Origin: Oscillospiraceae bacterium
GTDB taxonomy: Bacteria; Bacillota; Clostridia; Oscillospirales; Ruminococcaceae
Assembly: GCA_021200565.1 (NCBI GenBank)
Contig: JAJQGJ010000004.1
Span: 1 to 58,746 of the forward strand
Length of the DNA stretch: 58,746 nucleotides
Direction of reading: 5' to 3'
The translations under genes and the position numbers were made by a program. The stretch's first letter is position 1. Each line of letters starts with the position of its first letter. The notes under the pieces are model-generated. The model saw nothing but the letters and a program-made list of their open reading frames with translations. It was not told the DNA's origin and did not search any database. Positions 1 through 58,746 of the stretch are shown one piece after another.

Positions 1-3
1 ATT

Positions 4-54
4 CCTTCTTATTTTTCTTCTATTTTGCTATTGACTTTTTATAGCTGGTCTTTC
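4..54. repeat. Terminal inverted repeat, left copy
   Basis: These 51 bases are the exact reverse complement of positions 58696-58746; the match stops at base 55. Together the two copies put an inverted repeat at both ends of the window. It contains a TTGACT promoter-like hexamer but no gene. A dispersed repeat that ended assembly is the simplest reading; a real flanking inverted repeat is the alternative. Confidence 0.85.
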
Positions 55-183
55 GGGACTATTTTACAGTATTCCCTCAGTCGTTTCAATAGCAACTTAC
101 GAAATCAGAAAATATTACACGCTGCAATTCAGCAAAGTTAAGGCTCTCTTTCCGTTCGGCAAGAAAGAGAGCCGAAATGAGGC
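55..183. other. Intergenic, no gene seen
   Basis: AT-rich stretch between the terminal repeat and the first gene. It holds only the hairpin at 142-173 that follows the aldo/keto reductase gene. No open frame with a ribosome site was found on either strand. Confidence 0.6.
142..173 (-). terminator. Hairpin after aldo/keto reductase gene
   Basis: Perfect 11-bp arms, GGCTCTCTTTC at 142-152 and GAAAGAGAGCC at 163-173, ten bases past the stop codon of the leftward gene. The run of U after the stem is poor, so termination may be partial. Confidence 0.6.
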
Positions 184-1293
184 TTATTCAAGCTCAGTTA
201 CACATTCGCTCAAAAGGTTTGGAATATCAAGGTTCTGAGGGCAGTGCTCGGTGCACTGACGACAGGAGATGCAGTCGCTTGCCTTGCCGGCGTTTCTGAC
301 CGTCTCGGCATACTTATCCTTTATCTCATGAAGCTTGCGCATATCACGCTTGTATTCGTTATAGTGTGCGAACAGGTCGGGAATCGGGATATTCATCGGG
401 CAGCCGTCGGTGCAATAGCGGCAGGCTGTGCAAGGAATTGCAAACTTGAGGTTTTCGCTGACCTTGGCGATGACTTCATAGTCCTTATCAGTCAAAGGCT
501 CGAAGTTCTGCATATATGCGGTGTTGTCCTCAACCTGAGCCATGTCGCTCATTCCGCTTAAGACTGTCATTACATTCGGAAGAGATGCGCAGTATCTTAT
601 TGCCCAGGAAGCGTAGGACTTGGTGGGATCATACTCATCAAATATCTTCGAAGCGGTCTTGGGAAGTCTTGCAAGCGCTCCGCCCTTGACAGGCTCCATG
701 ACTATAACCGGCTTGCCGAAAGCGGTTGCAACCTCATAGCAGCGGCGGCTTCTTACCCAGGCATCCTCCCAGTCGAGATAGTTGATCTGGAGCTGGACAT
801 ATTCGACCTCGGGATGATCGGTTAAAATCTTCTCAAGAGTTTCGGGGCTGTCGTGGAAAGAGAAGCCGATGTGCTTTATTTTGCCTTCGTCACGCTTTCT
901 CTGGATATAGCCGAAAGCATCGGTCTTCTCGATGTATTCATATATGTCCTTGTTGACTGCGTGGAGCCAGTAGTAGTCGAGATAGTCAACTCCAAGGCGG
1001 GTCATCGACTCATTGAAGATATTCTCACGTTCGTCATCATTAGGCTTTGAGAAGAGCGGAAGCTTTGTCGTTATTGTGAAGCTGTCACGAGGATGACGCT
1101 TTACGACTGCTTCTCTGAATGCTACTTCGCTCTTGCCGCTATGATAGACATAGGCGGTGTCGAAATATGTAAAGCCACGCTCAAGGAACTTGTCAGCCAT
1201 AGCCTTGACCTGCTCGATGTCGATGTTCGAATGGTCGTCACCGATTATCGGCAGTCTCATAAGTCCGAAGCCTAATTTTTTAATATTATCCAT
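184..1293 (-). CDS. Aldo/keto reductase with 4Fe-4S ferredoxin-like C-terminus
   Basis: Predicted NAD(P)H-dependent oxidoreductase of the aldo/keto reductase superfamily, 369 aa, cytoplasmic. The N-terminal two thirds is the TIM barrel with the FDTAYVY motif (catalytic Asp and Tyr), a TTKL lysine segment and a YYWLHAV histidine segment. The last 80 residues carry two cysteine clusters, CTACRYCTDGCP and CISCRQCTEHCP, typical of two 4Fe-4S clusters; this fused form is common in clostridia and may take electrons from ferredoxin. The substrate is not predictable. The gene is monocistronic, with its own promoter at 1328-1356 that contains a palindrome, so it is probably controlled by a dedicated repressor. 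The start has GGGAG eight bases upstream. Confidence 0.93.
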   Translation of the reverse strand: MDNIKKLGFGLMRLPIIGDDHSNIDIEQVKAMADKFLERGFTYFDTAYVYHSGKSEVAFREAVVKRHPRDSFTITTKLPLFSKPNDDERENIFNESMTRLGVDYLDYYWLHAVNKDIYEYIEKTDAFGYIQRKRDEGKIKHIGFSFHDSPETLEKILTDHPEVEYVQLQINYLDWEDAWVRSRRCYEVATAFGKPVIVMEPVKGGALARLPKTASKIFDEYDPTKSYASWAIRYCASLPNVMTVLSGMSDMAQVEDNTAYMQNFEPLTDKDYEVIAKVSENLKFAIPCTACRYCTDGCPMNIPIPDLFAHYNEYKRDMRKLHEIKDKYAETVRNAGKASDCISCRQCTEHCPQNLDIPNLLSECVTELE

Positions 1294-1327
1294 TATGCCA
1301 CTCCCTATTAAACATTTCTTACCTATA

Positions 1328-1356
1328 ATTATAAAGACATTTCATAGAAATGTCAA
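1328..1356 (-). promoter_or_regulatory. Promoter and operator of aldo/keto reductase gene
   Basis: Read leftward: TTGACA (1351-1356), 17 bp, TATAAT (1328-1333). The spacer and part of the -35 form a perfect palindrome, GACATTTCATAGAAATGTC at 1336-1354, where a bound repressor would block RNA polymerase. The -35 overlaps the stop codon of the upstream gene. Confidence 0.8.
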
Positions 1357-2258
1357 GAATCCGATAAGAAATCCCGAAGCAAATCCAGGTTAAAATCGTC
1401 ATGCTCGAGCTCTTTTGATGACAGTCGGACAGTTTCCGTGAAGTCATCTCCCAATCGGCACAGCTCGTATAGTGCCGCAATGAGCTTACATTCAGTCAGA
1501 ATGTCCTCTGTGTTCACGGCTTTCAGGAAAAATCGGAATATGAGATAGTACAGAAGAGGCTTGCTCTCCTGCTTTTTTCTTACCTGCTCGCAGTTCAGAA
1601 GAAGCTCACGCCACTCGGGCGTGAGGATTTCGGTCTCATCAAGGATAAACTGACAGAGGCTTTTAATATCTATCGGCTCGCTGTCGGGAATCTCACCATC
1701 AGGGATCTCAAGAGTTCCGAAGTCGATCTCCTCCTGCAGAAGTTCGCCATAGGTGATGAGCTTCCGAGGAGTCAGACTGAAAGCCTTCTCTCTTGCAGCC
1801 AAAAGGAAGTTTATGAGTTCATCATCTGTCCCAGAATCGAAAAGTGAATCATAATCAGATTTTGTCGCAGATAAGACTATTCTCGCTGCTTCCGGGCAGG
1901 AAGCGGACAGTCCGGCTTCCGTGAAAGCTATCTCTTCGCCGATGTAATACTCCTCATAAAATCTCGGATGCTTCGAGCAGACATCGCCCATCATGCCGGA
2001 TTTCAGGTACATTTCGCAAAGCCCGTCAGAATTAAGATATGGACAGACGCCATAGCCGTTCATTCTGAGAACTGTGTCTTCATCGGAGCCATCTTTTATA
2101 TTCTTTTCAATTTCGAGCGCCGGATAAGCTCTTAATTTCTTTATGGTATCGTCGCCTATCGGTATCTCCCAGCCAGCTTTGCAGCAGCTGTCGGGGCATG
2201 AGCCCATCAGGCAATGGAAGCCATCAAAATAGGATGGCGTGAACAGGTTGTCTTTCAT
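1353..2258 (-). CDS. FliB-like cysteine-cluster protein
   Basis: 301 aa protein of the family annotated as flagellin lysine-N-methylase (FliB) or YkgJ-like cysteine cluster protein. Seen: an N-terminal CPDSCC pair, then CPYLNSDGLCEMY and CSKHPRFY, a pattern expected to bind an iron-sulfur cluster. The second ATG (2258) was chosen because GGGGAG lies six bases before it, whereas the first ATG at 2264 directly abuts that motif. In enterobacteria FliB methylates flagellin lysines; no flagellar gene is present in this window, so another protein substrate or another role is likely. Own promoter at 2333-2361. Confidence 0.75.
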   Translation of the reverse strand: MKDNLFTPSYFDGFHCLMGSCPDSCCKAGWEIPIGDDTIKKLRAYPALEIEKNIKDGSDEDTVLRMNGYGVCPYLNSDGLCEMYLKSGMMGDVCSKHPRFYEEYYIGEEIAFTEAGLSASCPEAARIVLSATKSDYDSLFDSGTDDELINFLLAAREKAFSLTPRKLITYGELLQEEIDFGTLEIPDGEIPDSEPIDIKSLCQFILDETEILTPEWRELLLNCEQVRKKQESKPLLYYLIFRFFLKAVNTEDILTECKLIAALYELCRLGDDFTETVRLSSKELEHDDFNLDLLRDFLSDS

Positions 2259-2332
2259 ATACATCTCCCCAGTATCTCAGGATAAGTCAATAAAGTTGTG
2301 AAAAAGCGTCATTGCATTTCACGCTTACGTAT

Positions 2333-2361
2333 ATTATAATACATTCGAAAGAAAAAGTCAT
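2333..2361 (-). promoter_or_regulatory. Promoter of FliB-like gene
   Basis: Leftward ATGACT (2356-2361), 17 bp, TATAAT (2333-2338). The -35 is weak (4 of 6). Confidence 0.55.
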
Positions 2362-2410
2362 CTGCTTGGAAGATTATATTATGCAAGTACCTCAAGATAT
2401 TTTTGCAGGT

Positions 2411-2444
2411 AAAACGGCACAGGATCTAACCCCTGTGCCGTTTT
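2411..2444 (-). terminator. Terminator of acyl-CoA ligase operon
   Basis: Perfect 13-bp arms AAAACGGCACAGG (2411-2423) and its complement (2432-2444) with an 8-base loop, just beyond the stop codon of the ligase; U-rich on the leftward transcript. Confidence 0.85.
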
Positions 2445-2452
2445 GCTTTATG

Positions 2453-4201
2453 TCAGACCTTGACTGGTTCTTTTTCTGCTTCAGATGTTGTAATTCCGAG
2501 CTTTTCATACTCTTCCTGCTCAAGGATTCTGTATGCTACCTTTCCTACAAGTGTCTTCGGGAGAGTTTCCCTGAATTCAATATCATAAGGAAGCGCATAT
2601 TTTGCAATATTCTTCCTGCAATACGCCATAATCTTTTCTTTCATATCATCACTTGGCTCATAGCCGGGCTTCAGCATGATGAAAGCCTTGATTTTCTGCA
2701 TCTTATACGGATCGGGAACGCCGATGACACAGCTCATCTGAACCGATTCATAGCCGTCAAGGACATTTTCAAGCTGTGACGGATAAACGTTATAGCCGGA
2801 TGTTATGATCATTCGCTTGATTCTCTGCTTGAAATAGATGAAGCCCTCTTCGTCCATGTATCCAAGATCTCCGGTGTGCAGCCAGATTCTGCCGTCGCCG
2901 TGGAGTCTTAAGGTGTTTGCGGTTTCCTCAGGCTGGTCGAGGTAGCCGAGCATTACAGTCGGTCCTGAAATGCAGATTTCACCGTCGGTACCATAGGGAA
3001 CCTCAATATTTGTTCCGACGTCGACAATTTTATAGTAGTTATCCGGCAAGGGTTGACCGATGGAGCCCTCTTTATACAGGTGAATCGGCGTTAAGCAACT
3101 TGCGGTTACGCACTCGGTTGTGCCGTAGCCCTCACGGACGCTGATTGTTGCGCCGTGGTCGGCTAAGAATTTATCAAAGCGCTTCTTAAGTTCAACCGAA
3201 AGAGAATCTCCGCCGGAGAACACTCCCTTGAGGCAGCTGAGATCTGCGCCATCCATCGATGGCTGTCTTAAGAGTGCTTCATAAAGAGTCGGAACGCCGG
3301 CAATGAAGTTGCAACGGTGCTTGACAATATCCTTGGCATAGGTTTCAGCGGTAAATCTCGGAACCAGGATGCAGTTGCAGCCGTTTGAAAGCATTGCGTG
3401 AATTGTAACTCCCAAGCCGAAGCCGTGGAAGATGGGCATGACAGAAAGCATCTTGTCACCAACCTCAGCCATGGGGTTGGTTTCCATGAGCTGCTTTGAA
3501 AGCGCATTGAAGTTGAGATTCGAAAGAAGAATTCCCTTTGTTGTGCCGGTTGTGCCGCCACTGTAGAGGATTACTGCCGGGTCTTCCTTCTGAACATGGG
3601 CGATATATTCGCCGACATATGACTTGCCCTTCTTAAGAAAATCGTTCCAGATGATTACTGGTGCATCCTTCGGAATCTTTTTTATCTTCTTGCCCTCAGT
3701 CAGGTCATAGCCTAATGTTACTGGGAACGAAAGAGCATCACGTGTGCTGGCAATGATGAGGTTCTTGACCTCGGTATGCTTCATTATTTCCGCAAACTTC
3801 GGGTAGAACATGTCGAGAGTCAGTGTGCATACGCTTTTTGAGTGGCTGATGAAGAATGCGATTTCGTTTTCACTTGAAAGCGGATGAATCATGTTGGCGA
3901 TTGCGCCGACAACGTTGATGGCGTAGAACATGATGACCGCCTGAGGGCAGTTCGGCATGCAGATCGTGATTCTCTGGCCAGGCTTTATGCCGATTGCTTT
4001 CAAACCCTTTGCACATATGTATACCTGCTTCTCGAAATCACGATACTTTACTTTATTACCCATGAACTGATATGCAGTCAGGTCTGGGTATCTGTGCGAC
4101 GCATCTCTGACCATCTCCCACATTGAACCCTCGTAGTATGAGAGATGGAAATTTACATTTCCGTAGTTATTTAACCACGGTGCTTTTACTTCTGTAGCCA
4201 T
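2453..4201 (-). CDS. AMP-dependent acyl-CoA ligase
   Basis: 582 aa adenylate-forming enzyme (ANL superfamily). It would activate a carboxylic acid with ATP and pass it to CoA. Seen: the AMP-binding loop YSGGTTGTTKG, the YGTTE motif, the TGD motif with a following YMDEEGFIYF segment, and a C-terminal PKTLVGK lysine motif. The overall form resembles medium/long-chain fatty acyl-CoA synthetases, but the substrate cannot be read from sequence. It has AGGAGG before the ATG and follows the E2-like gene at 4213-5124 by 11 bases, so the two are co-transcribed and probably act in one pathway. Confidence 0.9.
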   Translation of the reverse strand: MATEVKAPWLNNYGNVNFHLSYYEGSMWEMVRDASHRYPDLTAYQFMGNKVKYRDFEKQVYICAKGLKAIGIKPGQRITICMPNCPQAVIMFYAINVVGAIANMIHPLSSENEIAFFISHSKSVCTLTLDMFYPKFAEIMKHTEVKNLIIASTRDALSFPVTLGYDLTEGKKIKKIPKDAPVIIWNDFLKKGKSYVGEYIAHVQKEDPAVILYSGGTTGTTKGILLSNLNFNALSKQLMETNPMAEVGDKMLSVMPIFHGFGLGVTIHAMLSNGCNCILVPRFTAETYAKDIVKHRCNFIAGVPTLYEALLRQPSMDGADLSCLKGVFSGGDSLSVELKKRFDKFLADHGATISVREGYGTTECVTASCLTPIHLYKEGSIGQPLPDNYYKIVDVGTNIEVPYGTDGEICISGPTVMLGYLDQPEETANTLRLHGDGRIWLHTGDLGYMDEEGFIYFKQRIKRMIITSGYNVYPSQLENVLDGYESVQMSCVIGVPDPYKMQKIKAFIMLKPGYEPSDDMKEKIMAYCRKNIAKYALPYDIEFRETLPKTLVGKVAYRILEQEEYEKLGITTSEAEKEPVKV

Positions 4202-4212
4202 ATTTTTCCTCC

Positions 4213-5124
4213 TTAAAATTCAACCGGCGTTTCTATCGGAAGCTCCAAAAGCTCAGGATGAGCAAGCAGATGCCGGATTATTTTTATAGACTGTGCATAG
4301 TAGTAGCCATCAGCTATTCTTTCGTCGATGGTAACGCCGAGGTCGATTCCATTGTGAACCTCCATAGTTCCGTCAGCTTTAGCGAAAACTGTCGGCTTCT
4401 TCTCACCGATAACCAAAAACAGTGAATTAGTTCCCCACTCAGCAAGGTGGTGATAGGCGGCATGGAGCTTGATACTGCCGAGGTTTGTTATGAAGCAGCT
4501 TGAATAATACGGGTCACCATCCATCAGGAACTGAGGGTAAACACCGTGATACTCCATCTTCTTAAGCGCCCACATGATGAACTTGAATACAAACTTCGGA
4601 AGCTTCTGGAGGGTGTCCATGATGTCGCCGATGTCGTTATTCGAGCCACCATCTTTTCTGACAGCGTTGACAAACTTGTCGATCTTATCGTGTACATGCT
4701 CAATAGGAATGATGCCAGTTCTGTCGAACTTGACAGTTATGAGAGCTTCACCACCGTCATCCGAGAATTTCTTCCTTGCGACAAATGAAATACTGACCTC
4801 TTTCTTCTCCCAGAGTCTGTGACCGGAGAAGAAATAGTTGAGCTTCGGGCGCAAAACTATCGTCTTTGCGATTGCTGCCGCAATGACGTGGAAGAAGGTG
4901 TATTTGAACTCAATTCCCTCGTAATTTTTCTTCGCAAGATATTCCTCAATCGGGGTTATATCTATTGTCTCATCCAAGACAGCTTCGTTTGCAGTTCTTC
5001 CCGGAATGTTATAAGGCATGATGAAATGCATCGAATCAACATCACGTACAAGCCAGGCGTCCTTGCGGTCACCCCTGCGCTTCTTTTCTTTCTTAGCTTC
5101 TGCCACGGCACACAGCCCTTTCAT
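4213..5124 (-). CDS. E2/CAT-like acyltransferase, catalytic His replaced
   Basis: 303 aa protein with the fold of the 2-oxoacid dehydrogenase E2 catalytic domain and chloramphenicol acetyltransferase. It has no lipoyl or peripheral-subunit-binding domain, so it is not part of a dehydrogenase complex. In the active-site motif the family has (D/H)HxxxDG; here the segment reads IDERIADG, so Glu stands where the catalytic His should be while the Asp-Gly pair is kept. It may be a non-catalytic or altered acyltransferase. First gene of an operon with the acyl-CoA ligase. The ATG at 5124 has a poor ribosome site; a GTG at 5106 preceded by AAAGGG is an alternative start. Promoter at 5167-5195. Confidence 0.75.
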   Translation of the reverse strand: MKGLCAVAEAKKEKKRRGDRKDAWLVRDVDSMHFIMPYNIPGRTANEAVLDETIDITPIEEYLAKKNYEGIEFKYTFFHVIAAAIAKTIVLRPKLNYFFSGHRLWEKKEVSISFVARKKFSDDGGEALITVKFDRTGIIPIEHVHDKIDKFVNAVRKDGGSNNDIGDIMDTLQKLPKFVFKFIMWALKKMEYHGVYPQFLMDGDPYYSSCFITNLGSIKLHAAYHHLAEWGTNSLFLVIGEKKPTVFAKADGTMEVHNGIDLGVTIDERIADGYYYAQSIKIIRHLLAHPELLELPIETPVEF

Positions 5125-5166
5125 TCATAATCTTTCTGTGCACTAGATTGAGCACACAACGTATAA

Positions 5167-5195
5167 AGTATACTACAAATTCTAAGACTTGTCAA
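5167..5195 (-). promoter_or_regulatory. Promoter of E2-like/acyl-CoA ligase operon
   Basis: Leftward TTGACA (5190-5195), 17 bp, TATACT (5167-5172), about 45 bases from the first start codon. Confidence 0.8.
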
Positions 5196-5246
5196 CGAAA
5201 ATTGTCGAGATGTTGGGGAATTAAGCGAAATTTGTGACATGTAAAA

Positions 5247-5270
5247 TCCCCGCCGGGGAGATGGCGGGGA
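5247..5270. other. Isolated GC-rich hairpin
   Basis: TCCCCGCC (5247-5254) pairs with GGCGGGGA (5263-5270). It lies between divergent promoters and has no gene ending next to it, so it may insulate the two units or be a repeat remnant. Confidence 0.5.
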
Positions 5271-5426
5271 CTTGGAACAACGAGCCTGAATTTATTATTT
5301 CATGCAGAAAGATTCTTCGTGCAGGATAATATCCTGAGAATAAATAACTTCTCCGAACACGCAGCAAAATTCTCCACAAATCGGAAAAGGACTTAGCCAA
5401 TATCTTTTATTTTTAGTTCCCGCATC

Positions 5427-5455
5427 TTGCAATGCAACCCGAAATCGTTTATAAT
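5427..5455 (+). promoter_or_regulatory. Promoter of GH27 gene
   Basis: TTGCAA (5427-5432), 17 bp, TATAAT (5450-5455). Transcription would begin near 5462, which rules out any translation start upstream of that point for the next gene. Confidence 0.75.
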
Positions 5456-5488
5456 GTCCGTAGTAAATTCTTTACTTGGAGGCTTGCT

Positions 5489-6748
5489 ATGATTACAGCA
5501 AAATATCCGCCTATGGGCTGGAACAGTTGGGACTGCTATGGAGCTGCGGTGGATGAGAAGACCGTCAGGGCGAATGCCGACTATATGGCGAAAAATCTCA
5601 AGGAGTATGGCTGGGAGTATATCGTTGTCGACATCGAATGGTATCAGCCTACGGTTAAGACGCATGAATATCTGCCGTTTGCGGAGCTCGTTATGGATGA
5701 GTACGGGAGACTTCTCCCAGCTGAGAACAGATTTCCTTCAGCCGAAGGTGGCAAGGGCTTTGCACCGCTGGCGGAATATGTCCACAGCCTTGGGCTTAAG
5801 TTCGGAATCCACATTATGAGAGGAATTCCGAGGCAGGCGGTTCACGAAAACTGTAAAATACTTGGAAGCGAGTTCACCACCCGGCAGGTCGCTGAATTCA
5901 ACGATGTTTGCGAATGGAATCCGGACATGTACGGGCTGAATTACGGTTGTGAGGGCGCAGCTGACTACTACAACAGCATCTTCAGGCTATATGCTGAATG
6001 GGGCGTTGACTTTGTCAAGGTCGACGATATTTGCCGCAATAACGACAACGAGGGCGAAATCATGCTCATTGCGAACGCCATAAAGAACAGCGGCAGAGAG
6101 ATGGTTTTAAGCCTTTCTCCCGGTCCTGCAAAGGTTTCTCAGGCGGAGTTTCTCAAGAAATACGCCAATATGTGGCGGATTACTGACGACTTCTGGGACA
6201 AGTGGGAGCTACTTTATGCCATGTTCGAGCGTGCTGAGGCTTGGTGCAATCATGCAGGTCCCGGGCACTTCCCCGACTGCGACATGCTGCCGATAGGTCC
6301 CATAAATCAGGTCTATTCAAAGGACAATCGCACCAATTTCACCCATGATGAGCAGAAGACGATGATGTCGCTTTGGTGCATGGTGCGCTCGCCACTGATG
6401 ATTGGCGGCGAAATGAACGGCTTTGACGATTTCACACTTTCTCTGGTCACGAATAAGGAGCTTATAGAAATCGAGAAAACAAGCTTCTGCGCTCATATGC
6501 TCGAAAGAAAAGACGTTGACGGCTGCGAAACCATCACCTGGTTTGCTCCAAGAGTTGACGGAAGTGGGTGTTACCTTGCCCTCTTCAACGCCGGTGAGAA
6601 GCCAGTAGAGATAACCGTCCCCCTCGAAAAAATCGGCATAAGTGCGACAAAGGCTTACGACATCTGGGAGAAAACAACCGAGCCAGTCGATGGCACTGTT
6701 TCGGGAGTTGTCAGCCCGCATGGCGTCAAGCTCGTTAAACTGAGCTGA
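5489..6748 (+). CDS. GH27 alpha-galactosidase-type glycoside hydrolase
   Basis: 419 aa, predicted retaining glycosidase of family GH27 (alpha-galactosidase or related). Seen: the signature GWNSWD at residues 10-15, the nucleophile segment VKVDDIC with Asp179, and the acid/base segment WRITDDFWD with Asp233/234, followed by a small C-terminal beta domain. No signal peptide, so it should act in the cytoplasm on imported oligosaccharides such as raffinose-type sugars. The ATG at 5489 has GGAGG at 5478-5482; longer in-frame starts lie upstream of the predicted transcription start. Single gene with its own promoter and terminator. Confidence 0.9.
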   Translation: MITAKYPPMGWNSWDCYGAAVDEKTVRANADYMAKNLKEYGWEYIVVDIEWYQPTVKTHEYLPFAELVMDEYGRLLPAENRFPSAEGGKGFAPLAEYVHSLGLKFGIHIMRGIPRQAVHENCKILGSEFTTRQVAEFNDVCEWNPDMYGLNYGCEGAADYYNSIFRLYAEWGVDFVKVDDICRNNDNEGEIMLIANAIKNSGREMVLSLSPGPAKVSQAEFLKKYANMWRITDDFWDKWELLYAMFERAEAWCNHAGPGHFPDCDMLPIGPINQVYSKDNRTNFTHDEQKTMMSLWCMVRSPLMIGGEMNGFDDFTLSLVTNKELIEIEKTSFCAHMLERKDVDGCETITWFAPRVDGSGCYLALFNAGEKPVEITVPLEKIGISATKAYDIWEKTTEPVDGTVSGVVSPHGVKLVKLS

Positions 6749-6755
6749 ACTGAAA

Positions 6756-6785
6756 AATCCCGTCCGGAGTGCTCTGGACGGGATT
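6756..6785. terminator. Bidirectional terminator
   Basis: AATCCCGTCC (6756-6765) pairs with GGACGGGATT (6776-6785), followed by TTTT rightward and preceded by A-rich sequence leftward. It can end both the GH27 gene and the convergent secreted-protein gene. Confidence 0.85.
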
Positions 6786-6802
6786 ATTTTGTATTCAGCT
6801 TT

Positions 6803-7705
6803 TTATTCAGTGGTCACAGTCACAATTTCCGATTCAACGCCGCTTGCCTCAATTTTGAAATCATAACTAACTTGAGATTTGAGTCCTGCGATATTGACCT
6901 TATGCTTCGACGTTGTGCCGGCAACTTTCCACTCATCAGAGCTTGAGCGCTTCCAGTAGACGGTGCAGCTCTCATCCTCAATAATCTCATTCCAACTGAG
7001 CTTGACCTTTCCCTCATCAGCTTCGGCAGAGAGGTCGAAGGCTTCGCTGAACGGATGATAAACGGCATTGCTCATTGCCAGGAGCTCATCGCCATAGAGC
7101 TCTTCATAGCTTGTTTCGCTTGTGTCGTGAGAGCCCATAAGCGTTAAATTATAATAATAGCCGTCCTGATACCACAGATAGTTCAGATTTTCATTTACTG
7201 TAGTCTTATGAGTAGGAGCAAAATTCCAAAAATAAACTGTGGTTCCGTTAGCTGATTCGAGAACCTTTCCGGAATACATTCCACCCTTGGCGTACTTTAT
7301 CGGAGTGTCTACAACAATCCGTTCAGCAGCTTCAGTGTTATAATAGTAGGTAAACTCAAGCGTTATGCCGTCAAGCTTGAAATACACATAGTAGAAATAT
7401 GTACCTGACATGAACTCAGTTATGTCGTCAAAGGTCAAGCCCTCGGGGAGATACAAGCCTTCAAGACTCTCGACACAATCATAGCTCTCGAAGTAAACCC
7501 CATGGTCGTCATCGGTTTCTCTCAGGTAGTTCCGGTACTCGATAAGTTCACTAAGCGAGTAAAATCTCGGTCCCGGGTCTGCGCCGTCGTCAAGCGGTAC
7601 ATCAATGTCGAGGTCGGCATCTTCCTCATCATCCGCCCAAGCCATTACGGACATTGAAGTCAGGAGCAAAAGTCCTGCCAGAAGCATTGCCAATAATTTT
7701 TTCAT
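6803..7705 (-). CDS. Secreted fibronectin type III protein
   Basis: 300 aa exported protein of unknown function. Residues 1-24 form a Sec signal peptide (MKKLLAMLLAGLLLL core, cleavage likely after AWA). An acidic linker and a unique central region without a recognised motif follow; the last 85 residues are a fibronectin type III domain containing the block SDEWKVAGTTSKHKVNI. The same block recurs in the next gene (7863-8579), so the two are tandem paralogues in their C-terminal half only. Good ribosome site AAGGAGG. A 15-base palindrome, ATTTGTAATACAAAT at 7744-7758, lies upstream. Confidence 0.8.
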   Translation of the reverse strand: MKKLLAMLLAGLLLLTSMSVMAWADDEEDADLDIDVPLDDGADPGPRFYSLSELIEYRNYLRETDDDHGVYFESYDCVESLEGLYLPEGLTFDDITEFMSGTYFYYVYFKLDGITLEFTYYYNTEAAERIVVDTPIKYAKGGMYSGKVLESANGTTVYFWNFAPTHKTTVNENLNYLWYQDGYYYNLTLMGSHDTSETSYEELYGDELLAMSNAVYHPFSEAFDLSAEADEGKVKLSWNEIIEDESCTVYWKRSSSDEWKVAGTTSKHKVNIAGLKSQVSYDFKIEASGVESEIVTVTTE

Positions 7706-7743
7706 TGTAATTCCTCCTTATTTTTGCAATATAATTGCTTTCT

Positions 7744-7758
7744 ATTTGTAATACAAAT
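7744..7758. promoter_or_regulatory. Palindrome in promoter region of FN3 gene
   Basis: ATTTGTAATACAAAT is a perfect palindrome around one central base. On the leftward strand it overlaps a TTGTAT hexamer located 17 bp before TATATT, so it is a plausible operator over a weak promoter. Confidence 0.45.
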
Positions 7759-7812
7759 CAGGATTAGGAATTATTGCATCAGGATAAAAAATTTTAGATA
7801 TGAGATTGCAAG

Positions 7813-7839
7813 AAATCCCGTCCGTAGTTGACAGGATTT
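7813..7839 (-). terminator. Hairpin after second FN3 gene
   Basis: AAATCC-c-GTC (7813-7822) pairs with GAC-a-GGATTT (7830-7839). Imperfect but placed 23 bases past the stop codon of the leftward gene. Confidence 0.5.
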
Positions 7840-7862
7840 TGATTCACATATTTTTATTGATG

Positions 7863-8579
7863 TTACTCAGTGATTACTGTAACGACTTCAGAATCCTGTC
7901 CAAGAATCTCCACCCTGAAGTCATAGCTAATGCCGCTCTTCAATCCAAGTATATTAACCTTGTGCTTCGAAGTTGTGCCGGCAACCTTCCACTCATCGGA
8001 AGTGGAACGCTTGTAATAAACTGTGTAGGTCTCGTCAGAAGTGATTCTCCACGAAAGAGTTACTTTTTCGCCTGAGACTGAATAGTCAAGGCTTTCGGGA
8101 ACGCTGGCAAAGACGTTCCATGCAGGAATATAATTGCCATAACCATTGTAGTTATCAGGTAGAAGAGATGCAACCTCTGCAAGTGTATCAACATGGTCAA
8201 CAACGTAAACTCTTGTAGTGTCAGTAATTATACTCGGATAGACCTCCAATACGTCTCCAGTATAAGTCAAAGCAATTATATCTCCCATAGCAATATCGTC
8301 AATGGTAATCAAGCCGTTCAAGCTCAGAAGCTCAATGTCTGCCTTCGCCGAAGCGGTGCAAAGCCCACGGTGGTTGATGTCGTTGACGTTGAGTGCACAC
8401 AGCTGAAGATCGCAGCTACCAGTTGTGCCAATACTAGCATCTATGACAAGAGCATAGAAGGTGGTTCCCTCATCGGACTCGATTTCTGAGATGTCGGGCA
8501 GGTCAACTGCCCAGGCTACTACTGACATCACAGACATCAGCATAAGTCCTGATAAGAGTATTGCGAGTAGTTTTTTCAT
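7863..8579 (-). CDS. Secreted fibronectin type III protein
   Basis: 238 aa exported protein. Signal peptide at residues 1-24 (MKKLLAILLSGLMLM, AWA before the cut), a central region of about 120 residues without a recognised domain, and a C-terminal fibronectin type III domain nearly identical in part to that of the preceding paralogue. The start at 8579 was chosen because GGGAGG precedes it and the signal peptide begins there; the longer frame to 8609 overlaps the protease remnant. It lies 20 bases after that remnant in the same direction, so both probably share one transcript. Confidence 0.78.
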   Translation of the reverse strand: MKKLLAILLSGLMLMSVMSVVAWAVDLPDISEIESDEGTTFYALVIDASIGTTGSCDLQLCALNVNDINHRGLCTASAKADIELLSLNGLITIDDIAMGDIIALTYTGDVLEVYPSIITDTTRVYVVDHVDTLAEVASLLPDNYNGYGNYIPAWNVFASVPESLDYSVSGEKVTLSWRITSDETYTVYYKRSTSDEWKVAGTTSKHKVNILGLKSGISYDFRVEILGQDSEVVTVITE

Positions 8580-8599
8580 AAAGATCCTCCCACATAATA

Positions 8600-9001
8600 T
8601 CAATTCCACAAAGTAGAATCATCCTTATCACCAGGATACCCGGTACAATAAACGCTTTTACCATTTAACTGGGTATCTGATAGTGCAGACATTCCATAAT
8701 ATCCGGTGCCCATCGAAGAACTTATTGTAATAACTCCATAGTCACCGCCTTTGTCGCCTGAGCTGATCCATGAGGCAGTAGTAGCTAGTTGAACCGCCGT
8801 AGAGCTTCCAAAAGAGGAGCTTGTTCCACCCGGGTATACTGTTACACTTGTTGCGTATCCAAGTACAGTATCATTCTGCCGGTAATAAATTGCGTGTCCA
8901 GCGGTAATTATTGTAGTATCATCAACAAACACTCCTGTTGCATATGTAGTTACACAACTCTCATTGATATTTGCCTCCCGTAAAATTAAATTTCCATCCA
9001 C
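8600..9001 (-). pseudogene. Truncated V8/trypsin-like serine protease
   Basis: 133 codons related to secreted glutamyl-endopeptidase/V8-type proteases. Seen: the catalytic His region TAGHA, a DYGVI segment fitting the catalytic Asp, and GYPGDKDDSTLW, after which the frame stops. The family's GNSG/GDSG segment with the nucleophilic Ser, expected 30-40 residues later, is missing because the signal-peptide gene 7863-8579 begins there. There is also no signal peptide: the frame stays open upstream to 9070 with coding-like sequence, but the only start is GTG at 9001. Both ends therefore look deleted, and the product cannot be an active protease. Confidence 0.7.
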
Positions 9002-9098
9002 CCCGCCCCATCCCGCTAACCCGTACGCTGAAAGCAGGAAGTTTTGGGAGGTGTCTGTGAATTCATAATATCAGAAGGCAAACAATTTGTCAAACTCG

Positions 9099-9128
9099 TA
9101 ACTTTCCGATCGTGCAAGTTGAAAGTTA
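9099..9128. promoter_or_regulatory. Candidate operator upstream of peptide gene
   Basis: TAACTTTC (9099-9106) and GAAAGTTA (9121-9128) form a perfect 8-bp inverted repeat with 14 bases between the arms, so the half-sites are 22 bp apart, about two helical turns. It ends exactly where the -35 hexamer of the peptide promoter begins, the position expected for an activator dimer such as the neighbouring XRE-TPR protein. Confidence 0.65.
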
Positions 9129-9157
9129 TGGACAATAGTTTGATTCGGTGCTAAAAT
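9129..9157 (+). promoter_or_regulatory. Promoter of secreted peptide gene
   Basis: TGGACA (9129-9134), 17 bp, TAAAAT (9152-9157). Both hexamers are imperfect, consistent with a promoter that needs an activator. Confidence 0.65.
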
Positions 9158-9218
9158 ATATATAGCTGAGCCACAGAAAACGGTAATAGCTAAAATTAAA
9201 TTGAAAGAGGTAAGAACA

Positions 9219-9425
9219 ATGAAAAAATCACTATCAGTGCTTTTGGCAATACTCTCAACACTCACTATGGCAATATCAGTTGCTGCAGAAGATACTTCAC
9301 TAGTACCAGAGGAGTCACAAGTTCCCGATGCAAGTATGTCGCATTCGGAAGAAAGTAAAGAAGAGCCAGATTGTAAACCGAATTGTGAAGCAGGGCTTCC
9401 GCTTATCGGTGATGAAGACTACTGA
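9219..9425 (+). CDS. Small secreted peptide, candidate signalling propeptide
   Basis: 68 aa. The ATG at 9219 follows AAAGAGG by eight bases. Residues 1-24 are a clear Sec signal peptide (MKKSLSVLLAILSTLTMAIS, cut near VAA). The remainder is very acidic and Ser/Pro/Glu-rich, with a DCKPNC pair and a C-terminal tail reading CEAGLPLIGDEDY. No known family was recognised. Its 3' end overlaps the 3' end of the convergent XRE-TPR regulator by seven bases, and a palindrome precedes its promoter. This is the gene arrangement of RRNPP-type quorum-sensing pairs, in which the C-terminal piece of an exported propeptide is reimported. That role is inferred. Confidence 0.72.
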   Translation: MKKSLSVLLAILSTLTMAISVAAEDTSLVPEESQVPDASMSHSEESKEEPDCKPNCEAGLPLIGDEDY

Positions 9426-10054
9426 CTTTCAATTTCAACTAACAAACGATTTATACATTCTGTCAGTTCGTCAGCATTCCACACCCTTGACGTGCAAAGC
9501 GAAAGAGCTTCTTCTGCAAGCTTTTTCGCTTCTTTTTTGTCACCATCATCGTTACGATGCGACATAGACCATGCGCAATTATACATGCAGCTCGGAAGTT
9601 TACTTAGATTTGACACATACTCGCAACAAGCAATACCCTCTTTTGCAACTTGAATGCTTTCATCATACTTGCCCATAAGCCCCAGAAACTTTGACAAGCT
9701 GTAGCATATATCAATCAATTTTCTTGAAGAAAAAGTTTTGTCCACTGCATTTGTCTCAATATTGTCTTTTATATGCTCAAGTATTGCTATAGCTGGTTCA
9801 TACTCTTCCAATAAGCCATAATTATACGCAATATCACGCAAAATCTGAGCTTCCATATTGGTCAAAAACTTCGGCAAATTTTCTTCATCGTAGTCCGGAA
9901 TTGTAAGACGCAGCGAGTCTTCGAGGTGATCAAGTTGAGTTATAGCGTCTATTATGCCATCTTCATACAACATTTTTGTGTCTATGACTTCGTAGCGCTG
10001 TTTGTTTTCGGTAGAAAAGCTATCATAATACTTTCCAAGTTCATCAAGCATCAT
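9419..10054 (-). CDS. TPR peptide-sensing half of split XRE regulator
   Basis: 211 codons of helical tetratricopeptide-like repeats, e.g. LLEEYEPAIAILEHI, LMGKYDESIQVAKEGI and KKEAKKLAEEALSLC, as in the C-terminal peptide-binding domain of RRNPP regulators (Rgg, PlcR, NprR, Rap). In-frame sequence upstream of the ATG (NGDKAKAR) reads on smoothly from the HTH part, so this is the second half of one gene (10337 to 9419) interrupted by one extra base in the A4 run at 10079-10082. It may be translated separately from ATGATG at 10054. The gene ends inside the peptide gene on the other strand. Confidence 0.75.
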   Translation of the reverse strand: MMLDELGKYYDSFSTENKQRYEVIDTKMLYEDGIIDAITQLDHLEDSLRLTIPDYDEENLPKFLTNMEAQILRDIAYNYGLLEEYEPAIAILEHIKDNIETNAVDKTFSSRKLIDICYSLSKFLGLMGKYDESIQVAKEGIACCEYVSNLSKLPSCMYNCAWSMSHRNDDGDKKEAKKLAEEALSLCTSRVWNADELTECINRLLVEIESQ

Positions 10055-10076
10055 ACGAGCTTTCGCTTTATCTCCA

Positions 10077-10337
10077 TTAAAATTGATGTGATTTTATATC
10101 ACGAATCTCTTGACGGACAAGATAGTCTTTATCGTTATTAGCTTCCCTAAGATAATCTGCAGACAAACCAAGCCGTTCAAGAAGTCTCGCCAAAATGCTA
10201 GTATTACTATTGAATTTTCCAGACTCGATTCTCGAAAGAGTGGACGCTGTGCATATTCCATTGCATAGCTCTTCTTGTGTTATGTTTTTGTCTTCACGAC
10301 AAGTTTTGATCAGGCTGCCGATTTCAATTTTATCCAT
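10077..10337 (-). CDS. XRE HTH half of split RRNPP-type regulator
   Basis: 86 codons: an XRE-type helix-turn-helix at about residues 8-62 (ITQEELCNGICTASTLSRIESG) and a short linker, ending early at QEIRDIKSHQF. Removing one base from the A4 run at 10079-10082 fuses it to the TPR domain and gives a protein of about 305 aa, the usual size of Rgg/PlcR-like regulators. The break could be a sequencing error, a true inactivating mutation or phase variation. AGGAGG precedes the ATG; the promoter is at 10366-10394. The likely target is the palindrome at 9099-9128. Confidence 0.8.
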   Translation of the reverse strand: MDKIEIGSLIKTCREDKNITQEELCNGICTASTLSRIESGKFNSNTSILARLLERLGLSADYLREANNDKDYLVRQEIRDIKSHQF

Positions 10338-10365
10338 AGTAAACCCTCCTCACTCCGTTTTCTCC

Positions 10366-10394
10366 ATTATATCACATCCAAATATAGCCTGCAA
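10366..10394 (-). promoter_or_regulatory. Promoter of XRE-TPR regulator
   Basis: Leftward TTGCAG (10389-10394), 17 bp, TATAAT (10366-10371). It sits directly after the terminator of the queH unit. Confidence 0.75.
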
Positions 10395-10420
10395 GAAAAA
10401 AGCCCGACTCGCATCGGGCT
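10395..10420 (-). terminator. Terminator of surE-queH operon
   Basis: AGCCCGA (10401-10407) pairs with TCGGGCT (10414-10420); the leftward RNA continues with six U from 10400 to 10395. Confidence 0.88.
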
Positions 10421-10424
10421 CTTC

Positions 10425-10985
10425 TTATTTCTTCTTTTTGCTGAGGTAGCGTTCTTCTTCACTGAAAACGCAGCCGCAGTATTTTTGCATGTAGTAGCCG
10501 GCTTCTCGGGCTCGCTTTTGTCCCTCACGGAAATAGGGACGGAAGTCACGATAGAGGAAGCTGATGTTGTACTTCTCAGCTTTTCTTTCAGCAACCTCAC
10601 GGATGAGGTCGTGCTTCTGATAGGGGCTGATGAGAAGAGAGGTTGAGAAGCTGTCGAAGCCGTTTTCGGAAGCGTACTTTGCAGCTCTGTCAAGGCGGAT
10701 GTCATAGCACTTCTCGCACCTGTCCTCCAGGTCGGGATAGACGAGGCGGACAAACTCTCTTAAGCCATAGTCATCAATCGTCACAAGCGGCAAGTTGACA
10801 TTCTGCGCATGCAGGATAAGGGTGTCACGGCGGGCTTTATATTCGGTGTAGGGATGAATATTCGGGTTGTACCAGAAGCCGGTGACATCGATGTTCTCAG
10901 CACGCAAGGTTTCAATGCACATGAGTGAGCAGGGAGCGCAGCAGATGTGAAGACACGTGTTTCTTTGAAAACGTGGCGTATTCAT
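10425..10985 (-). CDS. queH: Epoxyqueuosine reductase QueH
   Basis: 186 aa. QueH (former DUF208) reduces epoxyqueuosine to queuosine in the wobble base of GUN tRNAs; it is the non-cobalamin alternative to QueG. Seen: the CCAPC cysteine motif near the N-terminus, the WYNPNIHPYTEY block, CEKCY, and the C-terminal YCGC pair that complete the metal/cluster-binding cysteines. The ATG overlaps the stop codon of surE in an ATGA arrangement, so translation is coupled. It is the last gene of a leftward operon ended by the terminator at 10395-10420. Confidence 0.93.
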   Translation of the reverse strand: MNTPRFQRNTCLHICCAPCSLMCIETLRAENIDVTGFWYNPNIHPYTEYKARRDTLILHAQNVNLPLVTIDDYGLREFVRLVYPDLEDRCEKCYDIRLDRAAKYASENGFDSFSTSLLISPYQKHDLIREVAERKAEKYNISFLYRDFRPYFREGQKRAREAGYYMQKYCGCVFSEEERYLSKKKK

Positions 10986-11716
10986 ACAAAAACGCCATCC
11001 TTGAGAACACCTGAGCGGACTTTTCCAATAGAAATATAGTTGTTGACAACTGCCAAGGTGTCGCTACCCTCTCCCGCTTCGAGACAAGGCTCTCCGGCGA
11101 CAGTGAGGGTGATCGTTCCGTCGGGATTCTCAGTTGGGATATAATCGGTTTCATAGTAGGATCTGCCTTCGGGCAGTCTGTCCTCCAAAATGCCTTTCAG
11201 CTCGCTGAGAGGACAGCCCGGGAAATTGACATTCCAGAGTTCATACTTCTCAATAGGACGTGTAAGCAGGTCTTTTGCAATGGGAACGAGCTTTTCACGG
11301 ATAACCTCAAAATTGCCATTCATGGAGTTTGAGAATGCAATCGCTGGGATACCTCTGACCAGGGCTTCCTTTGCAGCTCCTATGGTGCCGGAATACATGA
11401 TGTCGATTCCGACATTATAGCCGTTGTTGATTCCGGAGAATACGACATCGGGCGTCTCGGGCAGAATGCTCATAGTAGCCACCTTAACGCAGTCGGCGGG
11501 AGTGCCGGTGATGGAGTATGCATTAACGCCCTCAACCGGAAAATCGGTTTCGTGCTTGATTACTATCTCGCCGAAAACGCTGATTCTCTGGGACATTGCA
11601 GAGCACTGAGTTGCGGGTGCTACTACCCAGACCTCGCCGAGTTCTTTAGCGGCTTTTGCAAGCTCCATAAGTCCGGCGGAGGTGATTCCGTCATCGTTTG
11701 TAACCAGTATTCTCAT
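10982..11716 (-). CDS. surE: 5'/3'-nucleotidase SurE
   Basis: 244 aa, metal-dependent phosphatase acting on nucleoside 5'- and 3'-monophosphates. Seen: the N-terminal MRILVTNDDG metal-binding motif (Asp-Asp), VVAPATQCSAMS, the SGINNGYNVG motif and GTIGAAKEAL, all diagnostic of SurE. Typical family length. The start overlaps the stop codon of the metallo-hydrolase upstream by four bases (ATGA), as does its own stop with queH, giving a tightly coupled three-gene operon. Confidence 0.95.
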   Translation of the reverse strand: MRILVTNDDGITSAGLMELAKAAKELGEVWVVAPATQCSAMSQRISVFGEIVIKHETDFPVEGVNAYSITGTPADCVKVATMSILPETPDVVFSGINNGYNVGIDIMYSGTIGAAKEALVRGIPAIAFSNSMNGNFEVIREKLVPIAKDLLTRPIEKYELWNVNFPGCPLSELKGILEDRLPEGRSYYETDYIPTENPDGTITLTVAGEPCLEAGEGSDTLAVVNNYISIGKVRSGVLKDGVFV

Positions 11717-13050
11717 ACAACATGAATCTCCTTTTTGTCAAGAATGATAGTTTGTCCCTCAGTGGGAAGCAGGCGGAAGCCGATATTTTCAGAATTGACG
11801 TTCTCCGGTCTCTGGCTGTGGATAGGTATCAGGCACTTGGGCGAAACGGTGTCAATCATGTGTCTTAAGCACCAGGGGCTTGCGTGTCCACCCAAGCCGA
11901 GTCTGACATACTGGATGCCGACCTTTTCAAGAAGCGACTGCATCTTCTGATATGATGGGTCATAGTCCCCAAGAGGATAGCCATCCATATGGAGATAGAG
12001 CTCTGCTACTTCCGCAAGATCCAACAACTCGTACGAACTGCGATAAGGAATCTGAAGAACATAGCTATCTGGGCTATTAAGAATCTCCTCCCTTGAGACA
12101 AGCTCCGCTCCATCAGGAACAGGTCTTCCGGCAACAGTTTCAGAGTAAACATACAGCTTGTCATCAGGATAGAATTCATCAAGATAGTCTGCCTGAGCAT
12201 TATCTAAAACAAGCTTTCTTTGGTGCTTGATGCACAGATTATAAAGATTATGCACCCTTTCAACGTTTCTTTCATAGGGATTTACTATAATCAGGCTGTC
12301 TGAATTCGATAGAATATCGTCAACCTCTGAAATAAGGGTATATTCGGTTCTCGGCTCATCAGCCGGCTTTTCAAGGGTGAGCATGTCGAAATCTTCCCAG
12401 CTGGCATTAGTGCCCTCGGTTATCATAATGTCAATTCCAGCTTCGTGGCAGGTCTCACCGAAGCCTTCAGTATACTCCGGGTGAAGACCGTGGAAGCGAT
12501 AGTCGCCAGTGTAGGCAATGTTGCCGTCGGGAGTTTCGATGATGAAGCCAGTTGCTCCTATGCAGTCGTGGTCAATCGGAAGGACATTGACTTTGAGATC
12601 TTCGATTGCGAAGCTCTCGCCATAAGGGATTCCGATGCAGTTTTTATGGGCACGGTATGTGAAATCTTTCTGATTGCAGAGCTTACGATATAATCTCAGA
12701 GAATCCTCGCTCATATAAACCGGAATTTCCGGGGCGAGCATATCGAATCCGCCCATGTGGTCGATATGCATATGGGAAATGATAAAGAAATGAGGCTTTT
12801 CTGTCTTACCATAGGGCACACATCCGATCTTTTCGGCAACTGCCTCTTCATAGATTCCGTCGGCGGCGGGAAGACGACCTATTCTCACATAGTCTTCCGG
12901 AATATGTCCCTCACGAAGCCTGACATTCGAGTCAATATCACGCATGACGGTGAAGCCGAAGTCGAACATCATTACAGCTTTTTCTGTTTCAACTTTAATA
13001 AATGTGCCGCCTATTACATTTAATCCTTTATAGAATGTTATCTTGGTCAT
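11713..13050 (-). CDS. MBL-fold metallo-hydrolase
   Basis: 445 aa cytoplasmic protein of the metallo-beta-lactamase fold. Seen: the metal-binding motif SHMHIDHMGG, a later TYTGDYRFHG segment with the bridging Asp, and a C-terminal PIHSQRPEN histidine motif. This set occurs in RNase J-like and related beta-CASP-type hydrolases, but the protein is shorter than RNase J and its exact substrate is unknown. ATG at 13050 was chosen because similarity to the fold starts right there (MTKITFYKG); the frame is open back to 13113 but runs into the terminator hairpin. The ribosome site is weak and no clear own promoter was found. Confidence 0.8.
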   Translation of the reverse strand: MTKITFYKGLNVIGGTFIKVETEKAVMMFDFGFTVMRDIDSNVRLREGHIPEDYVRIGRLPAADGIYEEAVAEKIGCVPYGKTEKPHFFIISHMHIDHMGGFDMLAPEIPVYMSEDSLRLYRKLCNQKDFTYRAHKNCIGIPYGESFAIEDLKVNVLPIDHDCIGATGFIIETPDGNIAYTGDYRFHGLHPEYTEGFGETCHEAGIDIMITEGTNASWEDFDMLTLEKPADEPRTEYTLISEVDDILSNSDSLIIVNPYERNVERVHNLYNLCIKHQRKLVLDNAQADYLDEFYPDDKLYVYSETVAGRPVPDGAELVSREEILNSPDSYVLQIPYRSSYELLDLAEVAELYLHMDGYPLGDYDPSYQKMQSLLEKVGIQYVRLGLGGHASPWCLRHMIDTVSPKCLIPIHSQRPENVNSENIGFRLLPTEGQTIILDKKEIHVV

Positions 13051-13090
13051 AGGTATAATATCTTTCTTTTCAAATACGCTTTTTTCAGAA

Positions 13091-13120
13091 AAGGGACTCG
13101 CCTTTTGCGGCAAGTCCCTT
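13091..13120. terminator. Terminator of sugar ABC operon
   Basis: AAGGGACTcGCC (13091-13102) pairs with GGCaAGTCCCTT (13109-13120), 36 bases beyond the stop codon of the solute-binding protein. Followed by TTTTCTG on the leftward RNA. Confidence 0.8.
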
Positions 13121-13155
13121 TTTCGTGCTAATAATTACTGTAGACGATTACAGAG

Positions 13156-14451
13156 TTACTGCAAAATTCCGTTTACAAGAGCGATAAGCTCATCATATGC
13201 GGTCTGTCCGTCAGCACCAGCGAGAACCAATTCCTCGAACTTGGTGCCGATGTCGTTACGAACATCATAGCTTCCATCAAAGTTGAGTGAAGAGAAGTAA
13301 GCATCCTGCTGAGCGTAGCAAGCCTGAGCTGCCTCGCTTGAAGCCATATATTCCTGATACTCGTCAGACTCAAAGCCTGAAGTACGGATAGGCATGTAAC
13401 CGGTCTGCATAGCCCAGTATACGGTGTTCTCAGTGTTGGTAAGGAACTTGAGGTATTCCCAAGCAGCAGCCTGCTTGTTAAGATCAGTGGTGAACATCAT
13501 TACGTTGGTACCAGCAGTGTTAGCAGCCTTGGTGGTGTTGCCAGGGAGAGTGGAAACGCCGAGCTCATAGCCTTCGTTCATGGTGATATAGGAAACACCA
13601 GTGGAAGAGCCGACATAAGCACCAACGAGACAGTTGCCAAGAGGTCCGGAGAAGTAGAGGTCCTCACCTACGAGACGAGCATAACCATTGTTATACATAT
13701 CCATGAGGTAAGTGATAGCCTCGAGACCTTCCTCAGTGTCGAACTCTGCACCGTCTTCGCTGATGTACTCAGCACCATTCTGGAGAAGGGTTGCTTCGAT
13801 AAGACCCGCAAGGTCATCATAACCGAGGGAAACCATTCCGAGCTCGCTCTGGAAAGTCTGACCGATGGTGATGAGGTCGTCCCAGGTCTCAGGGGCAGAA
13901 AGTCCAAGCTGATCGAAGAGTGTCTTGTTATAGAAGTAAAGGTAGGTGGACTTGTTGAACGGCATACCACTGATGAAGCCGAACTCGCTGTTTTCATCAC
14001 GATAGGATTCAAGGATGTCCTCATAATCCATCTCGTCATAGTCTCTCTCAACATATGCATCAAGATGAACAAGCTTGTCAAGATAAGATGTGACGTAGTT
14101 GTTATAAGCCTGTGAGAGATCGGGAAGAGTATCGGATGCTGCGCTTGCGGTGAGCTTGGTGGAAAGGTCAGTGTATGCGCCCTGGTTTACAAGGGTAACG
14201 GTGATTCCCCACTCGTTGGTTGCATTGAACTCATCGGTGATGGCAGTGAGAGCTTCTTCCTGCTTGTTCGACATTGCGTGCCAGAAGACGATTTCGCAAG
14301 CTTCAATATCTGCGCTATCAATGATCTGATCAGCTGTCGGAGTGGTGGTGCCGCTACCGTCGTCATCGTTAGATGTGCTGCCACAAGCGGTGAGTACGCT
14401 GAGAAGCATCATAGCAGAGAGAAGCACGCAAAGAATTCTTTTCATTTTCAT
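13156..14451 (-). CDS. Sugar ABC transporter substrate-binding lipoprotein
   Basis: 431 aa extracellular solute-binding protein of the family 1 (MalE/UgpB-like) type. It has a lipoprotein signal, LLSVLTAC, so it is tethered to the outer face of the membrane, then a threonine/aspartate linker and the binding fold from about residue 50 (EIVFWHAMSNKQEEALTAI). It delivers a carbohydrate to the two permeases encoded just upstream in the same operon. The sugar is not predictable; the nearby GH27 and GH43 enzymes make an oligosaccharide plausible. It is the last gene of the operon, preceded by 90 untranslated bases and its own AGGAG, which suits higher expression than the permeases. Confidence 0.92.
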   Translation of the reverse strand: MKMKRILCVLLSAMMLLSVLTACGSTSNDDDGSGTTTPTADQIIDSADIEACEIVFWHAMSNKQEEALTAITDEFNATNEWGITVTLVNQGAYTDLSTKLTASAASDTLPDLSQAYNNYVTSYLDKLVHLDAYVERDYDEMDYEDILESYRDENSEFGFISGMPFNKSTYLYFYNKTLFDQLGLSAPETWDDLITIGQTFQSELGMVSLGYDDLAGLIEATLLQNGAEYISEDGAEFDTEEGLEAITYLMDMYNNGYARLVGEDLYFSGPLGNCLVGAYVGSSTGVSYITMNEGYELGVSTLPGNTTKAANTAGTNVMMFTTDLNKQAAAWEYLKFLTNTENTVYWAMQTGYMPIRTSGFESDEYQEYMASSEAAQACYAQQDAYFSSLNFDGSYDVRNDIGTKFEELVLAGADGQTAYDELIALVNGILQ

Positions 14452-14541
14452 GTGATTTTTTCTCCTAACTTAAAGAATTTTTCCTGCCCACGGTATAGGA
14501 TTCCGGGGGCATCGGTTTATATCGTAGACGAGGTTTTGCTT

Positions 14542-15417
14542 TTAGCCCTTAACGCCGCTGAAAGCAACGCCCTCGAGAACGTACTTACGGAGAACCAGGA
14601 AGAGGATTACAACAGGCATTACGAGCATGCAGGATGCTGCCATTGTCAGCTGATAATCCGCACCGGATTCGGTCTGGAATCTTACGAGTCCGATTGAAAG
14701 GACACGCATATTCGGGTCGTTGGTGACGAGTAATGGCCAGAGGAATGCATTCCACGAGCTGATGAAGTTGAGGATGGCTATTGAAGCCAGACAGCTCTTG
14801 TTCATCGGAACCATAATCTTCGTCATGAACTTGAAGTCACTGCACTTATCAACCTTTGCGGCAAGGTACAGCTCATTCGGAACCTGCTCGAAGAACTGAC
14901 TGAGGAGGTAGATATAGAATACACTTGAGATGTACGGAACGATCATGGAAGCGTATGAATCTATCCATCCTAAGTTACTTACCGTCTGGTAGTTGGTGAT
15001 TATGAGCATCTCACCGGGAATCATCAGTGTTGCCATGAATATTGAGAACACGAGATTTTTTCCGGGGAAATTGAGCCTTGAGAATGCAAACGCAGAGAGT
15101 GTCGAGGTTATCAGAACACCTATCGTTGTGCATACAGCTACTATAATGGTATTCAGAAGGTATCTTGCGAACGGTGCTGAATTCCACGCCTCAACGTAGT
15201 TTGACCACTGCGGAATTGACGGGAAGAAGACCGGAGGAATTGCATTCAGCTCCTGATACGTCTTGAGACTCGAAAGAATCATGTAGAGGAACGGAAGAAG
15301 CGTCATAGCCGCACCAAGAATGAGCACTACATACTCGATAACCTTGGTGACTATCGCAGACGGCTTCATCTTGATATGCTGTGAATGAGTTTTTTGAGTA
15401 GATTTAGTCATTGTCAT
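14542..15417 (-). CDS. Sugar ABC permease, MalG/UgpE type
   Basis: 291 aa inner-membrane permease with six predicted helices, the second subunit of a carbohydrate importer. The EAA-like coupling loop is the segment around ELYLAAKVDKCSDFKFMTKIMVPM near residue 190, which contacts the ATPase. It overlaps the first permease gene by four bases, so translation is coupled. Confidence 0.92.
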   Translation of the reverse strand: MTMTKSTQKTHSQHIKMKPSAIVTKVIEYVVLILGAAMTLLPFLYMILSSLKTYQELNAIPPVFFPSIPQWSNYVEAWNSAPFARYLLNTIIVAVCTTIGVLITSTLSAFAFSRLNFPGKNLVFSIFMATLMIPGEMLIITNYQTVSNLGWIDSYASMIVPYISSVFYIYLLSQFFEQVPNELYLAAKVDKCSDFKFMTKIMVPMNKSCLASIAILNFISSWNAFLWPLLVTNDPNMRVLSIGLVRFQTESGADYQLTMAASCMLVMPVVILFLVLRKYVLEGVAFSGVKG

Positions 15418-16337
15418 TTGCTCTTCACCTTATCCCTATCTCTTGTGACATATCTTTCAATCATCGTAAAGACGAAGATAATCACGAACAGAACAACTGC
15501 CGCAGCCGCCGCAATACCATATCGATAACTGTTGTAGAACTTAGCATAGATGTAGTAAACAACCGTGATTGCGCTGTTTGCCGGTCCTGCACGGGTTCCT
15601 CCGAACAGAGAATAAACCTCGTTGTAGACCTTGAATGCGCTTATAAAGCCCATCATGAATGCATATACTATAATCGGCTTCATCTGAGGAACAGTGAGTC
15701 TGAAGAATACACGCATCTTAGGAGTTGAATCCACTCTTGCCGCACGATAAATATCCTGAGGAATTGTCTGGAGTCCTGAAAGGAAGATCAATATGTTGAA
15801 CGCAAGGCTCTTCCACACACTGAATATTATCAGAGCTGGCATGGCATATTTTGTCTCATTCAGCCACCCGATTGAATCAATTCCGAACAGGTTGAGAATA
15901 CTGTTGATGAGACCATAGTTTGAATTGAACATCCATCTCCATACCAAGCCGATAGCGATAACGCTCGTTACGTATGGCAGGAAGTAGAGAGTCTGGAAGA
16001 TTGCTTTTCCTCTTACTACGTCGTTGATAAAAACAGCGATAATAAGCGAAAGTATTACTGAAATCGGAACTACGAATATAACGTAGATACCAGTATTCTT
16101 GAGAGCTGCCAGGAATGTGGCATCAGAGAAGAGCTCCTTATAGTTCTCAAGATTAATTGCTGTGTAGGTGTCGTTTACAAGGTTGTAATCCTCCATAAAG
16201 CTCATCACGAATGTCTTTATAAGGGGATAGATTGTGAACACACACAGTATAATAATTGACGGAAGAAGATACAGGAAGCCTTTATAGGGTCTCAGCTTTC
16301 TTCTTATCGTATAGGCGGGAGACGAATAATCTTTCAT
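15414..16337 (-). CDS. Sugar ABC permease, MalF/UgpA type
   Basis: 307 aa inner-membrane permease with six predicted helices (first helix FLYLLPSIIILCVFTIYPLI). The coupling loop IYRAARVDSTPKMRVFFRLTVP is present near residue 205. First permease of the importer; follows the ATPase gene by 16 bases. Confidence 0.92.
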   Translation of the reverse strand: MKDYSSPAYTIRRKLRPYKGFLYLLPSIIILCVFTIYPLIKTFVMSFMEDYNLVNDTYTAINLENYKELFSDATFLAALKNTGIYVIFVVPISVILSLIIAVFINDVVRGKAIFQTLYFLPYVTSVIAIGLVWRWMFNSNYGLINSILNLFGIDSIGWLNETKYAMPALIIFSVWKSLAFNILIFLSGLQTIPQDIYRAARVDSTPKMRVFFRLTVPQMKPIIVYAFMMGFISAFKVYNEVYSLFGGTRAGPANSAITVVYYIYAKFYNSYRYGIAAAAAVVLFVIIFVFTMIERYVTRDRDKVKSK

Positions 16338-16353
16338 GATACCCCTCCCCTGC

Positions 16354-17418
16354 TTAAACCTTAGCGAGCGTCAGGTTGTCCTCGCCGAAAATCATAAGCT
16401 GCGCACGTCTTACTCTGAGATCGAACTGGCTTCCCTGAGAAAGTCTCTGGTCAGAGTGAGTGAGAAGTCTGAACGGAGTCTCACCAAGCTGGAAGAAGAC
16501 CTGAAGCTCACGACCGGTCATAAGAACTCTGTCGGCTTCGGCAGGAACACCCTCGTCACAAAGCTCAAAGTGCTCAGGACGGATGCCCATCTTGTATGTA
16601 CCGTTCGGGATAAATGTGGACTTGTCCGCAAAATCAGCTCTTGCTCTCAACAGGTTGCCGCCAAGGAATACACCTTCATCGGTGACTTCACCGTCAAACA
16701 TGTTGATCTGTGGAGTGCCGAGGAAGTTGGCGACGAATGTGTTGACAGGATTAAGATACATATCCTGAGGCTTTTCAAACTGCTGCAGAACTCCGGCATC
16801 CATAACTGCGATGCGGTCGGAGATACTCATTGCCTCTTCCTGATCATGGGTTACGAAGATTGTTGTGATCTTGACCTCCTGCTGAATACGGCGGATTTCC
16901 TCACGGGTTTCCACTCTCAGCTTTGCGTCAAGGTTTGACAAAGGCTCATCCAACAAAAGAACCTGGGGCTCCTTGACCAGGGCACGGGCTATGGCAACTC
17001 TCTGCTGCTGACCGCCGGAAAGAGCCTTTGGCTTACGAGCCAGGAGACCTTCAAGGTGGACAATTTCAGCCATTGCCTCTGCACGTTCCTTCGCCACTTT
17101 CTTAGGAACCTTTCGGTTGATTAGGGGGAACATTATGTTGTCAAGGACGCTCATATGAGGATAAAGAGCATAATTCTGGAATACGAGACCGATTTCTCTG
17201 TCCTCAGGAGGAATCCTCGTAACGTCGGTATCACCAAACAGGATTGTACCCTCCGTTGGGTCAGTAAGACCGGAGAGCATAAACAGAGTTGTCGACTTTC
17301 CGCAGCCGGATGGTCCCAGAAGACCGACCAGCTCACCGCTCTCAATATCGAGAGTGAGACCGTCAACAGCTTTAAAATCACCGTACATCTTGGTTAAACC
17401 TTGGATTGAAATTTTCAT
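16354..17418 (-). CDS. Sugar ABC transporter ATPase, UgpC/MsmK type
   Basis: 354 aa nucleotide-binding subunit that powers the carbohydrate importer encoded downstream. Seen: Walker A GPSGCGKST, Q-loop NYALYPHMS, signature LSGGQQQR, Walker B VLLLDEPLSNLDA, switch His in TIFVTHD, and a C-terminal TOBE/regulatory domain (about residues 235-354). Many Firmicutes keep one shared MsmX/MsmK ATPase elsewhere, so having it as the first gene of the importer operon marks a self-contained system. It is preceded by an approximately 250-base leader. Confidence 0.94.
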   Translation of the reverse strand: MKISIQGLTKMYGDFKAVDGLTLDIESGELVGLLGPSGCGKSTTLFMLSGLTDPTEGTILFGDTDVTRIPPEDREIGLVFQNYALYPHMSVLDNIMFPLINRKVPKKVAKERAEAMAEIVHLEGLLARKPKALSGGQQQRVAIARALVKEPQVLLLDEPLSNLDAKLRVETREEIRRIQQEVKITTIFVTHDQEEAMSISDRIAVMDAGVLQQFEKPQDMYLNPVNTFVANFLGTPQINMFDGEVTDEGVFLGGNLLRARADFADKSTFIPNGTYKMGIRPEHFELCDEGVPAEADRVLMTGRELQVFFQLGETPFRLLTHSDQRLSQGSQFDLRVRRAQLMIFGEDNLTLAKV

Positions 17419-17672
17419 TCAAGCACCTCTTATACACCGCTGGATTTTATCATATGCCGGAAACCGGTCATTGACACAATAATAATACTATTTCGGAGGT
17501 TAAATCTCAACTGCAGCCCGGTTAAGGTTATGTTAAATCGGAAGTAGCTGAGGCATTTGCCCCCTGCAAACTCTTATTCTTCTGATGATATATATAGGAT
17601 ATGAAGGAGATTTCCAAGGGAAAGCAGCCTTCGGAACCCGGTGAAACTTAAATGTCGGTTTGGTGACCTAAT
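17419..17672 (-). promoter_or_regulatory. Long structured 5' leader of sugar ABC operon
   Basis: About 254 untranslated bases between the predicted transcription start and the ATPase ATG. It contains a two-tier hairpin (GAAGG 17603-17607 with CCTTC 17628-17632, inner TTTCC 17611-17615 with GGAAA 17619-17623) and further short complementary segments near the start codon. No known riboswitch consensus was recognised. It may be a cis-regulatory RNA or a plain long leader. Confidence 0.45.
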
Positions 17673-17678
17673 AGGTAT

Positions 17679-17707
17679 ATTATAGCCCTTATTTTGTCAC
17701 TTGTCAA
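17679..17707 (-). promoter_or_regulatory. Promoter of sugar ABC operon
   Basis: Leftward TTGACA (17702-17707), 17 bp, TATAAT (17679-17684): a full-consensus sigma-A promoter. Confidence 0.88.
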
Positions 17708-17761
17708 CCACCGAATCCTCATTAAATTTTAAAATTCGATTTTTCGTAGAAAATAAGAAAA

Positions 17762-17793
17762 ATGCACAGCACTAAAAGCAAAGTACTGTGCAT
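17762..17793 (-). terminator. Terminator of pnp
   Basis: ATGCACAGCACT (17762-17773) pairs with AGTACTGTGCAT (17782-17793) with one mismatch; the leftward RNA continues UUUUUCUU. Confidence 0.88.
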
Positions 17794-17803
17794 AATTTTA
17801 ATA

Positions 17804-19945
17804 TCAGTCTTTCTTATGAGCTCTCTTAGCCTGGAGTTCAACCAAAGCGTCCTTGCGGCTGAGGTTGATTCTGCCCTGGTCATCAATCTCGACAACCTTG
17901 ACGAGAATTTCGTCGCCGATAGACACTACGTCCTCTACCTTGCCGACTCTGTTGATGTCGAGCTTGGAAATGTGGACAAGTCCATCAAGACCGGGAGCGA
18001 TCTCGACGAATGCGCCGAAGTTCATGATTCTTACAACCTTGCCCTTGTAGTAGGAGCCGACCTCTGGACCATGTGCTATGGTGTTGATGACGGAAATAGC
18101 GCCGTTTGCCTTGTCAAGGTCAAGTCCGGATACAAATACATTGCCGTCGTCATTGATGTCGATCTTGACGTCATAGTCAGCAGAAATCTTCTGGATGACC
18201 TTTCCGCCGGAGCCGATTACTTCACGGATCTTGTCAACAGGAACCTTGGTGGTGAGCATCTTGGGAGCCCACTTGGAAACCTGAGGTCTCGGAGCGTCGA
18301 TAGCCTTAGCCATGATTTCATCAAGGATATAATCTCTTGCCTTGTGAGTTTTGGCGAATGCTTCCTCGATAATCTCATAAGTAAGACCGTCAACCTTAAT
18401 ATCTACCTGGATAGCTGTGATGCCCTTGTGGGTTCCGCCGACCTTGAAGTCCATATCGCCGAAGAAGTCCTCAAGACCCTGGATGTCTACCATCGTTGCG
18501 AACGAGCCGTCTTCCTTGGTGATAAGACCGCAGGAAATACCTGCAACAGGAGCCTTTATCGGAACACCGGCATCCATAAGTGCCAATGTTGAACCACAGA
18601 TTGAACCCTGTGATGTTGAACCGTTGGAGGAAAGGACCTCGGAAACAACTCTTATAGCATATGGGAATTCTTCAACTGAAGGAAGAACAGGAACCAAAGC
18701 CTTTTCAGCAAGAGCACCATGACCTATCTCACGGCGACCAGGTCCACGGGAAGCCTTGGTCTCGCCTACTGAGTAGGACGGGAAGTTGTACTGGTGCATA
18801 TATCTCTTCTCGGTCTCTTCGTCAAGACCGTCAAGCTTCTGGCACTCGCTTACGGGAGCCAGAGTTGCGATTGAGAGAACCTGGGTCTGTCCACGGGTGA
18901 AGAGTCCTGAACCGTGAACTCTCGGAAGAAGTCCTACCTCCGCAGCAAGAGGACGGATCTGGTCGAGTGTTCTTCCATCGACACGCTTGCCCTCATAGAG
19001 CCAGTTGCGGACAATCTTTTTCTGGAGCTTATAGATGCACTCGTCAATCATTGCGATCTGATCAGGATACTGCTCATCATACTTTGCATGGATAGCATCC
19101 TTGATGGGCTGGAGTCTTGCCTCTCTTACATTCTTATCGTCAGTGTCGAGAGCAACCTTTACATCCTCGGCAGCCATCTCTTCAATAGCGTCGAAGAGGT
19201 CATGGTCAACTTCCATAGACTCGAATTCGAACTTGGGCTTGCCAACTTCCGCCTTGATGTCGTTGATGAAGGCTACCATCTTCTGGATTTCCCTGTGTCC
19301 GGTCTTGATTGCTTTGAGCATTGTCTCATCGTCAACCTCGTCGGCACCGGCTTCGATCATGACGATCTTCTCCATGGTTCCGGCAACTGTTAAGTTGAGG
19401 TGGTTTCTTGAACGCTGCTCAAGAGTCGGGTTGAGGACGATTTCGCCGTCAACGAGACCTACACTTATTCCTGCAATCGGTCCTGCCCACGGAATATCTG
19501 AGATGGAAATGGCGATTGAGGTTGCGAGCATGCCCGTGATTTCAGGCGGGCAGTCGGGATCAACAGACATAACAGTCATTACGACAGTTACATCGTTGCG
19601 CATGTCCTTCGGGAAGAGAGGACGGATCGGGCGGTCAACCATTCTTGATGTAAGAATAGCCTTGTCGGAGGGCTTGCCCTCACGCTTAGTGAATGAGCCG
19701 GGGATTCTTCCGACTGAATAGAGCTTCTCCTCGTAGTCAACGGAAAGTGGGAAGAAGTCGATTCCGTCTCTCGGCTTGACCGAGGCGGTTACGTTAGCCA
19801 TGACGACAGTCTCACCATAGGTGACCCAGCAGGAGCCGTTTGCGAGCTCACTGGTCTTTCCTGTTTCAACGATGAGAGGACGTCCGGCAAATGTGGTTTC
19901 ATACTTTCTGTAATTGTCAAACTTCTTGAGTTCTGACATTGCCAT
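17804..19945 (-). CDS. pnp: Polyribonucleotide nucleotidyltransferase (PNPase)
   Basis: 713 aa. Phosphorolytic 3'-5' exoribonuclease of RNA turnover. Domains in order: RNase PH-like core 1, helical linker, RNase PH-like core 2 (catalytic region ending in DIQGLEDFFGDMDFKVGGT), KH domain (IREVIGSGGKVIQKI near residue 565) and S1 domain (GSYYKGKVVRIMNFGAFVEI near residue 625). Usual family length. The first of two ATGs was preferred because GGAGG lies ten bases before it. It follows rpsO, the conserved bacterial order, and its leader contains a long hairpin at 20000-20040. Confidence 0.97.
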   Translation of the reverse strand: MAMSELKKFDNYRKYETTFAGRPLIVETGKTSELANGSCWVTYGETVVMANVTASVKPRDGIDFFPLSVDYEEKLYSVGRIPGSFTKREGKPSDKAILTSRMVDRPIRPLFPKDMRNDVTVVMTVMSVDPDCPPEITGMLATSIAISISDIPWAGPIAGISVGLVDGEIVLNPTLEQRSRNHLNLTVAGTMEKIVMIEAGADEVDDETMLKAIKTGHREIQKMVAFINDIKAEVGKPKFEFESMEVDHDLFDAIEEMAAEDVKVALDTDDKNVREARLQPIKDAIHAKYDEQYPDQIAMIDECIYKLQKKIVRNWLYEGKRVDGRTLDQIRPLAAEVGLLPRVHGSGLFTRGQTQVLSIATLAPVSECQKLDGLDEETEKRYMHQYNFPSYSVGETKASRGPGRREIGHGALAEKALVPVLPSVEEFPYAIRVVSEVLSSNGSTSQGSICGSTLALMDAGVPIKAPVAGISCGLITKEDGSFATMVDIQGLEDFFGDMDFKVGGTHKGITAIQVDIKVDGLTYEIIEEAFAKTHKARDYILDEIMAKAIDAPRPQVSKWAPKMLTTKVPVDKIREVIGSGGKVIQKISADYDVKIDINDDGNVFVSGLDLDKANGAISVINTIAHGPEVGSYYKGKVVRIMNFGAFVEIAPGLDGLVHISKLDINRVGKVEDVVSIGDEILVKVVEIDDQGRINLSRKDALVELQAKRAHKKD

Positions 19946-19999
19946 AGTGTAATATCCTCCTTAAAAATAGGTTTTATATTTTCAAGCGGATGTTTTAGC

Positions 20000-20040
20000 A
20001 ATAAGCTAAGACTTTTGGCTGCCAAAGGGCTTAACTTATT
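20000..20040 (-). promoter_or_regulatory. Long stem-loop in pnp leader
   Basis: Outer arms AATAAG/CTTATT with UAAG/CUUA extension and an inner stem CTTTGG/CCAAAG, giving a nearly continuous stem of about 17 pairs with a 3-base loop, 55 bases upstream of the pnp ATG. In E. coli a comparable stem between rpsO and pnp is cut by RNase III and allows PNPase autoregulation; the same role here is inferred. Confidence 0.55.
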
Positions 20041-20093
20041 ACTAAAAAACATCGCTTGTCAATACAATCTGTTCTGTCCTAAGCTTAATCAAA

Positions 20094-20129
20094 GGGGCAG
20101 TAAGCCGCTCGTGAAAGCCGCTACTGCCC
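20094..20129 (-). terminator. Hairpin between rpsO and pnp
   Basis: GGGCAGTA (20095-20102) pairs with TACTGCCC (20122-20129), just beyond the rpsO stop codon. U-tract is short (CUUUGAUU), so it may attenuate instead of fully terminating, leaving pnp partly dependent on the rpsO promoter. Confidence 0.55.
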
Positions 20130-20142
20130 TGATGACCAAAGT

Positions 20143-20409
20143 TTACTTTCTCAAGCCGAGCTTTTCAACGATTTCACGGTAGCGGTTGACGTCCTTCTTC
20201 TTGAGATAGTTGAGAAGATTACGTCTTTTACCTACCATCTTGAGAAGTCCTCTTCTTGAGTGATGGTCGTTCTTGTTCGCCTTGAGATGCTCGGTGAGGT
20301 CGGCAATTCTCTTGGTGAGAATGGCAATCTGTACCTCGGGTGAGCCGGTGTCGGTCTCGGACAGTCTGTTGGCTTCAATAATTGCAGCCTTTTCTTCTTT
20401 TCTGAGCAT
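20143..20409 (-). CDS. rpsO: 30S ribosomal protein S15
   Basis: 88 aa, binds 16S rRNA early in 30S assembly. Seen: [23 protein letters not shown], the [15 protein letters not shown] motif and the C-terminal LGLRK, all diagnostic. The start at 20409 gives the normal S15 length and has GAGGT upstream; the frame continues further upstream only as leader. It precedes pnp. Confidence 0.97.
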
Positions 20410-20540
20410 TTGTAATACCTCTTTCAAAAATTTCTTCCGTAGACATAGACAGCGGCAGGTATTTCTCCCCAACGAGGGCTGAATCCGCTACCCGAGTCTG
20501 CGGTATTGCTGTGCCTGACTCATACGTCCTGCACAGACTG
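20410..20540 (-). promoter_or_regulatory. Structured leader of rpsO
   Basis: About 130 untranslated bases with several GC-rich complementary blocks between promoter and ATG. S15 is known to repress its own mRNA through leader structures in several bacterial groups; this leader is a candidate, without a motif match that could be verified by eye. Confidence 0.4.
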
Positions 20541-20544
20541 ATAT

Positions 20545-20573
20545 ATGTTATCATAAATTTTGCGATTTGTAAA
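20545..20573 (-). promoter_or_regulatory. Promoter of rpsO-pnp
   Basis: Leftward TTTACA (20568-20573), 17 bp, TAACAT (20545-20550). Confidence 0.6.
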
Positions 20574-20638
20574 GGGGTTTCGGGCTGGTTTTTGAAAATT
20601 TTTTTGCCGTCTCAGGGTGTCGCCGAAGGCAGCCTTAA

Positions 20639-20728
20639 GTAGGGGCGGATATTATCCGCCCGCTTACGATTGGCGATGGGCTTCGGGGCGGGCAGTTAGC
20701 GAAGCTAACTGTATATCCAGCCCCTACA
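20639..20728. repeat. MITE-like palindromic repeat, copy 1
   Basis: Begins GTAGGGGCGGATATTATC and ends GCCCCTACA in inverse orientation, with an inner hairpin AGTTAGC-GAA-GCTAACT. Its left arm is the same 24-base sequence found at 47155-47225. No transposase. The right end lies inside the coding frame of the gene 20705-22531 and provides its last seven codons and stop. Confidence 0.8.
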
Positions 20729-22531
20729 TTTAGCGCTTTTCCCAGCTGTAACGCCAGCTATCGCTATCACCATCGGCAGCAGTACCAACGTCAATCCCGT
20801 TGTCGGACTGGGTTCAGGTTCTTCTTCATCTGTATCGGTATTCCCCGCTTCGACAGGCTCGTCGACTTCTATCACAGTGCTATCAACCTCTACAAGATTC
20901 GCTACTGCTTCTTCTATCGCCTCGGCATAGGCGTTGACGGTTGTCTGGTTAAGAACATTTAAGTTCCAGTTAACTGCATTTATTGCTGCTGTTACGCCTG
21001 AGAAGTCGACATAGTCGCCTGGGTTCAGGGCATTCGCCTTCGAGATAGCAGCAGTGACTGCGGCGTAATTTGCCTGAACGTTGAGGAGGCTGGTGCCGGT
21101 TGTCTGGGTGGAGGTGTACTCCACGCCGTTAAATGTGACTATTGCTGTTCTTGTAACCACGCCAAGGACGTTCTTTATCGTGATGGTAGCGTTTGAAGTA
21201 CCATCCGTTGTTGCGACTATGGTTTCGGTACCATTACAAGCCGAGCACTCAAATGTTGCCGTAGCCGACTTCAGGTTGCCCGACCAAGTGAAGCCCTGAT
21301 ATTCATAACTATGACCCAGCGCTTCAGTCTCGTCCGCAGTATATGTGTCTCCGCAGATGGAGCAAGTGTAGGTGGTGTAGCCGGTCTCGGTGCATGTAGG
21401 AGCGGTTACCGTTGCTTCGTATGAGTGACCAGATGCGGTGACAGTCACCGTATTTCTCGACAGCTCCTCATTGCAAACCGTGCAATAAACCACTTCGTCA
21501 TAAGAGCCATCCGTGGTGCAGGTTGCCGGGACGTCTTTTTCGATAACTGCCGAACCTTCGGTGTGACCGGTTGCAGGAATCACCGTACCGGTTGAAATCG
21601 TCATTCCACAAACGGTGCAGACCTCGTCGCCAGTGTACCCGTCCTCTGTGCAAGTTGCTTCCTTGGCGTTCTGGGTTTCAATAGTATGAGCAGTTTGTGT
21701 ATAAGTCGCCGTATATGTTGCGTCTCCCGTGACATCCGAGACTTCCGGTGTCCAACCGTTAAATGTGTAGTGATACTGAAGACCTGCCGCCTTGGTCGGT
21801 ATCTCCCCATCGTAACTCGGAGTTGTGCCATAAGCTACATTGGTATCTTTTTCAAGTTCTGTCCCGTCTTCATCAAGCCATCTAACCGTGTATGTTTTCA
21901 CTTCTTCCCTCGTCACCGTCAAAGTATAAGTATTCGACGAGTTGTTGGCGTCGCTGGCGGTCAGGACTATCTCAATCGTATTTGCGCCAGTGTTTAACGA
22001 AACGGTTGCAGAGCTTCCGCTCGCAATACTTGTGTTATTCACCTTAATCGAAACGTTGCCGTTGTCATAGTTCAAATTCGGTGTAACAGTGATACTGCTG
22101 ACATCACTCTCAACCGTCACCGCATAGCTCTTGGTTACTGGCGAAAAGCTCGAAATCGAACCAGAGGACAGGGTGATAGAGCTTAATGTGAGGTCGTATA
22201 CGGTAACATTAAAAAAACCTGTGATTTCACATACGCCGTAATTATAAAATGTGCCTCCGTCAAACTCGTTGGTTGAATAATTTGTTGTTATCGTACCATA
22301 GTTTGTTAGAGTATAATAGTTTAATTCTATATGCTGATAATCTGAATGTGTTAATGCAAAAGTTACGCCTTCCGCTATCGTTGTATTAGCATTCAAGCCG
22401 ATAGTATCATGGCTTTCCGCAACATCAGAACTGATTGTGCCGCCGTAGTATTCCACCGCAAACGTATTGGTGGGTAGCAGACATACTGCCATTGTTATTG
22501 CGAGAATAATTGATAAAAGCTTCTTTGTCAT
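20705..22531 (-). CDS. Sortase-anchored-type surface protein
   Basis: 608 aa modular surface protein. In order: signal peptide (1-25, cut after TFA); a cadherin-like beta-sandwich domain (about 110-210, LSSITLSSGSIS to YTLTVTRE); an InlB/MucBP-type repeat (215-285, HYTFNGWTPEV); three cysteine-rich repeats of the CTVCG/CSICG type (about 288-410); a FIVAR-like helical module (about 480-560); an acidic linker; and SPTTG, a hydrophobic stretch and Lys residues, i.e. a sortase-type sorting signal. The final CRGWIYS is encoded by a repeat element. The FIVAR-like module is almost identical to that of 36549-39119. Function: adhesion is plausible, unproven. Confidence 0.85.
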   Translation of the reverse strand: MTKKLLSIILAITMAVCLLPTNTFAVEYYGGTISSDVAESHDTIGLNANTTIAEGVTFALTHSDYQHIELNYYTLTNYGTITTNYSTNEFDGGTFYNYGVCEITGFFNVTVYDLTLSSITLSSGSISSFSPVTKSYAVTVESDVSSITVTPNLNYDNGNVSIKVNNTSIASGSSATVSLNTGANTIEIVLTASDANNSSNTYTLTVTREEVKTYTVRWLDEDGTELEKDTNVAYGTTPSYDGEIPTKAAGLQYHYTFNGWTPEVSDVTGDATYTATYTQTAHTIETQNAKEATCTEDGYTGDEVCTVCGMTISTGTVIPATGHTEGSAVIEKDVPATCTTDGSYDEVVYCTVCNEELSRNTVTVTASGHSYEATVTAPTCTETGYTTYTCSICGDTYTADETEALGHSYEYQGFTWSGNLKSATATFECSACNGTETIVATTDGTSNATITIKNVLGVVTRTAIVTFNGVEYTSTQTTGTSLLNVQANYAAVTAAISKANALNPGDYVDFSGVTAAINAVNWNLNVLNQTTVNAYAEAIEEAVANLVEVDSTVIEVDEPVEAGNTDTDEEEPEPSPTTGLTLVLLPMVIAIAGVTAGKSAKCRGWIYS

Positions 22532-22640
22532 AAAAATAACCTCCTTGTTCTGTCAGGAGGCTTTTACGGTATAACCTCCTACACTTGGTGTCGGAGGTTT
22601 ATATGGGTACATAGTGTTCGCGCGTAGCGCGAGTACCCCC
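22532..22640 (-). promoter_or_regulatory. Leader with ribosome-site-sequestering hairpins
   Basis: In RNA order the leader carries AACCUCC (22599-22593), GGAGGUU (22579-22573), GCCUCC (22561-22556) and GGAGGUU (22544-22538, the ribosome site of the next gene). The four blocks allow two exclusive pairings: one hides the ribosome site, the other frees it. Further upstream GGGTAC (22605-22610) pairs with GTACCC (22633-22638) around an inner TCGCGC/GCGCGA stem. This looks like a translational switch. Confidence 0.55.
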
Positions 22641-22703
22641 GCAGGTTTTGAGCTTTTCGGAATCAAAAAAGTAATTACGTGCTTATTTTAATTCCCTTAT
22701 CTA

Positions 22704-22732
22704 ATTATAGCATAAAATATGGTGGTTGTCAA
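22704..22732 (-). promoter_or_regulatory. Promoter of surface protein gene
   Basis: Leftward TTGACA (22727-22732), 17 bp, TATAAT (22704-22709). The surrounding 50 bases are similar to the promoter region of the other FIVAR-module gene at 39181-39210, so gene and promoter were duplicated together. Confidence 0.85.
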
Positions 22733-22797
22733 TAGGCTTTGGGGCGATTTCTGAAATTTTGTCGAAAAAGGGCGAAAAAGTTTTTTCAAAAAAGGGC

Positions 22798-22826
22798 TTG
22801 ACAAAGCCATCAAGTTGTGATATTAT
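22798..22826 (+). promoter_or_regulatory. Promoter of tRNA gene
   Basis: TTGACA (22798-22803), 17 bp, TATTAT (22821-22826), 38 bases before the tRNA; a GGGGC/GCCCC hairpin lies between. Confidence 0.8.
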
Positions 22827-22863
22827 AGTTGAGCATTCGGGGCTAGCGCCCCTTATGATATAT

Positions 22864-22939
<76 letters not shown>

Positions 22940-22946
22940 GAAAAGA

Positions 22947-22977
22947 TTCCGGATCGTTTGACGGTCCGGGATTTTTT
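22947..22977 (+). terminator. Terminator of tRNA gene
   Basis: TTCCGGAtCG pairs with CGgTCCGGgA (about 22947-22971), followed by six T. Confidence 0.85.
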
Positions 22978-23026
22978 ATTTCTCCCAAATATCAGAATAA
23001 GTCAATATCCGCATTGTTATCGGTCA

Positions 23027-23055
23027 TTGAAATTCCGGCGATAATATTGTATAAT
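23027..23055 (+). promoter_or_regulatory. Promoter of GH43 lipoprotein gene
   Basis: TTGAAA (23027-23032), 17 bp, TATAAT (23050-23055), 34 bases before the ATG. Confidence 0.75.
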
Positions 23056-23088
23056 AAGATTAAATCTCCTCGAAAGGAACATCATAAT

Positions 23089-24660
23089 ATGAAGAAAAGG
23101 ATAATCAGCATCATGACTATTTTAGCTATGACAGGTGCGGCACTGACCGGATGCGGAAGCGCTGAGGCATCAGACTTCACCATTTCAAATAACCTTGTCG
23201 ACACCGTGGATCTCGGCTACAGCGTCGGCGAAACCCTCAGCGAGCCGGACAAGCTTGTCGGCGAAAACAACCCGATTTCATCAGTCACCTTCTTTGCAGA
23301 CCCGACGTCGGTTGAGTATAACGGCAGGCTCTATGTCTACGGAACTAACGACAACGAGCAGTATGACAAAGGAACCGGAAACGATGAGAACACTTATGGC
23401 TCTATCGGCTCTTTGGTCTGCTATTCTACCGACGACATGGTGAACTGGACCTATGAGTGCACCATCGAGGTTACAAAAATTGCGACATGGGCTGGATGCA
23501 GCTGGGCTCCTTCCATCGTTTCACGGGAAAAGTCGAACGGAAAAACTGAATTCTTCCTCTACTTCGCCAATTCATCAGGCGGAATCGGAGTTCTCACATC
23601 TGACTCTCCTACTGGTCCTTGGGAAGACCCTCTCGGCAAGGCTCTTATTGATAATTCAACCAAAGAGCTGGCAGACGATCCGGTTTACTGGTGCTTCGAC
23701 CCGGGTGTTGTTATCGATGACAATGGCGTCGGATGGCTCGCTTTCGGCGGAGGAAGTGCCGTTCACGATGACGAAGACGGAATGTTCACAGGAAACTGCC
23801 GGCTTGTAAGACTCGGCGACGACATGATTTCTCTTGACAGCGAGATTATAAAGGTTCCGGCTGTTTACCACTTTGAGGCGAACGAGCTCAATTACATCAA
23901 CGGCACCTATGTATTGACTTACTGCTCGAACTATGAGGACAGATACAAGTGGGATTCATACGGCTCTGATGAGGATGCTCCGACTACATGCTCAATGGTC
24001 TATATGACTTCGACTGACCCACTTGACCCTGACAGCTGGGTTTATGGTGGAGAATATCTCTCGAATCCGTCGAAATACGGTTTCTCATTCAGCAACAACC
24101 ATTCGCATTTGCAGAAGTTTGGGGACAACTACTATATTCTGTATCAGACGGTAATGCTTCTAGACAATATGGGATCATCGGCGAGCGGATACAGAAGCAT
24201 CGGAGTTGACCTTATCGATGTAGATGAGGAAACTGTTACTATCTCCCCCGCTACCATGACGAGAGAAGGCGTCAGTCAGCTCAAGGATCTCAATGTGTTC
24301 TCAGTCAACCAGGCTGAAACAGCGGTTACTACTGCAGGGATCAGCTACTACACAAGCGAGGGCAGAACGTTCATAACGAGCATTTCTGACGGCGACTGGT
24401 CGGCGGTTTCGTCAGCTGATTTCGGAAACGGTGCAAACGCCTTTGCAGCAACAGTCAGAGGAAAAGGCATCATTGAAATAAGGCTTGATTCTGTTGACGG
24501 AACGGCTGTCGGAAGCATCCAGTTCAACACAGGAAGTGATTTCCAGACGATAGTCTGCACTCTTGATAAGATGGTTTCGGGTACTCACGACATCTACTTC
24601 GTATTCGGAGGAAGCTTCGTGTTTGACGAATGGCAGTTTGCTTATATCGAGAGCGAATAA
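23089..24660 (+). CDS. GH43-type glycosidase lipoprotein with CBM6-like domain
   Basis: 523 aa. N-terminal lipoprotein signal with lipobox LTGC, so it is membrane-anchored outside the cell. A five-bladed propeller of family GH43 follows (about 60-400): FFADPTSVEYNGRLYVYG holds the catalytic base Asp, FDPGVVID the second Asp, HFEANELNY the acid Glu. The last 110 residues fit a CBM6-type carbohydrate-binding module (beta sandwich ending GGSFVFDEWQF). GH43 enzymes with this layout are mostly alpha-L-arabinofuranosidases or beta-xylosidases on arabinoxylan. ATG at 23089 has AAAGGA upstream; the open frame extends back through the tRNA and is not translated there. Confidence 0.88.
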   Translation: MKKRIISIMTILAMTGAALTGCGSAEASDFTISNNLVDTVDLGYSVGETLSEPDKLVGENNPISSVTFFADPTSVEYNGRLYVYGTNDNEQYDKGTGNDENTYGSIGSLVCYSTDDMVNWTYECTIEVTKIATWAGCSWAPSIVSREKSNGKTEFFLYFANSSGGIGVLTSDSPTGPWEDPLGKALIDNSTKELADDPVYWCFDPGVVIDDNGVGWLAFGGGSAVHDDEDGMFTGNCRLVRLGDDMISLDSEIIKVPAVYHFEANELNYINGTYVLTYCSNYEDRYKWDSYGSDEDAPTTCSMVYMTSTDPLDPDSWVYGGEYLSNPSKYGFSFSNNHSHLQKFGDNYYILYQTVMLLDNMGSSASGYRSIGVDLIDVDEETVTISPATMTREGVSQLKDLNVFSVNQAETAVTTAGISYYTSEGRTFITSISDGDWSAVSSADFGNGANAFAATVRGKGIIEIRLDSVDGTAVGSIQFNTGSDFQTIVCTLDKMVSGTHDIYFVFGGSFVFDEWQFAYIESE

Positions 24661-24675
24661 CAAGTATAAAATAAA

Positions 24676-24712
24676 AGGGGCACCGCATCACTTGCAGTGT
24701 CCCTGTTTTTTT
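24676..24712 (+). terminator. Terminator of GH43 gene
   Basis: AGGGGCAC (24676-24683) pairs with GTGTCCCT (24697-24704), followed by seven T. Confidence 0.85.
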
Positions 24713-25490
24713 ATTTCTTGTCTTTCTTCGGCTTCTTCTTTTTCTGATTCTGGTAAGGATATGGGCTCATTTGAGCCTTTTCACGCTTGTCTTCAAGGAT
24801 GAAGCCATAGATGGTGAGAACGGCAAGCACTACAAATCCGATTCCAGTCGGAACTGCCACGAACCAATATGGGATGGTGTCGGAGGCTTCAGGGAGCGCC
24901 TGGATCTTGAGAGTGTAGCCAAGCGCTGTGCCGCTCAGACCCATTGCAGAAAGACCTTCTGTGAAGAGCTCTTCCTCGGAAGAGGTCATCGTCTTAAAAC
25001 GTCCCGTTATCTCAACTATACTGCCCTGATAACCTGCATCGGGATCGGCTGCATATTCGAGATAGGCGTCTATGACCTCCTGAATATCGTCATCTCCACG
25101 CTTGTCGGCTTCGACTAAGGTTGCAACCTGTTCGCCGTTGATGTCGAGATACATTACATAGTAATAGTAGTTCGCTGCATCCTCAGTGGCGGCGATATAG
25201 CCGATCTGCGCCAAGAATTTATAGGCGCTGCCGGTGACATACTGGTCGGTGAGATCATACGTCAAAGTCACATCCGAGAGTGCAATGACGTTTTCGGCTG
25301 TTTTGACATTATGGTAAATAGTTCCTATGGTTGCCGCCGTCGGCAGGAATGCCACAAGGCATATGATAGCAGCGATCAGAAGTATATAGATTGTTTTACC
25401 TGTGAGGAACCGCTTAAGCTTGGTGTCCTCGGTTGGTGCAAACTCTTCCTTGACTTCGTAGGTTTCGTTATTTCCGTCTAAAATGCTCAT
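24711..25490 (-). CDS. Membrane protein of unknown function
   Basis: 259 aa. Two transmembrane helices bracket an extracytoplasmic domain of about 140 residues: TIYILLIAAIICLVAFLP near residue 30 and WFVAVPTGIGFVVLAVL near residue 208. The cytoplasmic tail is short and strongly basic (QNQKKKKPKKDKK). No enzymatic motif was recognised. It has its own promoter at 25544-25572 and ends next to the GH43 terminator. Similar two-helix proteins occur in Ruminococcus-type genomes, but I cannot assign a role. Confidence 0.7.
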   Translation of the reverse strand: MSILDGNNETYEVKEEFAPTEDTKLKRFLTGKTIYILLIAAIICLVAFLPTAATIGTIYHNVKTAENVIALSDVTLTYDLTDQYVTGSAYKFLAQIGYIAATEDAANYYYYVMYLDINGEQVATLVEADKRGDDDIQEVIDAYLEYAADPDAGYQGSIVEITGRFKTMTSSEEELFTEGLSAMGLSGTALGYTLKIQALPEASDTIPYWFVAVPTGIGFVVLAVLTIYGFILEDKREKAQMSPYPYQNQKKKKPKKDKK

Positions 25491-25543
25491 TTTCTGTCCT
25501 CCATGACATGGTTCTGCGGGAAATCCGCCAACTACTAACGGAA

Positions 25544-25572
25544 ATTATACCACATAACACCGCTCACGTCAA
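25544..25572 (-). promoter_or_regulatory. Promoter of membrane protein gene
   Basis: Leftward TTGACG (25567-25572), 17 bp, TATAAT (25544-25549); the -35 overlaps the stop codon of the ABC exporter gene upstream. Confidence 0.8.
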
Positions 25573-27458
25573 TTATTTTGTAAGAGGTTTTCTTTTTCAA
25601 ACTGGAGCATATAAAGCTCGTAGTAGTGACCCTTGAGTGCAATGAGCTCGTCATGGGTTCCGCTTTCAAGAATTTCTCCATGTGAGAGATAGATTATTCT
25701 GTCAGCCTTGCGGATTGTAGAAAGTCTGTGAGCGACTATGAGAAGCGTGCCGATATTCATCATCTTCTCGAGTGAATCCTGAATGAGAATCTCGGTTTCT
25801 GTGTCGATATTGGCAGTTGCTTCGTCTAAGATCATGACCTCCGGCTTATGAATGATGGTTCTTGCGAACGAGAGAAGTTGTCTCTGACCGGCAGAGAAGT
25901 TGTTGCCACGTTCCCTTACCTCTTCGTCAAGACCCTTGTCGAGCTTTTCTATAATCTTGTCAGCATTGACATAGCGGCAGACGGACATAATCTCGTCGTC
26001 TGAGAAGCTGTCTTCACGGAGAACTATATTGCTTCGGATGGTTCCGGAGAATAAGAAGACGTCCTGAAGCATCTGACCAAAGTGACGGCGCAGGCTCGAA
26101 ACGGTGTAGTGCTTGATGTCGACACCGTCGATAAGAATCTGACCTTTCTGGATGTCGTAGTTCCGGCAGATGAGTGAAAGAATCGTTGTCTTGCCGGAGC
26201 CGGTTGCACCAACAAATGCGACAGTTTCGCCGGCATTGACCTTGAAGGAAACGTCTTTCAGAACCCATTCGCCTTCGTTATAGGCAAACCAGACATTCTT
26301 GAATTCGATATTGCCATCGCAGGTTTCAAGGTCTATAGCATCAGGCTCATCCTGAATTTCTGGAACCATGTCAAAGATTGTGAATATCTTCTCGGCGGAT
26401 GCGAATGCAGACTGAAGCCAGTTGAACTGCTCGGCTAGGTTCTGGATCGGGTTGTAGAACTTCGAGATGTACATGTAGAAAGATACTACTGTACCGCTGG
26501 TGATAGTCTGCCCTAAGAAGACGGTTTCTTTGATGTATCCCCTGCCGCCGAGGTAAAAGAGGCAGAGTATTGACGAGACATAGAGCATATAGACGAGCGG
26601 ACGGAAGATGGCAAATGTGAATATCTGCTGGGTCTGAGCACGCTCAAGCTTCTTGTTTCTCTGCTGGAATTCGCCAAGCTTTCTATCCTCACGGTTGAAA
26701 ATCTGAATAATCTTCATTCCGGAAAGGTGCTCGGAGATGAATGTGTTTATGTCGGTTGTTCCGTCCTTGACACGTCTGTAAGCACGGCGGGAGAACTTTC
26801 TGAAAATGACTGTGAAGAGGAGTATAAACGGCACAAAGCAGAGAACCATCAGCGTCAGCTGGTAGTTGAGCATAAGCATTGCAACAAGCACTCCGACGAT
26901 TACGAAGAAGTTCTTGATGAGGTTCACGAGGATATTTGTAAACATTACCGAGATGGCATTGGTGTCGTTCGTAACTCTGGTGACCAGCTTTCCAACAGGG
27001 ATATTATTAAGCTGAGCGTGAGAAAGGCTCTCGATGTGCTTCATGAGGTCTTCACGGAGTGCAGAAAGTATCTTCTGACCTATCTTCTGGAGAACTATCG
27101 CCTGAACGTATGTGCATATCATCGAGATGATGAGGATGCTTGCATAGACTGCTATGTAGGCAAGAATTTCATTCATCTCGAAATCTCCGACAATCATGTC
27201 TTCGATGTCACCGATGATGAGAGGAGATATGATGTCATAGGCGACGGATATGAGCATTATGAAGAGGACGAAGATGAACTGCCCAGCATACGGCTTCGCA
27301 TACTTGAGAAGCCTCTTAAGAATCTCACCGTCTGACATGTTACGATCAAAGCCCATTGCTTCTTTTCTGTCCTTAACGGAAAGATAAGCTACTATGAAGA
27401 CGATTGAGACGACGCCGATTACTGCGCCAACAGCTAAAAGAGGGTAAAATTCACGCAT
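25569..27458 (-). CDS. ABC exporter, subunit with intact ATPase site
   Basis: 629 aa type IV (multidrug/lipid-type) half transporter: six-helix membrane domain (about 1-340) and ATPase domain with Walker A GATGSGKTT, signature FSAGQRQLL, Walker B VMILDEATANID and switch His in VAHRLST. The catalytic Glu is present here, whereas the partner at 27451-29235 has Asp, so the pair likely forms a heterodimer of the BmrCD/LmrCD kind. The ATG at 27458 overlaps the partner's stop codon by eight bases; GGGGTG precedes it. Confidence 0.88.
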   Translation of the reverse strand: MREFYPLLAVGAVIGVVSIVFIVAYLSVKDRKEAMGFDRNMSDGEILKRLLKYAKPYAGQFIFVLFIMLISVAYDIISPLIIGDIEDMIVGDFEMNEILAYIAVYASILIISMICTYVQAIVLQKIGQKILSALREDLMKHIESLSHAQLNNIPVGKLVTRVTNDTNAISVMFTNILVNLIKNFFVIVGVLVAMLMLNYQLTLMVLCFVPFILLFTVIFRKFSRRAYRRVKDGTTDINTFISEHLSGMKIIQIFNREDRKLGEFQQRNKKLERAQTQQIFTFAIFRPLVYMLYVSSILCLFYLGGRGYIKETVFLGQTITSGTVVSFYMYISKFYNPIQNLAEQFNWLQSAFASAEKIFTIFDMVPEIQDEPDAIDLETCDGNIEFKNVWFAYNEGEWVLKDVSFKVNAGETVAFVGATGSGKTTILSLICRNYDIQKGQILIDGVDIKHYTVSSLRRHFGQMLQDVFLFSGTIRSNIVLREDSFSDDEIMSVCRYVNADKIIEKLDKGLDEEVRERGNNFSAGQRQLLSFARTIIHKPEVMILDEATANIDTETEILIQDSLEKMMNIGTLLIVAHRLSTIRKADRIIYLSHGEILESGTHDELIALKGHYYELYMLQFEKENLLQNN

Positions 27459-29235
27459 TAGAGGCACCCCTTTCACTTTCAAGACGCTGCAAGTCGACTG
27501 TCAGCTTATACTGCGGACAGCTTGAGTATAACTCTTCATGATTTCCTACAGCTAAGATATTACCGTCATCGATGAAGATGATCTTGTCCATATGTTCAAT
27601 GGTGGTAACTCTGTGAGCAATGAGGATAGTTGTCTTGCCCTTGCGGGAAGTCTTGAGACCGGAAAGAATCTCTTTCTCGGTTTCGATGTCGACAGCTGAT
27701 ACCGAGTCATCCAGGATGAGAATAGAAGCATTCTTCATCAGAGCTCTGGCTATCGAAATTCTCTGCTTCTGTCCGCCAGAGACGGTAACGCCACGTTCGC
27801 CCAGAACCGTTTCATAGCCCTGCGCAAATTCAGCGATATTGTCGTCGACTGCCGAAAGCTTTGCCGCTTCAACAGCTTTTTCGTGAGAAACGTCATCGGT
27901 AGCGAATTCTATGTTATTTTCAATAGTGTCACTGAAAAGGAAGTTATCCTGTGGGACATAGGCGCAATATTTTCTCAGAGATGCTATTGAAATGGAATTT
28001 ACATCCTTGCCATCGACGAAGATTTTGCCATCAGGAACGTTATAGATTCTGAGTATAAGGTCGGCAAGAGTTGTCTTGCCTGCTCCGGTTCTTCCTATGA
28101 CACCGACGCTTTCACCTGCATTTATTTTGAATGATGCGTTCTTTAAAACGTCATATTCGCCATCGGGATAGCGGAAAGTAAGATCTCTGAACTCAATATC
28201 GCCCCTGACGTTTTCAATGTCGGTTACGTCTTCTCTGTCTTTTACATCAACTTCGGCATCGAGGAGCTCGCTGATTCTCTTGAGGGATGCTGTACCCTGA
28301 GAGTGCATATTGATGAGCTCAGCGACTGCCATTACAGGCCAGACGATCGAGTTGAAGTAGCCCATGAATTCAACAAGTTGTCCTGCGTTGAAGGTGCCCT
28401 TATAGACAAGATAGCTTCCATAGCCCAAGATGACACAGATTACAGACTCAACCAAGAGGGTTACAAAAATTGTCATGAGGGTTGAAAGACGGGTGTATTC
28501 GACATTGGCATCCTCGTTCTCTTTATTGAGCTTGCGGAACGCCATGAGCTCTTTACTCTCTTTTACAAATGCCTTGATTACAGCGATTCCGGAAAAACTT
28601 TCCTGAGAGAAATCGGAGAGCTTTGAGAACGCCTCCTGGCGGACTTCCCACTTCTTCTCCATGTACTGCATGAGCGTCAAACCGACGCCGAAAAGAAGAA
28701 TTATCGGGATCATGCAAAGAAGTGACATAAGCGCATTCATTCTGAGCATCTTTATAAACGAAAGAATTCCCAAGAATGCGGCGTCGCAGGTCATTAAGAC
28801 TCCGTTTGAGTAGCAGTCACGGATGGTTTCAAGATCGTTTGTGAAGAGAGACATCAGATTGCCGACTTTGTTCTTCTGGTAATACTGCTGGGAGAGGTCC
28901 TTGCAGTGGTCGAACATGCGGTAGCGAAGGTCTGCCACAACCTTGTTTCCGCTTCCGAAGAAGCAGACACGCCATAGGAATCTACCCGTAACTATTCCGA
29001 TAATTATGCCTATCATCGGGAGGCAGATTTTGTCGAGAAGATAGTCGATGTCAAACGCCACGGTTGTTCCGTCGTCGAGGGTGATATAGCCCTGATTCAA
29101 GCCGTTGATGACATTACGATAGAGCTCGGGAATTATGAGTTGAAGGTAGTCGACGAGAATCAGTGCGGCAATGCCTATTAGTAAAAGATAGGCGTATTTT
29201 ATGTAGTAGCGATTTATGTGCTTTCCGAAAAGCAA
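27451..29235 (-). CDS. ABC exporter, subunit with degenerate ATPase site
   Basis: 594 aa half transporter: membrane domain, then Walker A GRTGAGKTT, signature VSGGQKQRI and Walker B ILILDDSVSAVD. The residue after the Walker B Asp is Asp instead of the catalytic Glu, the mark of the non-hydrolysing site in heterodimeric exporters. Starts with TTG at 29235, six bases after GGGGGGA. First gene of a two-gene operon. The cargo is unknown; drugs, peptides or lipids are all possible. Confidence 0.88.
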   Translation of the reverse strand: MLFGKHINRYYIKYAYLLLIGIAALILVDYLQLIIPELYRNVINGLNQGYITLDDGTTVAFDIDYLLDKICLPMIGIIIGIVTGRFLWRVCFFGSGNKVVADLRYRMFDHCKDLSQQYYQKNKVGNLMSLFTNDLETIRDCYSNGVLMTCDAAFLGILSFIKMLRMNALMSLLCMIPIILLFGVGLTLMQYMEKKWEVRQEAFSKLSDFSQESFSGIAVIKAFVKESKELMAFRKLNKENEDANVEYTRLSTLMTIFVTLLVESVICVILGYGSYLVYKGTFNAGQLVEFMGYFNSIVWPVMAVAELINMHSQGTASLKRISELLDAEVDVKDREDVTDIENVRGDIEFRDLTFRYPDGEYDVLKNASFKINAGESVGVIGRTGAGKTTLADLILRIYNVPDGKIFVDGKDVNSISIASLRKYCAYVPQDNFLFSDTIENNIEFATDDVSHEKAVEAAKLSAVDDNIAEFAQGYETVLGERGVTVSGGQKQRISIARALMKNASILILDDSVSAVDIETEKEILSGLKTSRKGKTTILIAHRVTTIEHMDKIIFIDDGNILAVGNHEELYSSCPQYKLTVDLQRLESERGASNA

Positions 29236-29268
29236 TATAATCCCCCCAAATTACAAAATTCAAAGGCG

Positions 29269-29297
29269 ATTATAACACATTGCGTGGCTTAAATCAA
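29269..29297 (-). promoter_or_regulatory. Promoter of ABC exporter pair
   Basis: Leftward TTGATT (29292-29297), 17 bp, TATAAT (29269-29274). Confidence 0.75.
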
Positions 29298-29344
29298 GAG
29301 GCAATTTCTCTATATTGTATTTCACCGAAAGACAATTTTTCGGC

Positions 29345-29376
29345 ATGAAAAAGCCCCCGAGATAATTCCCGGGGGA
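29345..29376 (-). terminator. Terminator of two-component/ABC operon
   Basis: CCCCCG (29354-29359) pairs with CGGGGG (29370-29375); the leftward RNA continues with CUUUUUC. Confidence 0.85.
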
Positions 29377-29382
29377 CTAATC

Positions 29383-31263
29383 TTATTGCTCTTCTTTTGT
29401 GTAATACTGAGCCTGTGCGTTCCAGAGTTCACTGTACTTGCCAGTTTGCTCAATCAGCTCGTCGTGGCTTCCCTTCTGGACGATTGAGCCGTGGTCGAAG
29501 ACGGCGATTTCGTCGCAGAAACGGCAGCTTGAAAGCCGGTGGCTGATATAGATGGCGGTCTTGTCGCCTACTATGTCGTTGAACTTAGAATATATCTCCG
29601 CTTCCGCCATCGGATCTAAAGCGGCTGTCGGTTCGTCAAGGACGATGAATGGAGAATCCTTGTAGAGGGCTCTGGCAAGAGCTATCTTCTGAGCCTCACC
29701 GCCGGAGACGTTCACGCCGTTCTGGTCGACTTCGGTATAAAGAGTGGTTTCCAATCCGCTTGGAAGCTCTTTGAGCCTGTCGCCGAAGCCGGTTTTGACG
29801 AGGCAGTCGGTGGCTTTATTGCCGTCATAGGTCATGCTTGAGGCTACAACCTCGCCGAGCTTGAATGCCGGGAGCTTGAAGTCCTGAAAGACTACTGAGA
29901 AGACATCTAAGTATTCACGGTAGTTATACTTCGTGATATTGATGCCGTTGAGGAGGATTTCGCCCTCGGTCGGGTCATAAAGACGGCAGAGAAGAAGTAT
30001 GAATGTTGTCTTGCCTGAGCCGTTCTCGCCTACGACTGCGAGGCGTTCACCTACTCTGAACTTGACATTTACATGCCTTAAGGCATAGTTGTCGATTCCG
30101 GGGTATTTGAAGGACACGTCACGGAATTCTATCTCATAGTCTCTGTCGAGTCTCTTTTCAACCGTTAGCGAGCCTTTATACATACTGTGCGGGATGTCGA
30201 GGTATTCAAGGGACATTTCGAGGAACGGAGTGTTGGCTTTGAGCTGACCGAGAGTTGAGAGGGTCTGAGTGAGACCGCCTGAAACACTGGTGATTGCGGC
30301 GACGTACTGGGTGACATAGCCGATTCCGAATGCACCGCCAAGAGCTTTCAGGCAGACATAGACATAGGCAAGCCCTGAGAACATTGTCGCAATTCCGCTG
30401 CCAAGAGCACTGAAGGCTCCCATTCCTCTACGTGCAAAGTGGGCAAACATGCCATCGGACATGAATATCCCCGATTTGTCGCAGTTGTATTTCTCACTCA
30501 TCTTGTGCTGATTGTACATTCTCACGTCGAGAGAATACTTTTCTTCGGTTCCTAAGAATGCGTGGTAAGTACCGAGTCTGTTGGCTAAGTTGTGGTCACC
30601 GACATTTTTTGACCAGTAGCTTGAAGCTTTGTTGGAACACATCGGCGCTAAAAGTGTAACGCCGATCATTACTGCAACAACAAGAATTATGCAGATGGGA
30701 TTATTGAGGAATGCAAGAGATGAGCCGTCAGGAACTCTCGTTGTAAAGAGAGTTACAGTCAGAGCAACTCCGCCTATGATAGTGAAAACTCCTTTGATCA
30801 GGTCCTCAACCCAGCTGAGAAGATACACGAGTCCCCAACCTCCGCTATTGACATTCTGAGTGATAGACGAATAGGCATCTTTTGTCTTCTGGTTATCGGC
30901 GTCGGCAAAATCCATGTCGAGTTGTTTCTTGGTGTAGTTGCCCATTCCCCTGAAGAAGTTTGCCATGCCGCCATAGGTGTTTTTGTACTTGTTCAGAAGT
31001 CCGCTTATGAGCGCAACTGCTGCTGCCAGAGCGAGCGTTACCAGAACAAGCATTGTGAGACGGTCTTTGTCCCTGTTGCCTGAGAGCTCTGTTATGATGA
31101 GAGCCGACATATAGATTCCGATATAGGGGCTAAGAGCAGTCCAGACGGAATTGACTATAGTCGAGATAACCATGTGGGGACTGTTTTTATAGAGGATTTT
31201 GAGCCCCTGAATCGTCTTGGATGCCATTCGGCGATAGGTGATTTTGTCATTGTTCTTACTCAT
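29383..31263 (-). CDS. ABC exporter subunit
   Basis: 626 aa. Divergent membrane domain of about 370 residues, then Walker A GENGSGKTT, signature VSGGEAQKI, Walker B FIVLDEPTAALDPMAE and switch His in YISHRLS. The ATG at 31263, with GGGAGGGTG upstream, overlaps the stop codon of the next exporter gene by eight bases, so the two are translationally coupled and probably form a heterodimer. Both ATPase sites look intact. This ABC subgroup (ALYKDSPFIVLDEPT block) often stands beside peptide-related regulators; the cargo is unknown. Last gene of the operon that begins with the LytTR regulator. Confidence 0.88.
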   Translation of the reverse strand: MSKNNDKITYRRMASKTIQGLKILYKNSPHMVISTIVNSVWTALSPYIGIYMSALIITELSGNRDKDRLTMLVLVTLALAAAVALISGLLNKYKNTYGGMANFFRGMGNYTKKQLDMDFADADNQKTKDAYSSITQNVNSGGWGLVYLLSWVEDLIKGVFTIIGGVALTVTLFTTRVPDGSSLAFLNNPICIILVVAVMIGVTLLAPMCSNKASSYWSKNVGDHNLANRLGTYHAFLGTEEKYSLDVRMYNQHKMSEKYNCDKSGIFMSDGMFAHFARRGMGAFSALGSGIATMFSGLAYVYVCLKALGGAFGIGYVTQYVAAITSVSGGLTQTLSTLGQLKANTPFLEMSLEYLDIPHSMYKGSLTVEKRLDRDYEIEFRDVSFKYPGIDNYALRHVNVKFRVGERLAVVGENGSGKTTFILLLCRLYDPTEGEILLNGINITKYNYREYLDVFSVVFQDFKLPAFKLGEVVASSMTYDGNKATDCLVKTGFGDRLKELPSGLETTLYTEVDQNGVNVSGGEAQKIALARALYKDSPFIVLDEPTAALDPMAEAEIYSKFNDIVGDKTAIYISHRLSSCRFCDEIAVFDHGSIVQKGSHDELIEQTGKYSELWNAQAQYYTKEEQ

Positions 31264-33103
31264 TGATGTCACCCTCCCTGTAGTATTTACTCTGAACTTC
31301 AAAGAGTTCTGCGTATTTTCCACCAGCCCTGAGCAGTTGCTCGTGGGTTCCCTCTTCCAAAATCTTATGGTCGCCTATCAGGATGATTCTGTCGCAGAAT
31401 CTGGTCGAGGCAAGACGATGGGAGATATAAACGGAGGAACGTCCTGCGGTCATGTCGTTATACTTATTGTAGAGGTCTGCTTCGGCAATCGGGTCGAGAG
31501 TCGCTGTCGGCTCGTCAAGGACGATTACGGGAGCGTCTTTATACAAGGCTCTTGCAAGCATCAGCCTCTGGGTCTGACCGCCTGAAAGATTGACGGCGTC
31601 CTCATAGACTTCACGGTTTAACTTTTCCTCAAGACCGTCCTTGAAGCCTTTGACCATTTCGGTAAGTCCTGCTTTCTCTATGCATGAATTCACCTTATTA
31701 TAGTCGATGTCGTGGTCGGTCTGGGCGACATTTTCGGCGACCGAGCCTGCCCAAAGGATGCAGTTCTGGAATACTGCCGAGAAGACTTTGTAGTATTCAC
31801 GGCGATTAAATTCACGAACGTCAACGCCGTTGAGGAGCACTCTCCCTTTAGTCGGGTCTTCCATGCCGGTGATGAGCTTGACGAGGGTAGTCTTTCCTGC
31901 ACCATTAAGTCCCACTACCGCAAGCTTTTCGCCTGCATGAAGAGTCAGGTTGATGTCTTCGAGGGTGTAGCTGTCGGATGAGGGATACTTGAACCAGACG
32001 TGGTCAAGAACTATTTCATACCTATTGTCAGCAGGAACACGCACATCGGAACCATCCTCGAACTTGAACTGCTCGGGATAGTTGATGACTTCAAGGACAT
32101 TTGAAAGCTCAAGGCACTGCCTGTGCATAGTGGTGAGGTCGCCAAGAACTCCTGTTACCCAGGTTGTGAATCCGCCGACAGTTGAGAAGTAGAGGATGAA
32201 CATCGAGACATCGATTGAACCGTCAAGAACAAGTGCTATGAAGTAGGCATAAGCTACGGCGTTTCTTAAGAAGCTTAAAACGAGGTCGGCGATTCTGCCC
32301 CAGATATAGACGTTCTCGCATTTGCGATGGAAGGCTTCGAGGAGAAGGCACTGCTTGTCGTAAAGTTCAGTGAACCAGCTCTTGATGCCGAAGATTCGTA
32401 CATCCTTTGCAAAACTCGTTTCGGAGGCTGTTTTGCGGACATAGCTCAGAGTCTCATCAATCTTTGCTTCTTCCTCACGGTGATTATAGCCGTAGCTGTT
32501 GAGCTTGTTTGTGACGAAATAGCCGACGAGAGCTGTTACCGTCACGAGGAGAAGAATCCAGACGTTTGCCGTCGAAAGTATTGCGGCATAGATGATAAGT
32601 CCCAGGAGATTGCTTAAGAATGAGCAAATTGTTTTCCAGATAGCCTCGCAAGCCGAAGAGTTAGAGTATGTAGTTGGCAAAGCCTTATTGAGAATCGTCT
32701 GGAACTTTTCGTTGCCCAGGTTCGGGTAGGAGGTCTCGGCACACTTTGTGTTGATGAGGTTTATGATTTCCGAGCGAACTGTTATCCTGCCGTAAAGGAT
32801 GTTAGAGTCGATGTATTGCCTTGCCATGGCGAGGAACACTAAAATCAGCGTGAAGCCGATTATCGTGATGAGAAGCTCCCCTACTGTTCCGTTTCGCTCA
32901 AGCACTGCAATTATCGATGGCGAGATATAAAGTCCCGCAACACTCTGACCTGTTACTACAAGCGAGAAGAGAAGTCCTAAGATTACAACCTTTTTCTCGC
33001 CGTTGGTCCAGGCGCATTTAGTCATGAACCAGACACAGCTTAAGATGCCGTACTTTGGTTTTTCTTTTATTTTGTCATTTGTTTTGCCTTTGGTAATTGT
33101 CAT
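31256..33103 (-). CDS. ABC exporter subunit
   Basis: 615 aa. Membrane domain, then Walker A GLNGAGKTT, signature LSGGQTQRL, Walker B VIVLDEPTATLDPIAE and switch His in YISHRLA; paralogous to the downstream subunit. ATG at 33103 chosen because AAAGGCGGTG precedes it by six bases; a GTG nine bases further upstream overlaps that site. It follows the histidine kinase gene by 101 bases. Confidence 0.88.
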   Translation of the reverse strand: MTITKGKTNDKIKEKPKYGILSCVWFMTKCAWTNGEKKVVILGLLFSLVVTGQSVAGLYISPSIIAVLERNGTVGELLITIIGFTLILVFLAMARQYIDSNILYGRITVRSEIINLINTKCAETSYPNLGNEKFQTILNKALPTTYSNSSACEAIWKTICSFLSNLLGLIIYAAILSTANVWILLLVTVTALVGYFVTNKLNSYGYNHREEEAKIDETLSYVRKTASETSFAKDVRIFGIKSWFTELYDKQCLLLEAFHRKCENVYIWGRIADLVLSFLRNAVAYAYFIALVLDGSIDVSMFILYFSTVGGFTTWVTGVLGDLTTMHRQCLELSNVLEVINYPEQFKFEDGSDVRVPADNRYEIVLDHVWFKYPSSDSYTLEDINLTLHAGEKLAVVGLNGAGKTTLVKLITGMEDPTKGRVLLNGVDVREFNRREYYKVFSAVFQNCILWAGSVAENVAQTDHDIDYNKVNSCIEKAGLTEMVKGFKDGLEEKLNREVYEDAVNLSGGQTQRLMLARALYKDAPVIVLDEPTATLDPIAEADLYNKYNDMTAGRSSVYISHRLASTRFCDRIILIGDHKILEEGTHEQLLRAGGKYAELFEVQSKYYREGDINE

Positions 33104-33204
33104 ATTCAGCACCGCCTTTCATGATTTTATTATAGCGGAAAATTTAAAGAGCGCACGTTTTGGGGACGAAACGCTCTCTGTGGGGGACGAATTGCAGATT
33201 TTTG

Positions 33205-33852
33205 CTATTGCGGGAGGAGAATTTCGGTTGAAAAGGCTCCGTCCTCGCTGTTGCGGGAGATATAGCCGCCGTACTTTTTGACTAGAGAGTCAATACGGGC
33301 AAGCCCCAAGCCGTGACCTTCACCCTTGGTGGTGTCAAAAACAAAACGCTTTTTGTCGGCAGTGAAATTGGTGAAGGAGATGTAGAACTGGCTGTCTCTG
33401 ACCGCCATATAGACACGGATCATGCGCTTGTCTTCCGGCAATTTCTTTGACGCTTCGATTGCATTATCAAAGAGATTTCCGATTATTGAGCAGAGGTCTA
33501 TATCCGAAACTGAAAGCTTCACGGGGATTTCGGCATCGGCTTTTACTGGGATATTTGCCGCTTTGGCAAGAGAAATCTTGCTGTTTAAGATTGCATCACA
33601 CATAGCGTTGCCGGAATGGATGACAGTGTCGACTGTGTTGAGGTCGGTTTCGAGCTCGTTTAAGTATGCCATGACAGAATCCATATCGCCGGACATAACA
33701 CGGGTTTTCAGAACCTGAATATGATTTCTGTAGTCGTGGCGCCAGCCACGGATCTGTCTGTACATGTTCTCGACTTCGGCATAGTGGGTCTTGAGAAGCT
33801 CCTGCTGATATGCATCTATTTTCTTATTCATTTTCTTTGAAAGCTTTGGCAT
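33205..33852 (-). CDS. GHKL histidine kinase without sensor domain
   Basis: 215 aa. After a 30-residue N-terminal helix it begins directly with the phosphoacceptor segment RHDYRNHIQVLK of the AgrC-like family, then the N box NLFDNAIEASKKL and G box GHGLGLARI of the ATP-binding domain. The 5-7 transmembrane helices that normally detect a peptide are absent and there is no coding space for them before the response regulator gene, nine bases upstream. It is therefore a soluble kinase whose input must come from elsewhere. GGAGTG precedes the ATG. Confidence 0.88.
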   Translation of the reverse strand: MPKLSKKMNKKIDAYQQELLKTHYAEVENMYRQIRGWRHDYRNHIQVLKTRVMSGDMDSVMAYLNELETDLNTVDTVIHSGNAMCDAILNSKISLAKAANIPVKADAEIPVKLSVSDIDLCSIIGNLFDNAIEASKKLPEDKRMIRVYMAVRDSQFYISFTNFTADKKRFVFDTTKGEGHGLGLARIDSLVKKYGGYISRNSEDGAFSTEILLPQ

Positions 33853-33861
33853 CGCAAGTGT

Positions 33862-34566
33862 TCACTCCTTCCCTACTCTGTGGATTAATGCTCTGTTGAG
33901 CGGCTCGTATTGTCCACGTGGGAGCGGGATTACTATATTATCCCTGAGATAGATTTCGGTTTTGGTAACCTTACGGACATACTTAAGGTTTACGATATAC
34001 GAGCGTCCGGTGCGGTAGAAGTTTTCGTCCAAGAGAGACTCGAACTCGCCCAAGGTCTTCTTTACTGTGTAGTCCTCATCAGCATGGACAGTGACATAAT
34101 TTTTGATGACTTCGAGGTATTTTATATCAATAAGAGGGACTTTGACGGTTTCATCTGTCAGTTCAAGTGTAAGCATACGCTCACATCTTGCAATCTTAAC
34201 TACCGCTTTGTCTAAAACTTCAAAAAGCTTTTCTTCTTTCAGGGGCTTCATAAGATAATTTAGAGCGTCAACGTCGTAGCCATCGGCGATATAGTCGGAA
34301 TAGCCGGTGATGAAAACAATCTGGACATAGCGGTTGTCAACCCTCAGCTTCTTGGCGAGGCTCACTCCGTTCATGCCGCCCATTTCTATGTCTAAAAGAA
34401 GTATATCATAGTCTTTTGTCTCAGAATATGAGAATAAGAAAGCTTCTGCGGAGTCAAAAATATTGATTTCAGCTGTTATATCTCTGGCGGTTGCCCACTT
34501 CTGGGTCAGGTCAAATACGAGATTTGTCATATCGTGAGAATCGTCGCAGATTGCAAGTTTATACAT
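33862..34566 (-). CDS. LytTR-family response regulator
   Basis: 234 aa transcription factor of the AgrA/LytR type. Receiver domain at 1-120 with the acidic pair DD, phosphoacceptor Asp in DILLLDIEMGG and Lys in YLMKPL; LytTR DNA-binding domain from about 135 (EVIKNYVTVH, FYRTGRSYIVNL). ATG at 34566 has GGGAGG upstream. It pairs with the next kinase gene and heads an operon with two ABC exporter subunits, which it probably controls. Confidence 0.92.
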   Translation of the reverse strand: MYKLAICDDSHDMTNLVFDLTQKWATARDITAEINIFDSAEAFLFSYSETKDYDILLLDIEMGGMNGVSLAKKLRVDNRYVQIVFITGYSDYIADGYDVDALNYLMKPLKEEKLFEVLDKAVVKIARCERMLTLELTDETVKVPLIDIKYLEVIKNYVTVHADEDYTVKKTLGEFESLLDENFYRTGRSYIVNLKYVRKVTKTEIYLRDNIVIPLPRGQYEPLNRALIHRVGKE

Positions 34567-34597
34567 AGCGGAGCCTCCCTCCTGATAATCTATATCC

Positions 34598-34626
34598 ATT
34601 TTATAACACTCAGGCTTAAAAGTCAA
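34598..34626 (-). promoter_or_regulatory. Promoter of two-component/ABC operon
   Basis: Leftward TTGACT (34621-34626), 17 bp, TAAAAT (34598-34603), immediately after the tsf terminator. Confidence 0.7.
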
Positions 34627-34631
34627 CATAA

Positions 34632-34664
34632 TAAAAAAGAGCCTGCCGGAATGGCAAGCTCTTT
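34632..34664 (-). terminator. Terminator of rpsB-tsf
   Basis: AAAGAGCcTGCC (34636-34647) pairs with GGCAAGCTCTTT (34653-34664); the leftward RNA continues with a run of U. Confidence 0.88.
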
Positions 34665-34675
34665 ATAGCTTTTGA

Positions 34676-35587
34676 TTACTTGATCATGGAAGCGATTTCT
34701 TCAGCGAAGTTCTCTTCCTTCTTGGCGATACCCTCGCCTCTCTCGTAGCGGATATACTGCTTGATTGCAATCTTGCCGCCGAGATCCTTGGCGCACTTCT
34801 CGACATACTTGCCGACAGTGTACTCATTATCCTTGACGAATTCCTGCTCTACGAGGCAGTTCTCAGAATAGTACTTACCGAGCTTGCCTTCTGCAATCTT
34901 TGCAAGAACAGCCTCGGGCTTAGAAGCCATCTTCGGATCCTCAGCCATCTGAGCCATGACGATCTTCTTCTCACCCTCAAGAACCTCAGCCGGAACGGAA
35001 GCTCTGTCGAGGTATGCCGGGCTCATAGCAGCGATCTGCAGAGCGCAATCCTTGCCGCAGGCATAAGCCTTGTCGCCGAGGTCGGTGTCGAGCTGAACCA
35101 GAACGCCGATTCTGCCTTCGCCGTGAACATAGGAAACGAGGTCGCCCTCGAGACGGGTGAAGCGTCTGATCTGGATATTCTCTCTTATCTTGAGGAACAG
35201 CTCCTGGAGCTCTTCCTGAACGGTCATCTCAGAGCCAACAGCCTTGCAAGCCTTGAGCGCTTCGACATCTGCGGGATTCTCAGCGGCGATGGTCTTTGCA
35301 ACAGTCTTGACGAAAGACTTGAACTGATCGGTATTTGCAACGAAGTCTGTTTCAGAGTTGACTTCAACTACTACGCCTACGCCATTCTCAACGAAAGCCT
35401 CAACCAAGCCCTCTGCGGAAACTCTGCCAGCCTTCTTAGCCTGAGAAGCGAGACCCTTTTCTCTCAAAATAACTATTGCCTGCTCAAAATCGCCGTCAGC
35501 CTCTACGAGAGCCTTCTTGCAATCCATCATGCCGACGCCGGTTCTTTCTCTCAAAGAAGCAACGTCCTTTGCGGTTATATTAGCCAT
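34676..35587 (-). CDS. tsf: Elongation factor Ts
   Basis: 303 aa guanine-nucleotide exchange factor for EF-Tu. Seen: the N-terminal UBA-like segment VASLRERTGVGMMDCKKAL, the core TDFVANTDQF and HGEGRIGVLVQL motifs. Normal length. It follows rpsB by 35 bases in the universally conserved order; AGGAA precedes the ATG. Confidence 0.97.
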   Translation of the reverse strand: MANITAKDVASLRERTGVGMMDCKKALVEADGDFEQAIVILREKGLASQAKKAGRVSAEGLVEAFVENGVGVVVEVNSETDFVANTDQFKSFVKTVAKTIAAENPADVEALKACKAVGSEMTVQEELQELFLKIRENIQIRRFTRLEGDLVSYVHGEGRIGVLVQLDTDLGDKAYACGKDCALQIAAMSPAYLDRASVPAEVLEGEKKIVMAQMAEDPKMASKPEAVLAKIAEGKLGKYYSENCLVEQEFVKDNEYTVGKYVEKCAKDLGGKIAIKQYIRYERGEGIAKKEENFAEEIASMIK

Positions 35588-35622
35588 AGTAAAGATTCCT
35601 TTCTTGCTATCTTATATCTGAA

Positions 35623-36387
35623 TTATTCTTCAGCAGAAGCCTCTTCCGCAGGAGCTTCTTCAGCAGGTGCTGAAGCTTCTGTCTCCTCAGCTGCGGCATT
35701 AGCCTCGCCCTGTCTGCCCTCGATGATGGCATCCGCCATTGCGCCGGAAATAAGCTTGACAGCTCTTATAGCGTCATCGTTACCGGGGATTACATAATCA
35801 ACCTCGTCGGGGTCGCAGTTGGTATCTACGATAGCAACTATCGGAATACCTAATTTTCTTGCTTCGGAAACGGCGATCTTCTCACGCTTCGGGTCAACGA
35901 TGAAGAGTGCTGCGGGAAGCTTCTCCATGGTCTTGATACCGCCGAGATACTTCTCAAGCTTCTCGATTTCGAGGGTGAGCTTTGCAACTTCCTTCTTCGG
36001 GAGAAGTTCGAATGTGCCGTCAGCTTCCATCTTGTGGAGCTGCTCGAGACGGGCAATTCTTGTCTTGATGGTCTCGAAGTTGGTCATCATGCCGCCGAGC
36101 CAACGGGCGTTGACATAGTGAGCGCCAGCTCTGGTTGCCTCTTCCTTGATTGAGTCGCCTGCCTGCTTCTTGGTTCCTACGAAGAGAACCTCGCCGCCGT
36201 TAGCGGATACGTCTCTTAAGAACATGTAGGCTTCATCGAGCTTCTTGACTGTCTTCTGAAGGTCGATGATATAGATTCCGTTTCTTTCTGTGAAGATGTA
36301 GGGAGCCATCTTCGGGTTCCATCTTCTTGTCTGGTGACCGAAATGTACGCCAGCTTCAAGAAGCTGTTTCATTGATACTACTGACAT
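35623..36387 (-). CDS. rpsB: 30S ribosomal protein S2
   Basis: 254 aa. Seen: [40 protein letters not shown] and [20 protein letters not shown], all diagnostic of S2. The C-terminus adds an Ala/Glu-rich tail of about 25 residues ([11 protein letters not shown]). ATG at 36387 follows AGGAGG. First gene of rpsB-tsf. Confidence 0.97.
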
Positions 36388-36396
36388 TGTAGTTCC

Positions 36397-36497
36397 TCCT
36401 AATTTGGTTTTTAATTTAATCCTCCGCACAGGTTACCTTGCCTTCACCTGGAGCAAGACCCAGGAACCACAGCAAAACCTATGCGTGCGAATTGCGG
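36397..36497 (-). promoter_or_regulatory. Structured leader of rpsB
   Basis: A closing stem pairs CGCAC with GTGCG (36485-36489 with 36425-36429) and AGGTT with AACCT (36476-36480 with 36430-36434); it encloses a CCTGG/CCAGG hairpin (36460-36464 with 36447-36451). It covers nearly the whole leader up to the ribosome site. Autoregulation by S2 is known in other bacteria; here it is inferred. Confidence 0.5.
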
Positions 36498-36501
36498 TAA
36501 T

Positions 36502-36530
36502 ATTATAGCACGGGAATTGAGAGATTGCAA
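36502..36530 (-). promoter_or_regulatory. Promoter of rpsB-tsf
   Basis: Leftward TTGCAA (36525-36530), 17 bp, TATAAT (36502-36507). Confidence 0.82.
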
Positions 36531-36548
36531 GTGTTTTTTGATATTTTT

Positions 36549-39119
36549 TTAATCTATTTCCGTTTCGGTATTACCCGCTTCGACTGGCTCATCGACCTCG
36601 ACTTCTTCCACATCCACCGGAACGAGGTTGGCAATAGCCGTCTCGATTGCTTCGGCATAGGCGTTGACCGTTGTCTGGTTGAGGACATTCAGATTCCAGT
36701 TGACGGCATTTATTGCAGCTGTTACGCCTGAGAAGTCGACATAGTCGCCTGGGTTCAGGGCGTTTGCCTTAGCGATGGCAGCGGTGACTGCTGCATAGTT
36801 TGCCTGAACATTGAGGAGGCTTGTGCCGGCGGTCTTGGTTGCCGTGAAGGTCTGGCTGCCAATGGTGAAGGTTGCCTCATAGACGGTCTGACCGAGCACT
36901 TTCGAAGTGGTAGAGGCAGCTGTCAGTGTGACAGTACTTGTGCAGCCGGATTCGGTGCAGGTGAACACACCTGTTACCGTGCTGTAGTCATCAGACCAGG
37001 TATATGTCGGGTTGCCATATGTATGCAGATGATTTCCTGCGGTGACGTTCACGTAGCTATAGCTGGCGATAAGGTTCTGATAAATCGTTTCGAGCGTGCT
37101 GGCATCTACCTGCTCAATCTCCTCAAGAGCACTCGCCGAGCTTCCGGCTCTGACTTCATAGCAGCTAGCAGCGGTATCCAGCGTAGCCTCTCCACCAACC
37201 TCAACTCCTCCTGAAGCTTCAACCTCGCTTGCGGAGATGGTCATGTTGCTTTCCGTACAAATTGCGCAGCTGTCAGTGCCGGTGGAAGTTATAGCTGCAG
37301 TTACTGTGCTGTCTTCTTTAATTGTGAGATCACCATAGGAATAGACAGCATACGCTTCATCACCCTTAGCAGTGGCGGAAACGTCGCTGCTGTCGATTGT
37401 TACAGTGCCAGAATGGGAGTAGACTCCAATAGCTTCAATATCGCCATCGGCTGTAACACTCACGATACTGTTGTTTTCGATTGTGACCCCTTCGCTTGCG
37501 TAGATCGTATAAGCTCCGGTACCTGATGCTTCAGAGCTTATTTCACTATCGGTGATTACAATATTTGAAGATCCGATTCCTAAGGCACTATAGCAGTCAG
37601 ATTTTACAGTCACAGAGCTACCGTCAATGGTGACAGAATAATTTCCACTGATTGCAACTGACACACCATATGATGAGGCGGCACTTGCTGTAGCATTTAT
37701 CGAGCTGCCATTGTCGATTTTAAGGTTTCCATAAGAGCAGATTGCACTGGTCTCCGCATATGCATTAGTGGAGTCGGACACAGCCTCAGCGGTTATCGTA
37801 CTTGAGGATATTGTGGCATCGCTGAAAGATAAGATTGCAAAAGGATAATAGCCCGAAGCATTAGCGGTCACGACGCTGCTGTCGCCAATTACAACACCAT
37901 AGTCACCATATGAATATATTGCAAAAGCCAATCCACTATCAGTGTCGGCTGTCGCCGTAGCCGCAACAGTGCTGTTTGTGATTTTGGTAGATCCATCTAG
38001 TACACAGATTCCGCATGCCGTACTGCCGGTGGCTGTAACGGTCAGAGAGCTTGCTTCAACAGTCAAATCTGTATCTGCATAGATTGCACGGGCTTCATAG
38101 GCAGCGTTTGCTGTAGCCTCTACTGTACTGCCGTTATCGACTGTAATGTATGCTGCGATGATGCCGGAAGCTCCGACATTATTGCCAGTAGATGTAGCCG
38201 AGACAGTTACTTTACTTGATGTGATTGTTATTTCATCACACATGATTGCGCAAGTAGAGTAACCGCTCACCGTAACAGACACCTCTGCGCCTCCTGAAAC
38301 ATTCACGCTGTCTGCATAGATTCCATAAGCTGTGTTTATATTCTGAACATTCATGGTCAGGCTGCCGGTACCGCTCAGGGACAGAGCACCCGTGACTTCA
38401 ATGCCGCAGTCACCTGCTATTGTGAGGCTATTAGTTCCTTCCAGCACTATCGCTAAATCATCGCCATAGGTGATAGCCGACGTGCCACCATAACCGCAAA
38501 GCGTCAACGTGCCGTTCGAGAAGTAGGCGTAGCTTGCAACAGTGCTATCCGGTTTGCCAGCAATCTCCGCTGAGCCGTTGGTGGTATAGTACCCGTCATA
38601 AAGCTTCAGGCTGCCGATGGTAATATAATCGGGCTCAGAGGCACCGCAGACGGAACAAACACCGCTCGAGTAGGTGTGATCAGGTTGGATTATGGTGCAC
38701 TTAGTTGGGAAAGAAGAACTATCATAAGTTGTGCCACAACTGAGGGTGACTGAGGTAATTTGTGTACTGAGAAAAGCCATAGCATCTATTTCTTTCAAGC
38801 CATCTGGAAACGTAACTGAAGCTAATTGTCCGCAGTTCTGAAAAGCACCTTCACCAATGGTTTTCACGGTATCAGGAATAGTAACAGAAGTTATACCATC
38901 ATTAAATGAAAAAGCATAATCGCCAATCGCCACTACATCATAGCCAGTAATCTGCGAAGGAATTGTAACATTTGCATCTGAACCGACATAACCAGTTATG
39001 GTAACTCCTTCACCAGAATAAACACACGTGAAATCGCTTTCATTAGCCATCACCATCACCGTCATCGCTGTGATCGCAAGGCAGAGGGTCAGGATAATTA
39101 TGAAAAGCTTTTTTGTCAT
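36549..39119 (-). CDS. Secreted beta-helix/LRR surface protein
   Basis: 856 aa. Signal peptide (1-25, cut after VMA); BspA-type leucine-rich repeats (about 30-150: VTIPSQITGYDVVAIGDYAF, VTIPDTVKTIGEGAFQNC); one CSVCGA cysteine motif; then about 500 residues of imperfect beta-helix repeats, 30-40 residues each, rich in Ser, Thr, Ala and Val (IYSYGDLTIK, ICSYGNLKID, VYSHSGTVTID); and a C-terminal FIVAR-like module almost identical to that of 20705-22531. Unlike that protein it stops right after VEAGNTETEID and has no sorting signal or anchor, so it should be released or bound otherwise. Function unknown; adhesin-like. Confidence 0.82.
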   Translation of the reverse strand: MTKKLFIIILTLCLAITAMTVMVMANESDFTCVYSGEGVTITGYVGSDANVTIPSQITGYDVVAIGDYAFSFNDGITSVTIPDTVKTIGEGAFQNCGQLASVTFPDGLKEIDAMAFLSTQITSVTLSCGTTYDSSSFPTKCTIIQPDHTYSSGVCSVCGASEPDYITIGSLKLYDGYYTTNGSAEIAGKPDSTVASYAYFSNGTLTLCGYGGTSAITYGDDLAIVLEGTNSLTIAGDCGIEVTGALSLSGTGSLTMNVQNINTAYGIYADSVNVSGGAEVSVTVSGYSTCAIMCDEITITSSKVTVSATSTGNNVGASGIIAAYITVDNGSTVEATANAAYEARAIYADTDLTVEASSLTVTATGSTACGICVLDGSTKITNSTVAATATADTDSGLAFAIYSYGDYGVVIGDSSVVTANASGYYPFAILSFSDATISSSTITAEAVSDSTNAYAETSAICSYGNLKIDNGSSINATASAASSYGVSVAISGNYSVTIDGSSVTVKSDCYSALGIGSSNIVITDSEISSEASGTGAYTIYASEGVTIENNSIVSVTADGDIEAIGVYSHSGTVTIDSSDVSATAKGDEAYAVYSYGDLTIKEDSTVTAAITSTGTDSCAICTESNMTISASEVEASGGVEVGGEATLDTAASCYEVRAGSSASALEEIEQVDASTLETIYQNLIASYSYVNVTAGNHLHTYGNPTYTWSDDYSTVTGVFTCTESGCTSTVTLTAASTTSKVLGQTVYEATFTIGSQTFTATKTAGTSLLNVQANYAAVTAAIAKANALNPGDYVDFSGVTAAINAVNWNLNVLNQTTVNAYAEAIETAIANLVPVDVEEVEVDEPVEAGNTETEID

Positions 39120-39180
39120 AGGGGTTTCCTCCTTTGAATTGAAAAAAGTAAGTGAGTAGTTATTTTAATTTCCTCATCTA

Positions 39181-39210
39181 ATTATAACATAAAATGTGAC
39201 AGGTTGTCAA
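39181..39210 (-). promoter_or_regulatory. Promoter of beta-helix protein gene
   Basis: Leftward TTGACA (39205-39210), 18 bp, TATAAT (39181-39186). Flanks match those of the promoter at 22704-22732. Confidence 0.82.
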
Positions 39211-39237
39211 TAGGTTTTCTAGAGATTTAGAAAATTT

Positions 39238-40377
39238 TCAGTTTTTCATAAGCTTCAGCTTAGGGAGGTTGGTGTCCTCGGCGAAGTTCTGGGCATTGTA
39301 GAGGATGAGGATGGAGTCATACTCTGCGAGATCGTCAATGTAATTGGCAAGAGTCGTCAGATACCTCAGGTCTATGACGTCGATTTCGCAGTAGTTTTCG
39401 GCTAAGAACGGGATGAGGCAGTTGGCGTAGCTGTCCTTGATGACAAGGAGCTTGCCGCCGGCGGAGTCTGAGACTACCTGGGTGAGAGCAGTATTCGAGC
39501 CAAGGTAGCAGAGGTATTTGTCTTTTCTTGAAAGATAGCTTTCATCAAAGACGCTTGTATATGTGACGTTTCCCTCTTCATCGGTGGTGACTTTGGAAAC
39601 CGTGCGGGTGTTGCTCAGGTAAAACTCAATGGAATCTGCCTGGATGCCGCTGTAGAGAACTTTTGAATGGAGCGAGCCATAGAAGCTGTGGGAGGCATAC
39701 CGGACATCGAACTTGTCGATGCTGGAGGCGGTGTAGCCCATGGAATCGGCAGCCTGAATGTAGGCAAGATAGGCTCCCTTTGAAGTCCAGTGGTGGTCGG
39801 TGCGATAGTAGATGTACTCTTCCCTGCTCATATAGAGGGTGCTGTAGACATCTATCGGCTGGACGGAGGAGTTTTCCAAGAGGTAGTCATAAGAATAGGT
39901 GATGAGCTCACGCTGGCTGACCTTTTTCTCTGTATAGACAACTTCGTCGGAATAGATTTCTGCAGCAGTCGGAACGAGCATCAGATATACTGGCGTGTCG
40001 GAAAGTTCGCTGAGATATGAAATTGCTTCAAGGGAATTGTCAACGACAGAATAGTCGATTTCGTCGGTGAGCTCTATGAGGCGGTTGTCTGAGATGTAGA
40101 CGCCGTTTACTTCGCTTCTCCCCTGCAGAAGCTCAAGGCTGGTGTGAAGAGAAATCCAGTTTGTGCGCATGGCGAAGTGGTCGTCAAGCCAGGAAGTAAG
40201 GTCTTCCGAGTAGTCGCCAGAGAACCAGTCGGATACGGAGAAGTCGGGCATATCTGCAAGATAGCGGTTTTCAGTTTCGGAATAGTCATCCTTGGGCACA
40301 GCTAAAGAAGCCACGGCAAGGACAACAAGAAAGCCGAGGAAAACGGCAATATTCAGAATCTGGACTACTTTTTTCAT
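39238..40377 (-). CDS. DHHW-family SGNH-like protein (AlgX/AlgJ type)
   Basis: 379 aa membrane-anchored extracytoplasmic protein with one N-terminal helix (ILNIAVFLGFLVVLAVASLAV). The central motif YYRTDHHWTSKG defines the DHHW/AlgX-like group, which together with an MBOAT protein transfers acyl groups to surface polysaccharides; the Asp-His pair is the presumed catalytic part, with a Ser in VIKDSYANC. It follows the MBOAT gene by 24 bases and ends the holA operon. The acceptor polymer is unknown. Confidence 0.85.
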   Translation of the reverse strand: MKKVVQILNIAVFLGFLVVLAVASLAVPKDDYSETENRYLADMPDFSVSDWFSGDYSEDLTSWLDDHFAMRTNWISLHTSLELLQGRSEVNGVYISDNRLIELTDEIDYSVVDNSLEAISYLSELSDTPVYLMLVPTAAEIYSDEVVYTEKKVSQRELITYSYDYLLENSSVQPIDVYSTLYMSREEYIYYRTDHHWTSKGAYLAYIQAADSMGYTASSIDKFDVRYASHSFYGSLHSKVLYSGIQADSIEFYLSNTRTVSKVTTDEEGNVTYTSVFDESYLSRKDKYLCYLGSNTALTQVVSDSAGGKLLVIKDSYANCLIPFLAENYCEIDVIDLRYLTTLANYIDDLAEYDSILILYNAQNFAEDTNLPKLKLMKN

Positions 40378-40401
40378 CAGCGTTGGCTGTCCTGCCTTTC
40401 T

Positions 40402-41796
40402 CTAAAAGTTGAAGTATAGAAACGGATTGTAGCTCGAATTGACGAGGTATGCAGTGCAGGCTATGAGGAGCGCAGCAGTTGCTATGGGTGTTATCGCCAT
40501 GACAACCTTTGAATCTTTGCCGCCTAGGCGGGAGATGTAGTTGCCGGTGGCTCCTGACGAGAAGAAGAGGCATAGTGCCAGCGGAATGGCGGCTTCTCCA
40601 AGGAGAGCTGAGCTCTGGGAATTGAGGAAGCTTCCGCCTGCTCCAAACATCGCACCTAAGTACTGAACACCGAGGCTGAGGGAGTCTGTATCAAAGAACA
40701 CCCAGCCGATTAGAACGGCAAGCATAGTGTAGAGCCAGGAAACAGGCTTAGGGAGCTTTTTAAGTACTTTTGAGAAGCCAAGATGCTCGATTACTATGAG
40801 AATTCCGAACCATAAGCCCCAGAGAACGAAGCTCCAGCTTGCGCCGTGCCATAGACCGGTGAGAAGCCAGACAATGAGAAGGTTGCGGACGGTCTTAAAT
40901 GTACCTTCCCTGTTCCCTCCAAGCGGGAAATAGACATATTCACGGAACCAGGAGCCGAGGCTGATGTGCCAGCGTCGCCAGAATTCCGAGACGGATTTTG
41001 AGAGGTACGGCAGATTGAAGTTCTCCATGAAGTCAAAGCCGAGCATCTTGCCAAGACCGATTGCCATGTCAGAATAGCCGGAGAAATCAAAGTAGATCTG
41101 GAAGGTGAATGAGATGATTCCGACCCAGGCGGTCAGGGCAGGCATTTCAGAATAGTCCATAGCCTTGATTTCTGACCAGATGGTGCCGATATTGTTTGCA
41201 AGAAGAACTTTTTTCGCAAGTCCTATTACAAAGACAGTAACGCCCTCGGAGAATTTCGAGAGGGTGACAGTGCGCTGGTTTAACTGCTCTTCAACGTCCT
41301 GATATTTGACGATGGGTCCCGCTACAATCTGTGGGAACATGGCGATATATGCGAAGAAGCTGACAAAATTGCGCTGTGGCTTGCTTGTCCCTCTGTAGAC
41401 ATCAATAGTGTAGGACATGCTCTGGAATGTGAAGAATGAAATGCCGATGGGAAGCGGCAGTCCCGGGTCGGGTATCGAAATGCTGAAGATTGAATTTATA
41501 GTCGTGATCGCAAACGAGGTGTATTTGAAGATGAAGAGAATTGCAAGGTCTAAGATTATAGAGAGCACAAGAACCAGCTTTCGTTTATCCGAAAGCTTCG
41601 ACATCAGAATTCCAGAAATATAGTTGATTATCGAGGTTATGATGAGGACTATGACATATATCGGCTCTCCCCAGGCATAGAAAACAAGCCCTGTCAGTGC
41701 CAGCATGGGGTTTTTGAGCTTCATGGGAACGGCACAGCATAACAGCAGGGCTATCGGCAGAAAGTAAAACAGAAATTCTACGCTTGAAAAGACCAT
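40402..41796 (-). CDS. MBOAT O-acyltransferase (AlgI/DltB-like)
   Basis: 464 aa polytopic membrane protein with about 11 helices, of the membrane-bound O-acyltransferase family that passes acyl groups across the membrane. Seen: the central RRWHISLGSWFREYVYFPLGG block and the catalytic His in LTGLWHGASW. Pairs with the DHHW protein just downstream, as AlgI does with AlgJ/AlgX, so acetylation of a cell-wall or capsular glycan is likely. Confidence 0.92.
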   Translation of the reverse strand: MVFSSVEFLFYFLPIALLLCCAVPMKLKNPMLALTGLVFYAWGEPIYVIVLIITSIINYISGILMSKLSDKRKLVLVLSIILDLAILFIFKYTSFAITTINSIFSISIPDPGLPLPIGISFFTFQSMSYTIDVYRGTSKPQRNFVSFFAYIAMFPQIVAGPIVKYQDVEEQLNQRTVTLSKFSEGVTVFVIGLAKKVLLANNIGTIWSEIKAMDYSEMPALTAWVGIISFTFQIYFDFSGYSDMAIGLGKMLGFDFMENFNLPYLSKSVSEFWRRWHISLGSWFREYVYFPLGGNREGTFKTVRNLLIVWLLTGLWHGASWSFVLWGLWFGILIVIEHLGFSKVLKKLPKPVSWLYTMLAVLIGWVFFDTDSLSLGVQYLGAMFGAGGSFLNSQSSALLGEAAIPLALCLFFSSGATGNYISRLGGKDSKVVMAITPIATAALLIACTAYLVNSSYNPFLYFNF

Positions 41797-41805
41797 TGTT
41801 CGGGG

Positions 41806-42396
41806 TTATCCTTTGTTTATTTCGTCAGCCGCCTGACGGTATTCTTCGTATCCTATAGTGCGGTTTATGGCTTCCAATAGCCCGTTTACATTGAGCCTTT
41901 CGGGCAAATTGAGCCTGAGCTTAAGCTCATCACGCCTCTTCGACGAATCCGGTCTTCCCGTGAAACCGTCTTCATAGAAATCCATTTTCGTTACGATGCG
42001 GCTGTTTGTGGGCTTTTGTTCTTCTGAAAAAGGCTTTAAGACTTCAAGAAGCACGTTGTCGGGCATTCCCTCGACTCCTAATTTACCTTCGGCTGATGGA
42101 GTGGCTTTTCTCTTTTCCTTGCCGTAAATATCCGGAATATAGGCGCAACGGACATTGCCTTTATTTATGATGCCTTTTATATGACCACGGATTCTGAAGC
42201 CTGCTGAATCGCTATCGGTGAGAACTATGAGCCCGCCGTTTTCGGAATAGTATCTTAAGAGCCTGACAGATTCCTGGTCTTTGAAGACTCCGAAGCCGTT
42301 TACAACGACTATCGGACAGTCAACAAGCCTCGAAAGCTTTGCTTTGTCATATCTGCCCTCGACAACGATTGCGCCACTAATATGCAGCTTTTGCAT
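41806..42396 (-). CDS. Toprim/DUF4093 protein, RNase M5-like
   Basis: 196 aa. N-terminal toprim domain with the Glu motif VVEGRYDKAKL and the Asp motif VLTDSDSAGF, followed by the DUF4093 region. RNase M5 (RnmV), which matures 5S rRNA in low-GC Gram-positives, has this layout and size; the sequence is divergent enough that the symbol is not given. It starts four bases after the end of holA, with GGCGGTG before the ATG. Confidence 0.8.
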   Translation of the reverse strand: MQKLHISGAIVVEGRYDKAKLSRLVDCPIVVVNGFGVFKDQESVRLLRYYSENGGLIVLTDSDSAGFRIRGHIKGIINKGNVRCAYIPDIYGKEKRKATPSAEGKLGVEGMPDNVLLEVLKPFSEEQKPTNSRIVTKMDFYEDGFTGRPDSSKRRDELKLRLNLPERLNVNGLLEAINRTIGYEEYRQAADEINKG

Positions 42397-42400
42397 CAGT

Positions 42401-43453
42401 TCACCGCCTGTAGGAAAGAATCTTACTTATCGCTTCTTCAAGAAGTATCTTTGGATCCGTTCTCTTTGATTTCATGTCGATGTCGCACTGGGAAAGAACG
42501 CTGAGCCCATAGCGGAGCTTTTCGAGAGGGATGTTTATGCAGTCACGGAAAGCGTTTCTGACTGCGAATTCCCTGCCACGGTATGAGAAATCACTCACGA
42601 CATCGTCTTGGGAATAGCCGCCTATCACTGCTGTTTTTGCACGGTATAGGTCAATGAAAGAACCGGAAATGACCGACAGAAGAACTATCGGCTCAGCTTG
42701 CCTTGAATAGAGCTTGTCTAGGGCTTGAAAAGCCTCGCCACCTTTTCCAATGAGAACTGAACGTGAGAGCTTATATGCATCAGTTTCGAGCTGGTCGGAA
42801 ACGAGGAGATCGATCATCTCTTTTGTGATCTCCCCTGAGCCTGCATATGCCGATAGCTTGTCGAGCTCGTTATCTATCATGAGAATACTGCAGTTCTGGA
42901 GGCTTGCGAGATACTCAGCGTTTTTCGGAGACATGAAGCAGCCTGACTGAGCGAGTCTGGACTGGATATGATTCACAAGCTCATTCGGCTTTTTCTTTGG
43001 GAATTCGGTGACTATTCCGCCGCATTTTGAAATGTGGTCGCAGAGCTTCTTGTTTTTCTGGGTCAGTGCCTTTTTGCCTGCAGCAAGATCTACTCCGGTG
43101 GTGTAGAATATGAATGTGGTGGTTTCGGGATCAAGGTCTGAAATGGCTTTCAGAAGCGTATCCTGATCATCTTTCTTGAGATTATCGGCGTTAAGATCGT
43201 TAATGAGAGTTACAGTTCTGTCAGCAAATACTGGGAGCGCCTCTGCGATGTCGGAGAGTTCAGAAGCTGAGAAATCCGAACCGGTAATGAAGTGATAGTT
43301 GAGGTCACGCTGCTCTTTTGGGAGAAGCTTGTCCCGGAGCTTTTTTGCGACGCTTTCAGCTGTTGCGACATCCCTGCCCCAGAAGAAATAGACACCCCTG
43401 ATGTCTCCCTTTCTTATTGACTTTATGAGTTCACTGTCTGTTAAATAGGGCAT
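42401..43453 (-). CDS. holA: DNA polymerase III subunit delta
   Basis: 350 aa clamp-loader subunit that opens the sliding clamp. Seen: N-terminal VYFFWGRD, a divergent AAA+-like core without Walker motifs, as normal for delta, and a C-terminal helical domain with the RGREFAVRNAF block. ATG at 43453 follows GGAGG by eight bases. First gene of a leftward operon with the RNase M5-like, MBOAT and DHHW genes. Confidence 0.9.
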   Translation of the reverse strand: MPYLTDSELIKSIRKGDIRGVYFFWGRDVATAESVAKKLRDKLLPKEQRDLNYHFITGSDFSASELSDIAEALPVFADRTVTLINDLNADNLKKDDQDTLLKAISDLDPETTTFIFYTTGVDLAAGKKALTQKNKKLCDHISKCGGIVTEFPKKKPNELVNHIQSRLAQSGCFMSPKNAEYLASLQNCSILMIDNELDKLSAYAGSGEITKEMIDLLVSDQLETDAYKLSRSVLIGKGGEAFQALDKLYSRQAEPIVLLSVISGSFIDLYRAKTAVIGGYSQDDVVSDFSYRGREFAVRNAFRDCINIPLEKLRYGLSVLSQCDIDMKSKRTDPKILLEEAISKILSYRR

Positions 43454-43482
43454 GCAGTCGCCTCCAATCACATATTGCTTTC

Positions 43483-43511
43483 ATTATAATACATTATCTC
43501 CCGTTTTGCAA
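43483..43511 (-). promoter_or_regulatory. Promoter of holA operon
   Basis: Leftward TTGCAA (43506-43511), 17 bp, TATAAT (43483-43488); its -35 is one base from the -35 of the divergent lipoprotein promoter. Confidence 0.8.
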
Positions 43512-43512
43512 G

Positions 43513-43541
43513 TTGACTTTGGAGCAAATCAGGATTATAAT
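43513..43541 (+). promoter_or_regulatory. Promoter of lipoprotein gene
   Basis: TTGACT (43513-43518), 17 bp, TATAAT (43536-43541). Back to back with the holA promoter, so polymerase cannot occupy both at once. Confidence 0.8.
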
Positions 43542-43581
43542 AGTGAGTGTGCGAATTTTTATAGCAAGGACTTGACCAGTA

Positions 43582-44586
43582 GTGAAAATTAAAAATATAC
43601 TTATCATGATTACAGCGTTAGTTATCGGGATGTCGCTTTGCGGGTGCTCGATGACAAGCGGTCTGAGCACCGATTCAAATATGAATTTCGACCAGTATGG
43701 CGAGGGCTATCCGCAGATTGCCGAGGGCGATGACGGCTATTACTACGCCGATGGAAGTAGTGTTGGAATCTACTACACCGCCTCCGGAGAAACTGCGGTT
43801 TACTGCTCAGGGTTCGGGAGCATCGACTATTTGGGCTACTATGACGGCGGAGTTTATGCTGTCAGTGACAACACACTCTACTTTGTCACAGAAAATATCA
43901 AAGTAAAGCAGTTTGAGATCCCCGAAGCTGAGAATCTCACAAATAAGCAGTTTGTCATGCACTCGGGATGGTTCATTATAGGTGGGCTTTCTGAATATGG
44001 AACTGCCGAAGTTATGAGATATTCTTTGGAAGATGGAGTCTGCGAGACGGTTTATGAGCTTTTAGATGCTGACTATGTGAGGCTTTGCCCTTATTCGGAC
44101 GTTTTGTATATTCTCTCAGGAAATTCTGCAAATACTGAACTCTCAGGATATGATCTCGATTCCGGTGAGACAAGTGTACTCTACAGCTCCGGGGACTGTG
44201 TTTTCACCGCCCCCTTCTTCAGGGTGACTGTTGAAGCGGCTTACATGAGCGAGGGCGGTGCTGTGTATGTCTATGATGTTACTTCCGGAGGAATTTCGAT
44301 GTCGTTTGATTTCAATTCGGATGAAACAACCGTTTATGAAATCGGCGGGATTGTCGAATATTACGTCTTTGCTGGCTACAGCGACGATAGCGGGTATCAC
44401 CTCTACGTCAAAGACATCTACGGGAACGACAAGGTTGTCACAGACATCGCTCTTTCAGATGACATTGAAGCCGTCATCTGCGGGAATGACAGCCAGAGAG
44501 TGTTTGTCTGGGTCAATTCCGGCTCAGGTGGCTCTTCGATCATTGCTGTCAACTTCCTGAACGGTGAATTTCAGACTCTGTGGTAA
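43582..44586 (+). CDS. Lipoprotein with propeller-like repeats, unknown
   Basis: 334 aa. GTG start with AAGGA 11 bases upstream. Signal peptide with lipobox SLCGC, so it is anchored to the outer membrane face of the cell. The rest consists of beta-rich repeats (YYYADGSSVGIYYTASGE, GGVYAVSDNTLYFV, VLYILSGNSANTEL) like DUF5050-type propellers. No catalytic motif; function unknown. It lies directly upstream of prfB, whose promoter overlaps its end. Confidence 0.75.
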   Translation: MKIKNILIMITALVIGMSLCGCSMTSGLSTDSNMNFDQYGEGYPQIAEGDDGYYYADGSSVGIYYTASGETAVYCSGFGSIDYLGYYDGGVYAVSDNTLYFVTENIKVKQFEIPEAENLTNKQFVMHSGWFIIGGLSEYGTAEVMRYSLEDGVCETVYELLDADYVRLCPYSDVLYILSGNSANTELSGYDLDSGETSVLYSSGDCVFTAPFFRVTVEAAYMSEGGAVYVYDVTSGGISMSFDFNSDETTVYEIGGIVEYYVFAGYSDDSGYHLYVKDIYGNDKVVTDIALSDDIEAVICGNDSQRVFVWVNSGSGGSSIIAVNFLNGEFQTLW

Positions 44587-44616
44587 CCGCTGCGGCGGAA
44601 AATGTTCAGATTTCCC

Positions 44617-44645
44617 TTGAAACAGGGACAGATATGTGATACAAT
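44617..44645 (+). promoter_or_regulatory. Promoter of prfB
   Basis: TTGAAA (44617-44622), 17 bp, TACAAT (44640-44645), 34 bases before the ATG. Confidence 0.72.
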
Positions 44646-44679
44646 ACCATGCGGAATATTTAATACTACGGAGGAAAAT

Positions 44680-45798
44680 ATGCTTTTAATAGATGAATTA
44701 GCAAGATCGCTTAATGAATACCGTCCAAAGCTTGATGAGCTGCACAAGGCTCTCAACATCGAGTCGGCAAAGGAAGAAATTGAACAGCTCCACAACAAGG
44801 CAGCTGAGCCCGGCTTCTGGGACGACATGGAGAAGTCGCAGAAGATTCTGCAGAGAACCAAGTCTCTCGAAAACGCTGTTGAAAATGACCGAAAGCTCTT
44901 CTCTCAGGCGGACGACATAGAGACTATGATTGAAATGTATGCGGAGGATGGGGATGAGGAGCTCCTCGAGGAGATAAAGTCGGAGCTTGAGAAGTTCTCG
45001 GCAAAGATTGACCAGCTCACGCTTTCTACCCTATTGACTGGCGAATATGACCACTCAAACGCAATTCTTAACTTCCATGCTGGTGCTGGCGGAACAGAGG
45101 CTCAGGACTGGACAGAGATGCTGCTCAGGATGTACACCCGTTGGGGTGAAGCTCATGGATACAAGGTTTCTGTCCTTGACGTTCTGGATGGCACCGACGC
45201 CGGAATCAAGAGCGCATCGGTTATTATCGAGGGCGAAAACGCCTATGGATACCTCAAAAGCGAGGCGGGAGTTCACCGACTTGTCAGAATTTCGCCGTTT
45301 GATGCTGCGGGTGCAAGACACACCTCCTTCTCGGCTGTCGAAGTTATGCCGGAAATCAATGACGACATGAGCGTTGAGATCCGACCAGAGGACATCAAGA
45401 TGGATGTTTTCCGTTCGAGCGGCGCAGGCGGACAGCACATCAACAAGACGAGCTCCGCTGTCAGACTCACCCACATTCCGACAGGAATCGTCACCTCCTG
45501 TCAGACTCAGAGAAGCCAGGTTCAGAACCGTGACTATGCGATGAAAATGCTCATTGCAAAGCTGGTTGAAATAAAGGAGCGTGAGCACCTCGCAAAGATT
45601 GAGGACATCAAGGGTGTCCAGAAAGAGATAGCCTGGGGCTCGCAGATTCGTTCATATGTCTTCATGCCCTATACGCTGGTCAAAGACCACCGCACCGGCT
45701 TTGAGAACGGCAACGTTCAGGCGGTCATGGACGGAGAGCTTGACGGATTCATAAACGCTTATCTCAAGGCACTTTCGAACGGAACGCTGGAGAAATAA
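44680..45798 (+). CDS. prfB: Peptide chain release factor 2
   Basis: 372 aa, terminates translation at UGA and UAA. Seen: the SPF stop-codon recognition tripeptide in RLVRISPFDAAG and the GGQ peptidyl-transferase motif in SSGAGGQHINKT. ATG at 44680 follows GGAGG. The reading frame is uninterrupted: the usual in-frame UGA near codon 25 and its CUU-UGA shift site are absent, so the known +1 frameshift autoregulation does not operate here. Confidence 0.96.
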   Translation: MLLIDELARSLNEYRPKLDELHKALNIESAKEEIEQLHNKAAEPGFWDDMEKSQKILQRTKSLENAVENDRKLFSQADDIETMIEMYAEDGDEELLEEIKSELEKFSAKIDQLTLSTLLTGEYDHSNAILNFHAGAGGTEAQDWTEMLLRMYTRWGEAHGYKVSVLDVLDGTDAGIKSASVIIEGENAYGYLKSEAGVHRLVRISPFDAAGARHTSFSAVEVMPEINDDMSVEIRPEDIKMDVFRSSGAGGQHINKTSSAVRLTHIPTGIVTSCQTQRSQVQNRDYAMKMLIAKLVEIKEREHLAKIEDIKGVQKEIAWGSQIRSYVFMPYTLVKDHRTGFENGNVQAVMDGELDGFINAYLKALSNGTLEK

Positions 45799-45810
45799 TT
45801 CAGGAATAAT

Positions 45811-45845
45811 AAAAGCACGGTGAGCCAAAACTCAACCGTGCTTTT
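45811..45845. terminator. Bidirectional terminator
   Basis: AAAAGCACGGT pairs with ACCGTGCTTTT across 45811-45845; serves prfB and the convergent serine hydrolase gene. Confidence 0.88.
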
Positions 45846-45855
45846 CTATTACAGA

Positions 45856-47034
45856 TTACAGGTCCAAATCACTTCTGACGGCGTTGATGAGCTTTCTTGT
45901 CATGCCGCAGGTGCCGCAGTCGACTCTTTGCATGCCGATGAGAATTGTAAGACCGCTTTCGGGGCTGTTCGAGAAGTAGGGTCCGAGCCAGCCGTCCCAG
46001 CCATATTCGCCTTTTTCTGCAAAGATGAGAGCCTGACCGGGGTCAACGCAGTTGCGCATCAGGTTGCCGTAGCTGTAGCCCTGGAGACCTTTCCAGTTTT
46101 CGCTGAGGCTTTTATACTGCCAAGGCATGAGGCTTGGGGATGTCATATATCTGACAGCCGATTTCGAGAGGATTCTATGTCCGTTATACTCGCCGCCGTT
46201 CTGGAGCATTGTGGCGAACTTGGCGTAGTCGTCAAGAGTTGAGACAAGTCCCGCTCCGCCAGATTCAAACTCAGGCGGCTTGACCATCGAGTATCTGATG
46301 CCGAGGTGGTTGCGGTCCTTGTCCTCTTCCTCGATGCACCATTTCTCGTAGTTGGTTCTGTAAATCTTCGAAAGCCTTGACTGCTTCTCCGGAGGAACCC
46401 AGAAGCCGGTGTCGATCATGCCGAGCGGCTCGAAAATCTCTTTCTCAAGAAATTCGCCGAATTTCATCCCGGAAATAAGCTCGACAACCGCTCCCAGAAT
46501 ATCCGCAGACGAGCCATACATGAACTTCTCGCCAGGATCAAAGCTGAGGTCGCACTGAGCAATTCTACCTGCAAACTCCATGGTGGTCATCGGATTGTCG
46601 CCAGCGATACGCTGACCGAGCTCCCAGAAGACCTCAGATACCTGCTGTTCGGCAATGCCCTCTCCGGGATAAGGAATTCCGGAGGTCATATTGAGAAGAT
46701 CCTTGACCATGATCTCGTTCTGGGTCTTCACCCGCTTGCCGTCCTTATATGTATACGCAGGCTTGAAGCCTGGGAAGAACCAGCAGAGGCAGTTTGAGAT
46801 GTCCAGGAGTCCCCTGTCTGCCAGAATCATCACGGCGGCTGCTGTTATCGGCTTGCTCATCGAGTAGAGGCGCATTATTGTGTCCCTCGAGAAAGGCACT
46901 TTGTTCTCCATATCTCTGTAGCCGAAGTCTTCATAGATGAGCTCCTTGCCGTTCCTAAGAACAAGCATATTCACGCCGGCAGTGAAGCGATTGTCTTCGC
47001 ACTCCTGCCGCATTATTTCTTTATAATTATTCAT
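45856..47034 (-). CDS. Class C beta-lactamase-like serine hydrolase
   Basis: 392 aa of the beta-lactamase/penicillin-binding-protein-like family. Seen: the SxxK motif in LYSMSKPITAA (near residue 57), a Tyr-containing second motif MYGSSAD, and the HRILSKSAVRYMT block. No signal peptide, so it is probably a cytoplasmic esterase or peptidase, not a drug-inactivating enzyme. Single gene with its own promoter (47075-47103) and a shared terminator. Confidence 0.85.
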   Translation of the reverse strand: MNNYKEIMRQECEDNRFTAGVNMLVLRNGKELIYEDFGYRDMENKVPFSRDTIMRLYSMSKPITAAAVMILADRGLLDISNCLCWFFPGFKPAYTYKDGKRVKTQNEIMVKDLLNMTSGIPYPGEGIAEQQVSEVFWELGQRIAGDNPMTTMEFAGRIAQCDLSFDPGEKFMYGSSADILGAVVELISGMKFGEFLEKEIFEPLGMIDTGFWVPPEKQSRLSKIYRTNYEKWCIEEEDKDRNHLGIRYSMVKPPEFESGGAGLVSTLDDYAKFATMLQNGGEYNGHRILSKSAVRYMTSPSLMPWQYKSLSENWKGLQGYSYGNLMRNCVDPGQALIFAEKGEYGWDGWLGPYFSNSPESGLTILIGMQRVDCGTCGMTRKLINAVRSDLDL

Positions 47035-47074
47035 ATTTAACTTTGGACCTCCCGGAAGTATTTAAGCTATTTCA

Positions 47075-47103
47075 ATTATATACCCGTGAGAGGTTGATGT
47101 CAA
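47075..47103 (-). promoter_or_regulatory. Promoter of serine hydrolase gene
   Basis: Leftward TTGACA (47098-47103), 17 bp, TATAAT (47075-47080): full consensus. Confidence 0.85.
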
Positions 47104-47122
47104 CGAAATTCTTTGAAAAGAC

Positions 47123-47151
47123 TTGAAGTTAGGAAGAATTTGGGGTAGAAT
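47123..47151 (+). promoter_or_regulatory. Promoter of rnhA-nifS unit
   Basis: TTGAAG (47123-47128), 17 bp, TAGAAT (47146-47151). The predicted start of transcription falls at the first bases of the palindromic repeat 47155-47225. Confidence 0.6.
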
Positions 47152-47154
47152 AAA

Positions 47155-47225
47155 TGTAGGGGCGGATATTATCTGCCCGAACACCAAGCACAGACGTCAG
47201 CGGGCGGATAATATCCGCCCCTACA
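47155..47225. repeat. MITE-like palindromic repeat, copy 2
   Basis: 71 bp with 25-base arms: TGTAGGGGCGGATATTAT at the left and its inverse at the right, one mismatch, 21-base centre. Shares its left arm with the copy at 20639-20728. It lies between promoter and start codon of rnhA and would form a very stable hairpin in that leader. No coding capacity. Confidence 0.9.
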
Positions 47226-47291
47226 CGGTTATCGTCTGCAGTCCCTTGAAGAGCCATTAGTGTCTCAAACTACAATTTGGATGGTGAAAAA

Positions 47292-47747
47292 TTGAAAACA
47301 GTTAATATATACACCGATGGCGCTTGCTCAGGAAATCCGGGAGCAGGCGGTTGGGGTGCGATACTTGAATATAAGGGCTTCAAAAAAGAGATGAGCGGCG
47401 CTGAGGCGTCCACTACTAACAACCGTATGGAGCTTTCAGCGGCAGTTTATGCTTTGGAGGCTCTCAACGAGCCGTGCAAGGTGATTCTCACAACTGATTC
47501 ACAGTATCTTGTCAATGGCATGACCAAAGGCTGGGCGAAGTCATGGAAAAAGAATGGTTGGGTCAAGTCGGACAAGAAGCCGGCTCTCAACTCCGATTTA
47601 TGGGATAGGCTTCTTGAGCTCGATAAGATTCACGATATTGAATTCGTTTGGGTGAAGGGGCATGCCGGACACCCGGAAAATGAGAGATGTGACCGGCTGG
47701 CAGTTGGAGCATACACCAAGCTGAAAGAGGGTCTTAAGAATGGATAA
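47292..47747 (+). CDS. rnhA: Ribonuclease HI
   Basis: 151 aa, cuts RNA in RNA-DNA hybrids. All four catalytic acids are visible: Asp in [11 protein letters not shown], Glu in NRMELSA, Asp in TTDSQYL, and Asp in ENERCDRLA, plus the [11 protein letters not shown] loop His. TTG at 47292 gives the typical N-terminus (M)KTVNIYTDG; another TTG at 47277 would add five residues. Overlaps the desulfurase gene by eight bases. Confidence 0.93.
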
Positions 47748-48909
47748 GCGATATATCTATGCCGACAACGCCGCTACGACAAGGGTCTCGGACAGCGTTA
47801 TGAGCGCCATGATGCCGTGGTTTCAGGATAATTTTGCAAATCCGTCGGGGCTGTATTCCCCCGCTACCGCTTCTGCAAAAGCCATAAGACAAGCAAGGGC
47901 TGACATTGCAAAATGCCTTGGTGCTGAGCCGGGCGAGGTGTTCTTCACCTCATGCGGAACTGAGGCGGACAACTGGGCGATAAAGGCAGCAGTTGAGCTT
48001 ACGGGAAAGAAAAGAATTATCACTTCCAGACTTGAGCACCATGCGGTTCTCAAAACCTGCGAATATCTGAGAACCAAGGGCTATGAGATTACATATCTGC
48101 CATGCCCGGAGAACGGGATTATTGAGCCTGGTGACCTGGAGAAAGCTATCGGTAACGACGTCGCTGTAGTGAGCATCATGCTTGCCAATAATGAGATTGG
48201 CACGATTCAGAAAGTTTCTGAGATGTCGGAGATTTGCCACGAATATGGCGTTCTTATGCACACCGACGCTGTTCAGGCTGTCGGGAACATTCCTGTCGAT
48301 TTCAAGGCTCTGGGCGTCGATATGCTCTCCCTTTCGGGGCACAAGATTCATGCTCCAAAGGGCATCGGTGCGCTTCTGGTCAGAAAAGGCATTAATCTGC
48401 CGTCGTTTATTCACGGTGGAAAGCAGGAAGCTGGAAAACGTGCCGGAACTGAAAACGTCCCATATATAATGGGACTTCGTCAGGCAATTATTGATGCTAC
48501 TTCCAGCATTGAAAAGCGTTCGGAATATGTTCTTGGGCTCAGGGAAAGGCTTATCGACGGGCTTCTTGGGATTGAAATGACAAGGCTCAATGGCAGCAGA
48601 GAGAACCGGCTTTCCGGAAATGCAAACATCTCGTTTTATGGGATTGAGGGTGAAAGCCTTGCGCTGCTCCTTGACATGAAGGGCATCTGTGTATCCTCCG
48701 GCTCCGCCTGCACTACAGGCGACACCGAACCGTCGCACGTCTTAAAGGCTATCGGACTTACTAACGAATGGGCAAAAGGTGCGCTGAGAATTTCTCTTTC
48801 GGAAGACAACACCGCCAGCGATGTCGATTATATTGTTGAGATGATTGCGGAGATTGTCGGGAAGCTGAGAGAATCGAGTACGCTGTGGAAGAGGACTATC
48901 AACAGCTAA
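47740..48909 (+). CDS. Cysteine desulfurase, NifS/IscS family
   Basis: 389 aa PLP enzyme that releases sulfur from cysteine for Fe-S clusters or thiolation. Seen: the N-terminal [10 protein letters not shown], the PLP Lys in [14 protein letters not shown], and the catalytic Cys in [11 protein letters not shown]. Second gene after rnhA with overlapping frames. No IscU/SufU scaffold is adjacent, so the acceptor is unknown. A second desulfurase lies at 53641-54789. Confidence 0.92.
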
Positions 48910-48912
48910 AAA

Positions 48913-49006
48913 CAGTTTGGCTTACGCCGAACTGGCTATTTTCAGCTTCGCTGCAAATAGCACCTCTCAGTCGGCTTCGCCGCCAGCTCCCCTTAACAGG
49001 GGAGCC
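48913..49006. repeat. Cluster of palindromic hairpins
   Basis: Three hairpins in a row after the desulfurase stop codon: CAGTTTGGC/GCCGAACTG near 48913-48934, GCTATTTtCAGC/GCTGcAAATAGC near 48935-48961, and AGCTCCCC/GGGGAGCC (48985-48992 with 48999-49006). It may end transcription from both sides. Sequences of this type (CTCAGTCGGCTTCGCC) are dispersed repeats in Oscillospiraceae, from general knowledge. Confidence 0.65.
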
Positions 49007-49018
49007 AAAATATTCCTG

Positions 49019-49573
49019 TCAAAATGTCAGCTTAAATGTCACGCATTCATCCAGAAATCTTGGAAACAGACTGAAAATTTTACCGGCTACATCATAGGTC
49101 GCTTCGACTGTGATCTGAGAGGCGATTTCTCCTGTTATCAAAATCTCTGCTTCAAGACGGTTGCCGCCGGTGCAGTTTATGACTGCTCCATTTTCATTGT
49201 AACTGACTGTTGGCTCTGAAATCTCCTCTCCATTTGAACAGCTTGCCATACGGCAAACAATGTCACCTGGAATCTGAACACTTGCCTGCATGTTCTTAAG
49301 TACATAGGAATCATCCGACTCATTTTGGTATAGCGATATTTTGAGAATATACACATCATCCGAAAGCGGCTCAAGGCTATAGCTGCACAAGAGCTCTGTG
49401 CTACTGCCGCTTTTCATGATTGTTTCGGAGGACAGAAGATAGTTTACGCCGTCTACAACCTGCTCAGGCTCGCTTACCTCTTCGATTCTGTCATAGAAAA
49501 GAATGGCTACAGCCGCTATGATAACCACTACAAAAACCAGACCTATGGCTATCAGATTCTTAACTTTTTGCAT
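49019..49573 (-). CDS. Membrane-anchored protein of unknown function
   Basis: 184 aa. One N-terminal helix (LIAIGLVFVVVIIAAVAILF, residues 7-26) and an extracytoplasmic beta-rich domain with three Cys residues (LLCSY, VCRMASCS) that could form a disulfide. No domain was recognised. Own promoter at 49606-49633 with 16-bp spacing; ends in the palindromic hairpin cluster. Confidence 0.7.
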   Translation of the reverse strand: MQKVKNLIAIGLVFVVVIIAAVAILFYDRIEEVSEPEQVVDGVNYLLSSETIMKSGSSTELLCSYSLEPLSDDVYILKISLYQNESDDSYVLKNMQASVQIPGDIVCRMASCSNGEEISEPTVSYNENGAVINCTGGNRLEAEILITGEIASQITVEATYDVAGKIFSLFPRFLDECVTFKLTF

Positions 49574-49605
49574 AATATCTCCCCTTTTATCTGACTATAA
49601 TTGAT

Positions 49606-49633
49606 ATTATACCTGTATAAAACAATTTGTCAA
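49606..49633 (-). promoter_or_regulatory. Promoter of membrane-anchored protein
   Basis: Leftward TTGACA (49628-49633), 16 bp, TATAAT (49606-49611). Confidence 0.78.
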
Positions 49634-49680
49634 CGGATGCACTCAAATCTTAATGAAAAATTAAGATTTTGCGCATTTAT

Positions 49681-49710
49681 AAAGCCCCTGCATTTTCATG
49701 CAAGGGCTTT
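49681..49710. terminator. Terminator hairpin
   Basis: AAAGCCCcTGCAT (49681-49693) pairs with ATGCAaGGGCTTT (49698-49710), T-rich on the right. Located past the stop of the ABC exporter at 49766-51481. Confidence 0.78.
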
Positions 49711-49765
49711 TTGCTACCGGATTATCATTTCAGATTTCAGAAGCTATGTCAAGCAATTTTGAAAA

Positions 49766-51481
49766 TTATGTATTTGAAAGAGTATACAAAGAGTAAAACA
49801 GTCCATTTTCCTGCATAAGGGATATAAAGTCGCCCTGCTCTTCGATTTTGCCCTCTCTTAAAACAAAGATTTCATCGTATAACTTCAATATACTTTCTTC
49901 AAGTCTGTGGGTGACGGTGACGCTGGTGACATCATCAAGATTGAGTATGGATTCGTTTACGCTCTTGGCGGTTTCGGCATCGAGGGCGGCGGTGGCTTCG
50001 TCGACAAGAAGAACCGGCGTGCCCTTGAGGAGGCATCTTGCAATCGAGATTCTCTGGCGTTCTCCACCGGAGAGACCATTGCCGTTTTCGCCGCAGATGT
50101 AGTCATAACCTTTCTCGGAAATCAGCTTGTCAAGACCAGCACGCTCGGCGGCTTTTCTGACCTCATTCTCAGGGAAATCGCCAAACATGGTGATATTGTT
50201 TCTGATAGTGTCGTTGAAGCAGAAGACATCCTGACCGATAAGGCTCATGACATCATAGAGGCTGTCGGCGTTGACTTCTCTGAGCTCATGACCATCAATA
50301 GTGATTGAGCCGCTGTAATCTGAATTTGCGCCCATCAGGAGATTTAGAAGAGTAGACTTTCCGCTTCCAGACATTCCTACAATGGCGTATCTGCCGCCTT
50401 TTCTGAGATTCAAATTGATGCCATTGAGAATCGTGTCCTCGCCATAGCCGAACGAGACATCTCTGAGGGAGATTTCTTTCTTGAGCTCACCATCAATCTT
50501 CAAGCCATCATTGCGGACGTTCTCTTCGGCAACCTCGGACATCTTGACGACAAGAGCTTTTGCGGATTTGATTCCGGCAAAGAGCTGAGGGAGTTCACGA
50601 ATCGGGCTGACGAGATAGTTTGCGCCGTTTGCAAAAATCAGAACTGTGCCGACGGTTATGTTGCCCCTGAGCGCTAAGAAAGTGGCGACAGAGAAGAGTC
50701 CCATCTGCATAAAGAGCGATGCTGCGACTGAGGAGACATACATAAGTCTTTGGTACCATCTGCGGTCGAACTTCTTGTCCTCAAGCTGTTCATTCTCGCT
50801 TGAAAATACGGTCTTGACTCTCGATTCAGCCTTGAAGCTCTTGATTACCGAGAAGCCCCGGAGCAAATCCTGAAGCGAACCCACGAACTTCTCGTTCTGT
50901 TCGCTGACAGCTTTTTCATTTACCGCCATTTTGCCGCCCATCGAAATTGCGACTACCAAAGGCAGTATGCAAAGAACTATCGAGACAACCGTCAGGACAG
51001 GGCTATAGTACATCAGAAGGCAAAGCGTTGCTACAAAGAGAAACAAGTCAAAGACAACATCGAAGATATTGGCAAGATACCTGTCTTCGATTGCGGTTAC
51101 ATCGTTTGTCAGAACCGAGAGGTATCTGCCGGTGTTTTCTTTCGAGAATGCAGAAATCGCCTTTGCAGTGAGCTTGCCATAGCAGAAATTACGATAATTC
51201 CTGACGGCTTTCTGGATGAACTTTGCCTTGAGTCTTCCCTCAAGTATTCCAAGCAGGAAGTATGCCGCTATTGCGGCTAAAATAAGAAGTGCGACTTTGA
51301 TAAGTTGGCTTTCCGTGCCACCGGTGATTATGTCCAAGAGCTGTCCTATAAGAACGGTTATTGAAAGATATGCGGCGGTTAAAAACGGTGTTATAAGTAG
51401 GACTGCGACAAATAGCAGTTTGTTTCCCTTGTAAAACGAACGAAAGTAATCTTTGCTCTTTGGGGCTGTTTGATTTTTCAT
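49766..51481 (-). CDS. ABC exporter, single half transporter
   Basis: 571 aa. Six-helix membrane domain (about 1-320) and ATPase domain with Walker A GMSGSGKST, signature LSGGERQRI, Walker B VLLVDEATAALD and switch His in VTHRLEE. There is no partner gene, so it should work as a homodimer; cargo unknown (drug, lipid or peptide). GGAGG before the ATG. A 20-base palindrome at the start of transcription points to control by a repressor encoded elsewhere. Confidence 0.9.
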   Translation of the reverse strand: MKNQTAPKSKDYFRSFYKGNKLLFVAVLLITPFLTAAYLSITVLIGQLLDIITGGTESQLIKVALLILAAIAAYFLLGILEGRLKAKFIQKAVRNYRNFCYGKLTAKAISAFSKENTGRYLSVLTNDVTAIEDRYLANIFDVVFDLFLFVATLCLLMYYSPVLTVVSIVLCILPLVVAISMGGKMAVNEKAVSEQNEKFVGSLQDLLRGFSVIKSFKAESRVKTVFSSENEQLEDKKFDRRWYQRLMYVSSVAASLFMQMGLFSVATFLALRGNITVGTVLIFANGANYLVSPIRELPQLFAGIKSAKALVVKMSEVAEENVRNDGLKIDGELKKEISLRDVSFGYGEDTILNGINLNLRKGGRYAIVGMSGSGKSTLLNLLMGANSDYSGSITIDGHELREVNADSLYDVMSLIGQDVFCFNDTIRNNITMFGDFPENEVRKAAERAGLDKLISEKGYDYICGENGNGLSGGERQRISIARCLLKGTPVLLVDEATAALDAETAKSVNESILNLDDVTSVTVTHRLEESILKLYDEIFVLREGKIEEQGDFISLMQENGLFYSLYTLSNT

Positions 51482-51500
51482 AATAGTTCCTCCGAGAATA

Positions 51501-51520
51501 TAGTTAGCTTATGCTAACTA
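51501..51520. promoter_or_regulatory. Operator palindrome of ABC exporter gene
   Basis: TAGTTAGC-TTAT-GCTAACTA, perfect 8-bp arms, covers the predicted transcription start and lies five bases from the -10. This placement and the GTTAGC-type half-sites suit a MarR- or TetR-family repressor; no such gene lies beside it. Confidence 0.7.
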
Positions 51521-51522
51521 TG

Positions 51523-51551
51523 ATTATATACTATGTCTGTCTCGATGTCAA
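51523..51551 (-). promoter_or_regulatory. Promoter of ABC exporter gene
   Basis: Leftward TTGACA (51546-51551), 17 bp, TATAAT (51523-51528): full consensus, so repression is needed to keep it low. Confidence 0.85.
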
Positions 51552-51564
51552 TAGGTGTTTTAAA

Positions 51565-52389
51565 TTATTTCAGATAAGGCTTTTTGCGGTTGCAGATGGC
51601 GCAGTACATGGCACTGTTACGAAGCAAAATCCATCTGGCTAAGTAAAGAAACGGCACAAGTCCACAGCAATCATTCAGGGAATATGCCCGGATGGATTTT
51701 GATTCGTACCCAATGTTCATTGCGCCTAACAGTCCGGCGGATTCGAGGTCAGAAAGAATTTCTTCGGCTTCGTCTTGAGAAATCCCCACTCCCTGCGAAA
51801 CGGTTGAGGCATGGATATAGTTGCCACCAGCGGAATCACCCGAAGCGAGCCAGAGAACCACCTTCATGGCGTTCTTTCTGCCGAGTGCCGCAAAAAGCTT
51901 TGTGTATTCCTCCTCAGTGGCAAGATTATGCTTGTAACCGCACCCAGGCTCCGGCAGAATCAGAGTCATCGGGCAATCCTCTGCAAAGACGGAAAGCATG
52001 ATGCCGCTGTCATCTGCTACTAATGTACGAAGCCATGAAATATCGTCACCGAAGCCCACATTGGCATAGGCTGACGGACGAATCTGGAAGACGGTTTTGT
52101 CGGCATCGTCTATAAAGCCTGCCATCGGTTCAAGTCCCGAAAACATTGCCAGAGAAAGCGCAAACAATTCGTAAAGCCGCTTGTCGCCGGGAATGCTTGA
52201 AAGATAGTCCCTTATAGTATCCGACATAGGTTTTGAGTCGTGGGCACTTCTGCCGAAGAGTTCATCTATGGTGACGCCCAACTTGTCCGCCAGAATCGGC
52301 AGGAGCATAACGTCAGGTGTGCCGCCGTTTTCCCATTCACTCGCCGATTGCGGCGGAGTATAGTTCAAAAATAATGCTGTTCGAAACAA
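51565..52389 (-). pseudogene. XRE regulator lacking the first half of its HTH
   Basis: 274 codons. From PPQSASEWENGGTPD onward it matches the second half of an XRE helix-turn-helix and its usual continuation (VMLLPILADKLGVTIDELFG), then a 190-residue C-terminal domain with a winged-helix-like stretch (VSQGVGISQDEAEEILSDLESAGLLG). The first HTH helices (about 30 residues) are missing: the frame begins inside the 3' end of hemW, which it overlaps by 53 bases, with only a TTG as start. A deletion has joined it to hemW. It may still be translated by coupling but should not bind DNA through this HTH. Confidence 0.68.
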
Positions 52390-53449
52390 GTGCTCCCTTA
52401 TCGGTGAGAGTAACTCGGTTGTCGGTCAGGGTGGTAAATCCGGCAGTGACAAACTGCTGGGCTTTTTTCATTACGGCATAAGCGTTGCCGCCGAGTTTGT
52501 TCACTCTTTCAAGGGACATGCCGTCGCTCAGGCGAAGCGAAAGCATTATGTACTCTTCAAGCTGGTCGGGTTTTGCGTCCTCAACTAGCTCCGGCTGGGC
52601 TTCAGAACTGATATAGGCTTTCAGGTCGCTTGCGGCGTAGAAGCGCTTGCCTTGGAAGAAAGAATGAGCTGAGGGTCCGAAGCCGAGGTAATCCTCGCCC
52701 GTCCAATATTTCACGTTGTGACGTGAGCGAAGACCGGGCTTTGAGAAGTTCGAAATCTCGTATCTTTCGTAGCCCATGGTGCGGAGTTCATCGCAAAGAG
52801 CGAGATACATGTCGCAGACAGTGTCTTCATCAGCTACTGAGTTTCGGATTTCTTCGCAATCATAAGGCGTACCGTCCTCAATTTTCAACATATAGGAGGA
52901 GATATGCGGGATACCAATACTCGTCAGCTGCCAGCAGGAATTAAGAAGGCTGTCAATAGTCTGATAAGGCGTTCCTATCATCAGGTCGCAGGAGATGTTT
53001 TCGAAGCCTGCATTTCTTGCCATGTCGACGGCATTAAGGGCGGTTTTTGCATCGTGAAGTCTGCCGAGGGCTCTGAGCTCGTTGTCGTTAAAGGACTGCA
53101 CACCGAATGAAAGACGGTTGACACCCGCTCTGTAATAGCCTGAAAGGCTATCTCGGGTTACCGAACATGGATTAGCTTCCATGGTGATTTCACTTGAGGG
53201 AGAAAGATTGAAGCTTGAACGAACGACTTCCAAGACTTCATTCACATCACGAGGAGTCAGGAGCGAGGGCGTACCTCCTCCAAAATAGACTGTATCGCAA
53301 GGAAGCCGCATGCTTGAATACCTGCGGATATTCCGGGCAACTGCTTTGACATATTCATCTTTCAGGCTTTCGCTGCAGACAAGCGAATAGAAAGCGCAGT
53401 ATGGGCACTTTCTCAAACAGAATGGAACGTGGATATAAATTCCGAGCAT
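52337..53449 (-). CDS. hemW: Radical SAM heme chaperone HemW
   Basis: 370 aa radical SAM protein, formerly called oxygen-independent coproporphyrinogen oxidase-like. Seen: YIHVPFCLRKCPYCAFYS with the CxxxCxxC cluster motif plus the extra Cys-Ala-Phe-Tyr typical of HemW, YFGGGTPS, NRLSFGVQSF, and the HemW_C-type end LTDKGALVSNSII. The last residues overlap the truncated XRE regulator. Its own promoter is at 53480-53508. Confidence 0.92.
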   Translation of the reverse strand: MLGIYIHVPFCLRKCPYCAFYSLVCSESLKDEYVKAVARNIRRYSSMRLPCDTVYFGGGTPSLLTPRDVNEVLEVVRSSFNLSPSSEITMEANPCSVTRDSLSGYYRAGVNRLSFGVQSFNDNELRALGRLHDAKTALNAVDMARNAGFENISCDLMIGTPYQTIDSLLNSCWQLTSIGIPHISSYMLKIEDGTPYDCEEIRNSVADEDTVCDMYLALCDELRTMGYERYEISNFSKPGLRSRHNVKYWTGEDYLGFGPSAHSFFQGKRFYAASDLKAYISSEAQPELVEDAKPDQLEEYIMLSLRLSDGMSLERVNKLGGNAYAVMKKAQQFVTAGFTTLTDNRVTLTDKGALVSNSIIFELYSAAIGE

Positions 53450-53479
53450 AGCGGTCTCCTTTCTCTGATATTTATGATG

Positions 53480-53508
53480 ATTTTAGCACATTATGAGGTA
53501 ATAATCAA
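53480..53508 (-). promoter_or_regulatory. Promoter of hemW
   Basis: Leftward TTGATT (53503-53508), 17 bp, TAAAAT (53480-53485). Confidence 0.65.
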
Positions 53509-53548
53509 GCAACAAGAGGATGGTTTTGTGAAACTTCGGCTTCAAGAA

Positions 53549-53577
53549 TTGATTTTTTTCGCAGTATGTTGTATAAT
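53549..53577 (+). promoter_or_regulatory. Promoter of nifZ-thiI operon
   Basis: TTGATT (53549-53554), 17 bp, TATAAT (53572-53577). Confidence 0.78.
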
Positions 53578-53640
53578 ACAAAAAGCTATGGACTTTTTAA
53601 GGCTCCATGCAATAATTTGGGGGTTCAGATTGTATTAAGT

Positions 53641-54789
53641 ATGGAAGAGAAAATTTATCTTGACAACGCCGCCACTACAAAAGTTATGACTGAAGTCAGC
53701 GAAGCGGCTGCATATGCGATGACAGAGGTTTACGGAAACCCGTCAAGCCTGCATCATATGGGCATCGATGCCGAAAGGCTTATTGCCTATTCGAAAAAGC
53801 AGATTATGTCGGCTCTTGGGGTTTCACAGGAGCAGGGCGAAATTATTTTCACATCGGGAGCGACTGAGGGCAACAACACTGCTATCTTTGGAATTACCGA
53901 AACATACGGCAAGAGAAAGAAGCGGGTTGTGACCACTACCGTTGAGCATCCGTCAGTCGAAAAGGCTTTTGACAGGCTGGAAAGCGCCGGCTTTGAGGTT
54001 GTCCGGGTCAGCCCGGATGAGAACGGAGAGATTACGGCTGAGGCTCTTGTGGGAACAGTCGACGAAAATACCTGTCTGATAAGTGCTATGCTTGTCAACA
54101 ACGAAAACGGCTATATTCTTCCCATCGGCGAAGCTTTCCAGAAGATAAAGAAGCGTTATCCCGATTGCTTCACTCACTGCGACTGCGTTCAGGGATTCGA
54201 AAAGATTCCGGTCTCTGAGAAGAAGCTTTTTGCCGACATTATCACTCTGAGTGGGCACAAGATTCATGCTCCGAAGGGAATCGGAGCTATGTTCATAAGA
54301 AAAGGTGTCAGGCTCAGTCCTCTTATGGTGGGCGGCGGGCAGCAGAAAGGTGTTCGTTCGGGAACTGAGCCGGTGCCGATGATTTACGCCTTCGGCAAAG
54401 CGGTAGAGATTCTGAATACCGATCTTTCCGAAAGATCAGCTCACACTTCTGAAATCAATGCTTATGCCCGGGAAAAGCTTCCTGAGACTGGGGCTGTGAT
54501 TCTTTCAAAAGAATCAGCAAGCCCATATATTCTGAGTTTGGCTGTTCCGAATGTCAGAAGCGAGACGATGCTTCACTTCCTGGAAGAAAGAAATATCTTT
54601 GTGTCGAGCGGTTCTGCCTGCTCAAAAGGGAAAACGAGCGATGTGCCGACAGAATTCAGGGTGGCTCAGGAATACCTCGACAGCATTATAAGACTCAGCT
54701 TTTCTTTTGAAACGAATCGGTCTGACATAGACGCACTCAAAGAAGCCATGAGTGACGGCATGAAAAATCTTGCGAAAATAAGGAAGTAA
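53641..54789 (+). CDS. Cysteine desulfurase, NifZ-type partner of ThiI
   Basis: 382 aa PLP enzyme. Seen: YLDNAATTKV, PLP Lys in [14 protein letters not shown], catalytic Cys in FVSSGSACSKG. It lies four bases before thiI; in Bacillus a dedicated desulfurase (NifZ) beside thiI feeds sulfur straight to ThiI for 4-thiouridine, and the same is inferred here. ATG at 53641 starts the conserved MEEKIYLDNAATT block, though no clear ribosome site precedes it; the longer frame would start at the promoter -10. Confidence 0.92.
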   Translation: MEEKIYLDNAATTKVMTEVSEAAAYAMTEVYGNPSSLHHMGIDAERLIAYSKKQIMSALGVSQEQGEIIFTSGATEGNNTAIFGITETYGKRKKRVVTTTVEHPSVEKAFDRLESAGFEVVRVSPDENGEITAEALVGTVDENTCLISAMLVNNENGYILPIGEAFQKIKKRYPDCFTHCDCVQGFEKIPVSEKKLFADIITLSGHKIHAPKGIGAMFIRKGVRLSPLMVGGGQQKGVRSGTEPVPMIYAFGKAVEILNTDLSERSAHTSEINAYAREKLPETGAVILSKESASPYILSLAVPNVRSETMLHFLEERNIFVSSGSACSKGKTSDVPTEFRVAQEYLDSIIRLSFSFETNRSDIDALKEAMSDGMKNLAKIRK

Positions 54790-54793
54790 ATTT

Positions 54794-55984
54794 ATGCAGA
54801 AAATTATACTGTGCAAATACGGCGAAATAGTTCTGAAAGGTCTTAACCGCCAGACATTCGAACAGACGCTCATGAGAAATGTTAAAAGGAGGCTTGCGCC
54901 TCTTGGAGAATTCGACTGCCGTCAGATTCAGTCGACGCTTTTCATAGAACCGAAGAGCGACGACATCGACTTTGATGAGGCTTTCGAGCGGGTTCGTAAA
55001 GTTTACGGCTTCTCAAAGATATGCGTTGCAATTCCGGCTGAAAAGAACCTTGATGCTATCTTCGAGGCTGTGGAAGAGAATCTCTCGTATGAGCTTATGA
55101 ATGCAAAGACTTTTAAAGTCATGGCAAAGCGTTCTGACAAGAGCTTTCCGATGAATTCGATGCAGATTATGGCGGAGCTTGGCGGTATGATCCTTGAGAA
55201 ATTCCCTCACCTGAAGGTGGACGTAAAGAATCCGGAGATAACGGTTATCTGCGAGATAAGGGATCGCTCAGCTTATGTTCACCTTCCGGACATCGACGCT
55301 GCGGGCGGGCTGCCGGTTGGAACCTCGGGAAGAGCTTTGCTTCTTCTCTCTGGCGGAATCGACTCCCCTGTTGCCGGGCTTATGATAGCAAAAAGAGGCG
55401 TTGTTGTTGGAGGAATCCACTTCCAGTCACCGCCGTATACATCCGAGCGTGCGCTCATAAAGGTCAAGAAGCTTGCCTGCAGGATGACCGAATACTGCGG
55501 GAATATGTCGGTGTTTGTTGTTCCATTCACGAAAATTCAGGAGGCAATCAGGGACAACTGCCCCGAAGAGCTTTTCACAATCATAATGCGAAGACTCATG
55601 ATGGAGATTTCTCAGAGGGTTGCTGAAAAGTATGAATACCAGGTGCTCATCACCGGCGAAAGCATCGGACAGGTTGCTTCGCAGACGACTGCCGCCATGG
55701 TCACAACTGACGCTGTTTGCAGAATGCCGGTCTTCCGCCCATGCATCGGACTTGACAAGCAGGAGATCATCGACAGAGCCTACAAAGCCGGAACCTTTGA
55801 CATTTCTATTGAACCATATGAGGACTGCTGCACTGTATTCACGCCGAAGCATCCTAAGACCAAGCCTGCTCTTAAGGAGGTTGAAGCGGCGCAGAATGCT
55901 TTTGACTTCGAGCCGCTCATTCAAGAGGCAGTTGACGGTGTCACGATTGAAAGCTACAAGCCTTATGTCGAATATGATTTCTAA
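54794..55984 (+). CDS. thiI: tRNA 4-thiouridine synthetase ThiI
   Basis: 396 aa. Adenylates and thiolates U8 of tRNA (also linked to thiamine thiazole synthesis). Domains: N-terminal ferredoxin-like region, THUMP (about 60-165), PP-loop pyrophosphatase with LLLSGGIDSPVAG near residue 178. It lacks the C-terminal rhodanese domain of the E. coli enzyme, in line with the adjacent dedicated desulfurase. Confidence 0.95.
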   Translation: MQKIILCKYGEIVLKGLNRQTFEQTLMRNVKRRLAPLGEFDCRQIQSTLFIEPKSDDIDFDEAFERVRKVYGFSKICVAIPAEKNLDAIFEAVEENLSYELMNAKTFKVMAKRSDKSFPMNSMQIMAELGGMILEKFPHLKVDVKNPEITVICEIRDRSAYVHLPDIDAAGGLPVGTSGRALLLLSGGIDSPVAGLMIAKRGVVVGGIHFQSPPYTSERALIKVKKLACRMTEYCGNMSVFVVPFTKIQEAIRDNCPEELFTIIMRRLMMEISQRVAEKYEYQVLITGESIGQVASQTTAAMVTTDAVCRMPVFRPCIGLDKQEIIDRAYKAGTFDISIEPYEDCCTVFTPKHPKTKPALKEVEAAQNAFDFEPLIQEAVDGVTIESYKPYVEYDF

Positions 55985-55996
55985 GGCGGTGATGGT

Positions 55997-56545
55997 GTGA
56001 TTTCGGACGAATTAAGGCGAATTTCCATGCTTGATACAGGCGAAATCCCGACATATATTGACAAAGCGGCACAAAATGTAGTACAATACTATATTGTGAA
56101 CAAGCTTCACATCGCCGCTGCTGAGAGCTGCACCGGCGGAATGCTGGCGAGCGCTATCACCTCTGTTTCGGGAGCTTCCGAAATGTTTGAATGCGGATTA
56201 GTCACCTATTCGGAGAGAATCAAGTCGGAGCTTTTGGGGATTCCACGGGATTTCATAGACAGATATGGCGTTGTTTCGAAGGAGGTTTCGCTTGCAATGG
56301 CGAAAGGCGCTCTTGAGAAATCGGGAGCTGATATCGGAGTCGGAATTACAGGAATTGCAGGACCCACTGGCGGCACAGAAAAACAACCGGTTGGAACCAT
56401 CTACGTTTCTGTCGTTACAAAAGATAAAGAGATTACAAACAATCTCGAACTTAGCGAGCCGGAAGCCGGCATCGATGTAAGGCTTCGCAACCGCCTTATG
56501 GCAGTTCTTTATTCACTCGAAACGGCACTGGAAATTGTAAAATAG
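55997..56545 (+). CDS. pncC: CinA C-terminal family amidohydrolase PncC
   Basis: 182 aa, the stand-alone C-terminal domain of CinA; the family deamidates nicotinamide mononucleotide. Seen: AAAESCTGGMLASAITSVSGASE with the active-site Ser, VTYSERIKSELL, and TGIAGPTGG. GTG start 12 bases after thiI, preceded by AAGGCGGTGATG. The first 35 residues are unusual for the family. Part of the nifZ-thiI operon by spacing. Confidence 0.9.
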   Translation: MISDELRRISMLDTGEIPTYIDKAAQNVVQYYIVNKLHIAAAESCTGGMLASAITSVSGASEMFECGLVTYSERIKSELLGIPRDFIDRYGVVSKEVSLAMAKGALEKSGADIGVGITGIAGPTGGTEKQPVGTIYVSVVTKDKEITNNLELSEPEAGIDVRLRNRLMAVLYSLETALEIVK

Positions 56546-56584
56546 CCACCTTGGCATGTCTCTTAAAAGGAGAATCGAATCATA

Positions 56585-57709
56585 ATGTCAATGCTTAACG
56601 AGGTTCGCCCTTCTCAGGAACTGGAGCGAGACCGTTCTTTCAAAGGCAGAATAAAAGAGCTTCTTCCTTGGAAAGGCGACAGCATTAAAGAAATAATAAG
56701 AAAAGTCGTGTATATAGGCTCTATCTGTGCGCTTATCTATTGCGGCTATACTGTGTATGAGTATAAGTTCGGCACAGTCGACATGTATGAGGATCAGCAG
56801 TATCTTTCGAACCTCTACCACTCGTCGGACACCTCGGAAGAGGCTGATGACATGGAAACTGAGACAGCTTCCTCTGACACAACTGTCAGCGATGAAGTTG
56901 TAGCTGAAGAGACGGAGACTGATGTTGAAACGGTGGTTTCAAAGTATCCAGCCGGAATGCTTTCAAGCTTTGAGGCTATTTATGACATCAATTCTGATGT
57001 TATTGGCTGGCTTTCCATCGACACTCTTACTGATGACGACGGAAACGCATATATCGACTACCCTGTCATGCAGACTACCGACAACGACTACTACCTCACT
57101 CATGATGTTTTCGGGACTGAGACGACTTATGGTGCGCTTTTTGCGGACTATAATGTGAAAATAACTGCGGACAGCCATCCCCAGAACACAATTATCTATG
57201 GTCACAGCATGGCGAGCGGAACATATTTCAGGCACCTGCTCGACTACAAGAACAGTGTTTCTACCGTTTCCAACAACAGAGTTATCACCTACTCTACTCT
57301 CTATGAGGAGAACCAGTATATCATAGTTGCCTGCTTTATAATTGGAATCTACGACTATCAGGATGATAATCCGCTGTTTGCTTACCACACGATATATGAT
57401 TTTGACACTATAGAAGATTTCGACTATTGGTATCAGAATGTTCTTTACCGCAACTACTACACCACAGACATTGAGTGCACTATGGATGACGAGTATATCA
57501 CCCTCTCCACCTGCTCTTATGAAATTACAGACCTTCGGTGCGTCATTGTTGCGAGAAAGCTTCGTGACGGCGAAGACCCGAGTGTCTACACATATAAATC
57601 CAACCCGAATGCCAGAAAGCCGGCTGCTTACTATATTGCCTACAATATGAGCGTTCCGGATGACGGCGGACCGGACTATCAGTATTACAAAGAAGACGAA
57701 GATGAATAA
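56585..57709 (+). CDS. Class B sortase
   Basis: 374 aa membrane-bound transpeptidase. N-terminal cytoplasmic segment of about 40 residues, one helix (VVYIGSICALIYCGYTVYEY), an acidic Ser/Thr/Glu linker and the sortase barrel (about 145-330). Catalytic residues are visible: His in IIYGHSM, Cys in LSTCSYE, Arg in RCVIVARK; the inserted helix typical of class B (FDYWYQNVLYRNYY) is present. The tail is acidic. It follows pncC by 39 bases and is followed by a paralogue. Confidence 0.92.
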   Translation: MSMLNEVRPSQELERDRSFKGRIKELLPWKGDSIKEIIRKVVYIGSICALIYCGYTVYEYKFGTVDMYEDQQYLSNLYHSSDTSEEADDMETETASSDTTVSDEVVAEETETDVETVVSKYPAGMLSSFEAIYDINSDVIGWLSIDTLTDDDGNAYIDYPVMQTTDNDYYLTHDVFGTETTYGALFADYNVKITADSHPQNTIIYGHSMASGTYFRHLLDYKNSVSTVSNNRVITYSTLYEENQYIIVACFIIGIYDYQDDNPLFAYHTIYDFDTIEDFDYWYQNVLYRNYYTTDIECTMDDEYITLSTCSYEITDLRCVIVARKLRDGEDPSVYTYKSNPNARKPAAYYIAYNMSVPDDGGPDYQYYKEDEDE

Positions 57710-57766
57710 TCTTCAAGCCATAAGGACAAGGACGAATAAAACATAGTCAACAAGGAGTATAATTGA

Positions 57767-58654
57767 ATGAACAAGGCGAAACCAATCAACAAGGCGGCGC
57801 TTTTTATCGCCGCAGTAATGGCATTAACCATCTTTGCCGGATGCTCGAAGCAGATTGACGAAGAGCCTGAGGTTACCTCAGGCACGACAGTGGCAACAGA
57901 GGCTACAACAGCTCCGACCACCACCACGGAAGCGACCACCGAAGAGCCTGAGCCAGAGCCTGAGATGCTCGAAAAGTACATAGAGTATTACGAGCAGAAT
58001 AACGACTTTGTGGGTTGGATATGCATACCCTCACTTACCGATTCGAACGGTGATCCATATATTGATTATCCTGTCGTTCAGGCTGACGACAATTCGGAAT
58101 ACTTGGAGCTTTCATTTGAAAGAACCCACTCCTCTGCTGGCTGCATTTATGCCGACTATAAGGTTCCGATAACCGCTACAAGCCATGCAGACAACATCAC
58201 ACTCTATGGGCACAGCATGGCGAACGGCACCTTCTTCAGACATATACTCGACTATAAGGACGGTGTCAGCACCGTTCAGAAGAACTATGTCATCAACTTC
58301 GATACCCTCTGGGAAGAAAACGAGTATGTCATAGTTGCCTGCTTCCTTATCGGCATCTACGAATGGCAGGACAGCGAACCGCTCTTTGAATACTACAAGT
58401 GCCGTAACTTTGATACAGAGGAAGACTACAACTATTTCTATGAGAATATCATGCTCAGAACCTACTACACCAGCAACATCGAGTGTGAGTATGGCGACGA
58501 GTTTCTGACTCTTTCCACCTGCGCCTATGACTTTGACGATTCACGCTGGGTTGTCGTTGCAAGAAAGGTCCGTGACGGCGAGGATATTTCAGGCTATACA
58601 TATGAGAAGAATTCTTCAAGGCACAAGCCGGACAGCGTTTCTTACAACTATTGA
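57767..58654 (+). CDS. Class B sortase with lipoprotein signal
   Basis: 295 aa paralogue of the preceding sortase. Its N-terminus is not a plain membrane helix but a lipoprotein signal: MALTIFAGC with a lipobox Cys near residue 26, then a Thr/Glu/Pro-rich linker of about 45 residues and the sortase barrel with His in LYGHSM, Cys in LSTCAYD, Arg in SRWVVVARK. All catalytic residues are kept, so it should be an active transpeptidase tethered by a lipid. AAGGAG precedes the ATG. The window ends 92 bases later. Confidence 0.88.
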   Translation: MNKAKPINKAALFIAAVMALTIFAGCSKQIDEEPEVTSGTTVATEATTAPTTTTEATTEEPEPEPEMLEKYIEYYEQNNDFVGWICIPSLTDSNGDPYIDYPVVQADDNSEYLELSFERTHSSAGCIYADYKVPITATSHADNITLYGHSMANGTFFRHILDYKDGVSTVQKNYVINFDTLWEENEYVIVACFLIGIYEWQDSEPLFEYYKCRNFDTEEDYNYFYENIMLRTYYTSNIECEYGDEFLTLSTCAYDFDDSRWVVVARKVRDGEDISGYTYEKNSSRHKPDSVSYNY

Positions 58655-58695
58655 GTCTGAATAAAACTGGAAATTGATGGCAAGAATCTTTGACA

Positions 58696-58746
58696 GAAAG
58701 ACCAGCTATAAAAAGTCAATAGCAAAATAGAAGAAAAATAAGAAGG
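58696..58746. repeat. Terminal inverted repeat, right copy
   Basis: Exact reverse complement of positions 4-54 (51 bases). It is the last sequence of the window. Confidence 0.85.

Follow-up and report, generated by a model that had tools for sequence, protein, structure and literature searches.

A convergent propeptide and XRE-TPR receptor gene pair in an Oscillospiraceae bacterium as a probable copy of a recurrent RRNPP-type signalling module

The locus described here lies in a stretch of 58,746 nucleotides from an Oscillospiraceae bacterium (the window; contig JAJQGJ010000004.1) and probably belongs to a family of peptide signalling modules of RRNPP type, of which it is a single copy and which is present in one Oscillospiraceae genus and its relatives; in these modules a secreted propeptide would act back on its own gene through a convergently encoded receptor. 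The first-pass annotation had proposed an RRNPP-type system from the window sequence, and this stood in part. An RNPP_C domain, a match to PlcR, the recurrence of the convergent pair, selection on the peptide and co-variation between peptide tail and TPR domain all agree with it, but the window itself has a split receptor and no more than a remnant of the effector gene.

The propeptide gene occupies positions 9219–9425 of the forward strand (ORF call; 68 codons plus stop). As annotated, it encodes 68 residues that begin with a signal sequence of Sec type. It has a ribosome site, and its product further comprises an acidic linker, an EPDCKPNCEAG motif and a variable tail. The signal part, residues 1–23 (9219–9287, +), was delimited by sequence and by the hydropathy rule used to score signal sequences in all peptides; it has a Lys-rich start, a hydrophobic core and Ala-Ala at residues 22–23, and is kept in orthologues. 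The tail, LPLIGDEDY (9396–9422, +), is the most variable coding part besides the linker and is presumed to be the source of the mature signal; the annotation had given it correctly as CEAGLPLIGDEDY. As had been noted, the peptide gene overlaps the regulator on the opposite strand tail to tail; the overlap is 7 bases, and homologues of it were found at the same position in 38 other loci.

The regulator had been read as a single XRE+TPR protein. Both domains are present, but they are carried by two minus-strand ORFs in different frames. The N-terminal half (10077–10337, −; 86 aa) contains the XRE-type HTH expected of transcription-factor members of RRNPP (HTH_3, 40.8 bits), and its dN/dS against orthologues was 0.05–0.14. 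The C-terminal half (9419–10054, −; 211 aa; dN/dS 0.08–0.20) contains a TPR domain of the peptide-binding type, with RNPP_C at 28.0 bits against a cut-off of 26.5. Of 26 receptors, 18 gave an RNPP_C match at E ≤ 0.001; the closest orthologue scored 24.2 bits, under the cut-off of 26.5. Three orthologues from the same genus have a continuous receptor; over the TPR half their identity is 78, 73 and 69%.

Receptors of this kind recur, and most are accompanied by a plausible peptide gene. A receptor profile (A1), built from 26 sequences, gave 43 matches in the genus, two of them from the split window receptor, and these came from 19 of the 31 genus genomes. In a family sample of 396 genomes at least 15 had a match (4 of the 15 belonging to the genus), and in a class sample of 391 at least 5, among them the own genome; these last two counts are lower bounds, since no more than five candidates were scored in each genome. 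A signal-peptide-like ORF, convergent and at −60 to +200 bp, was found at 41 of 62 receptor ORFs. When an ATG and a ribosome site were also demanded, 37 of the 62 homologous receptors still had such an ORF; among 416 control genes (other genes of the same stretches) scored by that rule, 2 did. Three of the 41 convergent ORFs looked doubtful or spurious (L117, L119, L133), and the peptide of L116, missed by the rule, was recovered by the peptide profile. This leaves a plausible convergent peptide at 39 of 62 receptors (38 by rule, plus L116) and no convincing one at 23. The annotation had staked its proposal against homologous regulators mostly lacking a neighbouring signal-peptide ORF, which is not what was found. 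Module peptides were 50–82 aa long with a Sec-type signal, and the 31 genomes yielded 20 peptide-profile matches of at least 58 bits, all adjoining receptors, 16 of them the profile's own rows. Weaker matches across all 31 genomes (E ≤ 0.01) were left unused, as they reflected mostly general signal-sequence likeness.

The near relatives among the module loci (nine loci) were Oscillospiraceae MAGs, with which the annotated label 'gut clostridium' agrees. Origin from a phage or a plasmid was rejected because no close kin appeared among the matches: of five phage matches, four showed 26–27% identity over 80–84% of the query and one 50% over 18%, and of 12 plasmid matches the eight listed showed 24.5–27.8%. 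Five close paralogous receptors belonging to one clade (L112, L120, L121, L123 and L130) lacked a convergent peptide, and L122, L129 and L131, of the same clade, possessed one; the peptide-less receptors are possible eavesdroppers. At L126, a divergent operon approximately 1.1–2.7 kb upstream of the peptide encodes a radical-SAM-like protein beside a 76-aa Cys-rich ORF, which by eye looks like a RiPP cluster.

Among four orthologous peptides the coding frame, on whose conservation the annotation had also made its proposal depend, is conserved and under purifying selection (dN/dS 0.15–0.32 overall). The Cys motif showed dN of 0 to 0.10, and the nine-residue tail, with few sites, dN/dS of 0.36–0.71. 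The suggestion that peptide tails co-vary with the TPR domain was borne out, with a contribution from shared descent. Among 23 genus loci, tail distance followed TPR-C distance once HTH and signal were removed (partial r = 0.56, a value reached in 0 of 999 permutations). For the control, which set the signal sequence against TPR-C with HTH removed, the figure was 0.04 (321 of 999). The tail also tracked the HTH once TPR-C was accounted for (partial r = 0.37, 0 of 999), which counts against an exclusive relationship. Over all 37 loci the values were 0.46 for tail against TPR-C, 0.25 for the signal control (0 of 999) and 0.29 for tail against HTH. Shared descent therefore explains part of the co-variation, given that the tail tracks the HTH as well and that the 37-locus control was itself elevated. 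The test excluded the window, owing to its split receptor, and L117, L119 and L133; L116 was absent.

Comparison of individual pairs of loci pointed to the same region. L108 and L109 were 95–99% identical in the first 300 receptor bases and 91–99% identical from the peptide signal region through promoter and leader, but only 47–57% identical at the receptor end and peptide tail; in the lowest segment identity fell to 55%, compared with 90% outside it (z = −12.5, where 100 shuffles went no lower than −4.1). In another genus, L149 and L155 were 79 and 84% identical at the receptor end and tail and mostly 95–100% identical elsewhere in the module, and L154 and L155 showed a similar dip. Identity between L110 and L111 was uniform across receptor and peptide. 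As the genes lie tail to tail, the peptide tail and the ligand-binding end of the receptor adjoin, and from these sequence comparisons it appears that the two are exchanged, or diversify, jointly as a specificity cassette.

The control region was aligned for 18 peptide-bearing loci. In the window, a promoter-like site for the peptide gene, TGGACA-17-TAAAAT (9129–9157, +), was identified by promoter scan and keeps its position in orthologues; the divergent promoter-like site, TTGACA-17-TATTAT (9065–9093, −; first hexamer at 9093), matches at 11 of 12 positions, and its −35 is conserved over the 18 aligned loci. The scan was rejected as evidence in its own right (9 sites found, 8.6 expected), and the sites are therefore credible only through their conservation. 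A palindrome had been reported directly before the peptide promoter, and TAACTTTC-14-GAAAGTTA is indeed present at 9099–9128, but its right arm is not conserved in orthologues and its symmetry is not beyond that of shuffled sequence, the best dyad of the region being matched or beaten in 14 of 200 shuffles; the 8+8 palindrome was accordingly rejected as the operator. Between the divergent promoters there is instead an operator-like element, AACTTTCCGATCGTGCAAGTT (9100–9120, no strand assigned), which is conserved in four orthologous loci and doubled in tandem in L105. With no significant palindrome, the argument for this element is one of conservation and not of symmetry.

Across the aligned genus loci, the divergent TTGACA and the peptide −35-like site flank a short element specific to each group: AACTTTCCGATCGTGCAAGTT in the window group, and CGTTGCGTGGGACGCAACG, TTGTGAGTAATACTCACAA, ATTTGCATGATATGCAAAT and others elsewhere. 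When 17 loci were tested for palindromes, eight elements were equalled in 0 of 200 shuffles, two in 3 and 5, and four in 12–20 (the window in 14); those of L107, L129 and L131 were not above chance. The window-type element, with at most one mismatch, occurred at 15 sites in 10 of the 31 genomes, at module promoters, with one control match. Of these sites, five belong to peptide promoters within the window group and the other ten to receptor promoters of other groups. Paralogous receptor promoters bearing the element were observed at G000:C17:227142-227162 and in L108, L109, L111, L113, L114, L115, L124 and L128. Matches at G001:C6 and G027:C7 (L192, L194) fell inside a conserved membrane-protein gene and were dismissed as chance. 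Several genomes with window-type sites had no match to the window-group receptor, so that either autoregulation or cross-regulation is possible at the receptor promoters; judged from these positions, the element may mediate autoregulation there, or cross-talk between channels. In L110, L111, L114 and L115 an element of the ATTTGCAT type (one mismatch) reappears ahead of a second leader unit, at a distance of about 3 kb, as expected of a true operator.

The divergent transcript carries a conserved leader of about 65 nt, probably structured, between its −10-like site and its ribosome site (8991–9062, −, in the window, where parts of the basal pairing are lost). The gene behind it in the window is the remnant of a trypsin-like protease (8600–9001, −; Trypsin_2, E = 3.1e-4, 21.9 bits, under the cut-off of 27.6), whose open frame extends back into the leader and has no signal sequence, the domain part lying at approximately 8618–8941. 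At other loci the secreted products encoded downstream of the leader were mostly proteases or Cys-rich proteins: C39/C70-like cysteine proteases in L105, L106 and L107 (L106 just under the C39_2 cut-off), M23 peptidases in L118 and L129, and small Cys-rich proteins in L108, L113, L110, L114 and L115. In L108 the Cys-rich protein is followed by a gene for an FtsX-type permease, and by eye L109, L113 and L124 have large membrane proteins resembling it; a large membrane protein lies directly downstream in L122 and L128. The distal leader unit of L111 had no such ORF. Frames that look broken beside intact peptide genes were observed in the divergent genes of L105, L107 and L109 (by eye), and in the window at 8600–9001 and 10077–10054; they might be a trace of signal cheating or of decay.

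That the leader acts as RNA is the favoured reading of the conserved stretch; that it is instead a DNA element, such as a site for a further regulator, is unlikely. RNAalifold predicted 14 pairs, 4 with changes on both sides. In a MAFFT alignment, 91.8% of cells at 15 named pairs could pair, against 86.9% in shuffled alignments (0 of 500 as high) and 35–50% when the alignment was slid; the covariation score exceeded all 500 shuffles, and 5 of the 15 pairs changed on both sides, against a shuffled mean of 2.9 (32 of 500 as high). These results, and the placement of the stretch between −10-like site and ribosome site, argue for a structured RNA. A DNA element would be consistent with the small number and relatedness of the leader rows and with a hand-made alignment of 16 rows, in which the paired fraction exceeded that of shuffled alignments (0 of 2000), whereas extra pair types (790 of 2000 as high) and changes on both sides (658 of 2000) stayed within the shuffled range. 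From these alignments the fold is probable rather than proven. A covariance model of the leader gave at least 18 matches (E ≤ 0.01) in 11 of 31 genus genomes, none of them farther than about 3.5 kb from a receptor; the model's own rows account for 13 of the 18, and as at most 150 candidates were scored per genome, absences are soft. Rfam produced one match on the window stretch, far under the gathering score and taken as chance, and none on the leader-bearing L008, L011 and L016. In the 16-row alignment the terminal loop is GTAC, GCGC or GCAC, self-complementary in many rows, and could allow two copies to pair.

Two further alternatives concern the state of the window receptor and the role of the peptide. 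A self-activating loop, as the annotation had supposed, is doubtful in the window genome, given the split receptor and the remnant state of the divergent target gene; for the same reasons the window copy is probably decaying or receptor-dead, and both judgements hold unless the split is an assembly error. Purifying selection is still seen on both receptor halves (dN/dS 0.05–0.20, dS partly saturated), which indicates either a recent split or an artefact of assembly. This, and the continuous receptor of the three orthologues, would suit a receptor intact in the living organism, with the frame change a consensus or assembly error and the module working here save for its effector. Such an error is a real possibility, yet the less probable account, since decay is also visible elsewhere in the copy, in the effector remnant and the lost basal pairs of the leader. 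It is a good deal less probable that the peptide is not a signal at all, but a secreted effector (antimicrobial or protease-related, for instance) that the regulator merely controls. RRNPP signals are typically short and linear, and the conserved Cys pair, the acidic mature part of 45 residues and the long linker are unlike them. A controlled effector would not account well for a tail that co-varies with TPR-C, for the mosaic cassette of L108 and L109, or for the strongest peptide-profile matches adjoining receptors in 20 of 20 cases (16 being the profile's own rows); moreover, 16 module peptides had no family match in NCBIfam.

For the peptide as a signal, the following loop is proposed; its processing, import, receptor binding and regulation, including the direction of regulation, we infer. 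The propeptide would be exported by Sec and trimmed, and a short C-terminal piece would be re-imported by an oligopeptide permease; import is possible in the own genome, which encodes two oligopeptide-binding-type proteins (SBP_bac_5). The re-imported peptide would bind the TPR region of the XRE-TPR receptor, which would act at the operator between the two divergent promoters. On one side this would control the peptide gene, as feedback, and on the other the secreted effector gene, whose mRNA would start with the conserved leader. The tail-to-tail layout would let peptide tail and ligand-binding end change together.

More tentatively, the family may be a new RRNPP subfamily in which a single genome runs several parallel, insulated channels, each with its own tail, TPR end and operator, with an exchangeable ligand/receptor cassette and with a private structured leader RNA as a post-transcriptional layer. 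If the family is real, it would show how private channels multiply inside a single genome, and how one recombination step could alter the specificity of ligand and receptor together, by virtue of the two ends lying side by side. The leader is a new candidate for an RNA element that belongs to a single regulatory module. Where a receptor or effector gene is broken and the neighbouring peptide gene intact, gut communities would offer a test of signal cheating or eavesdropping.

Among known systems, PlcR-PapR shares the XRE HTH and TPR receptor. Of 49 solved sequences matched, only PlcR (2qfc, 3u3w, 4fsc) spans the whole receptor profile (positions 1–301, E = 3.6e-10); PrgX, Rgg-like and ComR entries match its N-terminal part. 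The PapR propeptide is exported by Sec, and secreted hydrolases are among the PlcR targets. Whereas papR lies downstream of plcR on the same strand, peptide and receptor are here convergent and overlapping; the operator-like element is also unlike the PlcR box, and the divergent transcript has a conserved leader RNA.

The annotation had rightly stated that convergent receptor/peptide pairs exist among Rgg groups: in Rgg/SHP group III, the peptide gene overlaps the receptor gene end and is transcribed convergently (PMC13361665), as in the present module. No Rgg model was found among NCBIfam matches of the TPR half up to E = 1, however, and SHPs are described, in PMC10075063, as short and exported by PptAB, not Sec, in contrast to the module peptides of 50–82 aa with a Sec-type signal. 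In RopB/LCP, an RRNPP receptor controls an adjacent secreted cysteine protease, SpeB (PMC10518010), which is paralleled by the C39/C70-like proteases of L105, L106 and L107; LCPs are leaderless, of 8–10 aa and divergent from the receptor, whereas the peptides here are leader-bearing and convergent.

Among the published papers listed, none dealt with peptide signalling in these bacteria and none with RRNPP together with leader RNA. The signature of RRNPP_detector comprises a TPR receptor of 250–500 aa and a Sec propeptide of 10–100 aa, −60 to 400 bp apart (PMC10075063), and its candidate subfamilies are among the closest comparisons. The window propeptide fits it in size (68 aa), spacing (7-base overlap) and Sec signal (by hydropathy rule only); the window receptor is split (86 + 211 aa), but the orthologues, with continuous open frames of 325–369 aa, match the signature. 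The main text of that paper names neither Ruminococc- nor Oscillospir- taxa. The best reading of the sequences is that the modules form a new RRNPP subfamily, with PlcR as its nearest solved relative and a convergent layout.
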